This document shows, piece after piece, positions 1 through 64,000 of a stretch of 64,000 nt of DNA (the first letter of the stretch is position 1; every line of letters begins with the position of its first letter). The DNA lies in NCBI RefSeq assembly GCF_013374995.1, contig NZ_CP056030.1:5054501-5118500 (forward strand), in the 5' to 3' direction. This DNA comes from Pseudomonas eucalypticola (GTDB lineage Bacteria > Pseudomonadota > Gammaproteobacteria > Pseudomonadales > Pseudomonadaceae). A model generated the notes under the pieces. That model searched no databases. It saw only the letters and a list, made by a program, of their open reading frames with translations, and was not told the DNA's origin. A program made the position numbers and the translations under genes.

Positions 1-1
1 G

Positions 2-313
2 GGCACCGACTCGGCCCCTCATGCCCAGCACGCCAAGGAAGCGGCCTGCGGTTGCGCCGGCTGCTACACCGCCTACGCGGCCATCGAGCTGTACGCCGAG
101 GCCTTCGAGCAGCGCAATGCGCTGGACAAGCTCGAAGGCTTCGCCAGCCTGCACGGCCCGGCCTTCTATGGCCTGCCGGTGAACACCGACACCATTACCC
201 TGGTCCGCGAAGAGTGGACGGCCCCGGCCAGCCTGCCGTTCGGCGAGCTGTCCGTCATCCCGCTGCGCGCCGGTGAAAAACTGCGCTGGCGCCTGCTGGA
301 GAAAACCGCGTGA
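2..313 (+). CDS. pyrC: dihydroorotase, C-terminal part (partial)
   Basis: Only the last 103 codons are present, because the gene enters from the left edge. The readable part runs from GTDSAPH to RWRLLEKTA. The start, with HxGxDSAPH-like chemistry and a CGCAGCY segment, is typical of the C-terminal end of class II (PyrC-type) dihydroorotases, which close carbamoyl-aspartate to dihydroorotate in pyrimidine synthesis. The stop codon overlaps the GTG start of rnt by four bases (GTGA), so the two are translationally linked. The pyrC-rnt order is also standard in Pseudomonas. The metal-binding N-terminal half lies outside the window. Confidence 0.85.
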
Positions 314-981
314 GTGAAGACCACTTCGACGAAGACCAGGACACCGGCGGTGGCGGTTCACGCCACCCCATGGCAGCGCGCTTTCGCGGTTACCTGCCGG
401 TAGTGGTCGATGTCGAGACCGGCGGCTTCAACAGCGCCACCGACGCGCTGCTGGAAATCGCCGCGACCATCATCGGCATGGACGAGATGGGCTTCCTGTA
501 CCCCGAGCACACGCTGTTCTTCCGGGTAGAGCCATTCGAGGGCGCCAACATCGAGCCGGCGGCGCTGGAGTTCACTGGCATCAAGCTGGACCACCCGCTG
601 CGCATGGCGGTGAGTGAGGAGTCGGCCTTGACCGACATCTTCCGCAGCATCCGCAAGTCGCTGAAAGCCAATGGCTGCAAGCGCGCGGTACTGGTGGGCC
701 ACAACGCCAGCTTCGACCTGGGCTTCCTCAACGCCGCCGTGGCGCGCAACGACCTCAAGCGCAACCCGTTCCACCCTTTCTCCAGCTTCGACACCGCGAC
801 GCTGGCGGGCCTGGCCTACGGCCAGACCGTGCTGGCCAAGGCGTGCCAGGCAGCCGACATCGACTTCGACGGCCGTGAGGCCCACTCGGCTCGCTACGAC
901 ACCGAGAAGACCGCCGAGCTGTTCTGCGGCATCGTCAACCGCTGGAAGGAAATGGGCGGCTGGGAAGACTTCGACCGTTGA
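310..981 (+). CDS. rnt: ribonuclease T
   Basis: Predicted 223-residue 3'-5' exoribonuclease of the DEDD superfamily that trims tRNA CCA ends and stable RNA 3' ends. Visible motifs are the ExoI motif [10 protein letters not shown] near residue 35, an ExoII-type [14 protein letters not shown] near 130, and the ExoIII-type [14 protein letters not shown] near 195. Length matches the family. The GTG start at 310 overlaps the pyrC stop; no better start with a ribosome site is seen further in. Neighbours bfd and bfr follow on the same strand after a separate promoter. Confidence 0.95.
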
Positions 982-1136
982 TGCACCCCGCCTGATCACC
1001 CGCTGATCGGCGCAGAATCTGGCATGCCAGCGAGCTTCCGAGCCGCCACCCACTCGCTGGCACGCCATTTCCTGCACCCTCCTGTCCCCTGCACATGACC
1101 ACCCATCGCTCTTGCTTAATGCGTTGCGAAGTTGTT

Positions 1137-1165
1137 TTGACAAGCATTCTCATTACGATTAGTCT
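1137..1165 (+). promoter_or_regulatory. bfd promoter with Fur-box-like operator
   Basis: TTGACA at 1137-1142 and TAGTCT at 1160-1165 are 17 bp apart. The spacer carries ATTCTCATTACGATTA (1146-1161). Read on the other strand it contains AATGAGAAT, typical of Pseudomonas Fur sites. Bfd is classically iron-repressed, so Fur control is the expected reading; binding itself is inferred. Confidence 0.6.
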
Positions 1166-1202
1166 CACCGCATCAAGACGACACAGCGACGGTGTGCCCC
1201 CT

Positions 1203-1421
1203 ATGTATGTTTGCCTCTGCCAAGGTGTGACCGACGGTCAGATCCGTGACGCGATCTATGAAGGATGCTGCAGCTACAAGGACGTCCGCCAGACCTTGGG
1301 TGTGGCCTCTCAATGCGGTAAATGCGCCTGCCTCGCCAAGCAGGTGGTGCGTGAAACCCTCACTGAACTACAAGCCAGCCAGGCCGCCCTGCCCTACCCG
1401 GTAGAATTTACCGCCGCCTGA
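1203..1421 (+). CDS. bfd: bacterioferritin-associated ferredoxin
   Basis: A 72-residue [2Fe-2S] protein that reduces heme-bound bacterioferritin and mobilises stored iron. The cysteine pattern MYVCLCQG (C4, C6) and SQCGKCACL is the Bfd signature. I chose the ATG at 1203 because it gives exactly the family N-terminus; an upstream in-frame ATG at 1095 would add a non-homologous 36 residues running through the promoter. A hairpin terminator follows within 20 bp. The adjacent bacterioferritin gene is its natural partner. Confidence 0.95.
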   Translation: MYVCLCQGVTDGQIRDAIYEGCCSYKDVRQTLGVASQCGKCACLAKQVVRETLTELQASQAALPYPVEFTAA

Positions 1422-1438
1422 AACCCCGAATATCGAAG

Positions 1439-1464
1439 AACCGGACCCCGTGTCCGGTTTTTTT
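1439..1464 (+). terminator. Rho-independent terminator of bfd
   Basis: AACCGGAC (1439-1446) pairs with GTCCGGTT (1452-1459) across a five-base loop and is followed by a T run. Confidence 0.9.
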
Positions 1465-1509
1465 ATGCCTGCAATTCAAGTAGTTACGTTCTGGATGCGG
1501 AACTCAAAC

Positions 1510-1525
1510 ATTCTTATTCCGATTA
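1510..1525 (+). promoter_or_regulatory. second Fur-box-like element, upstream of bacterioferritin
   Basis: ATTCTTATTCCGATTA matches the bfd element in 14 of 16 positions and lies about 100 bp before the bacterioferritin start, next to an AT-rich stretch with a possible -10 (TATAGT, 1533-1538). Shared iron control of bfd and bfr is the inference. Confidence 0.4.
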
Positions 1526-1622
1526 ATTTTCATATAGTATTCAATAACTTAGGTTTGACAGCGGAAGTTGCGGGGCTCAAACTTCCGTCATTGGCACTCT
1601 TTACTCAGGACAGGACCCCACC

Positions 1623-2099
1623 ATGAAAGGCGATATCAGCGTCATCCAGCATCTCAACAAGATCCTCGGTAACGAGCTCATCGCCATCAACCAATACTTC
1701 CTGCACGCGCGCATGTATGAAGACTGGGGCCTGAACAAGCTGGGCAAGTTCGAGTACAAGGAATCCATCCAGGCGATGAAGGACGCTGACAAACTGATCA
1801 AGCGCATCCTGTTCCTGGAAGGCATTCCCAACCTGCAAGAGCTGGGCAAGATCCTCATCGGCGAACACACGCGTGAAATGCTGGAGTGTGACCTGAAGAT
1901 CGAGCGCAAGGCCCACGTCGACATCAAGGCCGCCATTGCCCACTGCGAGACCACCGGCGACTTCGGTAGCCGCGACATGCTGGAAGACATCCTGGAAGAC
2001 CAGGAAGAGCACATCGACTGGCTGGAAACCCAGCTGGGCCTGATCGACAAGGTCAGCCTGGAGAACTACCTGCAGTCGGGTATGGGCGAGGACGAGTAA
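1623..2099 (+). CDS. bfr: bacterioferritin with altered ferroxidase centre
   Basis: A 158-residue subunit of the 24-mer heme-binding iron store. The start [19 protein letters not shown] and the end [12 protein letters not shown] are family-typical. The heme ligand Met52 is present. Of the six di-iron ligands known for E. coli Bfr (E18, E51, H54, E94, E127, H130), only E18, E94 and H130 remain; positions 51, 54 and 127 are Ala, Asp and Gln. Residues 46 and 50 near the iron pore (His and Asp in E. coli) are Lys and Gln. The protein therefore looks able to bind heme and pass electrons, but poorly able to oxidise iron alone, and may act as one subunit type of a mixed shell. It sits directly after bfd. 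Confidence 0.93.
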
Positions 2100-2131
2100 G
2101 CTCGCCCCAGGCTCCGAGCTGCACACCCTGA

Positions 2132-2156
2132 AAGCCCTGCCCACAGGGCTTTTTTG
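2132..2156 (+). terminator. Rho-independent terminator of bfr
   Basis: AAGCCCTG (2132-2139), loop CCCA, CAGGGCTT (2144-2151), then T5. Confidence 0.9.
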
Positions 2157-2376
2157 TGCCCGGACGGTTCCCCACGGCAATATGAAGATACTTTCATGTA
2201 ACCAAAGTAGGGTGTGACAAACCGCCGCAGGCCGCCAAGCGCGGGGCTTTCAGCCATTCGTGCGATTTGCGCAAGTCATCGTTGCAGAAACCGCCTGTTT
2301 ACTTAGGAAGCTAACAAATTCTATAAAGGAGTCCTGCAGAGCCTTGCTGCAGAACTTGAGAAATTGGAGCTTTCAA

Positions 2377-2559
2377 ATGACTGTCAAAGTAACCGAACGC
2401 GACGATTCACACATGTCTCACGAAGGCGTGGCCGCTGGCATCCGTATCTGGGACGTTTACCAACAAGACCTGTTGGTGGGCATGTTCCACAACGAGAACG
2501 ACGCTCAGAGCTATAAAGCCGAGCTGGAGAATCTGGAAGCGCAGCGCTCCCAGCAGTAA
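2377..2559 (+). CDS. small conserved acidic protein, function unknown
   Basis: A 60-residue protein starting MTVKVTERDDSHMSHEGVA and ending NLEAQRSQQ. I chose the ATG at 2377 because TTGGAG lies eight bases upstream; the longer reading from 2260 starts in sequence without coding character. No signal peptide or membrane segment is visible. The WDVYQQDLLVGMFHNENDAQSYKAE core looks like a short alpha/beta fold, but I do not recognise a named family. It ends at a strong bidirectional terminator and is probably a single-gene unit. Confidence 0.7.
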   Translation: MTVKVTERDDSHMSHEGVAAGIRIWDVYQQDLLVGMFHNENDAQSYKAELENLEAQRSQQ

Positions 2560-2590
2560 GTCATTTTTATCGTTACTACTGCCTTCAATA

Positions 2591-2616
2591 AAAAACCCCG
2601 CTCAGGCGGGGTTTTT
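2591..2616. terminator. bidirectional Rho-independent terminator
   Basis: AAAAACCCCGC, loop TCAG, GCGGGGTTTTT. It separates the rightward small ORF from the leftward DUF2058 block and can serve both. Confidence 0.9.
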
Positions 2617-2629
2617 CGTGACGCAGGAT

Positions 2630-3169
2630 TTACCACATCAAGTCATCAGGGATCACATAGGCCGCGTACGGGTCATCGGCGTCCGGCTCTTCGGTCACCA
2701 CGTTCAGCAGCACGATCCGCTCGGGGGCGCGCTCCTGGATCTTCAGGGCAGCCTCGCGGGGGATCACCTCGTAGCCACCGCCATGATGCACGATGGCCAG
2801 CGAACCGGAACTCAGCTTGGCGCGCATCAAGGCGTTGACCGACAGGCGCTTGACCTTCTTGTCATCGACGAAGTTGTAATAGTCTTCGGTGGTCAACTTG
2901 GGCAGGCGCGACACCTCGATCAATTGCTTGACCTGGGCGGCGCGGGCTTTCTGCTCGGCCTTCTCCTGCTGCTGGCGGTTCAGCTCCTGGTCACGCTTGA
3001 CCTTCTCGGCCTTCGCTTCCTGGGCCAGCCGCTGCTGGGCGTCGTCGACTTCCACCTGGCCTTTTTGCTCCAGGCGTTTCTGTTTCTGCTGGTTCTTGCT
3101 GACTTGCTTGACCTGCTTCTGGTTGACCAGACCGGCTTTCAGCAATTGGTCACGAAGGGAAAGGCTCAT
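2630..3169 (-). CDS. DUF2058 (YaiL-like) protein
   Basis: A 179-residue cytoplasmic protein. The first 25 residues (MSLSLRDQLLKAGLVNQKQ) and the following long Lys/Gln/Glu-rich helix (about 25-80, probably coiled coil) are the hallmark of the DUF2058/YaiL family. A folded C-terminal half with YNFVDDKKVKRLSVN and the HHGGGYEVIP segment follows. The family has no settled function; the highly charged helix suggests nucleic-acid or ribosome contact, which is only inference. It is the last gene of the mazG-relA leftward block. Confidence 0.85.
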   Translation of the reverse strand: MSLSLRDQLLKAGLVNQKQVKQVSKNQQKQKRLEQKGQVEVDDAQQRLAQEAKAEKVKRDQELNRQQQEKAEQKARAAQVKQLIEVSRLPKLTTEDYYNFVDDKKVKRLSVNALMRAKLSSGSLAIVHHGGGYEVIPREAALKIQERAPERIVLLNVVTEEPDADDPYAAYVIPDDLMW

Positions 3170-3195
3170 GGTACGTGCTCACTTATGCAACGGGC

Positions 3196-4029
3196 TCAGC
3201 CACAGCTGGGCAGGTTTTTTTCCTGGCGTTTGGCTTCGCCCCACAGGGCGTCCAATTCGTCGAGGGTGCAATCTTCAATGGGGCGGTGGGTGTCGCGCAA
3301 TGCCTGTTCGATAAAACGAAAGCGCCGCTCGAACTTGCCGTTGGCGCCACGCAGGGCGTTTTCCGGGTCGACCTTGAGGTGGCGGGCCAGGTTCACCACC
3401 GTGAACAGCAGGTCACCGACCTCCTCGCTCACCGCAGCGTGGTCATCACCGGCCATGGCTTCCAGCACTTCGTCCAGCTCTTCGCGCACCTTGTCCAGCA
3501 CCGGCAGCGCGGCAGGCCAATCGAAACCGACACCTGCGGCACGCTTTTGCAGCTTGGCCGAACGCGCCAGGGCCGGCAAGGCCTGGGGCACGTCATCGAG
3601 CAGTGACAGCTGCTCAGGGGCCGTGGCCTTCTCGGCACGCTCCTGGGCCTTGATCTCATCCCAGCGCAGCTTGACCTGTTCTTCGCTCAGGCGCGGGGTA
3701 TCCAATGGCGCATAGAGGTCGCCGGTGGGGAATACATGGGAGTGACGGCGGATCAGCTTGCGGGTGATGCTATCCACCACGCCGTCAAACTCGAAGCGCC
3801 CTTCTTCCCGGGCCAGCTGGCTGTAATACACCACCTGGAACAGCAGGTCGCCCAGCTCGCCTTGCAGGTGCTCGAAATCGCTGCGCTCGATAGCGTCGGC
3901 GACCTCGTAGGCTTCCTCCAGTGTATAGGGAACGATGCTGGCGTAGGTCTGCTTGATGTCCCAGGGGCAACCGTACTGCGGGTCTCGCAGGCGGGCCATA
4001 AGGCTGAGCAGATCATTGAGGTGATACAT
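3196..4029 (-). CDS. mazG: nucleoside triphosphate pyrophosphohydrolase
   Basis: A 277-residue all-alpha NTP pyrophosphatase that hydrolyses nucleoside triphosphates to monophosphates. It has the tandem MazG layout: the N-terminal domain carries CPWD, EEAYE and GELGDLLFQ, and the C-terminal domain carries EELDEVLEA and EEVGDLLFTVVNLAR. I chose the start at 4029 because AGGAG lies just upstream; a longer frame to 4062 would read through repeat DNA. It lies immediately downstream of relA, as in other pseudomonads. MazG is known in E. coli to affect the (p)ppGpp response. Confidence 0.95.
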   Translation of the reverse strand: MYHLNDLLSLMARLRDPQYGCPWDIKQTYASIVPYTLEEAYEVADAIERSDFEHLQGELGDLLFQVVYYSQLAREEGRFEFDGVVDSITRKLIRRHSHVFPTGDLYAPLDTPRLSEEQVKLRWDEIKAQERAEKATAPEQLSLLDDVPQALPALARSAKLQKRAAGVGFDWPAALPVLDKVREELDEVLEAMAGDDHAAVSEEVGDLLFTVVNLARHLKVDPENALRGANGKFERRFRFIEQALRDTHRPIEDCTLDELDALWGEAKRQEKNLPSCG

Positions 4030-4047
4030 AGGGCTCCTGTAGGCCGC

Positions 4048-4106
4048 AGCGGCAGGCTGCACGCCGCAGCCCCGTACATCCGGCTTGCAGCGTGCAGCCT
4101 GCCGCT
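4048..4106. repeat. perfect 17-bp inverted repeat (REP-like) between relA and mazG
   Basis: The 17 bases at 4048-4064 are an exact reverse complement of 4090-4106, separated by 25 bp. The arms contain GGCAGGCTGCACGC. It fills the short gap between two leftward genes and would form a long hairpin in the mRNA. No T tract follows, so it looks like an extragenic repeat or a processing/stability element. Confidence 0.75.
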
Positions 4107-4111
4107 ACGCC

Positions 4112-6358
4112 TCAAGGCGTACGGTTACGCCGGGTCTCGATGATGTTGGGCAACTGCGAAATGCGCCCCAGCAAGCGGCCCAGGGCGTCGAGCCCGGGGA
4201 TCTCGATGGTCAGGGACATCAGCGCGGTGTTGTCTTCCTTGTTCGAGCGGGTGTTGACCGCCAGCACGTTGATGCGCTCGTTGAGCAGCACCTGGGAGAC
4301 GTCACGCAGCAGGCCGGAACGGTCGTAGGCACGGATCATGATGTCCACCGGGTAGGTGAGCACCGGTACCGGGCCCCAGCTGACCTGAATGATGCGCTCG
4401 GGCTCGCGGCCCGCCAGTTGCAGCACCGAGGCACAGTCCTGGCGGTGAATGCTGACGCCACGCCCCTGGGTGATGTAGCCTACGATGGCGTCGCCCGGCA
4501 GCGGCTGGCAGCAGCCGGCCATCTGCGTCATCAGGTTGCCCACGCCCTGGATCTGGATGTCGCCACGCTTGCCCGGCTTGTAACCAGTGCTGGACTTGCG
4601 CGGTATCAATTCCAGTTGCTCGTTGCCGCGCTCCGGCTCCACCAGTTGCTGGGCCGAGTTGACCAGGTGCGCCAGGCGCAGGTCGCCCGCGCCAAGGGCG
4701 GCGAACATGTCCTCGGCAGTCTTGTGGTTGGCTTTCTCGGCCAACTGCTCGAAGTCCACCTGGGGCAAGCCCAGGCGGCTGAGTTCGCGCTCGAGCAAAG
4801 TCTTGCCGGCGGCGACGTTCTGGTCGCGGGCCTGCAGCTTGAACCAGTGGACGATCTTGGCCCGCGCCCGCGAGGTGGTCACGTAGCCCAGGTTGGAGTT
4901 CAGCCAGTCGCGGCTTGGCGTGCCGTGCTTGCTGGTGATGATCTCCACTTGCTCGCCGGTGTTGAGGCTGTAGTTGAGCGGCACGATGCGCCCGTTGATC
5001 TTGGCGCCGCGGCAGTTGTGGCCGATCTCGGTGTGCACGCGGTAGGCGAAGTCCAGTGGCGTGGCGCCCTTGGGCAGGTCGATGGCGTGGCCGTCAGGGG
5101 TAAACACGTAGACCCGGTCGGGCTCGATGTCCACGCGCAGCTGTTCGGCCAGGCCACCGATGTCGCCCAGCTCTTCGTGCCACTCCAGCACCTGGCGCAG
5201 CCACGAGATCTTCTCTTCGTAGTGGTTGGAGCCCGATTTGACGTCGGTGCCCTTGTAACGCCAGTGGGCACATACGCCCAGCTCGGCTTCCTCGTGCATG
5301 GCGTGGGTGCGGATCTGCACTTCCAGCACCTTGCCCTCGGGGCCGATGACCGCCGTGTGCAGCGAGCGATAACCGTTCTCCTTGGGGTTGGCGATGTAGT
5401 CGTCGAACTCCTTGGGGATGTGCCGCCACAGGGTATGCACGATGCCCAGCGCGGTGTAGCAGTCGCGCATTTCCGGGACCAGCACGCGCACCGCGCGCAC
5501 GTCGTAGATCTGGCTGAATTCCAGGCCCTTGCGCTGCATTTTGCGCCAGATGGAATAGATATGCTTGGCACGGCCGCTGATGTCGGCTTTCACGCCGGTG
5601 GCCAGCAGCTCGTTCTGCAACTGGGTCATCACGTCGCTGATGAAACGCTCGCGGTCCAGCCGGCGCTCGTGCAACAGCTTGGCGATCTGCTTGTACTGGT
5701 CAGGTTCCAGGTAACGGAAGGACAGGTCCTCCAGCTCCCATTTGATATGGCCGATACCCAGGCGATGGGCCAGCGGCGCGTAGATGTCGAACACCTCGCG
5801 GGCCACGCGGTTGCGTTTCTCTTCGTCGGCGTTCTTCACCGCGCGGATGGCACAGGTGCGCTCGGCCAACTTGATCAGTGCCACGCGCACGTCGTCGACC
5901 ATGGCCACCAGCATCTTGCGCAGGTTTTCCACCTGGCCCTGGCTGCCCAACACCAGCGACTGGCGCGGGCTGAGGCTGGCACTGATGGCCGCCATGCGCA
6001 GCACGCCGTCGATCAGCTTGGCCACCACGGCGCCAAAGCGCTCGCTGACCTGGGCCACCGTGACCCGGTCTTCGCGCACGGCGCGGTAGATGACAGCGGC
6101 CACCAGGGTGTCCTGGTCCAACTTGAGGTCGGCGAGTATTTCAGCGATTTCCAGGCCCGCCTGGAAACAGGACGTACCGTCGGCCCAGGAGTGCTTGGCC
6201 ATGTTGCCTTGTTGCTCGGCCTGCAAGGCGAACTCGCAGGCTTTTTTCAGGGCTGCACGGTCCAGCGCCAGGTCGACACTGACGATGTGGTCCAGCCACG
6301 CATCGAGATTGATACTGCCGTCAGTGTTGATCGGCTGGTGTGCTCTCACCTGTACCAT
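4112..6358 (-). CDS. relA: GTP pyrophosphokinase, (p)ppGpp synthetase I
   Basis: A 748-residue long RSH protein that makes (p)ppGpp on stalled ribosomes. The order is a pseudo-hydrolase domain (about 50-200) in which the HD signature is replaced by YRAVRE, then the synthetase domain with YDVRAVRVLV and the ENGYRSLHTAV motif, then TGS (VYVFTPDGHAIDLP), helical/zinc-finger segments (AGCCQPLPGD) and a C-terminal ACT domain. Loss of the HD residues marks it as RelA rather than SpoT. The gene leads the relA-mazG-DUF2058 block. Confidence 0.97.
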   Translation of the reverse strand: MVQVRAHQPINTDGSINLDAWLDHIVSVDLALDRAALKKACEFALQAEQQGNMAKHSWADGTSCFQAGLEIAEILADLKLDQDTLVAAVIYRAVREDRVTVAQVSERFGAVVAKLIDGVLRMAAISASLSPRQSLVLGSQGQVENLRKMLVAMVDDVRVALIKLAERTCAIRAVKNADEEKRNRVAREVFDIYAPLAHRLGIGHIKWELEDLSFRYLEPDQYKQIAKLLHERRLDRERFISDVMTQLQNELLATGVKADISGRAKHIYSIWRKMQRKGLEFSQIYDVRAVRVLVPEMRDCYTALGIVHTLWRHIPKEFDDYIANPKENGYRSLHTAVIGPEGKVLEVQIRTHAMHEEAELGVCAHWRYKGTDVKSGSNHYEEKISWLRQVLEWHEELGDIGGLAEQLRVDIEPDRVYVFTPDGHAIDLPKGATPLDFAYRVHTEIGHNCRGAKINGRIVPLNYSLNTGEQVEIITSKHGTPSRDWLNSNLGYVTTSRARAKIVHWFKLQARDQNVAAGKTLLERELSRLGLPQVDFEQLAEKANHKTAEDMFAALGAGDLRLAHLVNSAQQLVEPERGNEQLELIPRKSSTGYKPGKRGDIQIQGVGNLMTQMAGCCQPLPGDAIVGYITQGRGVSIHRQDCASVLQLAGREPERIIQVSWGPVPVLTYPVDIMIRAYDRSGLLRDVSQVLLNERINVLAVNTRSNKEDNTALMSLTIEIPGLDALGRLLGRISQLPNIIETRRNRTP

Positions 6359-6443
6359 CTTGTTTACCTTCCCTATGACGCGTTGCTAACGCATCAACAG
6401 ATCGCTGGCTTTGCCCTTCGCGGGGCCGGCAAAGGGCATGCTT

Positions 6444-7826
6444 TCAAGCACCAGTCGGATTAGACGGACCATCCTGGTCCGCTTCAAATAACGCCATCGC
6501 CTCGACATGCGCTGTCTGGGGAAACATGTCGAGGATTGCGGCACGTTTTAACCGGTAGCCCTGCTTGATCAATTCGACCGCGTCGCGGGCCAAAGTTGCC
6601 GGGTTGCAGGACACATACACCAATCGCTTGGCACCCAAGGCCGGCAGGTTCCTGACCACCTCGTACGCACCGTCGCGCGGTGGGTCCAAGAGTACCGCAG
6701 AAAAGCCTCCGGCGGCCCACTGTGCCCCCGCCAGCGGCTGGGACAAATCGGCCTGAAAAACCTTCACGTTATGCAGATTGTTGCTGAGCGCATTGGCTGC
6801 CGCCCGGTCCACCATCACCTGCACGCCCTCGACCGCCACCACTTCTTTCACGCGGGTGGCCAGTGGCAAGGCGAAGTTGCCCAAGCCACAGAATAGATCC
6901 AGAACGCGTTCCTGGGGTTGTGGGTCGAGCCACGCCAGGGCCTGTTCGATCATCGCGGTGTTGACCGCCTCGTTGACCTGCACGAAGTCCCCGGGACGGT
7001 ACGCCAGCATCAGGTGCCAGGGCCCCAGGGTGAACCCGAGAGCGCTGCTGCCGTCGGCTGGCTGTGGCGGGCCCTCGCCCTGCAACCACAGCTGCGCACC
7101 ATGGCCAGTGCAGAACACCAGCAGCGCTTGCAGGTCGGCATCGACCAGCGGCGCGGTGTGTCGCACCAGTACGCACAGGTCCGTGCCGGCAAACAATTCC
7201 ACGTGGCCGATGGCCTGGGGTTTGCCCAGGCCGCCGAGCACCACGGGCAAGCCGCTCATGATCGGTTGCAAGGGCTGTACCAGCACCGGGCAATCGGCGA
7301 TGGCGACGATGTCCTGGCTGGCGGCGGCACGGAAACCGACCTCCAGCTTGCGGGCTTTCTGGTCCCAGCGCACGGCCACGCGGGCACGGCGGCGGTAACC
7401 GAATTCGGGGCCGGTGAGCGGGGCATCCCACTGCTCCGGCGCCAGGTTGCCGGCACGCTGCAAATGCTCGGCGAGCATGCGCTGCTTGAGCGCCAACTGT
7501 TCTTCGCGGGGGACATGCTGCACGCTGCAACCGCCGCAACGGTCGACGTGGGCGCAGGGTGCCGGGCGGCGCATGGCGCTGGCCTTGAGCACCTTTTCGG
7601 TGCGCGCTTCCACCACCTTGCCGTGGGCATTGAGCACCCGGGCTTCTACCTGCTCGCCGGCCAGGGCGCCCAGCACGAACCAGGTACGCCCTTCCAGGAA
7701 GGCGATGCCACGGCCGTCGTTGCTCAGGCGCTCGATGTCCAGGCGCTGCTTCTTCCCGGTGGGCACTTGCACGGCCCGCTGACCGCCCGCAGGCTGAAAG
7801 CGCAAGCCGACGTTCTTCTTAGCCAT
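6444..7826 (-). CDS. rlmD: 23S rRNA (uracil-1939-C5) methyltransferase
   Basis: A 460-residue SAM-dependent enzyme. An N-terminal TRAM domain (about 15-75) is followed by the [4Fe-4S] cysteines C91, C97 and C100 in [10 protein letters not shown], with a fourth in ADCPVL. The SAM-binding core carries [16 protein letters not shown], and the catalytic loop is [12 protein letters not shown]. Its ATG overlaps the TGA of cysM by one base (TGATG), so it is translated after cysM. The cysM-rlmD-relA order is conserved in pseudomonads. Confidence 0.96.
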
Positions 7827-8728
7827 CAGTGCGCCGCATCGAAAATGCCGCTGGACAGGTAGCGGTCACCGCGGTCGCAAATGATGGCGACGATGGTCGC
7901 GTTTTCCAGCTCCCGAGACAGGCGCAGCATGGCCGCCACGGCGCCGCCCGAGGACACGCCACAGAAGATGCCTTCCTCACGCGCCAGACGGCGGGTGACG
8001 TCTTCGGCTTCGGCCTGGGCCATGTCGACGATGCGGTCGACGCGGTCGGCCTGGTAGATCCTGGGCAGGTATTCCTGGGGCCAGCGGCGAATGCCGGGAA
8101 TCGCCGAGCCTTCCATGGGTTGCAGGCCGACGATCTGCACCGCCGGGTTCTGCTCCTTGAGGTAGCGCGACACGCCCATGATGGTACCGGTGGTGCCCAT
8201 GGAACTGACGAAGTGGGTAATGGTGCCCTGGGTCTGGCGCCAGATCTCCGGGCCGGTGCTCACGTAGTGGGCCTCGGGGTTGTCGCCGTTGGCGAACTGG
8301 TCCAGCACCTTGCCGCGTCCCTCGGCCTGCATCTGCTCGGCCAGGTCGCGGGCGCCCTCCATGCCCTGCTCCTTGGTCACCAGGATCAACTCGGCGCCGT
8401 AGGCGGTCATGGCCGCCTTGCGTTCGGCAGTGGAGTTGTCGGGCATGATCAGGATCATCTTGTAGCCCTTGATCGCCGCCGCCATGGCCAGGGCGATACC
8501 GGTGTTGCCGGAGGTCGCTTCGATCAGGGTGTCGCCGGGCTGGATCTGCCCGCGCGCTTCGGCACGGCTGATCATCGACAGCGCCGGGCGATCCTTCACG
8601 GAGCCGGCCGGGTTGTTGCCTTCGAGCTTGAGCAGAAGGGTGTTGCTGGTCTCACCGGCCAGGCGCTGCAAGCGCACCAGCGGCGTGTTGCCGACGCAAT
8701 CGGCGATGGTTGGGTACTGCAGGGTCAT
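7826..8728 (-). CDS. cysM: cysteine synthase B
   Basis: A 300-residue PLP enzyme that makes cysteine from O-acetylserine and sulfide or thiosulfate. Visible are the PLP lysine K45 in [10 protein letters not shown], the TSGNTGIA substrate loop, and the phosphate loop GTTGTIMG. The start at 8728 ([17 protein letters not shown]) matches the family; the frame is open 28 codons further up but without homology. It is co-oriented and overlapping with rlmD. Confidence 0.97.
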
Positions 8729-8808
8729 GGCGAATTCGCAATCCGGACTGCGGGGTCGCCTATCATACCGGCAAACGCCCTCAGGCCATATCACGCAAAG
8801 TGCGCGGC

Positions 8809-10164
8809 TCATTCCATTGAGCTATAAGCCGCCGGTAGACGAAGGTTCAGGCGCAGCCCGGCGCCCGTGTTTTGCGCCCACAGGGTGCCGCCCTGACGGG
8901 CCACGGCGTTGCGCGCGATGCTCAAGCCCAGGCCGAAACCACCGTCACCGGGCCGCGAACCGTCCAGGCGGATGAAAGGGTGGAAAATGCGCTCCAGGTC
9001 GCGCTCGGCCACGCCGCCGCCCTGGTCTTCAAGCCACACCAACCACTGGTCGCCTTCGCGACGCCCCGCCAGGCTGATGACCCCGCCGGGGGGCGAATGG
9101 CGGATAGCGTTGCGCAGGATATTTTCCAACGCCTGGGCCAAGGCATTGAGGTTCCCCTGCACCCAGCATTCGGCGCCCACCCGGCATTGCAACTGACTGC
9201 TGGGCCAGCCGCTTTCATAGCAGGCGTTTTCGCCCAGCATGTCCCACAGGGCCTGGATCTGAATAGCCTCCAGGGCGGGCGCGCTGCGTTCGGTGTCCTG
9301 CCACGCCAATTGCAGGGTGTCGTCCACCAGCCGCTGCATGCCCTGCACTTCGCGCTGAACCCGGTCGCGCAGGCGCGCGCAGTCCTGCTCGCTGTCACCC
9401 GCCACTCGCAGTCGGCTCAGGGGCGTGCGCAGTTCATGGGACAGGTCACGCAACAATTGGCGCTGCAAGGCCACGGTGCTTTGCAGGCGCTCGGCCATGT
9501 GGTCGAAGGCTCGTCCCAACTCACCCAACTCGTCGGCGCGGCTGGTAGCCTGGGCAGTCAGGCGGCCCTGCAACGGGTCGGCACGCCAGGCATTGGCCTG
9601 TTCACGCAGGCGGTTGAGCGGGGCGATCAACAGGCGGTACAGGCCCATGCATAACAGGAAGGTGAACACCCCCGGGATAACGCCGGTGATGGTCACGTGC
9701 CACAGCAACGCATAGCGCCCTGGCATGAAACGCTCGGGCAATTCGATCACCAGGCTGCCGGCTGCGGGGTCGTGCGGGAACGGCACGCGCATCCACGGCA
9801 ACAACTGCGAGCGGCGGCTCACGGGCCATTCAAGGCCGCGCAGGAAGGTCAGGCGCTGGCGCTGGGCGGGCGTCCAGGCGTCGCTGCCCAGGGGTTGCAG
9901 GTCAGGGCCGATGACCGCCACCCAGCTGTTCTCGCGCTGGCGCATGCCTGCCAGCCAGCGGTCGACGCCCTCGGTCCCCGCGCCCTGCCAGGCTTGCTCG
10001 GCCTCAGCGGCGTAGGCCTTGAGCGCCTGGCGGGCTTCGGAGGACAGGAACGCATTTTGGGTTTCCATGTAGCGCCCCCACGACCAGCTCAACCAGATCA
10101 TCAGCAGGCAGAAGGCAACCAGCAATACCACCAGCTTCCAGAACAGCGATTGGCGCCCTGGCAT
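8809..10164 (-). CDS. two-component sensor histidine kinase (PirS-like)
   Basis: About 451 residues. A TM segment near residues 10-30 is followed by a roughly 125-residue periplasmic region and a second TM near 160-180. HAMP, DHp with LSHELRTPLSRLR, and HATPase with NILRNAIRH and GFGLGLSIARNAV then follow. It starts two bases after the stop of the response regulator upstream, so the pair is one operon. An alternative start at 10179 overlaps that gene. By position next to cysM it corresponds to the P. aeruginosa PA0930/PirS locus (iron-enterobactin response), but no receptor gene is adjacent here, so the signal is uncertain. Confidence 0.85.
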   Translation of the reverse strand: MPGRQSLFWKLVVLLVAFCLLMIWLSWSWGRYMETQNAFLSSEARQALKAYAAEAEQAWQGAGTEGVDRWLAGMRQRENSWVAVIGPDLQPLGSDAWTPAQRQRLTFLRGLEWPVSRRSQLLPWMRVPFPHDPAAGSLVIELPERFMPGRYALLWHVTITGVIPGVFTFLLCMGLYRLLIAPLNRLREQANAWRADPLQGRLTAQATSRADELGELGRAFDHMAERLQSTVALQRQLLRDLSHELRTPLSRLRVAGDSEQDCARLRDRVQREVQGMQRLVDDTLQLAWQDTERSAPALEAIQIQALWDMLGENACYESGWPSSQLQCRVGAECWVQGNLNALAQALENILRNAIRHSPPGGVISLAGRREGDQWLVWLEDQGGGVAERDLERIFHPFIRLDGSRPGDGGFGLGLSIARNAVARQGGTLWAQNTGAGLRLNLRLPAAYSSME

Positions 10165-10165
10165 G

Positions 10166-10891
10166 TCAGGCGTCCTCACCTGGGCTCAGCACATAGCCCT
10201 TGCCCCATACGGTACGCACCTGGCGCGCCTGGTAGCCCACGGCCTTCAGCTTGCGGCGAATCTGGCTGACGTGCATGTCCAGGCTGCGGTCGTGCTGGGC
10301 ATAGCCACGCTGCAGGGCGTGCTGGTACAGGAACGCCTTGCTCAGCACTTCCTCGGCATGGCGGTTAAGGGTATCGAGCAAGCGAAATTCACTGCGGGTA
10401 AGCCCCGCGGCGCGGCCCGCGAAGGTAACGTCGAAATGCAGGTCGTCGAAGCGCAACTCGTCGCTTTCCACCCGGCTGGGGACCTGACTGCGCCGCCGCT
10501 CCAGGGCCACGCGGCGCAGGATGGCCTCCACGCGCACTTGCAGCTCGTCGACGCTGAAGGGCTTGGGCAGGTAATCGTCGGCACCGCGGCGAAAGCCGCT
10601 GATGCGGTCGGCCTCCGCGCCCAACGCCGACATCAGGATCACCGGCGTGGCCGAATGCTCGCGCAGGTGCTGCAGCACGTCCAGCCCGTTCATGCCGGGC
10701 AGCAGGATGTCCATCAGCACCACGTCGAACCCTTCCCCCCGGGCCAGGGCCAGGCCGTCCTGGCCGTTCTGGCACCAGGTGACCTGAAAGCCGTTGCGGC
10801 CCAACTGCTCGTGCACATAGGCACCCAGCACGGGATCGTCCTCAATGGCGAGAATGTGGCCAGCACAGTGGGTTGCAGGATTCATTGGCAT
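10166..10891 (-). CDS. OmpR-family response regulator (PirR-like)
   Basis: 241 residues. The receiver domain has the acidic pair in AIEDDPVLG, phospho-Asp in VVLMDILLPGMNG, conserved Ser in VILMSALG, and Lys in YLPKPFS. The C-terminal winged helix carries GLTRSEFRLLDTL, DRSLDMHVSQIRRKL and VRTVWGKGYVL. It heads the operon with the adjacent sensor kinase. Synteny with cysM points to the PirR position of P. aeruginosa; the regulon here is not readable from sequence. Confidence 0.9.
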   Translation of the reverse strand: MPMNPATHCAGHILAIEDDPVLGAYVHEQLGRNGFQVTWCQNGQDGLALARGEGFDVVLMDILLPGMNGLDVLQHLREHSATPVILMSALGAEADRISGFRRGADDYLPKPFSVDELQVRVEAILRRVALERRRSQVPSRVESDELRFDDLHFDVTFAGRAAGLTRSEFRLLDTLNRHAEEVLSKAFLYQHALQRGYAQHDRSLDMHVSQIRRKLKAVGYQARQVRTVWGKGYVLSPGEDA

Positions 10892-10963
10892 CTGGGAGTG
10901 ATTATCAATCAGTGATTATCAGTGATCCCTGTGCTAGCAAGCAACCACCCTTTGTCCAGCGGT

Positions 10964-11560
10964 TTACAGGGGCGCAGCGCTATCAATCATTGCGTCGAGT
11001 ACCTGGCGAACAGGCTGGGCCGGGTCAGGCAAGCCTTGCAGCATCAAGCCTTCGGACAGCGCGGTGAACAGCATCGCCAACGCGGGGCGTGGCATCGGCG
11101 CCTGTTTGCCACGGTGGGTGAAGATGACCTCAATCAAGCCTCCCAGGGCTTCGCTGTTCTGCTGGTGCAGCGCGTGGTAGTGAGGGGCGAACGCCGGGTC
11201 GCGGGTGGCCATTAGTTGCAGTTCGACATCCAGCACCACACAGGCCTTGTTGTGCTTGAGATTGTCGATGTACTGCACCAGCCCCTGGCTCAATTCGGCG
11301 GGCGAAGCATCGGCGTTCAGCACACTGCTCAGCCGCTCAATTTCAAATCCTTTGAAACGTTGGGTCAGGGCCAGGAGCAGCTCGGCCTTGCTGGCGAAAT
11401 TGGAAAAGAAAGCCCCCTTGGAAAACCCCGCGGCCTCGGCAATATCACTGACGCTGGCTCCGTGGTAGCCCTTGCTGACCATCAAGTCGGTGGCCGCCTG
11501 GAACAGTTTTTCACGGGTGTGCTGCTGCTTCTCTTCACGGCCCATTCTGGTTTTGATCAA
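10964..11560 (-). CDS. TetR-family repressor
   Basis: 198 residues with an N-terminal HTH (REKLFQAATDLMVSKGYHGASVSDIAEAAGFSKGAFFSNF, two segments of the standard TetR fold) and a TetR_C-like ligand domain. The TTG at 11560 has GGGGAG eight bases upstream; an ATG five codons later is the alternative. It is divergent from an SDR-family reductase, with two tandem palindromes between them. It most likely represses that gene and itself. The ligand is unknown; the target enzyme suggests an electrophilic carbonyl compound. Confidence 0.9.
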   Translation of the reverse strand: MIKTRMGREEKQQHTREKLFQAATDLMVSKGYHGASVSDIAEAAGFSKGAFFSNFASKAELLLALTQRFKGFEIERLSSVLNADASPAELSQGLVQYIDNLKHNKACVVLDVELQLMATRDPAFAPHYHALHQQNSEALGGLIEVIFTHRGKQAPMPRPALAMLFTALSEGLMLQGLPDPAQPVRQVLDAMIDSAAPL

Positions 11561-11628
11561 CGCTCGTTCTCCCCACGCGCTAACCCATCATGGTAACGCA
11601 GGTGGCAGGGTACCGCGCAGCAGCGCTC

Positions 11629-11664
11629 AAATACCAATTGATATTCGAATACCGATTGGTATTT
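11629..11664. promoter_or_regulatory. twin TetR operators
   Basis: Two 14-bp near-palindromes, ATACCAATTGATAT (11631-11644) and ATACCGATTGGTAT (11649-11662), are spaced 18 bp centre to centre between the divergent tetR and reductase genes. The outer arms AAATACCAAT and ATTGGTATTT also pair exactly. Spacing fits two dimers side by side on DNA. Confidence 0.75.
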
Positions 11665-11726
11665 AATCCACCCGATGCCACGCACACCACCTCATCGTCC
11701 GCCTGGCTCTACAGGAAAATCATCCA

Positions 11727-12764
11727 ATGGAATGTGTATTTGTCACCGGTGCTACCGGCCTGTTAGGCAGCAACACCGTACGCGCCCTGTTGCATCGGGG
11801 CATTCGGGTCAAAGCTCTGGTGCGGTCCCAGGAAAAAGCCCGCAGGCAATTCGCGGGGCTGCCCGTGGAATGGGTACAAGGGGACCTGTCGTGCACCGAA
11901 GCCTTCAGCCACCACCTGCAAGGTTGCGACACCCTGATCCACACCGCCGCCTACTTTCGCGACAGCTACAAGGGTGGCCGGCACTGGCAGGCCCTGTACG
12001 ACACCAATGTCACCGCTACCGAGCGGCTGTTGAGCGCCGCCTACGCCGCCGGTATCGGCCGCGCCGTGCACGTGTCGTCCATCGCAGTGCTGCACGGCCG
12101 CCCTGGCCAGGTGATCGATGAAACCATGTCGCGCCCCGAACAGGGCGCAGACGACTACTACCGCAGCAAGATCCTGGCCGAGCAGGTGGTGCAGCGTTTC
12201 CTGCGCCATCATCCGGACATGAAGGTAACCATGGTGCTGCCCGGCTGGATGTTCGGGCCAGGCGACATCGGCCCCACGTCGTCCGGCCAGTTCCTGATGG
12301 ACTACGTGGCCGGCAAGCTGCCGGGCGTGCTGCCGGGCACATTCTCGGTGGTGGATGCCCGGGACGTGGCCCTGCACCTGCTGGCCGCAGCCGAACGCGG
12401 GCGCAGTGGCGAACGCTACCTGGCGGCCGGCGTACACATGGACATGGCCAGCCTGTTCAAGGTGCTGGCCGAGGTCAGCGGCGTACCGGCCCCGCAGCGG
12501 CAGGTACCACTGGCCCTGCTGCGCGTGATCGCCGCGGGACATGAGCTGTACCATCGGCTCAGCGGCAAGCCGGTATTGATCAGCCCCGCCAGCGTACGGC
12601 TGATGGCCCAGGAGCGCGGCCGCACCCACTTCAGCCACGTCAAAAGCCGTCACGAACTGGGCTGTAGCTTTCGGCCAGTGGAACAAACGCTGGCCGACAC
12701 GCTGGGCTGGTACCGGGCGCAGCCGCATGCCGAAGGGATGAGGGCAGCAACCCAGGCACGGTGA
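11727..12764 (+). CDS. NAD(P)-dependent epimerase/reductase, extended SDR
   Basis: 345 residues. The Rossmann start FVTGATGLLGSN (TGxxGxxG), the HVSSIAVL strand and the catalytic YYRSK pair mark an extended short-chain dehydrogenase of the dihydroflavonol-4-reductase / 3-beta-HSD group. Such enzymes reduce carbonyls on small molecules using NADPH; the substrate cannot be read here. It is controlled, by inference, by the divergent TetR repressor through the twin operators in its promoter. Confidence 0.85.
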   Translation: MECVFVTGATGLLGSNTVRALLHRGIRVKALVRSQEKARRQFAGLPVEWVQGDLSCTEAFSHHLQGCDTLIHTAAYFRDSYKGGRHWQALYDTNVTATERLLSAAYAAGIGRAVHVSSIAVLHGRPGQVIDETMSRPEQGADDYYRSKILAEQVVQRFLRHHPDMKVTMVLPGWMFGPGDIGPTSSGQFLMDYVAGKLPGVLPGTFSVVDARDVALHLLAAAERGRSGERYLAAGVHMDMASLFKVLAEVSGVPAPQRQVPLALLRVIAAGHELYHRLSGKPVLISPASVRLMAQERGRTHFSHVKSRHELGCSFRPVEQTLADTLGWYRAQPHAEGMRAATQAR

Positions 12765-12875
12765 AACCGGCGATAAAGCGCTACAAAGGATGCATGCACG
12801 CCCCCGGCAAGGTATTTTGCCAGGGGCGCGCGACAGTTCGCGTCCATTTCGGGTAGCCAAAGCAGGGAGACAGGC

Positions 12876-15626
12876 GTGCTGAAAAGACTGGGGATCAAGA
12901 GCCGTGTGCTCCTGTTGGCACTGTTGCCGGCGACCTTGATGGCCGTGTTGCTGGGCGGCTATTTCAGCTATGTGCAGCAGGCTGAACTGCAGGCCCAGTT
13001 GCTGCGCCGCGGGCAAATGATCGCCGAGCAACTGGCGCCCCTGGTGGCCCATGGCATGGCCCGCACCGACAAGCCACTGCTCGAACGCATCGCCGCCCAG
13101 GCGCTGGAACAGGCCGACGTGCGTTCCGTGTCGTTCCTGGCCCCCGACCGCTCGCCTCTTGCCCACGCCGGGCCGAGCATGCTCAACCCGGTACCGATCG
13201 GCAGCAGCACCCACTTGCTGCTGCGCAGCGGCAATGATGCCACCCGCTACCTGTTGCCGGTGTTCGGCCGCCACCGGGACCTTTCGGGCGACATCGTGCC
13301 CAGCGAAGAAGACCGCCTGCTGGGCTGGGTGGAACTGGAGTTGTCCCACGACGGCACCCTGCTGCGGGTCTACCGCGGCCTGTTCGCCAGCCTCATGCTG
13401 ATCGCCGGCGGCCTGCTGGCCACCACATTGCTGGCGGTGCGCATGAGCCGGGGCATCAACGGCCCCATCAGCCAGATCAAGCAGACCGTGATCCAACTCA
13501 AGGACGGCAACCTGGAAAGCCGTTTGCCCGCCCTGGGCAGCCACGAGCTGGATGAACTGGCGGCCGGTATCAACCGCATGGCCGAGACCCTGCAGGGCGC
13601 CCAGGAGGAACTGCAACACAGCGTCGACCAGGCCACCGAAGACGTGCGCCAGAACCTGGAAACCATCGAGATCCAGAACATCGAACTGGACCTGGCCCGC
13701 AAGGAGGCCCTGGAGGCCAGCCGCATCAAGTCGGAATTCCTGGCCAACATGAGCCATGAAATCCGCACACCGCTCAACGGCATCCTGGGTTTCACCCACC
13801 TGCTGCAGAAAAGCGAGCTCACCCCGCGCCAGCTCGACTACCTGGGCACCATCGAAAAGTCCGCCGACAGCCTGCTGGGGATCATCAACGAGATTCTCGA
13901 CTTCTCGAAAATCGAAGCCGGCAAGCTGGTGCTCGACAGCATCCCGTTCAACCTGCGCGACCTGCTGCAGGACACCCTGACCATCCTGGCCCCGGCCGCC
14001 CATGCCAAGCAGCTCGAGTTGGTGAGCCTGGTGTACCGCGACACCCCGCTGTCGCTGATCGGCGACCCCCTGCGGCTCAAGCAGATCCTCACCAACCTGG
14101 TGAGCAATGCCATCAAGTTCACCCGCGAAGGCACCATCGTCGCGCGGGCCATGCTCGAAGACGAAAACGATGACGGCGTGCAGCTGCGCATCAGTGTGCA
14201 GGACACCGGCATCGGCCTGTCCACCCAGGATGTGCGCACCCTGTTCCAGGCCTTCAGCCAGGCCGACAACTCGTTGTCACGCCAACCTGGCGGCACCGGC
14301 CTGGGCCTGGTGATTTCCAAGCGCCTGATCGAGCAGATGGGCGGTGAAATCGGAGTGGAAAGCGCCCCGGGCGAGGGCTCGGAGTTCTGGATCAGCCTGC
14401 GCTTGCCCAAGGCCCGCGACGACGCTGAAGACCAACCCGGCGAACCTCTCAAGGGTCGCCGCATCGCCATGGTCGAACACCATGACCTGGCGCGCCAGGC
14501 GCTGCACCATCAGTTGGAAGACCTGGGCATGGAGGTGAGCACCTTCGCCTCGGTGGAAAAACTGGTGGGCGGCATCAGCGCCGCGCACCTCGCCGGGCAG
14601 CCCATCGACCTGGCCGTGCTGGGCCTGACCAGCTACGACATCAGCCCCGACCGCCTGGCCCCCCAGGTGCGCGATATCGAGCAACTGGGCTGCCATGCGC
14701 TGGTACTGTGCCCTACCACCGAGCAGGCCCTGTTTCACTCGGCCATGCCCAACCCTGACAGCCAGTTGCAGCCCAAGCCGGCCTGCACCCGCAAGCTGCG
14801 GCGCGGCCTCGGCGACCTGATCAACCCCAAGCGCCTGCGCACCGACACCGCCCCACCGCTGGGCAACCGCGCGCCACGGGTGCTGTGCGTGGACGACAAC
14901 CCGGCCAACCTGCTGCTGGTGCAAACCCTGCTCGAAGACCTGGGGGCCGAGGTGTTGGCCGTGGACAGCGGCTACAGCGCCATCAGGGCAGTACAGGACT
15001 CACGCTTCGACCTGGTGCTGATGGACGTGCAGATGCCCGGCATGGACGGCCGTGAAACCACTGAAAAGATCCGCCTGTGGGAAGCTGCCCAAACGGGCCC
15101 GGCATTGCCCATCGTGGCCCTTACGGCCCACGCCATGGCTAACGAAAAGCGCGCACTGTTGCAAAGTGGCATGGACGACTACCTGACCAAGCCCATCAGT
15201 GACCGGCAACTGGCGCAAGTGGTACTGAAATGGACCGGGCTGGTCCTGCGCACACGCACCACCGAACGTGCCGAGTGGGTACCCGAGGACGACGTGCTGC
15301 ACGTGCTCGACCCCGAGGAAGGCCTGCGCCTGGCCGCTGGCAAGGAGGACCTGGCCGCCGACATGCTGGCCATGCTGCTGGCCTCGCTGGAAGACGAGCG
15401 CCGCGCCATCAAGGCCGCCCGCGACGCCCAGGACCACACCCTGACCATTGAACGTGTGCACCGCCTGCATGGCGCCACCCGCTATTGCGGGGTACCGCAG
15501 TTGCGCGCGGCGTGCCAGCGCAGCGAGACCTTGCTCAAGCAGGGCGACCAGAGCGCCGGCGCCGCCCTGGATGACCTGGACGCTGCCATCACCCGCCTGG
15601 CCGAACACGCCCGTTCCAGTGCCTGA
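12876..15626 (+). CDS. gacS: GacS hybrid sensor kinase
   Basis: 916 residues starting at a GTG with AGGGAGA upstream. The order is TM1 (about 10-32), periplasmic region to about 165, TM2 (170-188), HAMP, a coiled stretch, HisKA with H294 in [12 protein letters not shown], HATPase with NLVSNAIKF and [12 protein letters not shown], a degenerate central region, the receiver with D717 in [13 protein letters not shown], and Hpt with H862 in [12 protein letters not shown]. Residue numbers 294 and 717 match characterised GacS proteins. With GacA it activates Rsm sRNAs; two candidate target sRNAs are present near 48.5 kb in this window. It is followed by ldhA, the usual neighbour. Confidence 0.97.
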
Positions 15627-15770
15627 CTCGCCTATGGAGCCTGTGCTGCCCCTCAGGGCTTTGCCCAGGCTCCACAGGCTCGCGCCGACAAGATTGACCC
15701 CGAGCAATGCCGCCCTCCCCCAACCCGCTACACTCATGGCCCGAGCCCCTCGCACAAGGAACCCTTGCCC

Positions 15771-16760
15771 ATGCGCACGCTTGTGTTCAGCGCCCAGCCC
15801 TACGACCGTGAGAGCTTCCTGGCCGCCCCGCGCGACGCCGCCATCGACCTGCATTTCCAGCCGGCGCGACTGACCGCCGAAACCGCGCCCCTGGCCGCCG
15901 GCCACGAGGTCGTGTGCGCCTTCATCAATGACGACCTGGGCGCCGAGGTACTAAGCCGACTGGCCGCCGGCGGCACCCGCCTGATCGCCCTGCGCTCGGC
16001 CGGCTACAACCACGTCGACCTGCCTGCGGCCCAGCGTCTGGGGCTGGCCGTAGTGCGGGTACCGGCCTATTCGCCCCATGCCGTGGCCGAGCACGCCGTG
16101 GCGCTGATCATGGCCCTCAACCGCCACCTGCACCGCGCGAGCAACCGCACCCGCGACGGCGATTTCACCCTGCACGGTCTCACCGGCTTCGACCTGGTGG
16201 GCAAGACCGTCGGCGTGGTCGGAACCGGCCAGATCGGGGCCACCTTCGCGCGCATCATGCACGGCTTCGGCTGCACGCTGCTCGCCCATGACCCTTATCC
16301 CAATGAGGCCGTGCTGGCGCTTGGCGCCCGTTACCTGCCGCTGGACGACGTACTGAGCCAGGCACAGATCATCAGCCTGCACTGCCCGCTCACCCCCACC
16401 AGCCACCACCTGATCAACGCCGCCAGCCTGGCCCGCCTGCAACCGGGGGCCATGCTCATCAATACTGGCCGTGGTGCGCTGGTCGACACCCCGGCGCTGA
16501 TCGACGCGCTGAAAAGCGGGCAACTGGGCTACCTGGGGCTGGATGTGTATGAGGAGGAAGCGCAGCTGTTCTTCGAAGACCGTTCCGACCTGCCGCTGCA
16601 GGACGATGTGCTGGCCAGGCTGCTGACGTTCCCCAACGTGATCATCACCGCGCACCAGGCTTTCCTGACCCGCGAAGCGCTGGCCGCTATCGCCAGTACC
16701 ACCCTGGCGAATATTTCCGACTGGGTGCGGGGTACGCCGCAGAATCTGGTCGAGGCTTAG
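15771..16760 (+). CDS. ldhA: D-lactate dehydrogenase (NAD, fermentative)
   Basis: 329 residues of the D-2-hydroxyacid dehydrogenase family. The NAD-binding motif is GVVGTGQIGATFARI, catalytic Arg is in NTGRGALVDT, Glu is in the LDVYEEEAQLFFEDRS segment, and His is in ITAHQAFLT. The YEEE...FFED loop is characteristic of LdhA rather than other family members. The ATG at 15771 has AAGGA upstream. The gacS-ldhA pairing is conserved in Pseudomonas. Confidence 0.95.
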   Translation: MRTLVFSAQPYDRESFLAAPRDAAIDLHFQPARLTAETAPLAAGHEVVCAFINDDLGAEVLSRLAAGGTRLIALRSAGYNHVDLPAAQRLGLAVVRVPAYSPHAVAEHAVALIMALNRHLHRASNRTRDGDFTLHGLTGFDLVGKTVGVVGTGQIGATFARIMHGFGCTLLAHDPYPNEAVLALGARYLPLDDVLSQAQIISLHCPLTPTSHHLINAASLARLQPGAMLINTGRGALVDTPALIDALKSGQLGYLGLDVYEEEAQLFFEDRSDLPLQDDVLARLLTFPNVIITAHQAFLTREALAAIASTTLANISDWVRGTPQNLVEA

Positions 16761-16802
16761 GCGGGCGAGCGTGCTAGCATGTCGCGCAGATTTGGAGGAC
16801 CC

Positions 16803-17240
16803 ATGGTCGAACACGATTTTCGCTACAGCCTGCTCAACCCGCACCACACCCTGATCGAATGCCGCGCCCTGGCGCCGGGCCGTTATCAAGTCACCGGCAA
16901 CGGTGGTTCGATCCACAATGACGACGTCCTGCTGGTGACCCTCAAGGGCAGCAAGACCTTGTCCATGCGCCTGACCATCGAGAAAGTCCGCCACCTGATC
17001 AACCCGCCAGGCCAGTGGGTCGCCGTGGCCCGTGGCCCGGTGTTTGGCGAACTGGCCATCCACCAGTGGCACGTGCAGTGCGACAAATGCGAAGCGGACC
17101 TGGAGTTCGAATTCGCCGTGGACGCCAAACTGGGCACCAAGGCGCAGAAGCCGGCCGCCACCGCGCGCATCAGCGAGCTGGGCTGGACGACCGTGGGCGA
17201 CAAGCACCTGTGCCGCAACTGCCAGGAGCCGCGCCCGTGA
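16803..17240 (+). CDS. small protein with CxxC pairs, probable zinc site
   Basis: 145 residues starting at an ATG preceded by TTGGAGG. An N-terminal beta-rich part (DFRYSLLNPHHTLIE) is followed by two cysteine pairs, CDKC near residue 94 and CRNC close to the C-terminus, which can form one four-cysteine zinc ribbon. No signal peptide or membrane segment is seen. The stop overlaps the GTG start of the following lipoprotein gene by three bases, so the two are co-translated. Function unknown. Confidence 0.75.
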   Translation: MVEHDFRYSLLNPHHTLIECRALAPGRYQVTGNGGSIHNDDVLLVTLKGSKTLSMRLTIEKVRHLINPPGQWVAVARGPVFGELAIHQWHVQCDKCEADLEFEFAVDAKLGTKAQKPAATARISELGWTTVGDKHLCRNCQEPRP

Positions 17241-17638
17241 AACACGCCCTGCTGCTGGCGGCACTGGCCGCCACCCTCACGGGCTGCGCAACCGGGCCCA
17301 AGCTGCAACAGGACCAGGCATATACCCTGGAGTGGATCGGTGACCGGCCGTTGATGGACGACAGCCACATCAGCCTGACCTTGGGTGAAGACGGCCGCGC
17401 CTATGGCAACGCCGGCTGCAACCACTGGTTCGCACCCTATACCCTGCAACACCACCACCTGACCTTTGGCCCGGTAGGCAGCACCCGCCGCCTGTGCGAC
17501 CCGGCGACCATGGAACAGGAACAGCGTTTCCTGCAGGCCCTCAGTGGCGTGCAGCGCTGGAGCGTGTCCAAGGAAGGCCAGATTCGCCTGTGGCCTGAAG
17601 AAGGCAAGCCGTTGCGCCTGTGGCCTGACGAGAGCTGA
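17237..17638 (+). CDS. META-domain (HslJ-like) lipoprotein
   Basis: 133 residues from a GTG that overlaps the previous stop. A lipoprotein signal ends in LTGC (Cys near 17). The body has YTLEWIGDRPLMD, GEDGRAYGNAGCNHWFAPY and LTFGPVGSTRRLC, which are the standard elements of META domains (seen in HslJ). HslJ-type proteins are linked to stress and antibiotic tolerance at the envelope. At about 110 mature residues it is a single domain. Confidence 0.85.
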   Translation: MKHALLLAALAATLTGCATGPKLQQDQAYTLEWIGDRPLMDDSHISLTLGEDGRAYGNAGCNHWFAPYTLQHHHLTFGPVGSTRRLCDPATMEQEQRFLQALSGVQRWSVSKEGQIRLWPEEGKPLRLWPDES

Positions 17639-17735
17639 TCGGACCTGGCCGCTTCGGCGGTGCGTGCGGTGGGCCTGATGTTGCGCGGTGTTCGTGACGC
17701 GGCCGGGTCCGCTGCTACAGGCTTTGGTGGGGTGC

Positions 17736-18191
17736 TCAGGAGCTTTTCAGTTTGGCCAGCTTCTCGCTGATGCCCGCGGCGGTCTGCTCGCCCACCAACT
17801 GCTCGCGCACCTTGCCCTTGGCGTCGATGATGTAGGTAATGGGCAACGCCTCGCTCTGGGGCAGGTTGAAGCGCGGCGCCGGGTCGTCGGCCAGCACGGT
17901 GAAACCGATGCCGAGCTCCTGGGCGGCCTTTTTCAGGTCGTCACCGTGCAAGCCATCGAAGTTCACGCCCACCACCGCCACGCCCTTGCCCTTGAGTTGC
18001 TCGGCCAGGGCGTTGAGCTGCGGCACTTCGCTGCGGCACGGCCCGCACCAGTCGGCCCAGTAGTTGACCACCAGCCACTGATCGTCCAGCTGGCCGGCCT
18101 TGACCACCTTGCCGTTCTGGTCCATCCCGTAATCGGCACCGCACCCCGCCAGTACCACCAGCACCAGACATACCACCACGCGCCATGCCAT
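17736..18191 (-). CDS. TlpA-family thioredoxin-like lipoprotein
   Basis: 151 residues. A lipoprotein signal ends VLAGC (Cys near 17). The thioredoxin fold has the active site WADWCGPCRSEVP near residue 45, and cis-Pro is in EALPITYIID. Such proteins act as periplasmic disulfide reductases, for example in cytochrome c maturation. The gene faces away from arsC. No Dsb or Ccm partner gene is nearby, so the client is unknown. Confidence 0.88.
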   Translation of the reverse strand: MAWRVVVCLVLVVLAGCGADYGMDQNGKVVKAGQLDDQWLVVNYWADWCGPCRSEVPQLNALAEQLKGKGVAVVGVNFDGLHGDDLKKAAQELGIGFTVLADDPAPRFNLPQSEALPITYIIDAKGKVREQLVGEQTAAGISEKLAKLKSS

Positions 18192-18229
18192 GATTGCGAC
18201 CTTCCTCTATGTGCCCGCCAGAGGGTTAG

Positions 18230-19628
<1,399 letters not shown>

Positions 19629-20300
19629 ATGCAGGATTACAAATGGCTCAACGAATACTGCCTCAACCGCTTTGGCTCGGCCAAGGCCCTGGAGGCTCAG
19701 CTACCCGAGCCGAAAACCGCAGCACAATTGCGCAAGATCCCCGCTGACCGTTACTTGTCGACCATGGCCCTGCGGGTCTTCCGCGCCGGCCTCAAGCACA
19801 GCCTGGTGGATGCCAAGTGGCCCGCGTTCGAGCAGGTGTTCTTCGGCTTCGACCCGGAAAAGGTCGTGCTGATGGGCGCCGAGCACCTGGAGCGCCTGAT
19901 GCAGGACACCCGCATCATTCGCCACCTGGGCAAGCTCAAGAGCGTGCCGCGCAACGCGCAACTGATTCTGGACATCGTGCACGAACACAAGAGCTTCGGC
20001 GCCTTCATCGCCGACTGGCCGGTGGATGACATCGTTGGCCTGTGGCAGTACCTGGCCAAGCACGGCAACCAGATGGGCGGCCTGTCGGCCCCCCGCTTCC
20101 TGCGCATGGTCGGCAAGGACACCTTCATTCCCAGCGGCGACGTGGTTGCGGCGCTCAACGCCCAGGGCATCGTCGACAGGGTGCCCAGCAGCAAACGCGA
20201 CCAGGCCAAGGTCCAGGAAGCGTTCAACCAGTGGCAGGCCGAAAGTGGGCGGCCCCTGTGCCAGCTCTCGGCGATGCTGGCCTACACCGTCAACCACTGA
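19629..20300 (+). CDS. DNA-3-methyladenine glycosylase I family protein
   Basis: 223 residues, starting at the base after the upstream stop. The HhH-type layout with FGFDPEKVVLMG, RHLGKLKSVPRNAQLIL and the GGLSAPRFLRMVGKDTFIPS segment resembles the adenine_glyco (Tag-like) family that removes alkylated adenine. It is more divergent than classical Tag and lacks an obvious four-residue zinc site, so activity on 3-methyladenine is an inference. It is part of the arsC-wrbA operon. Confidence 0.75.
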   Translation: MQDYKWLNEYCLNRFGSAKALEAQLPEPKTAAQLRKIPADRYLSTMALRVFRAGLKHSLVDAKWPAFEQVFFGFDPEKVVLMGAEHLERLMQDTRIIRHLGKLKSVPRNAQLILDIVHEHKSFGAFIADWPVDDIVGLWQYLAKHGNQMGGLSAPRFLRMVGKDTFIPSGDVVAALNAQGIVDRVPSSKRDQAKVQEAFNQWQAESGRPLCQLSAMLAYTVNH

Positions 20301-20315
20301 TTGCATGGACCACTG

Positions 20316-21149
20316 ATGAAACTCAAACCGCTATTGTTGCTGGCCGCCGTTCCCGTTGTCGGGGCCCTGGGTTTCCTGGGCTGGCAGCATTACTGGCCGG
20401 TGCAGGCTGCCTCCGGCTGGAGCACGCGCCTGGTCTACGACAAGGTCGAGAAAGCCGCAGGCCTCGGCTTGGACGGCGCCAACGTGCTGGTCACCGAGGA
20501 ACTGCGTGACGACAAGGGCCGCCTGAGCAGCATCGCCCCGGACGGCACCCGCACGGTGATTGTCGACGGCCTGACCAAGCCCGACGGCCTGGCGCCGTTC
20601 CTCGGCGGCCACGCCTTCAGCCAGGAGTTCGACAACAAGCCAGTGCAGCTGCTCAAGGACGGCAAGGTCACCCAGCTGTTCATGGGCCGCGACGTGCAGG
20701 GCCTGAAGAGCGACGGCGACACGCTGTATGCCATCGAGGACCGCCACGACGACGGCCGGCTGATGCGCTATGACGCCACCGACGGCTCGCTGACCGTGCT
20801 GCGCGACAAGCTGGCGCAGACCGAGTCGGTGGAGATCTGCCCCGGCGGCAAGCTGCTGTACACCGTGAAGAAGGAAGGCGTGGTCCGCCAGTTCGACGAA
20901 TCGGGCAAGGACCCGGTGTACGTGGACGGCATTACCAACCCCACGTTCATCCTGTGCGACAAGCGAGGGCTATGGATAGTGGAAGACCAGACGCACCTGG
21001 CGCGGCTGTGGCTGCGCACGCCAGATGGCAAATTGCAGGTGATCCTGTCGCACCTGCGGGCGCCGCAGGAGTTGTTGCCCACCGGGGACAACACCTACCT
21101 GCTGGCCGAGGGTGGCCGTAACCGGGTAATCGAGCTGAAAGCGGACTGA
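20316..21149 (+). CDS. membrane-anchored beta-propeller (SMP-30/NHL-like) protein
   Basis: 277 residues. An N-terminal signal anchor (KPLLLLAAVPVVGALGFLGW) is followed by repeated blades such as GLTKPDGLAPF, RDVQGLKSDGDTLYAIE, ESVEICPGGKLLYTV and APQELLPTGDNTYLLAEGG, as in SMP-30/gluconolactonase-like propellers. It would sit in the periplasm. The substrate is unknown. Last gene of the rightward run, convergent with ttcA. Confidence 0.7.
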   Translation: MKLKPLLLLAAVPVVGALGFLGWQHYWPVQAASGWSTRLVYDKVEKAAGLGLDGANVLVTEELRDDKGRLSSIAPDGTRTVIVDGLTKPDGLAPFLGGHAFSQEFDNKPVQLLKDGKVTQLFMGRDVQGLKSDGDTLYAIEDRHDDGRLMRYDATDGSLTVLRDKLAQTESVEICPGGKLLYTVKKEGVVRQFDESGKDPVYVDGITNPTFILCDKRGLWIVEDQTHLARLWLRTPDGKLQVILSHLRAPQELLPTGDNTYLLAEGGRNRVIELKAD

Positions 21150-21170
21150 CCTTGGGAACCGGACAACCCG

Positions 21171-21197
21171 GTTCTACAGGTTCTACAGGTTCTACAG
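21171..21197. repeat. three tandem copies of a 9-bp unit at the ttcA stop
   Basis: GTTCTACAG occurs three times head to tail, with a partial fourth (GTTCAAC). The last copy overlaps the ttcA stop codon (21192-21194). It probably arose by slippage from coding sequence. Confidence 0.85.
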
Positions 21198-22016
21198 GTT
21201 CAACACGTTCAGCACGCGCGAAGGCGCGCTCTCGTCGATCGCCAGGTTCACGAAGTCGAACAGGTTGCGGTCAGCCAACTGCGACGGCACCACATTCTGC
21301 AAGCCGCGGAAGATGCTCTCGGTACGCCCCGGGTGCTTGCGCTCCCACTCCACCAGCATGTCCTTGACTACCTGGCGCTGCAGGTTTTCCTGCGAGCCGC
21401 ACAGGTTGCACGGAATGATCGGAAAGCCCTTGAGGTCCGAATAGGCCTGGATGTCTTTCTCGTTGCAGTACGCCAAGGGGCGGATGACCACGTTGCGGCC
21501 GTCGTCGGCACGCAGCTTCGGCGGCATGGCCTTCATGCTGCCGTTGAAGAACATGTTCAGGAAGAACGTCTCGACGATGTCGTCGCGGTGGTGCCCAAGG
21601 GCCATCTTGGTGGCGCCGATCTCATCGGCGAAGGTGTACAGGGTGCCACGGCGCAGGCGCGAGCACAGCGAGCAGGTGGTCTTGCCTTCCGGGATCAGTT
21701 CCTTGACCACCGAATAGGTGTCCTTCTCGACGATGTGGTAGTCCACGCCCAGTTCTTTCAGGTAGGCCGGCAGCACATGCTCAGGGAAGCCCGGCTGTTT
21801 CTGGTCCATGTTCACGGCGACGATGTCGAACTTGATCGGCGCGACCTTCTGCAGGTGCAGCAGCACGTCGAGCATGGTGTAACTGTCCTTGCCGCCCGAC
21901 AGGCAGACCATGACCTTGTCACCGTCCTCGATCATGTTGTAGTCGGCGACGGCTTCACCGGCCAGCCGACGAAGGCGTTTCTGCAGTTTGTTCTGGTTGA
22001 CCGAAAGGGTGCCCAT
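21192..22016 (-). CDS. ttcA: tRNA 2-thiocytidine biosynthesis protein
   Basis: 274 residues; makes s2C at tRNA position 32. The PP-loop is [10 protein letters not shown] near residue 41, and the two CxxC pairs CSLC and CNLC bind the [4Fe-4S] cluster. [17 protein letters not shown] is the family's central motif. I chose the ATG at 22016 ([18 protein letters not shown]) by family alignment; the frame is open further upstream. The C-terminal codons run into a tandem 9-bp repeat. Confidence 0.96.
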
Positions 22017-22226
22017 GGCGCTTGGAATCCGCGTGGTGAGACGAAAAGCCGGGCATTTTACCTGTAAAGCCGGCGCGCGGGTACGGTATCTGGTCAACTT
22101 GCCGTCATGCCAGGCAAATACTGCAAAGTGATTACAGAACCCCCACAGAGCGCGATTTGCTCTAAAAGTGCTGACATCTTCACCCTATACTGCGCTTGAG
22201 CGGTAATCACCAGAGGAGTGAAGGGC

Positions 22227-22826
22227 ATGATCCATCACGTCGTCGGGTTATTCACCCATCCCGATCGGGAATGGCAGCAGATCCGTGGCGAAGAAGAATC
22301 CATCAGCCACCTCTATATCACCCACACCCTGATATTGGCGGCGATACCCCCGTTATCGGCCTTCATCGGCACCACACAGGTCGGCTGGGTGATAGGCAAC
22401 CGCGCGCCAGTCATGCTCACGATGGAAAGCGCCGTGTGGATGACGCTGATGTCCTACGTGGCGATGCTGGCCGGTGTAGCGGTAATGGGCGCTTTCATTC
22501 ACTGGATGGCCCGTACCTACGACGCCAGCCCCAGCCTGGCGCGCTGCGTGGCCTTCGCCACCTACACCGCCACACCGCTTTTCATCGGCGGCCTGGCGGC
22601 GCTTTACCCGCACCTGTGGCTGGGCATGATGGTAGGCACCGCGGCCATCTGCTACACGGTGTACCTGCTGTACGTGGGGTTGCCGACCTTCATGAACATC
22701 CACGCGGACGAAGGCTTTCTGTTCGCCAGCTCGGTGCTCGCCGTGGGCCTGGTGGTGCTGGTGGCGATCATGGCGTTCACGGTCATCATCTGGGGCCTGG
22801 GCGTGGGGCCCATCTACACCAACTGA
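22227..22826 (+). CDS. Yip1-family inner-membrane protein
   Basis: 199 residues with five or six hydrophobic segments. The N-terminus MIHHVVGLFTHPDREWQQI and the pattern FATYTATPLFIGGLAALYP are typical of bacterial Yip1/DUF1282 (YohC-like) proteins. I chose the ATG at 22227 because AGAGGAG lies upstream; a GTG three codons earlier overlaps that site. A TATACT -10 lies near 22187. Function unknown. Confidence 0.85.
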   Translation: MIHHVVGLFTHPDREWQQIRGEEESISHLYITHTLILAAIPPLSAFIGTTQVGWVIGNRAPVMLTMESAVWMTLMSYVAMLAGVAVMGAFIHWMARTYDASPSLARCVAFATYTATPLFIGGLAALYPHLWLGMMVGTAAICYTVYLLYVGLPTFMNIHADEGFLFASSVLAVGLVVLVAIMAFTVIIWGLGVGPIYTN

Positions 22827-22888
22827 CAGGCGGCTCGGCAGGCCCCCGACGTTGCGGCATAATCGGCGCATATGGAGTGTTGTCTAGC

Positions 22889-23383
22889 ATGCCCGAGTTA
22901 CTCAAGTCCCGCGTCGAATCCTGTTTTCAGCAAGCCGAAGCCTTTTTCAAACGTTCCTTCGCCCGCCCCCAGGTCAGCTTCAAGCTGCGGGGGCAGAAGG
23001 CCGGCGTCGCGCACCTGCATGAAAACCTGCTGCGCTTCAACCCGCAGCTGTACCGTGAAAACAGTGAAGATTTCCTGCGCCAGACCGTGCCCCACGAGGT
23101 TGCCCACCTGGTCGCCCACCAGTTGTTCGGCGACCGTATCGCGCCCCATGGGGAAGAATGGCAGTTGATCATGCGCGGCGTGTACGAACTGCCGCCCAAC
23201 CGCTGCCACACCTATGAGGTGAAACGCCGGCGGGTCACGCGCTACATCTACAAATGCCCATGTGCCGATAGCGACTTCCCCTTCTCGGCCCAACGCCACA
23301 AGCTGGTCCACCAGGGGCGGCGTTACCTGTGCCGGCGCTGCCGCCATACCCTGGTGTTCACCGGGGAAACCCGGGTGGAATGA
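22889..23383 (+). CDS. sprT: SprT-like zinc metallopeptidase-fold protein
   Basis: 164 residues. The metal motif HEVAH is near residue 70, with a downstream HGEEW. A C-terminal zinc ribbon carries CPCAD and CRRC pairs. Eukaryotic SPRTN repairs DNA-protein crosslinks; the bacterial role is not settled. It ends before a bidirectional terminator shared with dctA. Confidence 0.93.
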   Translation: MPELLKSRVESCFQQAEAFFKRSFARPQVSFKLRGQKAGVAHLHENLLRFNPQLYRENSEDFLRQTVPHEVAHLVAHQLFGDRIAPHGEEWQLIMRGVYELPPNRCHTYEVKRRRVTRYIYKCPCADSDFPFSAQRHKLVHQGRRYLCRRCRHTLVFTGETRVE

Positions 23384-23403
23384 TCCCGGGCCTGGAGCGG
23401 CAT

Positions 23404-23432
23404 AAAAAAACCCATCCGAAGATGGGTTTTTT
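23404..23432. terminator. bidirectional Rho-independent terminator
   Basis: AAAACCCATC, loop CGAA, GATGGGTTTT, with flanking A and T runs. It lies between convergent sprT and dctA. Confidence 0.9.
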
Positions 23433-23449
23433 CAGGGTCGCATCAGCGC

Positions 23450-24766
23450 TTAGCGTGGGGTGTCGACCACCACTGCCTCGTGGGCTTCAGCCACTTCGAT
23501 AGCCGTCGGGCCTGCGGCCAGCTGGGTCTTCATGGTGTCTTCGTCCAGCTCACCTACCCACTTGGCAACCACCAGGGTCGCCACGGCATTGCCCACCAGG
23601 TTGGTCAGGGCACGGGCTTCGGACATGAAGCGGTCGATGCCCAGGATCAGCGCCAGGCCAGCCACCGGCAAGTGACCAACAGCCGACAGGGTGGCGGCCA
23701 GCACGATGAAGCCGCTGCCAGTGACGCCAGCGGCGCCCTTGGAAGAGATCAGCAGCACGGCCAGCAGGGTCAACTGGTGGAACAGGTCCATGTGAGTGTC
23801 AGTGGCCTGGGCGATGAACACCGCGGCCATGGTCAGGTAGATGGCGGTACCGTCCAGGTTGAACGAGTAGCCCGTCGGGATGACCAGGCCAACCACCGAC
23901 TTCTGCGCGCCCAGGCGCTCCATCTTCACCAGCATGCGTGGCAGGGCCGATTCCGACGAGGAAGTACCCAGTACGATCAGCAGCTCTTCACGGATGTAGC
24001 GCACCAGCTTGAGAATGCTGAAACCGTGGAAGCGGGCGATGGAGCCCAGTACCAGCAGCACGAACAGGATGCAGGTGATATAGAAGCAGATCATCAGCTG
24101 GCCCAGCTGCACCAGCGAGCTCACGCCGTAGGCACCGATGGTGAACGCCATGGCACCCAGCGCGCCGATGGGCGCCAGTTTCATGATCATGCTGATGATG
24201 TTGAACATCACGTGGGCGAAGCGATCGATCAGGTCCAGCAGCGGCTTGCCGTAGGCGCCCAGGCGGTGCAGGGCGAAACCGAACAGCACGGCGAACATCA
24301 GCACCTGCAGGATATCGCCGGTGGCGAAGGCACCGACGATGGTGTTGGGGATGATGTTGAGGAAGAACGCGATCACGCTCTGGTCTTTACCGGCGGCCAC
24401 GTAGGTGGCGACCTTGGAAGCGTCGAGGGTGGCGGGGTCGATGTGCATGCCGTTGCCCGGGCCGATCACGTTCACCACCACCAGGCCGATCAGCAGCGCG
24501 ATGGTAGAGACGATTTCGAAGTACAGCAGCGCATAGCCACCGGTCTTGCCCACGGCCTTCATGTTCTCCATGCCAGCGATGCCGCTGACCACGGTGCAGA
24601 AAATGATGGGGGCGATGACCATTTTGATCAGTTTGATGAAGCCGTCGCCCAGGGGTTTCAGGGTAACGGCGGTGTCAGGGTAGAAGTGCCCCAACGCAAT
24701 ACCGATGATGATCGCGACGATCACCTGGAAATACAGCGATTTGTACAGTGGCTGACGAGTCGTCAT
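23450..24766 (-). CDS. dctA: C4-dicarboxylate:cation symporter
   Basis: 438 residues, glutamate-transporter fold. Hallmarks are the serine-rich reentrant loop [12 protein letters not shown], the TM7 motif near [10 protein letters not shown], the second hairpin [13 protein letters not shown], and TM8 [22 protein letters not shown]. It imports succinate, fumarate and malate. The ATG at 24766 has GAGGAAAC upstream. A consensus sigma-54 promoter lies about 130 bp upstream with palindromes beyond it, as expected for induction by a DctB/DctD-type system encoded elsewhere. Confidence 0.95.
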
Positions 24767-24893
24767 TACAGTTTCCTCAAGTGCATCGCCTGACATCCAT
24801 TCCTGTGATGCACACGACACCTAAGCACGAACCCTCCTGAACTGGAGGGATTTATTGTCGAGCTGCTCGGGGGCAGACCTTGCCCTGTGTATC

Positions 24894-24908
24894 GCAAGGG
24901 GCGTGCCA
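24894..24908 (-). promoter_or_regulatory. sigma-54 promoter of dctA
   Basis: Read on the minus strand, TGGCACGCCCCTTGC has the invariant -24 GG and -12 GC elements with correct spacing (TGGCACG-N4-TTGC). It is about 128 bp before the dctA start. Confidence 0.88.
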
Positions 24909-24984
24909 GGTTACAGGCTTGGGTGATGAGCCAATGATTGCGGGGGTCGGTGCCATCATGATAGCCACCACAGCGGAAATTGCC

Positions 24985-25040
24985 TGGCGGAATTCCGCCA
25001 ATCAGTCGTGGCGACTTCCGCCATGTGGCGGATTCCCGCC
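24985..25040 (-). promoter_or_regulatory. three palindromic activator-like sites upstream of dctA
   Basis: TGGCGGAATTCCGCCA (24985-25000, a perfect 16-bp palindrome), TGGCGACTTCCGCCA (25009-25023) and TGGCGGATTCCCGCC (25026-25040) share one pattern. They lie 80-145 bp upstream of the sigma-54 promoter, the usual place for an enhancer-binding protein such as DctD or MifR. The rest of the 333-bp gap between phoQ and dctA shows no gene. Confidence 0.7.
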
Positions 25041-25099
25041 CGCCGGCAACCCCGGCCCCTCGGCGGACACCGTGCCCCTACAACAAGGTATAGCGCAGT

Positions 25100-26446
25100 T
25101 CAAAGTGGCTTGAAGCGCACCCGGAAGGCCGCGCCACCCAGGGGCGAATCATCGAGAATCAGCAAGGCGTCGTAGCTTTCGATGATGTCCTTGACCACCG
25201 CCAGGCCAATGCCCTGGCCCGGGTTCTGCCGGTCCAGGCGCTCACCCCGTTGCAGGATGCGCGCGCGCTGGCTCGGCGGCACGCCCGGGCCGTCGTCTTC
25301 GACGCTCAGCTCAAGCGCCGCGCCGCTGTAGCCCAGGCTGATCTTCACTTCGCTCAGGCACAGCCGGTAGGCGTTTTCCAGCAGGTTGCCGAGCATTTCC
25401 AGCAACGCGCCTTGCTCCATGGGCACCTGGGCGTTGTCGGGAATGGCATAGGTGACCTGCACGGGCTTGTCGCGGTAAACCTTCTCCAGGGTGCTGCACA
25501 GGCTGTCGAGCATCGGCTTGAGCGGCACCTGGTGGCGCACCAGGCCGCTCTTGCGCAGGCTGGCGCGCTGCAACTGGTAGCCGATCTGCTGGCTCATGCG
25601 CTCGATCTGGCTTTGCAGAATGCGCGCCTGCTCGACGTTTTCCGGGCGCTGGGCAATGGTTTCGCTGACGCCCTGCAACACCGCCAACGGCGTTTTCAGG
25701 CTGTGGGCCAGGTCGCCCAGGGAATCACGATAACGGCCGCGCTGCTCACGCTCACTGCTGAGCAGGCGGTTCAACGAACCGGTCAGGCGCAGCAACTCCC
25801 GAGGGTGGGTTTCGCTGAGGCTGTCACGCTTGCCCGACTCGATCTCGTCCAGTTCCGAACTCAACTGGCGCAAGGCACGCAAGCCCCAGGTCAGGCCGGC
25901 CCACAACAGCACCAGCAGGGCCAGCAAGGCCGCGCCGAAGCCCAGCGAGAGCTTCTCGCGCAGCCCGGAGAGGATCATCTTGTACTCGCGCACGGGTTGC
26001 AGGGCGACGATGCTGTAGGCCGCGCTCTTGCCGCCCAGCAGTTTCACCTCCACGTCGTAGACGAAGTACTCCTCGCCATTGGGCTCGCGGATGTGGGCGA
26101 ACTGCGCGCCCATGCCGTCATAACGTGGCTTGTAATTGATGCTTTGCTCGGTGGTGGCCCGCGAGCGCCACACCAGGTCGCCCTGGCGGTTGTAGATGTA
26201 GCCCAGCAGGCGGCTGTCGGGCAGGTTGAAGCGTTCGTCGGGCAACAGGTCAGGCATCTGCAACTGGCCGTTCTCGACCCGGGCCGCGGAGATCAGGGTG
26301 GTGGCGTCCGACGCCAGGCGCTGCTCGATGGATTCGCGCAGCGCCAGGCTGAAGGTGCTTTGCAGCGCTGGCAGCAGGCCGATCATGAACAGCACCGCCA
26401 GAATGAAGGCGGCCGCCATCAGCCGTACGCGCAGCGATCGAATCAT
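25100..26446 (-). CDS. phoQ: PhoQ-type sensor histidine kinase
   Basis: 448 residues. TM1 is near 8-30, a periplasmic domain of about 140 residues carries LLGYIYNRQGDLVWRS and NGEEYFVYDVEVKL, TM2 is near 170-190, then HAMP. DHp is DLAHSLKTPLAVLQG and HATPase has LLENAYRLC, DDGPGVPP and GQGIGLAVVKDI. The DLAHSLKTPLAVL box is typical of PhoQ. The ATG overlaps the regulator's stop (ATGA). In pseudomonads PhoPQ answers low magnesium and polyamines; here that is by homology. Confidence 0.88.
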   Translation of the reverse strand: MIRSLRVRLMAAAFILAVLFMIGLLPALQSTFSLALRESIEQRLASDATTLISAARVENGQLQMPDLLPDERFNLPDSRLLGYIYNRQGDLVWRSRATTEQSINYKPRYDGMGAQFAHIREPNGEEYFVYDVEVKLLGGKSAAYSIVALQPVREYKMILSGLREKLSLGFGAALLALLVLLWAGLTWGLRALRQLSSELDEIESGKRDSLSETHPRELLRLTGSLNRLLSSEREQRGRYRDSLGDLAHSLKTPLAVLQGVSETIAQRPENVEQARILQSQIERMSQQIGYQLQRASLRKSGLVRHQVPLKPMLDSLCSTLEKVYRDKPVQVTYAIPDNAQVPMEQGALLEMLGNLLENAYRLCLSEVKISLGYSGAALELSVEDDGPGVPPSQRARILQRGERLDRQNPGQGIGLAVVKDIIESYDALLILDDSPLGGAAFRVRFKPL

Positions 26447-27120
26447 TTACACCGCTCGGTGAACAGGTAGCCCAGGCCGCGCACGGTCTCGATGGGCTTG
26501 AAGCCTTGGGTGCCTTCCAGCTTGCGGCGCAGGCGGCCGACCAGCACTTCGATGACGTTCGGGTCGCGCTCGTCATCGTCCGGGTACAGTTGTTCCATCA
26601 GGCGGTCCTTGGCCACCACCTGCTGGTGATGGCGCATCAGGTATTCAAGAATGCGGTATTCGTAGGCGGTCAGGGCCAGCAGCTGTTCGTCCAGGCTCGC
26701 CTGCTTGCGGTTGAGGTCCAGCAGCAGCGGGCCGGCGACGATGGTCGACTGGATGAAGCCACTGGAGCGGCGCAGCAAGGCGTTGAGGCGTGCTTCCAGC
26801 TCTTCGAACTGGAAGGGTTTTACCACATAGTCGTCGGCGCCGGTGGCCAGGCCTTCGACTTTGTCCTGCCAGTTGCCACGGGCGGTGAGGATCAGCACGG
26901 GGAACGCCTTGCCGTCGGCGCGCAGGCGGCGGATCAGCTCCAGGCCGCCCATGCCCGGCAGGCCCAGGTCGACCACGGCCAGGTCATGGTTGTACTGGGA
27001 AGCCTGGTACAACGCCTCTTCGGCATTGGCGACGGCTTCGACCACATGGCCGCTTTCGGTCAAACGGGTGTACAAGTGGTGCCGCAACAGCGCCTCGTCT
27101 TCTACCACCAGCAGTTTCAT
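26443..27120 (-). CDS. phoP: PhoP-type response regulator
   Basis: 225 residues, OmpR family. The receiver is MKLLVVEDEALLRHHL, phospho-Asp in AVVDLGLPGMGG, and Lys in YVVKPFQFEELEARL. The winged helix has LTAYEYRILEYLMRH, NVIEVLVGRLRRKLEG and ETVRGLGYLF. ATG at 27120 has GGGGAG upstream. First gene of the phoPQ operon. The usual upstream oprH is absent; a dienelactone hydrolase gene is divergent instead. Confidence 0.9.
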   Translation of the reverse strand: MKLLVVEDEALLRHHLYTRLTESGHVVEAVANAEEALYQASQYNHDLAVVDLGLPGMGGLELIRRLRADGKAFPVLILTARGNWQDKVEGLATGADDYVVKPFQFEELEARLNALLRRSSGFIQSTIVAGPLLLDLNRKQASLDEQLLALTAYEYRILEYLMRHHQQVVAKDRLMEQLYPDDDERDPNVIEVLVGRLRRKLEGTQGFKPIETVRGLGYLFTERCK

Positions 27121-27311
27121 AGTGCTCCCCGAGCGGTGCCCTGGCATGCGGGACGCCGTGTTCCCTCATTCTGTTTGCAGCGCCGGGCGCACGCCCATGC
27201 GCTGCCCGGCACCAAGAGTGTACCTGTAACAATGTTAGTGATGCAGCGCTGAACCCCAACTGAACCGGATGGACTAGGCTGAGCTGACTGCCCATACACG
27301 GAGCCTCCACC

Positions 27312-28103
27312 ATGCGCGTATTGCTGATGTGCCTGCTGCTTTTGGCCAGCACCCTGGCCCAGGCCGAAATCAAGACCCAGGAACTGCACTACAAGGACCT
27401 CAACGGCACACCGCTGGTGGGCTACTTCGCCTACGACGACGCCATCCAGGGCCCACGCCCGGGCGTGGTGGTGGTGCATGAATGGTGGGGCCTGAACGAC
27501 TACGCCAAGGGCCGCGCCCGCGCCCTGGCGGCGCTGGGCTACAGCGCCCTGGCCATCGACATGTACGGCGAAGGCAAGAACACCGAGCACCCCAAGGACG
27601 CCATGGCCTTCATGCAGGAGGCCTCGGCCAATGCCGCGGTGTCCAGCGCGCGCTTCGATGCCGGGGTCAAACTGCTCAAGCAACAGCCCCAGACCAACCC
27701 GGCGAAAATCGCCGCCATTGGCTACTGCTTCGGCGGCACCGTGGTCCTCAACGCTGCGCGCCACGGCGCCAGCCTGGCCGGCGTGGTAAGTTTCCACGGC
27801 GGCCTGGCCGCCAAGACCCGCGCCACCAAGGGCAGCGTGAAAACGCCGATTCTGGTTGAACATGGTGAACTGGACAGCATGAGCACACCCAAGGACGTCG
27901 CCGACTTCAAGACCGAAATGTCCACTGCCGGGGTCAATTACCAGTTCGTGGTGCAGCCAGGCGCCAAACACGGCTTCACCAACCCCGACGCCGACCGGCT
28001 GGCCCATGGCGATCATGGCGGGCCGGACATCGGCTACAACAAGGAAGCGGATGAAAAGTCCTGGGCGGACATGCAGGCGTTCTTGAAGAAAGTGTTCGGT
28101 TAA
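27312..28103 (+). CDS. exported dienelactone hydrolase-family protein
   Basis: 263 residues with a signal peptide cut after TLAQA. The DLH alpha/beta-hydrolase core has VVVHEWWGLNDYAKGRARALA, nucleophile elbow GYCFGG (Cys), acid in VEHGELDSM and His in GAKHGFTNP. The Cys nucleophile is the DLH hallmark. Hydrolysis of a lactone or ester in the periplasm is expected; the substrate is unknown. Confidence 0.88.
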   Translation: MRVLLMCLLLLASTLAQAEIKTQELHYKDLNGTPLVGYFAYDDAIQGPRPGVVVVHEWWGLNDYAKGRARALAALGYSALAIDMYGEGKNTEHPKDAMAFMQEASANAAVSSARFDAGVKLLKQQPQTNPAKIAAIGYCFGGTVVLNAARHGASLAGVVSFHGGLAAKTRATKGSVKTPILVEHGELDSMSTPKDVADFKTEMSTAGVNYQFVVQPGAKHGFTNPDADRLAHGDHGGPDIGYNKEADEKSWADMQAFLKKVFG

Positions 28104-28137
28104 GGATCAAGGGTTTCTCCCTGGAACCAGGCGACGC

Positions 28138-28199
28138 GGTCCCACAGGGCTGGCACCCGCTGATGGGTTTTCTCTGTGGGACCGGGCGAAGCTCGGGAA
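28138..28199. repeat. paired REP-like element, copy 1
   Basis: A 26-bp unit (28174-28199) containing GGGACCGGGCGAAGCTCGGG recurs exactly at 33135-33160 and, inverted, at 48369-48394. Here it faces a partial inverted copy (GGTCCCACAG, 28138-28147), making a bipartite hairpin of the kind described for Pseudomonas REP elements. Confidence 0.8.
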
Positions 28200-28230
28200 A
28201 CAGGCGCCTCGGTTATGGCAAACTAGCGCC

Positions 28231-28941
28231 ATGACCCGCTCACTTCCCCTTTGCTGCACCGCCCCCCACCGCCACTGGCCCTTGCCCTTCGCCCTGCCCG
28301 GCGCCGTGCTGGTCAGCAGCCAGTTCGACCCCAAGTCCCTGGCCCCCGACGATTTCGCCCGCGCCGGCATCGCGCCGCCCGCCAGCATCCAGCGTTCGGT
28401 AGCCAAGCGCCAGGCCGAGTTCCTGGCGGGCCGCCTGTGCGCCCGCACGGCCCTCCACCAGTTGGCCAACCTGGACCACGTCCCCGCCATCGGTGAAGAC
28501 CGTGCGCCTGTCTGGCCAGCCGGCATCAGCGGCTCCATCACCCATGGCACTGGCTGGGCCGGCGCCATCGTCGCCCGAGCCAACGAGTGGCAAGGCCTGG
28601 GCCTGGACATGGAGAACCTGCTGGGCGACGACCGCGCCACGCGGTTGGCGGCGGAAATTCTCACCGCCGATGAACTGGCCCGCATGGACCCGGCCCAGGT
28701 GTCCCTGGCCGTGACCCTGACATTCTCCATCAAGGAAAGCCTGTTCAAGGCGCTGTACCCCATCGTCGGCAAGCGCTTCTATTTCGAGCATGCCGAGGTG
28801 TTGGCGTGGGATGCCCAGGGCAAGGTCCGCCTGCGCCTTCTGACCGACCTGTCAGCGCAGTGGTGCAACGGCCGTGAACTGGAAGGGCAATTCGCGGTAC
28901 AGGGTGATCAACTCCTGAGCTTGATCGCTATTTCCTGCTGA
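28231..28941 (+). CDS. 4'-phosphopantetheinyl transferase, Sfp/EntD type
   Basis: 236 residues. The KRQAEFLAGRLCARTAL helix, GSITHGTGWAGAIVA, the metal motif GLDMENL and FSIKESLFKALYP are the diagnostic boxes of Sfp-type PPTases. It activates carrier proteins of fatty acid, NRPS (siderophore) and polyketide synthesis from CoA. In P. aeruginosa a single enzyme of this type, PcpS, serves both roles. The adjacent FhuF-like gene also points to siderophores. Confidence 0.92.
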   Translation: MTRSLPLCCTAPHRHWPLPFALPGAVLVSSQFDPKSLAPDDFARAGIAPPASIQRSVAKRQAEFLAGRLCARTALHQLANLDHVPAIGEDRAPVWPAGISGSITHGTGWAGAIVARANEWQGLGLDMENLLGDDRATRLAAEILTADELARMDPAQVSLAVTLTFSIKESLFKALYPIVGKRFYFEHAEVLAWDAQGKVRLRLLTDLSAQWCNGRELEGQFAVQGDQLLSLIAISC

Positions 28942-28962
28942 ACCTGCTTCTCGAAGTTCGCC

Positions 28963-29637
28963 TCAGGCCACCAACGGGCAGTGCTCGCACGGCCCCACCC
29001 ACTCCACCTTGTACGCCAGGCAGCAACTGCGCCGCTGCCGCTTGCCGTCGGGCAAATACCGCACCGGCTCATATAAAGGGTTGCCCCGCCCATCCGCCGC
29101 CTTGCGCGCCTGCAGCAATGCCAACGCCGGCCCCACCGCCACACCCAGCGCCTGCAGCCGCACCACGGCCTGCTCCAGGTAATCCCCGGCATTGCCCCAC
29201 AACACGGCGGTGGGCACCTCGCCGTAGGCACTGAGGCGCTCAACGAACGGCCGCAGGCTGGCCTGCACCACCGGCTCCAGGGATTCATCCGCCTCGCCCG
29301 GCTCACCCTCCTCCAGCAGCTTCACGCCCAGCGGCAAACCGCGCTCATCGAGCACCAGGGCCAACTGGTCCAATTGCAGCGGCAGGTACCAGCCATAGGC
29401 GAGTTGGGTGACCAGCACCGCCGGCAGCCAGTGCATGAAAAAGTACTTGGACCATTGCGACACCAGCACCGGCTTCTGCTCGGCAAACAGCGCGGGGCCG
29501 TAGATGCGCAGCAGGGCAGCGTCCAGGTGGGCGGTGGCCAGGGCCCGGTCCAGGGGGATGGCGGGGCGCGGGTCGGCCGCTGGCACCAGGCCGTGCAGCA
29601 TGCCGGCGCAGGGCCCGGTAGCCCACTCGTGATTCAT
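28963..29637 (-). CDS. FhuF-like siderophore-iron reductase
   Basis: 224 residues from the ATG at 29637. The C-terminal cysteines CC-x(10)-CxxC in RRSCCLAYKVEWVGPCEHCP form the unusual [2Fe-2S] site of FhuF. An IucA/FhuF-like body (SQWSKYFFMHWLPAVLVTQ) precedes it. It reduces ferric siderophore in the cytoplasm. The frame is open another 55 codons upstream without family similarity. It lies tail-to-tail with the PPTase gene. Confidence 0.85.
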   Translation of the reverse strand: MNHEWATGPCAGMLHGLVPAADPRPAIPLDRALATAHLDAALLRIYGPALFAEQKPVLVSQWSKYFFMHWLPAVLVTQLAYGWYLPLQLDQLALVLDERGLPLGVKLLEEGEPGEADESLEPVVQASLRPFVERLSAYGEVPTAVLWGNAGDYLEQAVVRLQALGVAVGPALALLQARKAADGRGNPLYEPVRYLPDGKRQRRSCCLAYKVEWVGPCEHCPLVA

Positions 29638-29846
29638 CGGTTTCTCCCGGCCAAAGCCTGCTTCGGACACACTCGCCACAGCATGCCAAAAACGCCTCGG
29701 TGACGCTGATTTTTTGTGATAGTGTGCGCGCCCGCAAAAAACCGGCGAGCATTTTTTGCTGTAGGAAAGTGCCAGACAAATGGTCTCTGCCGTGTGGGAC
29801 ACGGCCTACATGGCCTGCGCCGTTTCTCACACAAATTACTCACAAG

Positions 29847-29855
29847 TTATCCACA
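29847..29855 (+). promoter_or_regulatory. consensus DnaA box upstream of nrdA
   Basis: TTATCCACA matches the strict DnaA box. It is about 260 bp before nrdA. DnaA control of nrdAB is established in E. coli, so it may tie dNTP supply to replication here. Confidence 0.6.
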
Positions 29856-29913
29856 GCACATCGTGTTGCAAACTTGCCGAAGGGGCCTTATCTTGTATCG
29901 CCGGCGCGTTGAA

Positions 29914-29961
29914 CCACTACATGTTGGGTTTTGACGTGCTTGCCAACCACATTTATTACGC
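29914..29961 (+). promoter_or_regulatory. nrdA promoter with candidate NrdR boxes
   Basis: TTGACG (29931-29936) and TATTAC (29954-29959) are 17 bp apart. CCACTACATGTTGGG (29914-29928) matches the NrdR consensus at about 11 of 15 positions, and a weaker box (29947-29961) overlaps the -10 about three helical turns away. The 470-bp gap before nrdA otherwise shows no gene. Confidence 0.4.
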
Positions 29962-30108
29962 TAATCTCAAGCCTGTTTTGCCACTTTTTTTTTGCCGAAA
30001 ACCGAACATTTTTGCTCTTTAACACTCCCGAACGGATCCAGCACGGCCCACGGTCGATTGCTGGATTTTTCCGTTTGCGAGTGACGACTTTCCCTCATGG
30101 AGAAACCG

Positions 30109-32988
30109 ATGCAGACCGACACAACTCGCGAGAACCCGCAAGGCCAGGCGCCCCAGGCACCAGCATCCAGCCAGGATCTGAACGCCACCGCGCCAGGCCA
30201 GCTGCGCGTGATCAAGCGCAACGGAACCGTCGTGCCTTACACCGACGACAAGATCACCGTCGCCATCACCAAAGCGTTCCTCGCAGTTGAAGGCGGCACC
30301 GCTGCCGCTTCGTCGCGCATCCACGACACCGTGGCACGCCTGACCGAACAGGTCACCGCGACCTTCAAGCGTCGCATGCCCTCGGGCGGCACCATCCACA
30401 TTGAAGAAATCCAGGACCAGGTAGAACTGGCCCTGATGCGTGCCGGCGAGCAGAAAGTGGCCCGCGACTACGTCATCTACCGCGACGCCCGTTCCAAGGA
30501 ACGCGCCGTGCGCACCACCGCCGAAGCACCGGTCGATGCCCACCCAAGCATCCGCATCACCCTGGCCGACGGCAACCTGGCGCCGCTGGACATGGGCCGC
30601 CTGAACACCATCATCACCGAAGCCTGCGAAGGCCTGGAAGAAGTCGACGGCGACCTGATCCAGCGTGAAACCCTGAAGAACCTGTACGACGGCGTGGCCC
30701 TGAAAGACGTCAACACCGCGCTGGTGATGACCGCCCGTACTCTGGTAGAGCGCGAGCCGAACTACTCGTTCGTGACGGCCCGCCTGCTGATGGACACCCT
30801 GCGCGCCGAAGGCCTGGGCTTCCTGGAAGTGGCCGAGAGCGCCACCCACCACGAAATGGCCGACCTGTACGCCAAAGCGCTGCCGGCCTACGTGGCCAAA
30901 GGTATCGAATTCGAACTGCTGAACCCGGTTCTGGCCGAATTCGACCTGGAAAAACTGGGCAAGGCGATCAACCACGAGCGCGACCAGCAGTTCACTTACC
31001 TGGGCCTGCAAACCCTGTACGACCGCTACTTCATCCACAAGGATGGCGTGCGTTTCGAACTGCCGCAGATCTTCTTCATGCGCGTGGCCATGGGCCTGGC
31101 TATCGAAGAGAAAAACCGTGAAGAGCGCGCGATCGAGTTCTACAACCTGCTGTCGTCCTTCGACTACATGGCCTCGACCCCGACCCTGTTCAACGCCGGC
31201 ACCCTGCGCCCGCAACTGTCCAGCTGCTACCTGACCACCGTGCCGGATGACCTGTCGGGCATCTACCACGCCATCCACGACAACGCCATGCTGTCCAAAT
31301 TCGCAGGCGGCCTGGGCAACGACTGGACCCCGGTTCGTGCGCTGGGTTCGTACATCAAGGGCACCAACGGCAAGTCGCAAGGCGTCGTGCCGTTCCTGAA
31401 AGTGGTCAACGACACCGCCGTGGCCGTGAACCAGGGTGGCAAGCGCAAGGGCGCTGTGTGTGCCTACCTGGAAACCTGGCACCTGGACATCGAAGAGTTC
31501 ATCGAACTGCGCAAGAACACCGGTGATGACCGTCGTCGTACCCACGACATGAACACTGCCAACTGGATCCCTGACCTGTTCATGAAGCGCGTCTTCGATG
31601 ACGGCAAGTGGACCCTGTTCTCGCCAAACGAAGTGCCAGACCTGCACGACCTGACCGGCAAGGCCTTCGAAGAGCGCTACGAGTACTACGAAGCCCTGAC
31701 CGAATACAACAAGATCAAGGTATTCAAGACCATCCAGGCCAAAGACCTGTGGCGCAAGATGCTGTCGATGCTGTTCGAAACCGGCCACCCATGGTTGACC
31801 TTCAAAGACCCGTGCAACCTGCGTTCGCCACAGCAGCACGTGGGCGTGGTCCACAGCTCGAACCTGTGCACCGAGATCACCTTGAACACCAACAAGGACG
31901 AGATCGCCGTCTGCAACCTGGGCTCGATCAACCTGCCGAACCACATCGTGGGTGGCAAGCTGGACACTGCCAAGCTGGAGCGCACTGTCAACACCGCCGT
32001 ACGCATGCTCGATAACGTGATCGACATCAACTACTACTCGGTGCCACAGGCCAAGAACTCCAACTTCCGCCACCGTCCGGTCGGCCTGGGCATCATGGGC
32101 TTCCAGGACGCGCTGTACCTGCAGCACATCCCTTACGGTTCCGACGCTGCCGTCGAGTTCGCCGACAAGTCGATGGAAGCGGTCAGCTACTTCGCCATCC
32201 AGGCCTCCTGCGACCTGGCCGATGAGCGCGGCGCCTACGAGACGTTCCAGGGTTCGCTGTGGTCCAAGGGCATCCTGCCACTGGACTCGCAACAGATCCT
32301 GATCGAAGCCCGTGGCCAGAAGTACATCGACGTCGACCTGAACGAAACCCTGGACTGGGCCCCGGTCCGTGCCCGCGTTCAGAAAGGTATCCGCAACTCG
32401 AACATCATGGCCATCGCACCGACCGCCACCATCGCCAACATCACAGGCGTGTCGCAGTCGATCGAACCGACCTACCAGAACCTGTACGTGAAATCGAACC
32501 TGTCGGGCGAATTCACCGTTATCAACCCGTACCTGGTACGCGACCTGAAGGCCCGTGGCCTGTGGGACGCGGTCATGATCAACGATCTGAAGTACTACGA
32601 CGGTTCCGTGCAGCAGATCGAGCGCATCCCGCAAGAGCTTAAAGACCTCTACGCGACTGCCTTCGAAGTGGAAACCAAGTGGATCGTCGACGCCGCCAGC
32701 CGTCGCCAGAAGTGGATCGACCAGGCTCAGTCGCTGAACCTGTACATCGCCGGCGCCTCGGGCAAGAAACTGGACGTGACCTACCGCATGGCCTGGTACC
32801 GTGGCCTGAAAACCACCTACTACCTCCGTGCCCTGGCCGCCACCAGCACCGAGAAGTCGACCATCAACACCGGCAAACTCAACGCCGTGTCGAGCGGTGG
32901 CGACAGCGCCCCGGTGCAGGCAGCCGGCCCAGCGCCAGTACCGAAGGCTTGCGCCATTGACGAGCCGGATTGCGAAGCTTGCCAATAA
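30109..32988 (+). CDS. nrdA: class Ia ribonucleotide reductase, alpha subunit
   Basis: 959 residues; reduces ribonucleoside diphosphates. The N-terminal ATP-cone (LRVIKRNGTVVPYTDDKI, about 25-115) is followed by a second cone-like region (about 140-230), as known for P. aeruginosa NrdA. The barrel carries SSCYL (redox Cys), NLCTEI (NxCxE active site) and PTATIANITGVSQSIEP. The C-terminal CEAC is the thioredoxin relay. I prefer the ATG at 30109 over 30097 because GGAG sits eight bases before it. A strong terminator follows. Confidence 0.97.
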   Translation: MQTDTTRENPQGQAPQAPASSQDLNATAPGQLRVIKRNGTVVPYTDDKITVAITKAFLAVEGGTAAASSRIHDTVARLTEQVTATFKRRMPSGGTIHIEEIQDQVELALMRAGEQKVARDYVIYRDARSKERAVRTTAEAPVDAHPSIRITLADGNLAPLDMGRLNTIITEACEGLEEVDGDLIQRETLKNLYDGVALKDVNTALVMTARTLVEREPNYSFVTARLLMDTLRAEGLGFLEVAESATHHEMADLYAKALPAYVAKGIEFELLNPVLAEFDLEKLGKAINHERDQQFTYLGLQTLYDRYFIHKDGVRFELPQIFFMRVAMGLAIEEKNREERAIEFYNLLSSFDYMASTPTLFNAGTLRPQLSSCYLTTVPDDLSGIYHAIHDNAMLSKFAGGLGNDWTPVRALGSYIKGTNGKSQGVVPFLKVVNDTAVAVNQGGKRKGAVCAYLETWHLDIEEFIELRKNTGDDRRRTHDMNTANWIPDLFMKRVFDDGKWTLFSPNEVPDLHDLTGKAFEERYEYYEALTEYNKIKVFKTIQAKDLWRKMLSMLFETGHPWLTFKDPCNLRSPQQHVGVVHSSNLCTEITLNTNKDEIAVCNLGSINLPNHIVGGKLDTAKLERTVNTAVRMLDNVIDINYYSVPQAKNSNFRHRPVGLGIMGFQDALYLQHIPYGSDAAVEFADKSMEAVSYFAIQASCDLADERGAYETFQGSLWSKGILPLDSQQILIEARGQKYIDVDLNETLDWAPVRARVQKGIRNSNIMAIAPTATIANITGVSQSIEPTYQNLYVKSNLSGEFTVINPYLVRDLKARGLWDAVMINDLKYYDGSVQQIERIPQELKDLYATAFEVETKWIVDAASRRQKWIDQAQSLNLYIAGASGKKLDVTYRMAWYRGLKTTYYLRALAATSTEKSTINTGKLNAVSSGGDSAPVQAAGPAPVPKACAIDEPDCEACQ

Positions 32989-33033
32989 GGTTTGAGCGAG
33001 CTGCCTGACACCAGGCAGCCCGCCAGCCTTGAA

Positions 33034-33072
33034 AAAACCAACCTCACCTTGCGGTGGTGGTTGGTTTTTTTA
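33034..33072 (+). terminator. Rho-independent terminator of nrdA
   Basis: The arm AACCAACC pairs with GGTTGGTT around a CACC/GGTG inner stem and ends in T8. A second hairpin (GCTGCCTG/CAGGCAGC, 33000-33019) precedes it. Confidence 0.88.
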
Positions 33073-33134
33073 TGCCCTACCAAATGCAACACTTCTCTGT
33101 AGTTTCCGGCGACCAGCGGGCCATCCTAACGCCC

Positions 33135-33160
33135 CTGTGGGACCGGGCGAAGCTCGGGAA
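33135..33160. repeat. REP-like 26-bp element, copy 2
   Basis: Identical to 28174-28199, same orientation. It lies just past the nrdA terminator. Confidence 0.8.
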
Positions 33161-33233
33161 TAGGCCACCCCTGTCCTACTCCAACCAACCGTGACACGTA
33201 GCCACACACCCCCGAAACATCCCGAAAACCGCC

Positions 33234-33299
33234 TTGCACACTCCGCCCCAAAACACTATATTTAGTGCCTGAAATCGAAATAAAACACCACATACGCGA
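33234..33299 (+). promoter_or_regulatory. nrdB promoter with NrdR boxes
   Basis: TTGCAC (33234-33239) and TATATT (33257-33262) are 17 bp apart. ACACTATATTTAGTG (33253-33267) is a close NrdR-box match centred on the -10. A weaker box ACACCACATACGCGA (33285-33299) is 32 bp further, the three-turn spacing typical of NrdR pairs. nrdB therefore seems separately promoted and repressed. Confidence 0.7.
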
Positions 33300-33410
33300 T
33301 TACCCTCCGTATCTGGTCAAAACCGCTTGCAAACCAAGGGCTCACGAAAAGCCCTACCCTAAATAGCGAATTGATTGCGCTACGATGAACACGGACGCTG
33401 CAATATTCCG

Positions 33411-33416
33411 TATAAT
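33411..33416 (+). promoter_or_regulatory. possible second -10 upstream of nrdB
   Basis: A perfect TATAAT, but with no good -35 at the right distance. It would start a transcript just before the small leader ORF. Confidence 0.35.
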
Positions 33417-33443
33417 CGCGTCCCCCAACACAGGGCAAACACC

Positions 33444-33506
33444 ATGATGACTTGCGTACCTGATTTCGGCCTCAACCCCGCCATTCACCGCAAGCGTCAC
33501 TGCTGA
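33444..33506 (+). CDS. possible 20-codon leader ORF before nrdB
   Basis: ATGATG preceded by CAGGGC encodes MMTCVPDFGLNPAIHRKRHC and then stops. It begins 28 bp after the TATAAT at 33411 and lies 165 bp before nrdB. The ribosome site and position suit a leader peptide, but there is no comparative evidence, and an ORF this short can occur by chance. Confidence 0.3.
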   Translation: MMTCVPDFGLNPAIHRKRHC

Positions 33507-33631
33507 TTTCGATCATCCGCAGCGGTCGCCACGAAACGTAGCAACCGGGCAATCCGAATACATTACAAATGCCGTCCGTCCAGCCTTCGTGCGCTAAACG
33601 GCCAATGGCAACCTCATCTTAAAATCCATCC

Positions 33632-33649
33632 GGTCGCCCGCGGGCGACC
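33632..33649 (+). other. perfect 18-bp palindrome just upstream of the nrdB ribosome site
   Basis: GGTCGCCCG followed by CGGGCGACC. As RNA it would form a GC hairpin ending six bases before the GCAGGAG ribosome site. It could tune nrdB translation or mRNA stability. Confidence 0.6.
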
Positions 33650-33671
33650 CTCGAGCAGGAGCCTCATCACC

Positions 33672-34919
33672 ATGCTGAGCTGGGACGAATTCGACAAAGA
33701 AGAAGGCGAGCAACCCGCCAAAGGCGCCAACGCCGGCCACGCCGCTGAAGCCGCCATGGACAAACTCGACAGCGCCGGTGCCGGTGCTGCCAAGGAAGCC
33801 CGCGCCGTGAGCTCCAACGACTCCGCCGCCGTAGCCCGCGCCAAGGCCGCCCTCGACAAACTCGACGTCGCCGAAGGCCTGGCCGAGCTCGAAGGCTCCG
33901 CTGCCCGCGTTGCCGTTGACGAAAAGCGCATGATCAACTGCCGCGCCGACCTCAACCAACTCGTGCCTTTCAAGTACGACTGGGCCTGGCAAAAGTACCT
34001 GGACGGCTGCGCAAACCACTGGATGCCGCAAGAAGTCAACATGACCGCCGACATCGCCACCTGGCGTAACCCGGAAGGCCTGACCGACGACGAGCGCCGC
34101 ATCGTCATGCGCAACCTGGGCTTCTTCAGCACCGCCGACTCCCTGGTCGCCAACAACCTGGCCCTGGCCGTGTACCGCCTGATCACCAACCCGGAGTGCC
34201 GCCAGTACATCCTGCGCCAGGCCTTCGAAGAGGCGATCCACACCCACGCCTACCAGTACTGCATCGAATCGCTGGGCATGGACGAGGGTGAAATCTTCAA
34301 CATGTACCACGAGATCCCATCGGTCGCCAAAAAGGCAGCCTGGGGCCTGAAATACACCCGTGCCATCTCCGACCCGGAATTCAACACCGGCACCCCGGAA
34401 ACCGACAAAGAACTGCTGCGCAACCTGATCGCCTACTACTGCGTACTGGAAGGCATCTTCTTCTACTGCGGCTTCACCCAGATCCTCTCCATGGGCCGCC
34501 GCAACAAAATGACCGGCGTCGCCGAGCAGTTCCAGTACATCCTGCGCGACGAGTCCATGCACCTGAACTTCGGTATCGACGTGATCAACCAGATCAAGAT
34601 CGAAAACCCGCACTTGTGGGATGCTGAACTGAAGGAAGAGGCTTCGCAGATGATTCTGCAGGGCACTCAGCTGGAGATCGAATACGCTCGGGATACCATG
34701 CCTCGCGGCGTACTGGGCATGAACGCGGCGATGATGGAGGACTACCTCAAGTTCATCGCTAACCGTCGCCTGTCGCAGATTGGTCTGAAGGAAGAGTACC
34801 CAGGGACTACCAACCCGTTCCCTTGGATGAGCGAGATCATGGACTTGAAGAAGGAGAAGAACTTCTTTGAGACTCGGGTTATTGAGTATCAGACGGGTGG
34901 GGCGTTGAGCTGGGATTGA
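33672..34919 (+). CDS. nrdB: class Ia ribonucleotide reductase, beta subunit
   Basis: 415 residues; supplies the tyrosyl radical to NrdA. The di-iron and radical motif [15 protein letters not shown] holds Glu, His and the radical Tyr; a second metal site is RDESMHLNF. An Ala/Lys-rich extension of about 85 residues ([18 protein letters not shown]...) precedes the core and is typical of Pseudomonas NrdB. The C-terminus [10 protein letters not shown] binds NrdA. Its first residues MLSWDEFD echo that tail. Confidence 0.97.
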
Positions 34920-35038
34920 CCCTTTAGCAATGGCAGGCGAACCTCACTTGCAGTAGCCATAACGTTGCTGCAAGCGAAGGTTTATCCTGTCTTTCCATTG
35001 CTCTTGCCAAACCTGTGGGTAGCTAATATTTTCGCAGT

Positions 35039-36154
35039 CTAAATCAGCAGCATTGTTTTTTTATCTAAAAAAACAATTTGCGTCACATGAAATGCTTCGA
35101 TTTTGGTACGAGACCCTTCTGAATAATATAGATCTCCACTAATAAAAATTTTACGCTCTGCCACATGACTTTCATTTAACAAACGGTATTGCTCGGGACC
35201 TACCAAGATCGACACTGAAAAAATCTTTCCATCATACGAAAACCTTATGTGAGCACGTCCATCCACGTCACCTTCTTTCCTACTACATGCTTCGACATAT
35301 GCTGAAAGTCGCTCCAATCTAATACTCGCTGAACTTATCAAACATTTAGCGTACTCTTGAAAAACATGTTTATCCGACTCAAAAAATCCAACCGTTTTCG
35401 GTAACTCTCTGGAAGACAGCTCAGCGAAAGACCAATTAAAGTTAAACTCAATATTAGTGGCTTCCGGTGCAAAAACTCCACTCAGGTCCATGAAGTATTT
35501 ACTTGTAATACCCGACCTTAATAGCTCAGCTTTGAAATCTTCCTGACCAGAGGTTACAACCCCTCTAACTTTCTGCAATCTAGTGGCAAACGACGCATTG
35601 AAAAGCCGTCCTATCGAACTAACCTTTTGCCCTTGCAATAAGCCATTAGAATCTTCAGAACGATACAAAAAAGCATCAAAATTAAAAATAAAACTCCCGG
35701 CGACCGGTGTAGTTAAGCGCAGGCCAGCCAGGTACGCAGCAACCACTTTCCTTTTACCTTTAATGCTAATAGCGGCGCTTGCGGAGTATTTAAACATATC
35801 ATAAATACTAGATACTACCGACAAGCCCGATGAAAGCGATATGGTTCCATCTCCCACCTCACCGCCAAACTCTCTTAACGAAAAATGGTCGTAATCACTA
35901 TTAATAAGCAACTGCTTCATAATTTCGGGATGTGTATCCTCAATTTCAGCAATAACCTCTATCGCTTCGAGCAACATCCCTCCAGACTGCTTATGATCGA
36001 CCAAAGATTCGTCAGGTAGCACTATGGAGTGGCGTTCCCCATGGACTATCTCGTGGATCGAATACCTACCTTCTGCGCATTGGACTAAACTCCAAGCACG
36101 GGTCTCCAGATATCTTACTAGAGCAACATACACTTTGTAATTAGTTGACTTCAC
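35039..36154 (-). CDS. unrecognised island protein, partner of a DUF4365 gene
   Basis: 371 residues from a GTG that overlaps the stop of the DUF4365 gene by four bases (GTGA), so the two are co-translated. It is soluble, with no signal peptide or clear membrane segment; the middle (EVGDGTISLSSGLSVVSSIYDMFKYSASAAISIKGKRK) is a possible helical or lipid-facing stretch. No catalytic motif is recognised. The DNA is much richer in A+T than the flanking core genes, pointing to transfer. Position in a defence island suggests a sensor or effector partner of the nuclease-like protein, but this is inference. Confidence 0.75.
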   Translation of the reverse strand: MKSTNYKVYVALVRYLETRAWSLVQCAEGRYSIHEIVHGERHSIVLPDESLVDHKQSGGMLLEAIEVIAEIEDTHPEIMKQLLINSDYDHFSLREFGGEVGDGTISLSSGLSVVSSIYDMFKYSASAAISIKGKRKVVAAYLAGLRLTTPVAGSFIFNFDAFLYRSEDSNGLLQGQKVSSIGRLFNASFATRLQKVRGVVTSGQEDFKAELLRSGITSKYFMDLSGVFAPEATNIEFNFNWSFAELSSRELPKTVGFFESDKHVFQEYAKCLISSASIRLERLSAYVEACSRKEGDVDGRAHIRFSYDGKIFSVSILVGPEQYRLLNESHVAERKIFISGDLYYSEGSRTKIEAFHVTQIVFLDKKTMLLI

Positions 36155-36714
36155 GGTTTCATTCCATTGAAAAATTCGAGGCCTTTGCTAGCGCCTTCCA
36201 TCATCCATAATAGTGACGCCGCGTCTAGTCGTTGAGAAAGCGGTATCCGAACAGACACCGACGCGGAATTGGAACTGGAAGATAGGCCTCGTAGACTCAT
36301 CCAAAAAGTTCCATATCTTAGCGTTACTCCGAACCTAGAATGCTGCACCCAACTGCTGGATTCCTCCGGTGCAAAATGAACAGCTAGAAATGTAGGAAGG
36401 GGGCTCGGACTCACCAATATATTGTAATTTTCAACTTTCAGAGGATAGACCAACTCATCAGTCTTCATATCTATATAAGAATGAATATCAGTGCATTTTA
36501 GCTGCAATTCAATTTTAGGAGACGAATATTTACCGGGAAAATTCTTCCCCCTTATCGTTATGTCTACCCCATCATTATCAAGCTGGGGCTCATTATAATT
36601 AAAACCAGATGCAGCGCATAATGTCTGAACATACGCCAGGCTCAACAACTCCTTGGAGTGAGCAATAGCAGTACCCCCAACGCCTCTTCCCACCTTTCCC
36701 AAAGCGCAACTCAT
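36151..36714 (-). CDS. DUF4365-like (PD-(D/E)xK nuclease-fold) protein
   Basis: 187 residues starting at an ATG with TAGGGA upstream. The motif order SKELLSLAYVQTLCAASGF, then DNDGVDITI, then KIELQLKCT fits the E...(G)VD...(E/Q)xQxK pattern of DUF4365, a restriction-endonuclease-like domain common in defence loci, for example near prokaryotic Argonautes. The downstream PSPLPTFLAVHFA and WVQHS segments also fit. It lies 109 bp after the deaminase gene on the same strand and overlaps the next gene. Nuclease activity is predicted from D, E and K positions only. Confidence 0.72.
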   Translation of the reverse strand: MSCALGKVGRGVGGTAIAHSKELLSLAYVQTLCAASGFNYNEPQLDNDGVDITIRGKNFPGKYSSPKIELQLKCTDIHSYIDMKTDELVYPLKVENYNILVSPSPLPTFLAVHFAPEESSSWVQHSRFGVTLRYGTFWMSLRGLSSSSNSASVSVRIPLSQRLDAASLLWMMEGASKGLEFFNGMKP

Positions 36715-36823
36715 AAATATTCCCTAGACTCCCACGCTAAATTTTCCGCACAGCCCTAACACCCATGTACAAAACCGCGAAAATCTATAAATAAAACCCT
36801 AAAAAACCAAATTCGCCAAAAGT

Positions 36824-38632
36824 TTATGGTCTTGTTTTGAGTATTCGCTCCAACTCTTCTATCTTCAATTCCAAATCTTTGTTTTTCCGTGCTAGTTCTA
36901 CATTCTCTGCTTTTAAAATTTCACGACTGGGCTTTAAAGGATCAGAGAATTTTGGCAGGTCAAACATGAGCTCCAATTCGTCTTTATAAGGCATGAGTGG
37001 CTGATATAGCTGATAAAATGCGCGCCCCACTGCGCCTCGAAAAAGCTCGAGGATCGGTTTTTGCGCTCCCACGGAAAGTATATGTTCGGTCGCGATCCCA
37101 GGATAGGGGTCTATATAAACAATCTTAGATATACCTAGCTGGTAGGCTTTTTTTGCACAGAGTTCGCACGGGCTGGCCGTAGTGAACAAAACTCCACCTG
37201 CGAGATGCTGCCCTCCGTACTTAGCGATTTGGAGAAATGCGTTTTCTTCTGCATGAAGAGCGCGTGTGTGTACCTGGTTCTTCTCCCCCTCAATTTCGTT
37301 CTGCACCCCCTTAAAACAAAAAGAGAGATTTCGATTACTCGATCCACTTTTAAATATTACTTGCGAGTATTTATCACTCAAAGCTTTTCTGAACTTATGA
37401 TCATTCCTTTCATAGTCGCTATAATCGCTTTCATTTGCCCCTCTTAACAAATCCTCGGCATTTCGCAGCAAGCAAGGAGTTTGTCCTTGCGGAGTGCTAT
37501 TCCAACCCACTGATTTAATGCTGTATCCACTATCAGTAACGACCGCTCCAACTTGTCTTGAAATACAACCTGAACTTTTTTTCGCAGTATAAGCAATTTG
37601 CATACAGTTTTCAATTGAAGTCGGCATCACTAACCCAGGGTGCATCATCAAAGCAAGATACCAAGCCAACTGACCAACCAAATCATTATTGACAAATGGA
37701 TTAATCTTTGAGTTATGGATATGTATATCTGAATTCTCTATGCACTCCTGAATATTTTGCGCAATGAATTTCCCGCCTCCCGTAAGCTTATGGGGGTATT
37801 CTTTATTGTCTAGACGCTCAATATCCGAAAGCTCAAATTTCCGCACCTCCCTTAGACTTTTTACACGTTGAGCCTCAGACGTATTTATAGACATCAAATA
37901 AAAATTCGCGTATCGCCGCTTGAGATAAAACGCCTCGTACGGATTTCTAATAGCGTCAATGACGATACGACAAGCTAAACCCTTCTCTCTTGAAAGCTTG
38001 TTCGCCACCTTAATAATATAATTAATATGCTTGGAAAAGTTAAAGATTTTTAGGGGATTAAAATCTGATACATCCGCAGTGCCTGACGCCCGAATATTAT
38101 CACCTGCTGCCTGATAAAACGCGGTAAATCTTGCCCCTCCTAGCAGATGTTTTAACTCTTCGGTTAGTCGCGGAAGCCTCTCAAAATACAGCCTGCCAAC
38201 TTCACCTATATCTCCCAGATCACCAGCAATCCTCAGATTCTCAATATCGCGAACATCGGCGCGCAATGGCCGCAAAGTCTCTGCAAACTCCTCAAAGGCA
38301 GCCTTCGACATTTCTTGAGCAGCTGCATTCAATGCAAACCTATTGAGACTGGATTCATCGAGTAGACACAAATGATATGTAATTATAGCTCGCGCTTCTA
38401 TCCTATAAAATGGCACCCACTGCTCACCATCCAGATAACGCTTAATGATTCGATGTTTTTTCTGCTCATTAATTGTTAGCCCCTCATAGGACTCGGGAAT
38501 CGCGAATGAATTTTCGCTTAATTTGCTTGCAGCAGTTGTACATCCGGAACCAGTTCGACCCGTCAATCCGATGATTAAAAAATTTTTTGTTTCATTGTAA
38601 ATCCCATTGACAGCCTGAAATGTTTCTTCCAT
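36824..38632 (-). CDS. AvcD-like P-loop / deoxycytidylate deaminase fusion, anti-phage
   Basis: 602 residues from the ATG at 38632 (AGGA upstream). The N-terminal P-loop domain has FLIIGLTGRTGSGCTT (about 18-33), with Cys in place of the usual Walker Lys, and DAIRNPYEAFYLKRRY near 226. The C-terminal deaminase has ISRQVGAVVTDSGY, the zinc HAE (460-462) and PCELC (489-492). This architecture is that of AvcD and related anti-phage dCTP/dCMP deaminases, which drain deoxycytidine nucleotides during infection. The known AvcD is held off by an RNA (AvcI) made just upstream; the 334-bp upstream region here is structured. AT-rich, transferred. Confidence 0.85.
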   Translation of the reverse strand: MEETFQAVNGIYNETKNFLIIGLTGRTGSGCTTAASKLSENSFAIPESYEGLTINEQKKHRIIKRYLDGEQWVPFYRIEARAIITYHLCLLDESSLNRFALNAAAQEMSKAAFEEFAETLRPLRADVRDIENLRIAGDLGDIGEVGRLYFERLPRLTEELKHLLGGARFTAFYQAAGDNIRASGTADVSDFNPLKIFNFSKHINYIIKVANKLSREKGLACRIVIDAIRNPYEAFYLKRRYANFYLMSINTSEAQRVKSLREVRKFELSDIERLDNKEYPHKLTGGGKFIAQNIQECIENSDIHIHNSKINPFVNNDLVGQLAWYLALMMHPGLVMPTSIENCMQIAYTAKKSSGCISRQVGAVVTDSGYSIKSVGWNSTPQGQTPCLLRNAEDLLRGANESDYSDYERNDHKFRKALSDKYSQVIFKSGSSNRNLSFCFKGVQNEIEGEKNQVHTRALHAEENAFLQIAKYGGQHLAGGVLFTTASPCELCAKKAYQLGISKIVYIDPYPGIATEHILSVGAQKPILELFRGAVGRAFYQLYQPLMPYKDELELMFDLPKFSDPLKPSREILKAENVELARKNKDLELKIEELERILKTRP

Positions 38633-38726
38633 GGATATTTTCCTAAAAAGACTGCACAAGCAGAATATGGCACATTCAATTACAAAAAAAAACCATCTCG
38701 CGGCTCTTCCTTCGAAGGAGGTGTTG

Positions 38727-38783
38727 ATGTATTGGCCCATTTCGGCTTATGGTATTGCCGCGCCTAAGAAACGCCTCAAGTAG
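38727..38783 (+). CDS. 18-codon leader ORF with perfect ribosome site
   Basis: AAGGAGGTG lies five bases before ATG, which encodes MYWPISAYGIAAPKKRLK and stops at TAG. The last seven codons contain repeat A, complementary to repeat B downstream. The perfect ribosome site on such a short frame, 184 bp before the BRO-N gene on the same strand, suggests a regulatory leader peptide. Not conserved-checked. Confidence 0.5.
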   Translation: MYWPISAYGIAAPKKRLK

Positions 38784-38960
38784 CGGCCACCCCGCTCCCG
38801 AAAATGCGGTATTTTGTGCCTGCGGCCCCCGGCTGCACGTCTCAAAAGCTCTGCTACGTCGGGAGTGGACTAATACAAGACCCGCAAGGGAAATACGTCC
38901 GGCCTTCTACTTGAGGTTTCTTAACCCCCGACACCTAGCCCTAAGAAAGCTATCAAGTAG
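38764..38960 (+). promoter_or_regulatory. three-part complementary repeat, possible attenuator
   Basis: A (CTAAGAAACGCCTCAAGTAG, 38764-38783), B inverted (CTACTTGAGGTTTCTTAA, 38907-38924) and C (CTAAGAAAGCTATCAAGTAG, 38941-38960). B can pair with A or with C but not both. A is inside the leader ORF; C abuts the AGAGG ribosome site of the BRO-N gene. This is the layout of a translational switch. It fills most of the gap between the BRO-N and deaminase genes. Confidence 0.55.
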
Positions 38961-38966
38961 AGGTAG

Positions 38967-39557
38967 ATGGACATGCCAACCAGTGAAACCGTTTCTGACC
39001 GAAGGCCCCCAGATCAACCACGGAGGCAGTCAGAAGATACGTGCCACATTCCGCTAGTCTTCACCCGCCACAACCGCCCCCTCCACACCCTCTGGCTCGA
39101 ATCCCAAGCCTGGTTCTCAGCCCGCGACCTAGGCCGTCTCATTGGCCGGCACCTCGAATCTCACGCCCTGCGCAAGCTCGACCCCGACCAAACCCGCACC
39201 CTACCGCTACTCTATAACGGCGAAGTCCAGCAAACAGTGATGATCAACGAGTCAGCCGCCTACATGACTCTAGTCCACCATTTCATCCCCGAGAACCGTA
39301 GCCTCAGACGCTGGCTCACCAATGAAGTCATCACTGTCATCCGCGACGAGCACGCCCACCACAACGCTCAAGTTCCAAGCCTCAGCCTTCTTCGCTGGGC
39401 ACAGCTTTCATTGAGCATGCTGCACTGGCAAAACGAACCTTGGATTCGGTTACGTGACGTTCCAGAGATCCTGACGCATCCGCATCTCGCGCAGCCTGGC
39501 TCAAGTCCAACGCTATCACGTTGGCGGCGGGTGCTTGCCAGGTTGATTCACCGCTAG
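38967..39557 (+). CDS. BRO-N domain protein, phage antirepressor-like
   Basis: 196 residues; ATG at 38967, with another ATG two codons later. The BRO-N core is visible: LVFTRHNRPLHTLWL, AWFSARDLGRLIG, HALRKLDPDQTRTLPLL and the SAAYMTLVHHFIPENRSLRRWLTNEV helix. BRO-N domains bind DNA and occur in phage antirepressors and as stand-alone regulators. The C-terminal 60 residues are specific. No other prophage gene is near. The two-hairpin leader upstream suggests post-transcriptional control. Confidence 0.8.
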   Translation: MDMPTSETVSDRRPPDQPRRQSEDTCHIPLVFTRHNRPLHTLWLESQAWFSARDLGRLIGRHLESHALRKLDPDQTRTLPLLYNGEVQQTVMINESAAYMTLVHHFIPENRSLRRWLTNEVITVIRDEHAHHNAQVPSLSLLRWAQLSLSMLHWQNEPWIRLRDVPEILTHPHLAQPGSSPTLSRWRRVLARLIHR

Positions 39558-39566
39558 CCCCAGCCA

Positions 39567-39597
39567 GCATGGAGGTTAGGACTCCCAGCCTCCATGC
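39567..39597. terminator. hairpin between convergent BRO-N and mcrC genes
   Basis: GCATGGAGG (39567-39575) pairs exactly with CCTCCATGC (39589-39597). No T run follows on either side, so termination is uncertain. Confidence 0.4.
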
Positions 39598-39617
39598 CGG
39601 ACCCAATCCAGCGCTAG

Positions 39618-40913
39618 TCAAACGCTTCCGTCTACATGCGACGAACAAAACGGCAGCGAGACCGCATCCCCGCATACCAACCGTCCCAACTCCAAATCAA
39701 ACGGCACCACCCACAGCCTCATCCCGGGCGCGTACTCAAACACCGGCAGCGCATCCTGAAACCGAGCCCGCCGTGGGTAGATCAACACCAAATCCCCCTC
39801 GCCGCCCAGGTATTTATGCCCGTAGGCGAACATCTGATAAAAATCCGCTTGGCCTAGTCCGTAGTGTTTGCCTTTCATCTCGCTATCTAGACGCTTCCAT
39901 TTGGTGTCCATCACCCAACGTTTCCCGTTGTGCTCAACCACCAAGTCCGGCCTCAATTGAAATACCTGCTTGTCCCGATGAATGCACAAATGCTCACCGC
40001 TGACCTGGGCGCTTACGGTTGCACCTGATGCCAGCGTCTCCCGCAGGCAAGCCGCGACATAATTCTCAAACAGCCGCTCCATCGGGAACAGCAAGCTCAT
40101 CCCTCGCCACTCTCCCGCCACCGCGAGAGGTGTCTGCTGCTGGAGAATCAACTCAACCCACGGCTTCACCGGTTGGTAGTGCGCCATTAGGCGATCGTGC
40201 TGCCACTGCTTTAGATCCTGTGCGATATCGCGGCTGACGGGCACATCGTGGAACAGCGACCGAAGCTCATGAGCAAGGCGCCAGTTGCTTGGATCTTGGG
40301 TTGCCTTGCAGACGATCCCCAGCGCTGCCTTAAGTAGCCGATTCTCGGGACGATCAGGCAGAAATACGTCGTGACTGATTTGGAACTGATGGCGACGGCT
40401 CGGCGCCTGGCGCATTTGTCGGACGGTGTTGAGTTGGCCGCGCAGGTACGGCTGTTCTTCTTCGACACGGTGGTAGTCGAACCGAATGCCGCGCTTGACG
40501 AGGTGATCCAGCGCCTCAAGGAAGCGGCCCATCACCCACTCTGTCAACGGGGCATCGAAGCGCTGCAACGATGCTGCACCTACTTCGCGAGCGGGCAAAT
40601 TTAGAGATGCCTGGATCATGCGCCGGAGCAGCGTACGACTCTGCTGAATACAGTCGCCTTGCTCGAAATGCTTAGGCAAAATTTCGATACGCGTGCCGCA
40701 AGGGCTCTCCAGGGCTCCTACGTAGTTATCCAGCTTGAGCCAGCGGCGATCCTGCACTTGCACCAGCGCTGCGCCTGCCTGACTGAACGAGGCGTTAAGG
40801 TCACAGAGCCAATCAAAAACGGTTGGGCTGACCTGGGCTATGTCTAGGTCGGGATGCGCGACATGGCTGGTGGTCAGCCGCGCGTACTCCCGAACCGTCA
40901 GGGTGATGCTCAC
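39618..40913 (-). CDS. mcrC: McrC-type nuclease subunit of a type IV restriction system
   Basis: 431 residues. The N-terminal part is the McrB-contacting region; the C-terminal PD-(D/E)xK domain has QLRPDLVVEHNGKRWVMDTKWKRL near residues 330-355, followed by QADFYQMFAYGHKY. It is the cutting subunit that works with the McrB GTPase. Its GTG/ATG start overlaps the mcrB stop by four bases. Composition is nearer to core genes than the AT-rich genes to the left, suggesting a different transfer event. Confidence 0.92.
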   Translation of the reverse strand: MSITLTVREYARLTTSHVAHPDLDIAQVSPTVFDWLCDLNASFSQAGAALVQVQDRRWLKLDNYVGALESPCGTRIEILPKHFEQGDCIQQSRTLLRRMIQASLNLPAREVGAASLQRFDAPLTEWVMGRFLEALDHLVKRGIRFDYHRVEEEQPYLRGQLNTVRQMRQAPSRRHQFQISHDVFLPDRPENRLLKAALGIVCKATQDPSNWRLAHELRSLFHDVPVSRDIAQDLKQWQHDRLMAHYQPVKPWVELILQQQTPLAVAGEWRGMSLLFPMERLFENYVAACLRETLASGATVSAQVSGEHLCIHRDKQVFQLRPDLVVEHNGKRWVMDTKWKRLDSEMKGKHYGLGQADFYQMFAYGHKYLGGEGDLVLIYPRRARFQDALPVFEYAPGMRLWVVPFDLELGRLVCGDAVSLPFCSSHVDGSV

Positions 40914-42460
40914 CCCTGTTGCTCACTCAACAACTTAATTACCTTTCTCCCTAGATGGCGGGTGTTGTAGGCAGCACCCGATGACCACAGGGTAGGTACG
41001 TCATGCTTCTGCGCCAGCTCGCGCAGTAACGGGAGTACCGGTTTGACCGGCTGGCCATCGCGGTCTATTTCGATGGTGCCTGATGCCAACTGCCGCAAGG
41101 TCAGGTCTTGCCACTGCACTTCCTGAGCACCGTACTGGACTGGCGCAGCCACTTTGAGCGTGTGGTCGAGGATGCCCAGGTACGATTCGATACGCTCGAA
41201 TGCCGGTGTATTGATCTCCCATCGGTCATTGCTCTGGGCGACGACCACTGCATCACCAAACAGGTGATTGATGTCCTGAGTCGGCTGCACCACGAAGCGA
41301 TAGTCAAAGTCCTTGCGTTGATCATTGAGGACCCATTGGATGCGCTGCCAATCCTCAAAGAAGTACTCCTGCAGCAATGGCAAGATTTGCTGCTGGAAGA
41401 TCCCCGCCAGCGTCGGCAAGGTCGGGCTCTTTTTCAGCGGCATGAAATAGGCGTGGCCCAAGCAATGGTCACGGTCGAGCAGAGCCGCAATGCGGGCGTT
41501 GATCACGCCGAGCAACTCGTCGATAGCCACCCCTTCCACCACTACGCCTTCGAGCAACTCGGGATTGGGCGGCACTTCAATGAAGGTGAAGCGGCGGCGC
41601 AGTGCAATGTCCATGGACGCGAGGGAGCGGTCGGCGGTGTTCATCGTGCCAATGAGGTAGACGTTGTTCGGCACACTGAAGCGGTCTTTGGAATACGGCA
41701 GCGTGACTTCCAACGCCTCGTCCGCGCCGGCACGCTTGGAGGGTTCTATCAGGGTGATAAGCTCGCCGAAGATCCGCGAGACATTGCCGCGGTTGATTTC
41801 GTCGATGATTAGGACCTTCGGGGTATCTGTCTTCGGCGAATGTTCATGGTCAAAGAGACCGCCACTTTCGCCGCCGATCATGTGTTCGACCATCGCCGGC
41901 AGTACGTTTTTGTAGCCATTGACGATGAACGGATCGAGGGTTGAATTCGATAGTTTCTTGTCCCAGGACTGGTCACGAAAATCGTTAACCGTTACCTGCT
42001 TTGAAAGTACCGCCTCTGCCATAAAACACAGCATTTCCATGCCGATCTGTAGATGGTTTCCCTTTGGCTTTTCGAACGTCACAACGTCTTTGGAGACGTA
42101 GATGATTTTATAGCCCGTGCCATAGGTATCACCGACCTTGAAGGATCGGTACGCGCCACTGGGTGGTAGGCAGAGGGTTTTGAATACCCCTGGGACCACG
42201 CTGTAACGAAGCTGTCCGGTCTCGTCGCTGTCGGCGCGCAGCCCTTCCACGAAGTCTTCGTAGCTGAAGCTTTGGTGGAAAGTGACGAAGCGAACGTCGC
42301 CCTGGGCGGCAAATTCATCGAACCGGTTTTTGAGGGCTTCGCGGCTTTGGGCGTGGGTCTTGAGGTAGGCAGGATCGAGAATTTCGAGCGCAGCCTCAAT
42401 GGTCGCATAGGTTTTCCCGGTGCCCGGTGGGCCGAAGAAAATTTGGTTGAGCGAAGCCAT
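40910..42460 (-). CDS. mcrB: McrB-type GTPase without the N-terminal DNA-binding domain
   Basis: 516 residues from the ATG at 42460. The AAA+ GTPase starts at once: Walker A FFGPPGTGKTY at residues 8-18, Walker B KVLIIDEINRGN, the McrB signature GTMNTADRSLA, and the sensor region DIALRRRFTF. A domain of about 100 residues (YRSFKVGDTYGTGYKIIYV and on) is inserted between the FVEGL motif and Walker B. E. coli McrB has a separate N-terminal domain reading methylcytosine; here it is missing, so target reading may lie in the insert or elsewhere. Confidence 0.9.
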   Translation of the reverse strand: MASLNQIFFGPPGTGKTYATIEAALEILDPAYLKTHAQSREALKNRFDEFAAQGDVRFVTFHQSFSYEDFVEGLRADSDETGQLRYSVVPGVFKTLCLPPSGAYRSFKVGDTYGTGYKIIYVSKDVVTFEKPKGNHLQIGMEMLCFMAEAVLSKQVTVNDFRDQSWDKKLSNSTLDPFIVNGYKNVLPAMVEHMIGGESGGLFDHEHSPKTDTPKVLIIDEINRGNVSRIFGELITLIEPSKRAGADEALEVTLPYSKDRFSVPNNVYLIGTMNTADRSLASMDIALRRRFTFIEVPPNPELLEGVVVEGVAIDELLGVINARIAALLDRDHCLGHAYFMPLKKSPTLPTLAGIFQQQILPLLQEYFFEDWQRIQWVLNDQRKDFDYRFVVQPTQDINHLFGDAVVVAQSNDRWEINTPAFERIESYLGILDHTLKVAAPVQYGAQEVQWQDLTLRQLASGTIEIDRDGQPVKPVLPLLRELAQKHDVPTLWSSGAAYNTRHLGRKVIKLLSEQQG

Positions 42461-42691
42461 TGGGGAACATCCTTGTAGGAAAATTCCTAGCACGTTAGCC
42501 AGATTGCCAGCATTGGTAAACCCTCCCCAACTGCCTGCCCCCTGCCTCGATAATCTGAAACGACTGACCTGAACACGAGATTTTTCTCAAGTGCATCGAT
42601 GCTTGAATAAGGCAGGCCATCTCGCCATACCTCCAGCAGGTTTAAAGACTTGAATATTCCTCGCCTCACAGCCATGCAATATGCCACTCTA

Positions 42692-42708
42692 GTAAACCCA
42701 TGGTTTAC
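42692..42708. promoter_or_regulatory. inverted repeat before abiEi, probable operator
   Basis: GTAAACC, CAT, GGTTTAC, framed by GCCA and TGGC on either side. AbiEi antitoxins of known systems repress their own operon by binding inverted repeats in the promoter; this site lies 17-33 bp before the preferred abiEi start. Confidence 0.5.
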
Positions 42709-42724
42709 GGATATGGCGATTAGC

Positions 42725-43642
42725 ATGGCTCAGGACCCCGCAAAAACTGCATTTTATAAACTGAGCTTGCTCGCCCAAGCGGTGCCAGACGATCTGGTCC
42801 TTCCCAGGGAATGGCTGCTTCAACAAGGCTTTACGGATGATAACCTCACCGGCTACGTTCGCTCGGGCTACCTAAGCCGCGTTGGCCGGGCGCTGTACGC
42901 TAAGCCACAAGCTGGTAGGTCCTGGTTGTTCGGGGAAAAGCAAAAAGACGAAGGCGCATTACCTACCGCCATTGCGCCCTGGAAGATCGCACTTTCTTCT
43001 TCACTTCTGACGGAACCAACCCCGCTTGCGGTTGCTGGTTATAGCGCTTTGGAAGTCCGAAACCTAGCGCACTTCCACAGTAACCAGCCTCTTCGCGAGA
43101 TCTGGGTGACCGGCCCTAAAGCCCTACCCCGATGGGTTGCACAAATGAACAGTGTTGATTGGCGGCTAATACCGGCCGGTAAGCTATTCGTGGATGCGGC
43201 CGGCATGCCGACTGATCAACAGCTCTTCAACCTCGACACGGATGAACTCGACCACACCCTGCAAATGAGAGGTTTCGAGGCCATTGGACGAGACTCAAAT
43301 AGATCTTGGATAGTTGCATCCACACCTGAGCGCGCCTTGCTCGAATGGGCAAGCCAATTGAATACCGAGGCGGATTGGCGGCATTTCTATGAGGTAATGG
43401 AGGGGGTACCGTCGCTGCGCCCAACGCTACTTCGCATGCTGCTTGCTCGCTGCAAATCGGTCAAAGCCAAGCGTGTATTTCTCTGGATGGGTAAGCAGCT
43501 TGATGCTAGCTGGTATCACGCCCTCAAGCGGGACATGAGCGGCATCGACCTGGGCAAGGGGAAGCGGCAACTCATCCCTGGCGGGGCACTTGATACCGAA
43601 TATCAGATCACGGTAGTGCGGGAGATTTCTGATGGCGTCTGA
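42725..43642 (+). CDS. abiEi: AbiEi antitoxin of a type IV toxin-antitoxin pair
   Basis: 305 residues. The N-terminal winged helix has KTAFYKLSLLAQAVPDDLVLPREWL and GYVRSGYLSRVGRALYA, and the C-terminal part has the AbiEi antitoxin region PLAVAGYSALEVRNLAHF and ASTPERALLEWAS. It both represses the operon and neutralises AbiEii. Start choice is uncertain: ATG 42725 fits the family N-terminus; 42713 or TTG 42650 would include or abut the inverted repeat. Overlaps the toxin gene by 11 bases. Confidence 0.88.
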   Translation: MAQDPAKTAFYKLSLLAQAVPDDLVLPREWLLQQGFTDDNLTGYVRSGYLSRVGRALYAKPQAGRSWLFGEKQKDEGALPTAIAPWKIALSSSLLTEPTPLAVAGYSALEVRNLAHFHSNQPLREIWVTGPKALPRWVAQMNSVDWRLIPAGKLFVDAAGMPTDQQLFNLDTDELDHTLQMRGFEAIGRDSNRSWIVASTPERALLEWASQLNTEADWRHFYEVMEGVPSLRPTLLRMLLARCKSVKAKRVFLWMGKQLDASWYHALKRDMSGIDLGKGKRQLIPGGALDTEYQITVVREISDGV

Positions 43643-44540
43643 GGCCTATAAAGCGCAAGTCCGGCTACTGGTGCAGGTATTGAATGCCTTCCGCGGTTGC
43701 GACGTGTTTGCTCTAAAGGGCGGCACCGCGATCAACCTATTCCTGCAGAACCTGCCTCGCCTATCGGTGGATATTGATCTGAATTTTCTTCCTGGGCTCG
43801 AATACGCCAAAGCCTTACCCATGATCGACGACGAGTTGTCTGCGATAGCGATCCGAATACAGAAAATCGCGGGGGTAATGAAGGTAGAAAGGCCGCCAAA
43901 TGACGGCCTAAAGCGTACAGTGTTTGGCAAAGGCGCCCGAGTGAAAATCGAGGTGAATCCGGTTATACGGGGCATCGTTTATCCTGCCACGGTCCTACCA
44001 GTTCAAGGCAACGTTGAGCATGCCTTCGGTTATGCCGAGATGCTTGTAGCCAGCAGCGACGATGTGTACGGCGGTAAGCTGGTTGCTGCCCTCGACCGTC
44101 AGCATCCTCGCGACCTTTACGATGTGCGATTGATGATGGACTCTGGCTTGGTCAGCGACCATCTGATGAAAGCTTTTGCTGTCTATCTATGCTCCTCGAA
44201 CGCACCCATGAGCGAGATTCTCGCCCCTCGCTTCAAAGACCTTACCGATACCTATAAAAATCAGTTTATCGGGATGGTCGAGCAACCTATTAGCTTGCAA
44301 CGCCTGGAGGAAACGCGAATAGAAATGGTCGAAATGATCCAGACAAAATTGGGTGACGCAGAGAAAAAATTCATCATGAGTGTTCAGCGGCGAGAGCCGG
44401 ATTGGGAAGTTCTGGGCATTGATGGACTGGCTGGTTTACCGTCGGTCGGGTTCAAGGTCGCCAACCTCAATAGGATGAGGTCTGAAGCATACGCGGCCGA
44501 GAGTCAGGCTCTGGAATCGCTCCTCCAAACGTTTAGCTAG
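43632..44540 (+). CDS. abiEii: AbiEii nucleotidyltransferase toxin
   Basis: 302 residues. The nucleotidyltransferase signature is ALKGGTAINLF (GGT at 30-32) with VDIDLNF (Asp 47 and 49) completing the active site, and KIEVNP and the DVYGGKLVAALDRQHPRDLYDV block follow. AbiEii proteins arrest growth, in studied cases by modifying tRNA, and give abortive phage defence. Translation is coupled to the antitoxin by an 11-base overlap. Confidence 0.92.
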   Translation: MASEAYKAQVRLLVQVLNAFRGCDVFALKGGTAINLFLQNLPRLSVDIDLNFLPGLEYAKALPMIDDELSAIAIRIQKIAGVMKVERPPNDGLKRTVFGKGARVKIEVNPVIRGIVYPATVLPVQGNVEHAFGYAEMLVASSDDVYGGKLVAALDRQHPRDLYDVRLMMDSGLVSDHLMKAFAVYLCSSNAPMSEILAPRFKDLTDTYKNQFIGMVEQPISLQRLEETRIEMVEMIQTKLGDAEKKFIMSVQRREPDWEVLGIDGLAGLPSVGFKVANLNRMRSEAYAAESQALESLLQTFS

Positions 44541-44715
44541 ATGCCGAGCCGGCAAAGAATACGGACCCAGCGTAGTAAGCAGCTGTCAAACGGCATTGCC
44601 CGTGTATACCTCCTTGATTTCCTGTGCACTGGCACATCTGCGGCCCCGTACCAGCGAGCATCGAAAATAAACAGCTCGCTGGCAAGCCGCCCCCTGCGGT
44701 CGGCATAACTGCCCT

Positions 44716-45858
44716 TCAGGGCGCTACCACCACCCCCTGCCCCACATCCACCTCGTCCCACTGCAAAATGCCCTCGCTTCTCGCCGTGGCAATCAACTGT
44801 GCCCTCACGTTCCGGGCAGTAGCTTTTTTGCCTGAGGCGCCGATCGCTTCCCACCACAATGCCGCCACCCCGGCCACATGCGGGCAGGCCATGCTGCTGC
44901 CGCTCATGGTCTTGAGGCCGCCACCCGTGCGTGCCGAGGTGATGCCTACGCCGGGTGCCGACAAGGTGGCCATGGTGTTGGAAAAATCCGCTACCCGCAG
45001 CCCGCCGCCGCTGGCGCGGCCCACGGCGGCCACGGAGATGACGTCGTCCGCCGCGGCGGGCAGGGAGGCGGCGAGGCGGTATTCGGGGTCGTCGCCGCGG
45101 CGGCTTTCGTTGCCGGCTGCGGCGACGACCAACGCGCTGGTGCCGAAGGCGGCGCGGGCTTTGGTCATGCCCATGATGGCGTCGAACATGCGCAGGTTGC
45201 CGCGGTAGGTTTCCAAGGCTTCGGAAGTGGCTAACTGCACCGGCCAGCCTTCGCTGGTCCGGCTTTTGACCATGCCGGGGAAGTCGAAGCCCAACGACAT
45301 GGAGATGTGCGCACGCTGTTCCAATGCCCACAGCATGCCGTTGAAGATCATTTCCGAGCTGCCGCCACCTTTGTTGTCCAGTACTTTGCCGATCAACGCA
45401 CGGCTGATGCCGGGGGCGACGCCGATGCGGGTGGCCAGGCCACGGCCGAAGATGACCCCGGCGCAATGGGTACCATGGCCCAGAGCATCGCCGTTACCTG
45501 AACCGCTGAAGTCTTTCTCGACCAGGTCCACGCCGGCGAAGGCTGGGTGCTCGGCGTCGATGCCCGTGTCGAGCACGGCCACAGTAACGCCGTTGCCCGT
45601 GTAACGGCTGTGTCCGGCAACCCTTTCAACCCCCCAGGGCTCAGCACGGGTCTCGGCTTTAGCCGCCTTGGGCTTGATCAGGCGGGTTGGCATCTTTGGC
45701 GCCACCAGGGCTACCTCGGGCTCGGCCACGAGTTCGGCCAACGCGTGGGCCGGAACCCGTTCCACGGTGAGGGATGGATCAGTTGCAACGGCCCTGACCC
45801 CAGCCAAGCCATGGCTGGCAGTCGGGATTTCACGGCGCAGGATGATGTACTCTTTCAT
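44716..45858 (-). CDS. subtilisin-like S8 serine protease, no signal peptide
   Basis: 380 residues. The triad is Asp97 (AVLDTGID), His128 (GHGTHCAG) and Ser322 (SGSSMACPHVAG), with oxyanion Asn250 (AAAGNES). A short N-terminal segment (EYIILRREIPTASHGLAG) resembles an inhibitor-I9-type propeptide, but no export signal precedes it, so it is probably cytoplasmic or leaves by another path. It lies at the right edge of the defence island and could be island cargo or core; GC is high like the core. Confidence 0.88.
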   Translation of the reverse strand: MKEYIILRREIPTASHGLAGVRAVATDPSLTVERVPAHALAELVAEPEVALVAPKMPTRLIKPKAAKAETRAEPWGVERVAGHSRYTGNGVTVAVLDTGIDAEHPAFAGVDLVEKDFSGSGNGDALGHGTHCAGVIFGRGLATRIGVAPGISRALIGKVLDNKGGGSSEMIFNGMLWALEQRAHISMSLGFDFPGMVKSRTSEGWPVQLATSEALETYRGNLRMFDAIMGMTKARAAFGTSALVVAAAGNESRRGDDPEYRLAASLPAAADDVISVAAVGRASGGGLRVADFSNTMATLSAPGVGITSARTGGGLKTMSGSSMACPHVAGVAALWWEAIGASGKKATARNVRAQLIATARSEGILQWDEVDVGQGVVVAP

Positions 45859-46161
45859 GGTTACGGTCCTTGTAATAGCGAAAGTCGCGCATGGACCGTA
45901 GGCTTCGCCGAGCAGCTAAGGTAGAGGGAAAGGGTTGCTTCAGAGCCAGAATGGCCGGCTGGAATCAGTGCCGCGCGGGTGAGCGCCCTTCCAGCAGCCA
46001 CAACAGAATCCGCACCTTTCGGGCATCCAGTTGCCCCGCCATTACCGGTGGCGTCCATACCGTACCCGAAGCGCCAACCCGAGAATCGCGTTAAATCACG
46101 GCAATTCGGGCGGGACTGACGGGGCGGCATTGAAAATGTCCTTGTGGCTTTAACAAGAAAG
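45859..46161. other. 303-bp gap, no gene seen
   Basis: Lies between the start of the protease gene and the end of the membrane-protein gene. It should hold the protease promoter on its left side, but I find no convincing -35/-10 pair, hairpin terminator or small ORF with a ribosome site. Confidence 0.5.
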
Positions 46162-47370
46162 TCAGAGGTAATCCCGAGTGCAAGCACTCGCCACAATCAA
46201 CAACCCTATGAAAGGCACGATCAACAGCGTACTCACGGCCATCGACACCGCATTGGCCACGAACGGATGTACCCACGCCGGCAGCTTCTGCGCCAGCCCA
46301 TCGGCCAGGGGCGCCGCCACCAGCGCGCCGAGTACTGCGCTGAGGGCCACGACCAGCGGGCTGCCGCCGTGGGTGAGGACTGCCGCGGGTACCACCGACA
46401 CGATGGGGATGTAGGTGGGGTACCAGCCCTTGGCCATCCAGTGGCCGCGCCACAGGTAGATACCAATGGCCGAGCTGAGCGCCTGGCCGGCGATGATCGG
46501 CAGCAACAGGCCGGTGCCATACACCGGGCTGTCGGGGTTCAGCCACCAGGCCAGGAGCACGCCCGCCAGCAAGCCGAGGCTGGCCCATTCGTTGCCGAAG
46601 AACGGCGCTTCGGAGAAGTCGGCGAGCACCCGGCGCAGGCCCCATACCACCCCGTACCTGACCTGGGGCGCCGGCGGCTGCGCAACCTCGGCGGGCTGCC
46701 TGGGCGTGACCAGAATGGGAAACCATTTGCACAGCACGAAGGCAACGATACTGGCCATGGCCATCCCCGAAACAGCGCCCACCACCGCAGGAATATTCCA
46801 CCGCAGGCAAACGAAATTGACCAGCAGCAGGCTGGCAGGTGTGACGAGCAACGCGCCCAGCACCGCACCATTGAGGGCAACCTTCCAGCCGGGGCCGAAC
46901 ACCAACACCAGCGCGGCGGGCAAAGACACGAAGGCAACGAACGTGGGCTGCCAGCCGTCGGCGTCCAGGGTCCAGCCCCACAGCAGGTTGCTCAACAGCA
47001 GGCTGATGAGCGAGCTGGTCACCAGCCAGGGCCACAGGCCGCTGCCATAGGCGATGGCGAAACCCTGCCAGCGTTTGCCGGTGCCATTGGCCCACCATGC
47101 CAGGCCCGCGCCAGCCAGCAAGCCGAGGCTGGCGAATTCGTGTTTGTAGAAAGCGAATTCGCTGATGTCGCCGATACCCCACCGCAGCCAGGCGCCGGGG
47201 CGATCCAGGTTGGCGAGGATGTCGGCGTAGCTGGGCCAATGGCTGTCGAGTACCAGGCCATGGGACAGGAACAGCCCGGCGACAAAACTCAGCCCGGCCA
47301 CCGCGAGCAGCAGCCAGATGACCTGATGCGGGTGGATAGGCAAGGCACTGGGAGGGGATGCGGTAGACAT
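46162..47370 (-). CDS. inner-membrane protein with internal duplication
   Basis: 402 residues from the ATG at 47370, with about ten hydrophobic segments. Two halves repeat the same pattern: FAFYKHEFASLGLLAGAGLAW (first) and APFFGNEWASLGLLAGVLLAW (second), each followed by WPWLVTSS/GLLLPIIAG-like, GWQPTFVAFVSL/GWYPTYIPIVSV and LNGAVLGALLVTPASL/VALSAVLGALVAAPLA blocks. This is a fused tandem duplication, as in many transporters. I do not recognise the family; no soluble enzymatic domain is present. Confidence 0.75.
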   Translation of the reverse strand: MSTASPPSALPIHPHQVIWLLLAVAGLSFVAGLFLSHGLVLDSHWPSYADILANLDRPGAWLRWGIGDISEFAFYKHEFASLGLLAGAGLAWWANGTGKRWQGFAIAYGSGLWPWLVTSSLISLLLSNLLWGWTLDADGWQPTFVAFVSLPAALVLVFGPGWKVALNGAVLGALLVTPASLLLVNFVCLRWNIPAVVGAVSGMAMASIVAFVLCKWFPILVTPRQPAEVAQPPAPQVRYGVVWGLRRVLADFSEAPFFGNEWASLGLLAGVLLAWWLNPDSPVYGTGLLLPIIAGQALSSAIGIYLWRGHWMAKGWYPTYIPIVSVVPAAVLTHGGSPLVVALSAVLGALVAAPLADGLAQKLPAWVHPFVANAVSMAVSTLLIVPFIGLLIVASACTRDYL

Positions 47371-47789
47371 GGGCGGTTTCCTGAGTGTGTTCTCATCCGG
47401 ATCGGGCGCCCATGTAAAAGCAATCCCCAAGGAGGAAATACCGTCCCTTTCCGGTACATATGTATGACGTTTCCCAAGTTTCCGCGCACAGCGCTCATGC
47501 ACAAGCGCTCCGATGAACGTAAAGATGACGCTACACGTTTTCATGTTGCGTACAGGTGCACAGGCGTATTGTAAAAACAGGCCCTTGCTGGCATGCCAGG
47601 GCCCTGGGGCCTGCTTGCCCCAGCCGGCTTGCGCAATGGCTTGGGCTATACTCAAGCAGGATGCGCGGGTGTTTTCCGGCCACCACGGCGACCGGAAACC
47701 CTGGGTACAGGGTATCCACTCCCACGCGGAGGGGTACACAACCGGCCACGCGACCAAACCGCCGTAGGACTCAACATCTGGCAGGCATC
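47371..47789. other. 419-bp gap with a nested hairpin, no gene supported
   Basis: Separates two divergent genes. It contains CAGGCCC (47577-47583) pairing with GGGCCTG (47606-47612) around an inner TGGCATGCCA. No T run follows. No convincing promoter pair or small gene was found. Confidence 0.4.
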
Positions 47790-48278
47790 ATGAACATCAA
47801 AGGCTTTAAACGCAGTGTGTTGATCGGTGTGTTCGCCGCCGCTGCCGGGCTGGCGTCGCCGGCGTTCGCCGCTGGCCCGCACGGTGGCTGGCACGGCGGA
47901 GGGGGTGGCTGGCACGGTGGCGGGTGGCATGGCGGCGGCTGGGGTAGCGCCGGCTGGTGGGGGCTGGGGTTGGGCCTGGGGCTGGGGTATACCGCGGCGG
48001 TGGTGTCCGATTCCTACTATTACCCGCGCACCACCTATTACTACCCGGCCTACCCCGCGACGACCTATTACTACCCGGCGTACAACTACTACGCCCCACC
48101 GCCGGCCCCGGTGTACCAAGCCGCGCCGGTGCAGACTTCGGCCGCGCCACCGCCGCCAGCCCAGGCCAGTTCGGACTGGTACTACTGCCGCACCAGCCAG
48201 GCTTATTACCCGAATGTGCGGACCTGCACCGTGCCTTGGCAGCAGGTACCGGCTACGCCGCCTGGGCGGATTAACTGA
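47790..48278 (+). CDS. secreted Gly/His/Trp- and Tyr/Pro-rich protein
   Basis: 162 residues. A signal peptide ends ASPAFA (about 27). Then come GWHGGG-type repeats (about 30-50), one hydrophobic glycine stretch (WWGLGLGLGLGYTAAVV), Tyr/Pro repeats of the PAYPATTYYYPAYNYY type, and a conserved C-terminal tail SSDWYYCRTSQAYYPNVRTC. The tail, with two cysteines, recurs in many proteobacterial outer-surface proteins of unknown role. Low-complexity His/Gly could bind metals. Confidence 0.75.
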   Translation: MNIKGFKRSVLIGVFAAAAGLASPAFAAGPHGGWHGGGGGWHGGGWHGGGWGSAGWWGLGLGLGLGYTAAVVSDSYYYPRTTYYYPAYPATTYYYPAYNYYAPPPAPVYQAAPVQTSAAPPPPAQASSDWYYCRTSQAYYPNVRTCTVPWQQVPATPPGRIN

Positions 48279-48368
48279 TAGGGGCTCACGGGCGCTTCAA
48301 GCTTGTCGAACCTGGCGGAGGTGGGAAGGTAGGCGCCGGCTAGCATCAGCTGCCTAGGCGGCGTCCGC

Positions 48369-48394
48369 TTCCCGAGCTTCGCCCGGTCCCACAG
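48369..48394. repeat. REP-like 26-bp element, copy 3 (inverted)
   Basis: The exact reverse complement of the units at 28174-28199 and 33135-33160. The core palindrome is CCCGAGCTTCGCCCGG. Confidence 0.8.
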
Positions 48395-48426
48395 GGATAG
48401 GCGCCACCCCGGTTTTCGCCAGGCCA

Positions 48427-48534
48427 TAAAAAACCCGCCGAAGCGGGTTCTTTTGTGGCCTTCCAACGTCCTGTCGGAGCGCATCCGTGCTGGCCTGTCT
48501 TCCGTGACTGAAGCACTTCCTGCGCTTCACCTGT
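48427..48534 (-). ncRNA. rsmX: RsmX-like small RNA, copy 1
   Basis: About 108 nt on the minus strand. A -10 TAATCT (48546-48541) has TGTTGC-like -35 sequence about 17 bp before it. The RNA has five GGA motifs, including a hairpin with AGGAA in the loop (GAAGCGC...TGCTTC stem), ACGGA in a small stem and AGGAC between CCGAC and GTTGG. It ends in AACCCGC-TTCG-GCGGGTT plus T run. A half-palindromic GacA-like upstream site (48591-48608) is centred about 65 bp before the start. These features define RsmX/Y/Z RNAs that titrate RsmA under GacS/GacA. Confidence 0.72.
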
Positions 48535-48590
48535 GTAGCTAGATTACGGCGTCAGCCCGGGCCGCAACAGAGGAGATCGCGGGTACAACG

Positions 48591-48608
48591 TGTAAGCCTT
48601 TGGCTATC
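48591..48608 (-). promoter_or_regulatory. GacA-type upstream activating site, sRNA copy 1
   Basis: TGTAAGCCTTTGGCTATC on the plus strand. The TGTAAG half matches the known rsm upstream sequence (TGTAAG-N6-CTTACA); the other half is degenerate. It is placed near -65. Confidence 0.5.
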
Positions 48609-48657
48609 GGACGCGTAAACAGTGAATCGGCGGCGTGGAGAGCTTTGCCGCAGGCAA

Positions 48658-48765
48658 TAAAAAACCCGCCGAAGCGGGTTCTTTTGTGGCCTTCCAACGT
48701 CCTGTCGGAGCGCGTCCGTGCTGGCCTGTCATCCGTGACTGAAGCACTTCCTGCGCTTCACCTGT
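48658..48765 (-). ncRNA. rsmX: RsmX-like small RNA, copy 2
   Basis: Tandem copy of the sRNA at 48427-48534, offset by 231 bp; the duplicated block is about 183 bp (48426-48608 and 48657-48839). The same -10 (48777-48772), GGA hairpins and terminator are kept. A substitution in the GTCACGGA stem differs between copies, yet both variants still fold. The promoter region differs most just upstream of the -10. Confidence 0.72.
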
Positions 48766-48821
48766 GTAGCTAGATTACGTCGCTGACCAAGCAGGCAACA
48801 GAGGAGATCGCAGGCACGACG

Positions 48822-48839
48822 TGTAAGCCTTTGGCTATC
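48822..48839 (-). promoter_or_regulatory. GacA-type upstream activating site, sRNA copy 2
   Basis: Identical to 48591-48608. It overlaps the stop codon of the adjacent SEC-C gene. Confidence 0.5.
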
Positions 48840-49497
48840 CGCGGCCGCAGCACTGCTTGTATTTCTTGCCGCTGCCGCATGGGCAGGGGTCGTTGCGGCC
48901 TACTTTCTGTTCGATACGCACGGTCTGCGACTCCGGCTCGTCGTCAGTGCGCTGCTCGGCCCAGTAGGCGTGCAGCTCGCGGGCGGCGGTGGCCAGCGCT
49001 TCCGGCAGGTCGGCAGGCGGCTGGCTCGGGTCTTGTTCCGCATCCAGCTGGCTGAAGATGAAATTCAGCGCGGCAGTGGGGGCTTCCGGCATCTGGCTCC
49101 AGCCACTGACCAGGGTGGTGGCACCACGCAGGTAGCCCACGCACCAGTCCAGGCAGTCCAGGCCCTGGCCGTCTTCGCTCTGATTGAAGATGGGGTGGTA
49201 GTTCTCGGGGTGGTCCACCAGCAACATGGACACCTGATTCAGGTGCTGGATCAACGCGTCGAAAAAGCGCTGGTAGCTGGCTTCACTCTTCCACTTGGGC
49301 AGGTCGCCACCGCCCCAGAACGACAGGTACCAGGCGTCGAACGGGATCACGTCCTTATAGGACACCACGGCAGTGAAATAGCCGTCCATTTCCGACACCG
49401 TGCGCACGCCGGACTCGAACGCGAAGGCATCCAGTTGAGCCTGGATGAAATCAAACTGCTCGGGGGTCAACGGGTCGTTGCTGATGGTGTAGGCCAT
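48835..49497 (-). CDS. YecA/UPF0149 family protein with SEC-C motif, paralogue 1
   Basis: 220 residues from the ATG at 49497. A UPF0149/YecA helical domain ([39 protein letters not shown]) is followed by a C-terminal SEC-C zinc motif [23 protein letters not shown] motifs bind zinc and, in SecA and YecA, contact SecB or ribosomes. A second copy lies at 50873-51532. Its last codons overlap the sRNA upstream site. Confidence 0.9.
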
Positions 49498-49553
49498 GGC
49501 GGGTGTCCTGTAGGTGACGCGTTCTAGGGTATCAGGGTGAAACGGAAGCCAAC

Positions 49554-49585
49554 AAAAAAGGGCGACCCTTTCGGATCGCCCTTTT
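49554..49585 (-). terminator. Rho-independent terminator after tRNA-Val
   Basis: On the minus strand, AAAAGGGCGA pairs with TCGCCCTTTT and runs into T6. Confidence 0.85.
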
Positions 49586-49613
49586 CTCACCGCCCAGCAG
49601 AGCGGATTTTGTT

Positions 49614-49690
49614 TGGTAGGCGCGATTGGACTCGAACCAACGACCCCCACCATGTCAAGGTGGTGCTCTAACCAACTGAGCTACGTGCCT
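49614..49690 (-). tRNA. tRNA-Val (anticodon GAC)
   Basis: 77 nt with encoded CCA. D-arm AGCTCAGTTGGTTAGAGC, anticodon arm CCACC-TTGACAT-GGTGG, T-loop GGTTCGAGTCC. The anticodon GAC reads GUC/GUU. Position 5 (A) faces C68 in the acceptor stem, a mismatch where an A-U pair is expected. Otherwise canonical. Confidence 0.93.
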
Positions 49691-49812
49691 GCTGTGGGGC
49701 GGCATTCTACGGATTTGGCGGTGGCTGTCAACACGCACGTGCGCAAAAATGTGCCCAGCTTCGGTGCACGACTACACTGTGGGCTTGGAAGCTGAAACAG
49801 GGACCCCCGCTC

Positions 49813-50064
49813 GTGAACATCAGAAAGGCATCACTCACCCTTTGCCCCGCCCTTTTTGCGCTATGCGCCTGCTCGCCCGCCCCCGACGCCCCGAAGGTGG
49901 ACTACCGCACCCTGATGACCGCCGACCACCAACTGGATAGCGTGAAGGTCCAGGAGGCACGCGCCCACTGCGCGGCGATGCCCGCCAACCAGCAGAATGA
50001 CAACGACTGGTGCGCCGCAGTGCGCAAAGCCGCCGACTGCGCCAAGGAAAACCTCTGCCCCTGA
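49813..50064 (+). CDS. small lipoprotein of the EexN/unknown type
   Basis: 83 residues from a GTG. The signal sequence ends LCAC|SPAPDAP, a plausible lipobox with Cys20. The mature part (about 64 residues) has six-residue-spaced cysteines (AHCAAM, DWCAAV, ADCAKENLCP) that could form disulfides. The YRTLMTADHQLDSV segment and cysteine layout recall small entry-exclusion-like lipoproteins, but similarity is weak; treat function as unknown. Confidence 0.65.
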   Translation: MNIRKASLTLCPALFALCACSPAPDAPKVDYRTLMTADHQLDSVKVQEARAHCAAMPANQQNDNDWCAAVRKAADCAKENLCP

Positions 50065-50158
50065 CACGCTGCACTTGCGCGGCCGCTGCACTTGGCCCAC
50101 GCTGGCGCCTCATCGCGCCGCGCCCGACCGTTGAGGCGCGGCTGGCCAGGAGTTTTCG

Positions 50159-50758
50159 ATGTTTCGCACGTTTTCCCACGCCGCGCTGATCGCCGCGGCC
50201 TTGGCGCTGGCCACCCCGGCCTCGGCGCAAACCCACAGCCACGCCACCAAGCACCCCGCCGCCGCGAAAAAGCCGGCTGTTGAGGGGCCGAAGGTCGCCT
50301 TGCTGGGTGGCAAGCTCAGCTTCACTCTGCCGGCCGGCTACAGCGCCAGCAGCATGGATGCCGGTGACGACCAGAAAGGCACGGGCGGTGCCAAGGGCAC
50401 GATGTACCAGAGCCCCAAGGAAAAGCGCGTGGTGCTGACCAGCGAAGGGCCAACGCCCAACCAGGCGGCGGTCACCGACTATGACGCCGCCTTCCTCGAC
50501 GCAGCGGTGCAAGGTTTTGTGAAGGAGCAAAGCGCCGGGCTGCCGGATTTCAAGAAAACCGGCGAACGTGAATTCACCCTCAAGGGCCTGGGCGTGCGCG
50601 AACTCGACAGCACCGCCACCCAGGGCGGCGGGCCGACCTTGCAGGCAACCTTTATCGCCGGCTCAGGCAACAGCATGACCATCGTGCAAGTGATCTCCCG
50701 GGCGGACGACCAGAAGGGGCATGCCGCAGTGGTGAAGAGGATTGCGGCCGGTCAATAA
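50159..50758 (+). CDS. secreted protein of unknown function
   Basis: 199 residues; ATG with CCAGGAG upstream. A signal peptide ends ATPASA (about 23) and is followed by a His/Ala/Lys-rich linker and a folded domain starting LGGKLSFTLPAGYSASSMD. The FTLPAGY motif and C-terminal MTIVQVISRADDQKGH are shared with small periplasmic proteins of pseudomonads. No catalytic residues recognised. Confidence 0.7.
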   Translation: MFRTFSHAALIAAALALATPASAQTHSHATKHPAAAKKPAVEGPKVALLGGKLSFTLPAGYSASSMDAGDDQKGTGGAKGTMYQSPKEKRVVLTSEGPTPNQAAVTDYDAAFLDAAVQGFVKEQSAGLPDFKKTGEREFTLKGLGVRELDSTATQGGGPTLQATFIAGSGNSMTIVQVISRADDQKGHAAVVKRIAAGQ

Positions 50759-50872
50759 AGCGCGCCCTCAAAAGGTAGCAGCGGACCTGGCCGCGTCACC
50801 CACGCCGCTCAGCATCGGGCACACCGCCTGCAACACCGCTGCTACCCCTGTCGCCCTTCTACAGCGCCTGAC

Positions 50873-51532
50873 TCAATGCAGGCAGCACTGCTTGAATTTC
50901 TTCCCGCTGCCGCAGGGGCATGGGTCATTGCGGCCCACCTTGTCAGCCGTTCGAACAGGCTCGCTCGGCGTGCGCTGTGCCAACCAGTAGGCGTGCAGGG
51001 TCAAGGCACCGATGCAGACCATGTCCGCAGCCTCTTCCGGGTCGATCTCTTCTTCGTCGCTCTCGTCGTCGTAGGTGTGCACCAGGATGCAGGCCAGCAG
51101 TTCCTGCTCTTCCTCCGGCAGGCCCTCCCAGCCATCACCCATGACCACGCCGCGCTCGTAGCCAAAGCACCAGTCCTCGACGCTCAGGGTGAAATGGCCG
51201 TCTTCGTGCTCGTCCTCCATGAAGATGGGCGAGAACTCTTCGGCGTTCTCCATGAGCTTGCCGGCGATTTCGTTCATGTGCTGGATGACCAGGCCGATGA
51301 AGCGCTTCGCCTCCTGCGCGTTTTCCCAGACGGGCATGAATTCGCTGCCGCCCCACAGTGCTTCGAACCACTCTTCGAAGGCAATGACCTTGGGCCCCGA
51401 TACCAGGGCGGTCAGGTAGCCATCCAGTTCCGAGGTGTTCCACACCGAGGTTTCGCTTTTGTATTGCTCGAGCTTCGACTCGAGGAAGTCCCATTGGGCG
51501 TCGGTCAGGGGGGCTGCGCTTGGAGTAGTCAT
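50873..51532 (-). CDS. YecA/UPF0149 family protein with SEC-C motif, paralogue 2
   Basis: 219 residues from the ATG at 51532. It shares length and plan with the protein at 48835-49497: [41 protein letters not shown], and the end [20 protein letters not shown] Glu/Asp-rich stretch ([16 protein letters not shown]) is specific to this copy. The two probably arose by an old local duplication with tRNA-Val and two small genes between. Confidence 0.9.
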
Positions 51533-51742
51533 GGAATATGGCCGTGGGGAGTTGATTAACAGTGTAAGTCGATTTGCCGTGCCATGTAGGGCCATGGCAG
51601 CAGCGAGGGTAGGCATTATGACGGCTAGGGCGCCGAGCTCCCACGAAGATGGATTTTATTTTGCTGAATCAAGGAGGTGTCATAAAGCCATCACACAATA
51701 TGGGTACAAGGACCGCGTAGTTCTCATTCAGAGCCCGCCACC

Positions 51743-53416
51743 GTGACCCTTCGTTTTCCGCTGTTTCACACGTCCTCCATCCACTCCGGCCCGCTGCGCC
51801 GCATGAGCATCGGCAAGCGCCTGCTGGCCAGCTTCGGCCTGTGCGCGGTGCTGATGGTCGCCCTGGGCGGCCTGTGCCTGGGGGCGATGCAGCACATTCG
51901 CCACCAGGGCGAACTGATCGAGCAGGGGCCGCTATCGAGCATCGCCCAGGCCGATGCCATCGCCCTGGACCTCGCCAGGATGCGCACCGAAGCAGCCCTG
52001 CTGCTGGTGTTCGCCAACGACCCCGCCGAACTGGTGAACCGCAAGATCAACCTGCAGCAGTTGAGCAGCGAGGTGGACCAGGGCTTCACCCAGTACCTGA
52101 CCAAGGTACCGCCGGGCACCGAGCACGACTCCATCGCCTTGCTGCAGGACGCGGCCCAGCACTACGTGAGCCTGTTCAAGCAAGCCATCGACCTGGTCGA
52201 GCACAAGCAATTGAACGAGGCCACTCAACTGGCAAACAACGACCTGGCCAACCAGGGCGGGCTGATGGACATGCAGGTGCAGTTGCTGCGCGAACTGAAC
52301 AAGCAGACCAGCGCCCAAGCTTTGGAAAATACCGCCAGCACCTTTGCCCAGGTGCGCCTGGCGCTGCCGATGGCCTTGGGCGTGGCGTTGGCCTTGATGC
52401 TGTTGCAGGCCTGGCGGCTGAGCGTGAGCATCACCCGCCCGCTACGCCAGGCGCTGCACGTCGCCAAGACCGTGGCGGCCGGCGACCTCAGCCAGCCGGT
52501 GGTTGCCCATGGCCGCGACGAAGTGGCGCAACTGCTGCAGATGCTCGGGCACATGCGCGATCAGTTGCATGGGGTTATCCAGCAAATCGGCGGCGCCGTG
52601 ACGCGGCTGAATTCGGCCACCCAGGAGATGGGCGCGATCATGCACGACAGCGCCGAAGGCTTGCAGCAGCAATACAACGAGATCGAACAGGCGGCCACGG
52701 CCGTGACCCAGATGAGCCAGGCGGTGGAGGAAGTGGCGGGCAGTGCCGTGGAAACGTCCAGCGAGTCACGCTCGTCCAGCACAGCGGTGCACGAAGGCCA
52801 GCGGCAGTTGGACGAAACCATGAGCGATATCGGCGCTTTGGCCGACCAGGTAGAACAGGCCAGCCTGCGCGCCCAGGCGCTGGCCACCGAAACCCTGGGC
52901 ATCAGCAAAGTGCTTGAGGTGATCCGCAACGTCGCCGACCAGACCAACCTGCTGGCCCTCAATGCCGCCATTGAAGCCGCCCGTGCGGGGGAGGCGGGCC
53001 GGGGTTTCGCGGTGGTGGCCGATGAGGTTCGCGGCCTGGCCCACCGCACGGGGGCCTCGACCCGGGAGATCGAGCAGATGATGGCGGGCATTCACCAGGG
53101 CACCGGGCAGACGGTTCAGGCTTTGGCCGAAAGTGCGGCGCAAGCCGGCAGGACCCGTGAGCGCGCGCAGGTGGCCAAGGATGTGCTGGGCAATATTTCC
53201 AGGTCGGTGGCGGGTATCGATGAACGCAACCAGGTAATCGCCACCGCCGCCGAACAGCAAGCCCAGGTGGCGCGGGAAGTGGACCGCAACCTGGTGCGCA
53301 TCCGAGACCTGTCGATGCAGACCGCCAGCGGCGCCGCGCAGACCAGCACCGCCAGCCAGGAACTGGGCCGGTTGGCCGCGGAACTGGACGGCATGTTGGC
53401 GCGGTTTTCGTTGTAG
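51743..53416 (+). CDS. methyl-accepting chemotaxis protein
   Basis: 557 residues from a GTG. TM1 is near 30-50, a four-helix-bundle periplasmic sensor of about 150 residues follows, TM2 near 205-225, then HAMP and a signalling domain with the hairpin tip [41 protein letters not shown] (two adjoining motif halves). There is no C-terminal CheR/CheB pentapeptide. The ligand is unknown. Confidence 0.93.
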
Positions 53417-53454
53417 GTCAGCCGCACGGTGTGCAACGCACGGCTGAGGCTCGC

Positions 53455-54633
53455 TCAACCGCCTTGAGGCAAGGCCAGCTTCACGCCACCTGGGTGCTGG
53501 GCGATGACGCTGTAGGGCAGCACCGACCACTCCGTGCCTTCACACATGCGCGCCACCCGGGCGAAGCTGGGGCCGAAGGCGATGCCCTTGGCGGTGAAGT
53601 GCCAGGTGGGGAAGTTCCAGACCTCGGGGTCGCTGTAGTCGCAGTCGTTTTCGTCCGCAGGCTTTTTCATCTCATTGGGGTACAGCTGCTGGAATTGTCG
53701 CACCAGCCACGGCGCGAATACCTTGTCGCGGTAAGTGGAGAATTTGTCGAAATCCACGTCGGCTTCTTCCGACTGCTGCGCACCCTCGCGGTCGTCATAG
53801 TGAAACGCCGGCCCCTCGCCGACCCACAGCACATCCTCCAGTGACAACGGCTTGCCATGATCGACGTCGAAGTTGATGGGCGCATCGCCGAAGTCCGGGT
53901 GGGCGCCGCCGCAGTAATAACTGGTGTAAACGCTGACGCTGACCACTGCGGGCGACAGGAACGTCGGCGTCACGGTCTGGTCGTACTCGCCCTCGCCGAA
54001 GCGGGTGCTGCCCAGCATGCACTCGTGGTAGCTGACCACTTCGCTCCACAACCGCGAACGCAACGCCTGGTTGACCCGCGACAGCTGCGGCTCGGGGTAG
54101 CCGGACTCGACTTCGAACAGCTGGATTTTGGCGTCGGGCTCACCTCGCCACTGCAGTGGGTAGCCCATGAAGGCGTCACGCTTGCCATTCACCAGCGGCA
54201 ATTGCAGCAGGCGCAGGTAGTCATACGGCGCGTTGTCGTGCAGTTGCACCCAGAACGGATCAGCGCCGGGAGCAGTGTCGGGAACCTGCGCGGGCTTGAG
54301 GTCGACCTTCAGCGGCTTGCCATCGGCTTTCTGCCACTGGCCTTGCCAACCACCCTCGCGCGCCTTCAGGTGCAGTTGCGGGCGCGGGGTGTCGCTGTTG
54401 TCATCCAGGCTCTCGTCCAGGGTCAGCTGGTCATTGGCCAGGGTGCCGGACAGCGCCAGGTCGCGGTGGTATTTCTCGTAGAAATAGCGGCCGTTGACCT
54501 GCTCGGGGTTGCTCAGGTCAAGGTCTACCACCACTGGCATCGTGCCCAGGGTGCCGGTGTACACCTCTGCCTGGACCGCCGTGGCCAACAGGCTCAACAG
54601 CCATGCACCGCAGCGTAGCCATCCATGAGTCAT
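53455..54633 (-). CDS. periplasmic DUF3298-like protein
   Basis: 392 residues. A signal peptide ends TAVQA (about 22). The C-terminal part with YTSYYCGGAHPDFGDAPINFDVDHGKPLSLEDVL and WNFPTWHFTAKGIAFGPSF is the RsiV/DUF3298 domain, known to bind lysozyme in some bacteria. The N-terminal half is a beta-rich region of unknown type. ATG has GGAAACG upstream. Here the ligand is not known. Confidence 0.78.
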   Translation of the reverse strand: MTHGWLRCGAWLLSLLATAVQAEVYTGTLGTMPVVVDLDLSNPEQVNGRYFYEKYHRDLALSGTLANDQLTLDESLDDNSDTPRPQLHLKAREGGWQGQWQKADGKPLKVDLKPAQVPDTAPGADPFWVQLHDNAPYDYLRLLQLPLVNGKRDAFMGYPLQWRGEPDAKIQLFEVESGYPEPQLSRVNQALRSRLWSEVVSYHECMLGSTRFGEGEYDQTVTPTFLSPAVVSVSVYTSYYCGGAHPDFGDAPINFDVDHGKPLSLEDVLWVGEGPAFHYDDREGAQQSEEADVDFDKFSTYRDKVFAPWLVRQFQQLYPNEMKKPADENDCDYSDPEVWNFPTWHFTAKGIAFGPSFARVARMCEGTEWSVLPYSVIAQHPGGVKLALPQGG

Positions 54634-54663
54634 GGGACGTTTCCTTGCAAGACGAGTGGGCGA

Positions 54664-55653
54664 TTATGACGCAAGCCGCGCGGTGCCGAACAGCCGCACG
54701 CCGGTCAAGCGGCCTTGCTGTTCCACGAGGTGCAAAGGGGCGGTCCCACCGGGCATCTGCACGCTGACCGCCCCGGCCTGGACCAGGCCCACCTGCCACG
54801 CGGCACAGGCCACCGCGGTGGCACTGGTGCCCGACGATTCGGTGGGCCCCTCACCGCGCTCGAACACCCGCGCTGCCAGTTGCTGCGGGCCGAGGGAGGC
54901 CGCCCATTGCAGGTTGATACCTGCCACGCACGGCAGGCCATGCCCCTGATCGCCTTGGGCATAGGCAATGGCGGTCAGCGGCTCCCCCAATGCGCTGGAG
55001 CGCAACTGCGCCATGCTCGGCAGCGCTTCGGGCCTGTCCAGCCAGGTCACGCAATGGGGGTTGCCGATGCGCACGAACACGCTGTGTTTCCAGTGGCTGT
55101 CCATGGCCGCCAGGCCGGGTACCCGCCAGGTGTCGCGGCCATTGAACCGGCTGGCCTCGACCCCCTCGGCGCCTACGGCCGCCGGGCCGAAGGCCGGGGC
55201 TCCCAGGTCCAGCCAGAAGCCCTGCACCCCATCGACCACGCCAGGCTCGACGCTGACCGGTACTGGCGAGACAGCGTCGGTTTTGTCATGGTGCACCCTG
55301 AGGGTGAACCCGTGCTCCCCCTTCAGCCGGCCCTGGTCGGCCAGCGACTGGGCGAAAATGGTCAGCCCGTTGCCGCTGCGCTCGGCCAGGGTGCCGTCGG
55401 TGTTGACGATCAACAGGTCGAACGGCGCCCTGTCCTGGAATGGCCCGACCAGCAGGCCATCACTGCGGTGGGCCTTGGCGCCCGCCGGTTGCGCGCCAGC
55501 CGGCCAGTGGCACAGCGCCGCGATCGCCGCGATGGCCCAGGTGGCGCGTTCCCGGCTCGCCTGGGCTGCATTTTCCGCAATGCCGATACCCAGGCTGCGC
55601 AGCAGTTCAGGGGAACACACCACATAACGATTGCCGCGCGCGTCGTACAACAT
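54664..55653 (-). CDS. DapF-like protein with Ser at both catalytic Cys positions
   Basis: 329 residues from the ATG at 55653. It has the two-lobed diaminopimelate-epimerase fold markers: AERSGNGLTIFAQ (S93) where active DapF has CGNG, VRIGNPHCVTW, and RGEGPTESSGTSATA (S274) where DapF has ACGTG. Both general-acid/base cysteines are serine, so it is not a standard epimerase. In the related proline-racemase family, a Cys-to-Ser/Thr change converts racemases to dehydratases. A true dapF must be elsewhere. The substrate is unknown. Confidence 0.8.
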   Translation of the reverse strand: MLYDARGNRYVVCSPELLRSLGIGIAENAAQASRERATWAIAAIAALCHWPAGAQPAGAKAHRSDGLLVGPFQDRAPFDLLIVNTDGTLAERSGNGLTIFAQSLADQGRLKGEHGFTLRVHHDKTDAVSPVPVSVEPGVVDGVQGFWLDLGAPAFGPAAVGAEGVEASRFNGRDTWRVPGLAAMDSHWKHSVFVRIGNPHCVTWLDRPEALPSMAQLRSSALGEPLTAIAYAQGDQGHGLPCVAGINLQWAASLGPQQLAARVFERGEGPTESSGTSATAVACAAWQVGLVQAGAVSVQMPGGTAPLHLVEQQGRLTGVRLFGTARLAS

Positions 55654-55741
55654 GGAAGTGCCTCGCAATGACTGGAAATACTCCGACATTACCGGGAAAT
55701 GCTTCCCGTGAGTACACTGCTTTCTTTGCTCAGGAGCCCGT

Positions 55742-56617
55742 ATGCCCGAATTGATTCGCCGCCGCTGGCGCTCCTTTGCCGTGCTGATGCTGGTACTCGT
55801 TGCCCTGCCCTATGGCTGTTCGCGCCTGGCCTATAAAGAGCGGGAGTTGCTGTACAGCATCCAGCCAGGCATCGCCAGCTGGTACAGCGGCCTGCCGGCC
55901 GGGGTGCAGCAAATGAACATTCCCCTGGAAGGCTCGCAGTTCCTGCATGCCTGGTGGTGGCCGGCGGCAAGAAAAGACGCCCCCACCCTGCTGTACCTGC
56001 ACGGCACGCGCTGGAACCTGACCGCCCAGGTGCGGCGCATCACCGAGCTGCGCAACCTGGGCTTCTCGGTACTGGCCATCGACTATCGCGGCTTCGGTGA
56101 CAGCCCCGGCGACCTGCCCTCGGAAAACAGCGTGTACCAGGATGCCCAAGTGGCGTGGCAGCGCCTGGTGCAATTGCAACCGGTGGCGCAGAAGCGCTTC
56201 ATCTACGGCCACTCCCTGGGTGGCGCCATTGCCGTGGACCTGGCCCAACGCATCGCCAGGCAGGATGAGCCCGCCGCGGCGGGCCTGATCATCGAATCCA
56301 CCTTCACCGACCTGGGCGCCGCGGCGGCGGCCGTGATCCACACCTCGCTGCCGGTGCGCTGGATCATGTCGGAGAAATACGATTCCATCGACAAGATCGG
56401 TGCCATCGGCATGCCGGTGCTGATCGTTCATGGCACCGATGACCGCTACGTGCCGTCGCGTTTCAGCCAGGCGTTGTACGACGCCGCCAGCAGCCCCAAG
56501 CAGCTGCTGCTGGTACCGGGCGGTACCCACCTGAACAGCATGACCCTGGGCAGCGCCGACTATGCCCGCGCGCTGCACCAGCTGTTCGGCCTGAAAGCCA
56601 CACAGGGCGCGGGCTAA
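55742..56617 (+). CDS. membrane-anchored alpha/beta hydrolase (ABHD17/BEM46-like)
   Basis: 291 residues. A hydrophobic N-terminus (SFAVLMLVLVALPYGC) acts as signal anchor or lipoprotein signal. The core has LLYLHGTRWNLT, the nucleophile elbow YGHSLGGAIAVDLA (Ser), acid in VHGTDDRYVP and His in GGTHLNS, with YRGFGDSPG. This BEM46-like group sits on the periplasmic face of the inner membrane. Esterase or thioesterase activity is likely; the substrate is unknown. Confidence 0.87.
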   Translation: MPELIRRRWRSFAVLMLVLVALPYGCSRLAYKERELLYSIQPGIASWYSGLPAGVQQMNIPLEGSQFLHAWWWPAARKDAPTLLYLHGTRWNLTAQVRRITELRNLGFSVLAIDYRGFGDSPGDLPSENSVYQDAQVAWQRLVQLQPVAQKRFIYGHSLGGAIAVDLAQRIARQDEPAAAGLIIESTFTDLGAAAAAVIHTSLPVRWIMSEKYDSIDKIGAIGMPVLIVHGTDDRYVPSRFSQALYDAASSPKQLLLVPGGTHLNSMTLGSADYARALHQLFGLKATQGAG

Positions 56618-56689
56618 AGCAACTAACCCGGGGGCGCGGGGTCAGTGGGTATAGGCATTTGCCTTCACCTTGAAGCCTCCGGGAGCACG

Positions 56690-57568
56690 ATGGACAACCA
56701 GCACGGCAAGACCCCAGGCCTGTCGGCCGACGAGGAACAGGAAGTCCAGAAAAACCAGCCGCCACGCGCCGCGGTACTGCATGAAATCATCCGCGCCCAG
56801 GGCGACCACGAGCTGGAGCGCAATGTCGCCGCCCTGTGGTGGTCGGCACTGGCGGCCGGCCTCACCATGGGCCTGTCGCTGATGGCCATGGGGCTGTTCA
56901 ATTCCCGCCTGCCCGACACCGAAGCCAGCAAGGTGATCGCCAGCCTGGGCTACTCCGCAGGCTTCCTGGCAGTGATCCTGGCGCGCCAGCAACTGTTCAC
57001 CGAGAACACCCTGACCGCCGTGCTTCCGCTCATGAGCCACCCTACCCTGGCCAACGCCGGCCGCTTGCTGCGCTTATGGGCGGTAGTGCTGGCGGGTAAC
57101 CTGGTGGGGGTGCTGCTGGTGTCCTACGTGATGCTGCATTTGCCCATCTTCGACCCCAAGACCGACGCCGCCTTTCTCGACATCGGCCGCAAGGTCATGG
57201 AAAACGACGCTTCGCAGATGTTCGCCAAAGGCATCGTCTCGGGCTGGATGATCGCCACCATGGTGTGGATGATTCCTTCCCAGGAAAACGCCAAGATGTG
57301 GATCATCATCCTGATCACGTACCTGATGGCGCTCGGGGACTTCACCCATATCGTCGTCGGCTCGGCGGAAGTGTCCTACCTGGTGTGGGCCGGCGAGCTG
57401 GGCTGGAAAGACTTTCTGGTGACCTTCGCCGGGCCAACCCTGGCCGGCAATATCATTGGCGGCAGTTTCATTTTCGCCCTGATCAGCCACGCACAAATCC
57501 GCAGCGACAGCGGCACCCCGCCGCCCGATGGGCAGAAAAAGCCTAGCCACCCGGCGCCACGGGGCTGA
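56690..57568 (+). CDS. formate/nitrite transporter family protein (YfdC-like)
   Basis: 292 residues; ATG with GGGAG upstream. A 45-residue cytoplasmic N-terminus (SADEEQEVQKNQPPRAAVLHEI) is followed by six membrane spans with the FNT marks SAGFLAVILARQQLFTENTLTAVLPLM, and VGSAEVSYLVW and TLAGNIIGGSFIFALISH near the C-end. The YfdC subgroup is less studied than FocA/NirC; the anion carried is unknown. Its last 26 bases overlap the convergent MBL gene. Confidence 0.85.
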   Translation: MDNQHGKTPGLSADEEQEVQKNQPPRAAVLHEIIRAQGDHELERNVAALWWSALAAGLTMGLSLMAMGLFNSRLPDTEASKVIASLGYSAGFLAVILARQQLFTENTLTAVLPLMSHPTLANAGRLLRLWAVVLAGNLVGVLLVSYVMLHLPIFDPKTDAAFLDIGRKVMENDASQMFAKGIVSGWMIATMVWMIPSQENAKMWIIILITYLMALGDFTHIVVGSAEVSYLVWAGELGWKDFLVTFAGPTLAGNIIGGSFIFALISHAQIRSDSGTPPPDGQKKPSHPAPRG

Positions 57569-58616
57569 CCGCCTCGTCCACCGCGCCCTCTTCCCACCAC
57601 GGCGCCCCGGTTTTCGGGGCGCGCAGGTTCACCCGTTCGCCCATCTGCGGCGTGCTGACCGGCACCCCCCGCGCCTGTGCCAAGGCGACAATGCGCTGGA
57701 AGGGTTCTTCCCAATTGTGGGAAGACAGGTCGAAGGTGCCGTTGTGGATGGGCAACAACCAGCGGCCCTTGACGTCCAGGTGCGCCTGCAGGCTTTCTTC
57801 CGGCTGCATGTGCACGCTGGGCCAGCGCACGTTGTAGGCGCCTGTTTCCATCAGCGTCAGGTCGAACGGCCCGTAGCGTTCGCCGATGTGCGCGAAACCG
57901 TCGAAATACCCGGAGTCGCCACTGAAAAAGACCCGCAGGTGGGGTTCGATGATCACCCAGGACGCCCACAGCGTGCTGTTGCTGTCCAGCAAGCTGCGCC
58001 CGGAAAAATGCTGGGTGGGGGTCGCAGCGAACCGGGTACCGGCTACCTCGGTTTCCTGCCACCAATCCAACTGCCGCACCTTGGCAGCCGGGATGCCCCA
58101 GCCGATCAGACGTTCGCCCACGCCCAGGGTGGTCAGGAAGCACTCGGTCTTGCCGGCCAACCGGCGGATGGCGCCTTCGTCCAGGTGGTCGTAGTGGTCA
58201 TGGGACAGGATGACGGCGGTGATCGGCGGCAATTGCTCGATGCTCAAGGGCGGCGCATGAAAGCGCCGCGGGCCGGCCCACTGCACCGGCGAGGCGCGTT
58301 CGGAAAACACCGGGTCGGTGATGAAGAAGCGCCCGCGCAATTTCAGCAGCAAGGTAGAGTGCCCCAGGCGCCAGAGGCTGTCGTCGGGGGCCGCCAGGAG
58401 CTGTTCGCGGTCCAGGGCTTGTACCGGTATTGGCTGACGTGGCCGGGTGCCGGCAGGCTTGCGCAGCAACAGGTATTTGAAGCCGATGCGCAGCTTCTTC
58501 AGCAAACCATCACGGGGCAGCACCGTGGCGTTGCGAAACTGACCGTCCACGTGAAGCGAGCCCTGTGGCTGCGCCGCTGCTGCTGTTTCACTGCTGTTCA
58601 ATGACGTTTGACCCAT
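57543..58616 (-). CDS. MBL-fold hydrolase, RomA/NAPE-PLD-like
   Basis: 357 residues from the ATG at 58616. The metallo-beta-lactamase metal motif is LSHDHYDHLDEGA near residue 160, with GHSTLLLKLRGRFFITDPVF before it and FFSGDSGYFDGF, METGAYN and IHNGTFDLS after it. This pattern is that of the L-ascorbate-lactonase/NAPE-PLD branch (RomA-like). The N-terminus has no clear signal. Substrate unknown. It overlaps the FNT gene tail-to-tail. Confidence 0.87.
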   Translation of the reverse strand: MGQTSLNSSETAAAAQPQGSLHVDGQFRNATVLPRDGLLKKLRIGFKYLLLRKPAGTRPRQPIPVQALDREQLLAAPDDSLWRLGHSTLLLKLRGRFFITDPVFSERASPVQWAGPRRFHAPPLSIEQLPPITAVILSHDHYDHLDEGAIRRLAGKTECFLTTLGVGERLIGWGIPAAKVRQLDWWQETEVAGTRFAATPTQHFSGRSLLDSNSTLWASWVIIEPHLRVFFSGDSGYFDGFAHIGERYGPFDLTLMETGAYNVRWPSVHMQPEESLQAHLDVKGRWLLPIHNGTFDLSSHNWEEPFQRIVALAQARGVPVSTPQMGERVNLRAPKTGAPWWEEGAVDEAVSPVAPGG

Positions 58617-58886
58617 GGTACCCAGTACTCCCGGAAATTGGATGGTTTTCAACCCGCCCCTTTCAGTTGCCCACAAAGGCTAAAGAATACCCCTACGCCT
58701 CGCTTGAGAAAGGCCTCGGGCGTGACAAGGCATGTCGGACAGATGCAACGGATCGAATAACCGCTGAAATGGCTTGCAAGGCCACTGCCACTGTCCACAG
58801 TATTTATGCGATAAACCGCGGGCTCTCTACACAATTGCCACCCTTGTACAAGAACACGGCTGCTGACAGCCTGGTAATTCGACACT

Positions 58887-59945
58887 ATGGAAAACGGAAC
58901 CGGCAAAGGGTTGTCATTTGCCAAACGCATTTATGGCCCTCGGGTACTGGGCACTGCGCTGTGCCTGGTCAGCGTGGTGGCAGGGCTTTACCCTTTGTCC
59001 CCGCCCGCCTGGCTGTTGGGGTTGCTGGCGTTCAACGGCCTGGTGTGGCCACACATTGCCTATCGATTGGCGCGCCGCGCTGCCGAGCCTTTCCAGGCCG
59101 AACGCCGCAACCTGTTGTGCGACTCGCTGTTCTGTGGATTTTGGGTCGCTGTCCTGCATTTCAACCCGTTGCCCACCGTTACCCTGCTGTCCATGGTCAC
59201 CATGAACAACGTCGCCGGGGGCGGCTGGCGCCTGTTTCGTCATGGCCTGGGTGCGCAACTGCTGGGCATGCTGACGGCGGTGACCCTGTTCGGGCTCGGC
59301 TGGGCGCCACAATCCACCCCTGCCCAGGTATGGGCCTGCCTGCCTATGCTGATCCTCTACCCCCTGGCCGTCGGTTGGGTGTGCTACCGCCTGGCCATCC
59401 AGCTGTCGGAGCACAAGCGCACCCTCAGTGCCCTGAGCCGCACTGATAGCCTCACCGGGTTGCTCAACCACGGCGCCTGGAAAGACGCCCTCAACCGCAA
59501 GTTTCGCAAATGCCAGCATGAGCGCAGCCAGGCCGTGCTGGCCCTGATCGACATCGATCGGTTCAAGGAAATCAATGACACGTTCGGCCACATGATCGGC
59601 GATGAAGTGCTGCGTTACTTGAGCGTCCAACTGCGCCGCAACCTGCGCGACACCGACCTGGCGGGGCGCTATGGCGGTGATGAGTTCTGCGTGATCCTGC
59701 CAGGCCTGTCCATGGCCCAGGCTTGCGACGTGATGGAGCGCCTGCGCCGGGTGTTCGGCGATTACCACCACCCCCATGCCCACGCTATGCGGGTCAGCCT
59801 GAGCATCGGCCTGGCCGCCTGCCGGCTGGAAATGGATGACGCCGGCACCTGGCTGGGGGAAGCCGACAAAGCCCTGTATGTGGCCAAGAACACTGGCCGC
59901 AACCGCGTGAGCATCTGCGTCGCCGATAACCTGTTACTCAATTGA
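58887..59945 (+). CDS. MASE2-GGDEF diguanylate cyclase
   Basis: 352 residues. The N-terminal MASE2 membrane domain (about 10-170, several TM spans) is followed by a GGDEF domain with TDSLTGLLNHGAWKD, the active site YGGDEFCVILPG, and an I-site RDTD five residues before it. It should make c-di-GMP with product inhibition. MASE2-GGDEF is the architecture of AdrA/YcdT-like enzymes that drive exopolysaccharide. It is directly upstream of a dual-domain protein in the same direction. Confidence 0.93.
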   Translation: MENGTGKGLSFAKRIYGPRVLGTALCLVSVVAGLYPLSPPAWLLGLLAFNGLVWPHIAYRLARRAAEPFQAERRNLLCDSLFCGFWVAVLHFNPLPTVTLLSMVTMNNVAGGGWRLFRHGLGAQLLGMLTAVTLFGLGWAPQSTPAQVWACLPMLILYPLAVGWVCYRLAIQLSEHKRTLSALSRTDSLTGLLNHGAWKDALNRKFRKCQHERSQAVLALIDIDRFKEINDTFGHMIGDEVLRYLSVQLRRNLRDTDLAGRYGGDEFCVILPGLSMAQACDVMERLRRVFGDYHHPHAHAMRVSLSIGLAACRLEMDDAGTWLGEADKALYVAKNTGRNRVSICVADNLLLN

Positions 59946-60065
59946 GTCAAGTTTCGGACAGCCGGTTAGAACAATTCTGGATCCAGCTGCTTCTATAGAT
60001 CAGGACGTCTCCGTGCTGTGCGCCCTTCCGCCCATGGCATGAGCCTCAAGGAAGTGCCTGACCAA

Positions 60066-62630
60066 ATGGACCTTACTGCCGCCGTACCGCGCCACCCGAT
60101 GTTCACCCGCAGGCTGCTTGGCGTGCTGGCGGCCCTGTTCGCCCTGACGCTGGTCGGCGCCATGGTGATGCTGGTCCGGATCGCCGACGACCTCAACGCC
60201 GAGCAGCAGCGCAAGACCGTGGTGTATGCGCAGCGCGCGCTGGACAGCCGCCAGGCCGCGTCCGCCAGCCTGGTAAGCGGCTACGGGGTATGGAACGCCG
60301 GCTTCCAGCACCTCAACGGCGCCATCGACCGCCAGTGGGTGTACAGCCAGCGCAACCTGGGGCCTGCCCTGTACAGCCAGAGTGGCTACGAAGGCGTGTT
60401 CGTGGTGGACAGCCACGGCACCAAGTACAGCCTGTACCTGGGCCAACTGAGCAACGCCGAGATCGGCGACCTGGTGACCACGCCCCTACGCCCACTGATA
60501 CAAGCCGCCCAGGCGGCCATGGCCGGCGCGCAACCGGTCAGCAGCGTGGTGCTGTTCAACGGCTGGCCGGCACTGGCCAGCGCCTCACCGATCCTGCCCG
60601 ACGACGACAGTGCCCAACCGGCCCCTGCTGACACCTCGGTGCTGGTGTTCATCGACGCCCTGACGCCGGCCAAGCTACACGCCATGGGGAAGGCTTACGA
60701 CCTTCAGGACCTGACCGTTCAAAGCCATGCCACCGGCGCGCCGGACCAGTCTCGCCTGGCGCTGGGCGATACCGGTTACGACCTGACCTGGGCCCCCTCG
60801 CGGCCCGGTAACCAACTGTTGTGGCGGGTGTTGCCGACCCTGGTGCTGGCTTTCGTGGTACTGGCCCTGTTGATGGCCTGGTTCTTTCGCTTCACCCTGC
60901 GTACCGCGCGCCAGATCGACGACAGCTACCAGAAGCTGCACCAGAGCAACCGCGCCCTGGAAGCCAGCGAGGAGCGCTTTCGAGCAGTGGCCGAGGCGGC
61001 GTCGGACTGGATTTGGGAGACGGATGCACAATGCCGTCTCAATTACCTGTCCGGCCGATTCGCGGTGGTCACCGGCTACACCAGCCAGGACTGGATGCAC
61101 TGCTGCATCGACCAATTGCTGCAGTGCGAAACCATGCCCCTGCAAGCCTGGCTGCAAAGCCTGAGCCGCCACGCCTCGGCCACCAGCCTGCGCTGTGCGT
61201 ACCGCGACCAGGGTGGGCAGTTGCGTTACTGCCGGGTATCGGCGCGGCCGATCATCGGCGACGACAAGGTGGTGGGCTACCGCGGCACCGCCAGCGATGT
61301 GACCGATGAAGTGGCGGCCCACGCGCAGATCCAGCACTTGTCCCTGCACGACCCGCTAACCGGGTTGGCCAACCGCAACCAGTTGATCCAGTTCTTCGAG
61401 CCTTTGCGCCAGCAAGCCACGGCGCCCCAGATCACCGTGGTGGTGCTGGACCTGGACAGTTTCAAGCCCATCAACGATGCCCTGGGCTACCCCGCAGGCG
61501 ACGCCGTGCTGATAAAGATCGCCGAACGCCTGCGTGCGTCTACCCGTGGAAAGGACCTGGTGGCCCGCCTGGGCAGCGACGAGTTCGCCCTGGTGCTGTG
61601 TGGCCTGAACACCCGGCAGGAGATAGATCGTTTCTGCGCGCGGCTGGTGGAATACCTGCGCCAGCCCATTGCCTTCCAGGCCCAGACCCTGCACGTGGGC
61701 GCCAGCCTGGGCATCGCCCAGTCAGCGCACCAAGGGCTGGACGCCGGTGAATTGCTGCGCTGCGCCGACATCGCCCTGTACCAGGCCAAGGCCGCGGGCA
61801 AGAATACCTGGCGGTATTTCAGCGCGCAGATGCATGAGCAGGTGCAACAACGCCTGCAACTGGAGCAAGACTTGCGCCTGGCCATCAAGCAGCAGGAATT
61901 CGTGCTGCACTACCAACCCCGCTACCGGGTCGACGGCATGGAAATCGTATCGGTGGAGGCGCTGGTGCGCTGGCAGCACCCCATTCATGGGCTGCTTGGC
62001 CCCGACACCTTCATTCCCCTGGCCGAGCAGACCGGGCTGATCGTGCCCCTGGGCCGCTGGGTACTGCGCGAGGCCTGTGAAGCGGCGTTCCAGTGGCCGG
62101 CGGCGCTGGTGGTGTCGGTCAACCTGTCCCCGGCGCAATTCGCCGGCAGCGACGTGGTGCGCGACGTGCGCGATGTGCTGGTGCAGACCCGCCTGCCCGC
62201 CCAGCGCCTGGAGCTGGAGGTCACGGAAAACGTGATGCTCAATGACATCGACAATGCCCTGGGTACGCTGACGGCACTCAAGGAACTGGGGGTCAAGCTG
62301 AACATGGATGACTTCGGCACCGGCTATTCCTCGCTCGGCTACCTGCGCGCCTACCCCTTCGACAGCCTGAAGATCGACAAGCGTTTCATCGCCACGCTTA
62401 ATGGCACCGACAGCGACCGCGCCGTGGTACAGGCCATCATCAGCCTGGGCAACGCCATGGGCCTGACCGTGACGGCCGAAGGCGTGGAAACCGCCGAGCA
62501 ATTGCGCACCCTCAGCCGCGACCACTGCCACGAGGTGCAGGGCTACTTCATGAGCCCGCCCATCGACCGCCACGCCCTGACCCGCCTGCTGGGCGCCCCC
62601 CTTCCCGCCCCTGTGCTCGCCTTACCCTGA
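60066..62630 (+). CDS. CHASE4-PAS-GGDEF-EAL c-di-GMP phosphodiesterase
   Basis: 854 residues from the ATG at 60066 (AAGGAA upstream; the frame is open to 60018). TM1 is near 10-35, a CHASE4-like periplasmic sensor to about 255, TM2, PAS (FRAVAEAASDWIWETD), then a GGDEF domain with the altered signature LGSDEF and an RGKD I-site, then an intact EAL domain: EALVRW, VNLSPAQ, DDFGTGYSS and EGVET. The EAL catalytic set is complete, so hydrolysis of c-di-GMP is likely; the GGDEF may be regulatory. Confidence 0.92.
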   Translation: MDLTAAVPRHPMFTRRLLGVLAALFALTLVGAMVMLVRIADDLNAEQQRKTVVYAQRALDSRQAASASLVSGYGVWNAGFQHLNGAIDRQWVYSQRNLGPALYSQSGYEGVFVVDSHGTKYSLYLGQLSNAEIGDLVTTPLRPLIQAAQAAMAGAQPVSSVVLFNGWPALASASPILPDDDSAQPAPADTSVLVFIDALTPAKLHAMGKAYDLQDLTVQSHATGAPDQSRLALGDTGYDLTWAPSRPGNQLLWRVLPTLVLAFVVLALLMAWFFRFTLRTARQIDDSYQKLHQSNRALEASEERFRAVAEAASDWIWETDAQCRLNYLSGRFAVVTGYTSQDWMHCCIDQLLQCETMPLQAWLQSLSRHASATSLRCAYRDQGGQLRYCRVSARPIIGDDKVVGYRGTASDVTDEVAAHAQIQHLSLHDPLTGLANRNQLIQFFEPLRQQATAPQITVVVLDLDSFKPINDALGYPAGDAVLIKIAERLRASTRGKDLVARLGSDEFALVLCGLNTRQEIDRFCARLVEYLRQPIAFQAQTLHVGASLGIAQSAHQGLDAGELLRCADIALYQAKAAGKNTWRYFSAQMHEQVQQRLQLEQDLRLAIKQQEFVLHYQPRYRVDGMEIVSVEALVRWQHPIHGLLGPDTFIPLAEQTGLIVPLGRWVLREACEAAFQWPAALVVSVNLSPAQFAGSDVVRDVRDVLVQTRLPAQRLELEVTENVMLNDIDNALGTLTALKELGVKLNMDDFGTGYSSLGYLRAYPFDSLKIDKRFIATLNGTDSDRAVVQAIISLGNAMGLTVTAEGVETAEQLRTLSRDHCHEVQGYFMSPPIDRHALTRLLGAPLPAPVLALP

Positions 62631-62758
62631 CCCGGCCGGGCTGCCCAGCAAGCGATGGGTACGCCGCTGGCAAGTTTTTTCAATTACTGCTCGACTTGGC
62701 CACTGGACTTTGGGAAATTCCATTCTTGCCCACTACGCGACGCCGCAACAGGACCACC

Positions 62759-63946
62759 ATGGGGACTACCATTGCCACCGATATCGCCACGATCGGTCGC
62801 ATCAACGCCGTACCCGCTATCCTCCAGGTCATCTGCGAGACCACCGGCATGCGCTTCGCCGCGGTCGCGCGCGTCACCGACACCACCTGGACGGCCTGCG
62901 CCGTGCTGGACAACCTGGGGTTCGGCCTGGGGGTGGGCGGCGAACTGGACCTGAGCACCACGCTGTGTGACGAAATTCGCGGCAACCACCACACCATCGT
63001 GATCGACAAAGCCAGCGAAGACGAGCTGTACCACGACCACCACACCCCACGCATCTACCAGTTCGAAAGCTACATCTCGGTACCGGTGTTTCGCACTGAC
63101 GGCAGCTTTTTTGGCACTATCTGCGCTCTTGACCCCATCCCCGCGCGGCTCAAGCAGAGCCCCATCCAGCCGATGATGGAGTCTTTTGCCCGGGTACTGG
63201 CCATTCAGATCGAAGCCGAGGAAAACCACCAGCGCACCGAAGCTGCCCTGAGCCAAGAGCGGGCCATCGCCGAACTGCGCGAACAGTTCATCGCTGTGCT
63301 CGGTCATGACCTGCGCAACCCGTTGTTCGCCATGAGCGCGGGCGCCGAACTACTGCTGCGCAAGGCCGCCGATGACAAGAGCCGCGGCATTCTGCAACAC
63401 ATCCTTACCGCCGGCCGTCGCGCCGCGCAATTGGTCGACGACGTGCTGGATTTCGCCCGTGGCCGGCTCGGTGGTGGCATCCTGCTGAACGTGCAACCGG
63501 TAGCCGACCTGACCGCCTCCCTGACCCACGTGGTCAGCGAGATCCACGGTGCGCACCCCTCGCGGCAGATTCAACTGCGCATCGGCAATGTCCAGGGCAT
63601 CCATTGCGACCCGGACCGCATCGCCCAATTGCTCTCCAACCTGGTGGCCAATGCGATCCACCACGGCGCCGACGATGGCCCGGTGGAAGTCCGCGCCGAC
63701 ACCCTGGAAGGCGTGTTCGTGCTAGGTGTGCACAACCTGGGCAAGCCCATCGAAGCTGCCGTGCAGGCGCAGCTGTTCCAGCCGTTCTCGCGCCGGGGTA
63801 CCGGCTCACCGCAAAATGGCCTGGGGCTGGGGCTGTACATCGCCAACCAGATCGCCGTGGCCCACGGCGGCCGCATGGAAGTGCTGTCCAGCCACGAGGC
63901 CGGCACCCTCTTCACCTTTCGCCTGCCGCTTCAGCCGGCGGCCTGA
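62759..63946 (+). CDS. GAF-domain sensor histidine kinase
   Basis: 395 residues, cytoplasmic. A GAF domain (about 15-160; YISVPVFRTDGSFFGTICALDP) is followed by HisKA with FIAVLGHDLRNPLFAM and HATPase with LSNLVANAIHHG and NGLGLGLYIANQIAVAHGG. ATG 62759 is preferred by GAF alignment; upstream in-frame starts exist at 62696. No response regulator is adjacent, so it is an orphan within this window. Confidence 0.9.
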   Translation: MGTTIATDIATIGRINAVPAILQVICETTGMRFAAVARVTDTTWTACAVLDNLGFGLGVGGELDLSTTLCDEIRGNHHTIVIDKASEDELYHDHHTPRIYQFESYISVPVFRTDGSFFGTICALDPIPARLKQSPIQPMMESFARVLAIQIEAEENHQRTEAALSQERAIAELREQFIAVLGHDLRNPLFAMSAGAELLLRKAADDKSRGILQHILTAGRRAAQLVDDVLDFARGRLGGGILLNVQPVADLTASLTHVVSEIHGAHPSRQIQLRIGNVQGIHCDPDRIAQLLSNLVANAIHHGADDGPVEVRADTLEGVFVLGVHNLGKPIEAAVQAQLFQPFSRRGTGSPQNGLGLGLYIANQIAVAHGGRMEVLSSHEAGTLFTFRLPLQPAA

Positions 63947-64000
63947 TCCGCCACCACGGCGATCAGGCGATCCAGGCTCTGCCCCCAACCTTCATGAAAG
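63931..64000 (-). CDS. SRPBCC/AHSA1-type protein, C-terminal end (partial)
   Basis: 22 codons on the minus strand read FHEGWGQSLDRLIAVVADQ and end at a TGA at 63931-63933. The GWGQSLDRL motif is typical of the end of AHSA1/SRPBCC-domain proteins. It overlaps the end of the GAF kinase gene by 16 bases, tail to tail. The rest lies beyond the window. Confidence 0.7.
   Translation of the reverse strand, partial: FHEGWGQSLDRLIAVVADQAAG

What the first reader, a model, noticed from the sequence alone, without database searches (positions are those of the whole stretch)
35039..38632. Deaminase + DUF4365 + unknown protein: candidate composite anti-phage operon
Seen: an AvcD-type P-loop/deaminase fusion (HAE, PCxxC), a 109-bp gap, then a DUF4365-like nuclease gene overlapping a 371-codon gene, all on one strand in AT-rich DNA between core nrdB and McrBC/AbiE. 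Known: AvcD-family deaminases deplete dCTP/dCMP in phage infection and usually pair only with the AvcI RNA. Inference: here the deaminase may be combined with a nuclease-like module, giving nucleotide depletion plus nucleic-acid attack, or two systems sit side by side.
Basis: partly seen in the sequence, partly recalled or inferred. Interest (0 to 1): 0.82.

Follow-up and report, generated by a model that had tools for sequence, protein, structure and literature searches.

The report
Two neighbouring anti-phage defence modules
A bacterial chromosome carries, side by side, a gene that probably destroys DNA building blocks during virus attack and a separate two-gene nuclease module; they look like two independent defences parked in the same hotspot, not one new combined system.

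Summary
In detail: on the minus strand lie a P-loop/deaminase fusion (36824-38632), a 109-bp gap, a DUF4365 gene (36151-36714) and a 371-codon gene (35039-36154) overlapping it by 4 bp. The composite-system reading is not supported. The deaminase matches PADLOC 'dCTPase'; the other two match PADLOC's candidate pair PDC-M02A/PDC-M02B. The modules occur apart elsewhere: 0 of 20 other deaminase stretches hold M02 genes, 0 of 22 other M02 stretches (1.8-17 kb) hold a deaminase, and 8 of 9 M02-bearing genomes tested lack a relative of it. In two relatives of the same genus a 64% identical deaminase sits at this very site beside nrdB without M02. Added here: the DUF4365 model matches the DREN nuclease of SPARDA with catalytic D51/Q71/K73 in place; M02B has an N-terminal part, a middle part that one cyanobacterial version lacks, and a C-terminal OB-like fold. 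This suggests a DREN nuclease controlled by an OB-fold partner instead of an Argonaute. Co-transcription across the gap stays open. In passing: the neighbouring BRO-N gene has a conserved leader containing sRNA-Xcc1 that can form two mutually exclusive hairpins.

The parts
36824..38632 (-). anti-phage dCTP deaminase-type gene, 602 aa: degenerate P-loop GRTGSGCTT, deaminase HAE and PCELC
   Evidence: PADLOC dCTPase E 9.3e-142; Pfam dCMP_cyt_deam_1 1.2e-16; motifs in 109 (P-loop), 120 (HAE) and 119 (PCELC) of the 120 homologues listed of 4818 found
36715..36823 (-). 109-bp spacer; AT-rich, modest imperfect hairpin on the minus strand, no terminator or promoter match in simple scans
   Evidence: z -2.91, 2 of 200 shuffles fold as well
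36151..36714 (-). PDC-M02A: stand-alone DUF4365/DREN PD-(D/E)XK nuclease, 187 aa; D51, Q71, K73, and E22
35039..36154 (-). PDC-M02B: 371-aa partner; N-terminal part, middle part, C-terminal OB-like fold (about 275-366); GTG start overlaps the stop of M02A
34920..35005 (.). stable imperfect palindrome between convergent nrdB and M02B, perhaps a two-way transcription stop; single copy in the genome
   Evidence: z -7.22 and -4.75
33672..34919 (+). nrdB, conserved flank of the insertion spot
38760..38966 (+). conserved leader of the BRO-N gene, containing sRNA-Xcc1 (38858-38940); other flank of the spot
38967..39557 (+). BRO-N domain gene, 196 aa (a second in-frame ATG at 38973 may be the real start)
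   Evidence: Pfam Bro-N 3.3e-10

Best explanation
Two separate anti-phage modules lie next to each other in a variable spot between nrdB and a BRO-N gene. Module 1 is an anti-phage dCTP deaminase: on infection it would turn dC nucleotides into dU nucleotides and starve phage DNA synthesis. Module 2 is the PDC-M02 pair: M02A is a DREN-type (DUF4365) nuclease, M02B an OB-fold protein that most likely senses a nucleic acid and switches M02A on. Shown here: gene identities by profile, conserved active-site residues, pairing of M02A with a second gene elsewhere, and independence of the two modules in the genomes sampled. Inferred: nucleotide depletion, nuclease activity, sensing by M02B. M02A and M02B very probably act as one system; the deaminase does not need them.
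Confidence: 0.8

Rival explanations
1. Composite operon: the three genes are transcribed together and the deaminase and nuclease act in one response, for instance dU in DNA or stalled forks made by the deaminase are then attacked by M02A/M02B.
For: Same strand, 109-bp gap without terminator or promoter match, similar GC.
Against: No co-occurrence in 20 of 20 deaminase and 22 of 22 M02 stretches; a related deaminase stands at the same site without the pair in two relatives; 8 of 9 M02 genomes lack a relative of the deaminase.
Confidence: 0.07
2. The M02 pair is a toxin-antitoxin-like unit (a variant of module 2, not exclusive of two modules): M02A a toxic nuclease held silent by M02B and freed on infection.
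For: Tight overlap with M02A first, nuclease fold of M02A, pairs found on plasmids.
Against: M02B is large, with an OB-like fold and a middle part missing in one short relative, more like a sensor than a small antitoxin; in SPARDA the DREN domain alone is inactive (PMC12205087, passages).
Confidence: 0.2
3. The deaminase is a full AvcID type III toxin-antitoxin system whose RNA antitoxin lies just upstream (compatible with two modules).
For: AvcD-type deaminase; in AvcID the RNA AvcI inhibits AvcD (PMC10511110, passages). A short GCCATTT stretch is shared upstream of the deaminase in three relatives (L046, L047, L048).
Against: That stretch is not in the window; the 116 nt upstream do not fold better than shuffles (z 0.46, 127 of 200) and six aligned upstream regions share only three invariant columns. 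The sRNA-Xcc1 match upstream belongs to the BRO-N leader on the other strand.
Confidence: 0.25

Closest known systems
Anti-phage dCTP deaminase / AvcD (PADLOC dCTPase, NCBIfam NF041025)
   Same: Match over most of the protein, degenerate P-loop, HAE and PCELC motifs
   Different: 385.3 bits against the NCBI cut-off of 400; longer (602 aa against a 437-position model); no AvcI-like RNA recognised
PDC-M02 (PADLOC candidate pair M02A + M02B)
   Same: Both proteins match over most of their length; same order and overlap as elsewhere
   Different: Nothing seen that sets it apart; its closest M02B homologues are 40-46% identical to it, the others in the alignment 14-19%
SPARDA (short Argonaute with DREN-APAZ)
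   Same: Nuclease domain fold and catalytic D/Q/K
   Different: No APAZ domain on the nuclease chain, no Argonaute gene among the neighbours scanned; an OB-fold partner instead

Membership tests
Anti-phage dCTP deaminase (PADLOC dCTPase) | Match to the family model over most of the protein | tested here: met
   PDLC02373 E 9.3e-142, residues 7-582 against model positions 143-546 of 630
Anti-phage dCTP deaminase (PADLOC dCTPase) | Zinc deaminase motifs HAE and PCxxC with an N-terminal P-loop-like motif | tested here: met
   HAE 120, PCELC 119, GRTGSGC[ST]T 109 of the 120 listed homologues, window copy included
NCBIfam NF041025 equivalog | Score over the curated cut-off of 400 bits | tested here: not met
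   385.3 bits over the whole model; so not filed as this equivalog
AvcID type III toxin-antitoxin | Inhibitory RNA AvcI encoded with the deaminase | tested here: inconclusive
   no conserved or unusually stable RNA seen upstream; AvcI itself was not available as a model
Anti-phage dCTP deaminase (PADLOC dCTPase) | dC deamination and protection from phages | not testable with these tools
   needs experiment
PDC-M02 | M02A (DUF4365) protein | tested here: met
   PDLC04297 E 3.8e-48
PDC-M02 | M02B protein encoded next to it | tested here: met
   PDLC04302 E 5.2e-46, 4-bp overlap
PDC-M02 | Anti-phage activity | not testable with these tools
   needs experiment; a search for the name PDC-M02 gave 0 papers
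SPARDA | DREN (DUF4365) nuclease domain | tested here: met
SPARDA | APAZ domain on the nuclease chain | tested here: not met
   M02A has 187 aa; the nuclease match spans 16-179; DREN-APAZ has DREN 1-146 and APAZ 161-442 (PMC12205087, passages)
SPARDA | Short Argonaute in the same operon | tested here: not met
   no Piwi domain among the nine proteins of 35039-45858 scanned
Composite deaminase + M02 operon | Recurrent adjacency in other genomes | tested here: not met
   0 of 20 deaminase and 0 of 22 M02 stretches

The most novel reading that the evidence does not exclude
M02 is a guide-free DREN immune nuclease: the OB-fold protein M02B detects single-stranded DNA of replicating phages and gathers M02A into an active form, a way to control DREN other than Argonaute; in this strain it has become coupled to the deaminase, whose dCTP depletion stalls phage forks and feeds single-stranded DNA to M02B.
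Probability: 0.06. Interest if true: 0.75.

Novelty: new member of a known kind. Interest (0 to 1): 0.3.

Why it matters
It shows how adjacency in a defence hotspot can imitate an operon: a related deaminase occupies this site without the pair in two relatives. It also gives PDC-M02, for which I found no experiment in print, an anatomy that can be tested (DREN nuclease plus OB-fold partner), and so a prediction of which residues and which trigger to test.

Tried and rejected
Composite operon: rejected on co-occurrence. sRNA-Xcc1 as the deaminase's RNA antitoxin: rejected, because the match lies on the other strand and belongs to the conserved BRO-N leader. M02B on plasmids and phages by tblastn: no match, although plasmid copies exist, so this probe is weak. 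A single-protein scan of genome contigs for M02B confirmed nothing and the alignment scan gave only P. composti. The nrdB-M02B palindrome as a dispersed repeat: rejected, one copy in the genome. Target-site duplications round the M02 pair: none convincing. Solved structures by sequence: none for M02A, one insignificant for M02B (E 0.93), T4-type dCMP deaminases for the deaminase. The PDB lists show APAZ or any other fold for M02B residues 1-270 nowhere; that part was barely tested and this proves no absence. BFVD gives two matches at E 0.001 or better, the best an uncharacterised protein of Leptospira phage LE1 over the whole length (E 1e-15, TM 0.49, rmsd 15.8); not followed. M02A found only two remote Mycobacterium prophage hits among phages.

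Rows dropped or not examined. In one search the raw tally is 297 of 298 genomes at E 0.001, because ordinary deaminases share the zinc motif; I kept the 15 matches under 1e-100 (14 genomes). One is the window's own; 11 of the other 14 were fetched with about 8 kb on each side (G071 as L048); the other three (G033, G239, G013) were seen only with 1.5 kb flanks and hold no M02 there. Of 23 plasmid records with M02A I opened 12. Among the eight genome loci, the partners in L126, L127, L128 and L132 were confirmed by tblastn and those in L129 and L131 by PADLOC; L130 and L133 were judged by size and place only. One deaminase hit in the M02 stretches (L067, E 0.79) was discounted. For the leader alignment A9 I used 11 of the 20 loci with the start motif: eight of a shorter type and one duplicate (L102 is the same place as L139) were left out; the 29 loci L134-L162 were the best-scoring ones, not a random draw.

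Full report
What is there. The window lies in a Pseudomonas genome (G000): G279, listed as of the same genus, has a contig of exactly the length of contig 30 of P. composti LY1 and the same genes at the same places. Between nrdB and a McrBC/AbiE stretch, three minus-strand genes of low GC follow each other: deaminase 36824-38632, DUF4365 gene 36151-36714, and a 371-codon gene 35039-36154 whose GTG start overlaps the stop codon of the gene before.

Identities. The deaminase matches PADLOC dCTPase (E 9.3e-142, residues 7-582) and the NCBI anti-phage dCTP deaminase model at 385.3 bits, just under its cut-off of 400. Its motifs are those of its relatives: among the 120 homologues listed of 4818 found, HAE occurs in 120, PCELC in 119 and the lysine-less P-loop GRTGSGC[ST]T in 109. 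The other two genes match PADLOC's PDC-M02A and PDC-M02B. PMC12988326 describes PDCs as candidates found by 'guilt by embedding' and mostly without experimental validation (passages; M02 was not named in them). No paper in the library holds the name PDC-M02. PADLOC candidates can fail: for two others no defence activity was found in one native host (PMC12409345, passages).

Are they one system? Three kinds of test say no. First, distribution: the closest M02B model hits 2 of 298 family genomes, and dCTPase hits with E below 1e-100 stand in 14 of the same 298 (the raw tally of 297 at E 0.001 comes from ordinary deaminases that share the zinc motif); only the window's own genome has both. In the genus, 11 of 249 genomes have a relative of the deaminase at E 1e-100 or better, this one included. 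Second, neighbourhood: 20 of 20 deaminase stretches with about 8 kb on each side (10 with 42-64% identity, 10 remote, one of these this genome's own second copy) show no M02A or M02B by tblastn. Twenty-two of 22 M02 stretches (1.8-17 kb) show no deaminase apart from a discounted hit at E 0.79. Eight of nine M02-bearing genomes have no relative of the deaminase at E 1e-10; five of the nine are at least 90% complete and at most 5% contaminated, and none of these five has one. The ninth, G934, has a remote one (28%) on another contig. Third, the site: in two of the three closest relatives found (L046 and L048, 64%; not L047) the deaminase lies convergent to nrdB with no gene between, and in L048 the BRO-N gene follows as in the window. 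So the M02 pair came in addition at this place, or was lost there in the relatives.

What stays open. The scans put no terminator and no promoter-like site in the 109-bp gap (the numbers of such sites in the whole stretch are no higher than in shuffles, so the scan says little either way). The gap has a modest hairpin on the minus strand (z -2.91). Transcription of M02 from the deaminase promoter is possible, and its meaning cannot be read from sequence.

The M02 pair. M02A is followed directly by a second gene in P. composti (L005), G761 (L067), 8 of 8 loci outside this genome found with the M02A profile in 398 phylum genomes (7 genomes) and 12 of 12 plasmid stretches opened of 23 records hit, from cyanobacteria to Streptomyces. 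For six of the eight genome loci the partner was confirmed as M02B by tblastn or PADLOC. In the plasmid set six partners are long (about 376-402 aa) and six are 178-181 aa. The one short partner that was scanned (L111) matches M02B models at about their first 90 positions and, in a second stretch, near positions 287-361, so the middle part is missing there. One M02 locus (L129) lies next to an open frame that looks like a type I specificity subunit (my reading of its sequence, not tested).

The spot. In the 13 same-genus relatives fetched, DNA similarity to the window ends with nrdB, apart from the BRO-N region and scattered short or distant matches. A BRO-N relative lies within the fetched stretch in 9 of 13, partial in some, from about 150 bp (L101) to about 10 kb (L102) after nrdB. 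Of these 13 I scanned the first gene after nrdB in two, L105 and L107: both match PADLOC candidates (PDC-S59, E 5.7e-30; PDC-M28C, E 1.3e-7). It looks like a place where defence genes collect.

A structured leader. The sRNA-Xcc1 match (67.9 bits; only copy found in the genome) is part of a leader of about 208 nt in front of the BRO-N gene. Its start motif was found in 20 of 35 BRO-N loci examined, one place counted twice. In 11 aligned leaders of the longer type one sequence occurs three times, the middle copy reversed; copies 1:2 and 2:3 can both pair but not together. Both pairings show changes on both sides: 5 pairs and 10 cells and 4 pairs and 9 cells, against at most 2 pairs in slid controls. 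Against it: for the second pairing 79 of 500 shuffles also reach 4 pairs, and in the count of further pair types shuffles do as well (89 of 500 for the first, 497 of 500 for the second). I chose the helices by eye on these same sequences, which favours them over slid versions. Copy 3 touches the AGAGG before the start codon. In Xanthomonas integron cassettes sRNA-Xcc1 lies upstream of symE (PMC12444791, passages). In P. syringae Bro-N is a predicted toxin not demonstrated by experiment (PMC8790059, passages). An RNA switch of BRO-N translation is my inference.

Verdict. Ordinary as a locus: two neighbours of known or already listed kinds. The anatomy of PDC-M02 and the BRO-N leader are the parts worth further work.

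Noticed in passing
window 38760-38966 (+): Conserved leader of the BRO-N gene that contains sRNA-Xcc1 (RF02221): three covarying copies of a short sequence allow two mutually exclusive hairpins, one of which touches the ribosome-binding site. Looks like an RNA switch or attenuator; start motif at 20 of 35 BRO-N loci examined, one place counted twice.
   Followed up: partly
window 38967-39557 (+): BRO-N gene family present in 138 of 249 genus genomes at E 1e-10, up to seven matches in one, and within the fetched stretch after nrdB in 9 of 13 relatives; it flanks variable cargo.
   Followed up: partly
L061 (G000:C1:5509332-5510771): The same genome holds a second, remote dCTP deaminase (about 27-28% identical to the window copy over some 330 residues; E 1.3e-168 to the PADLOC model).
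   Followed up: no
window 34920-35005: Unusually stable imperfect palindrome between the convergent genes nrdB and M02B (z -7.22 on the plus strand), single copy in the genome.
   Followed up: partly
L111, L114-L118: Cyanobacterial plasmids carry a gene of 178-181 aa in place of the long M02B next to M02A; the one scanned (L111) matches only the N-terminal and C-terminal (OB) parts of M02B models.
   Followed up: partly
window 44716-45858 (-): Subtilase-family protein (PADLOC 'subtilase' E 5.2e-20) next to AbiE; in L136 a BRO-N gene lies beside an AbiEi relative (48%) and an 89% identical stretch of this subtilase.
   Followed up: no
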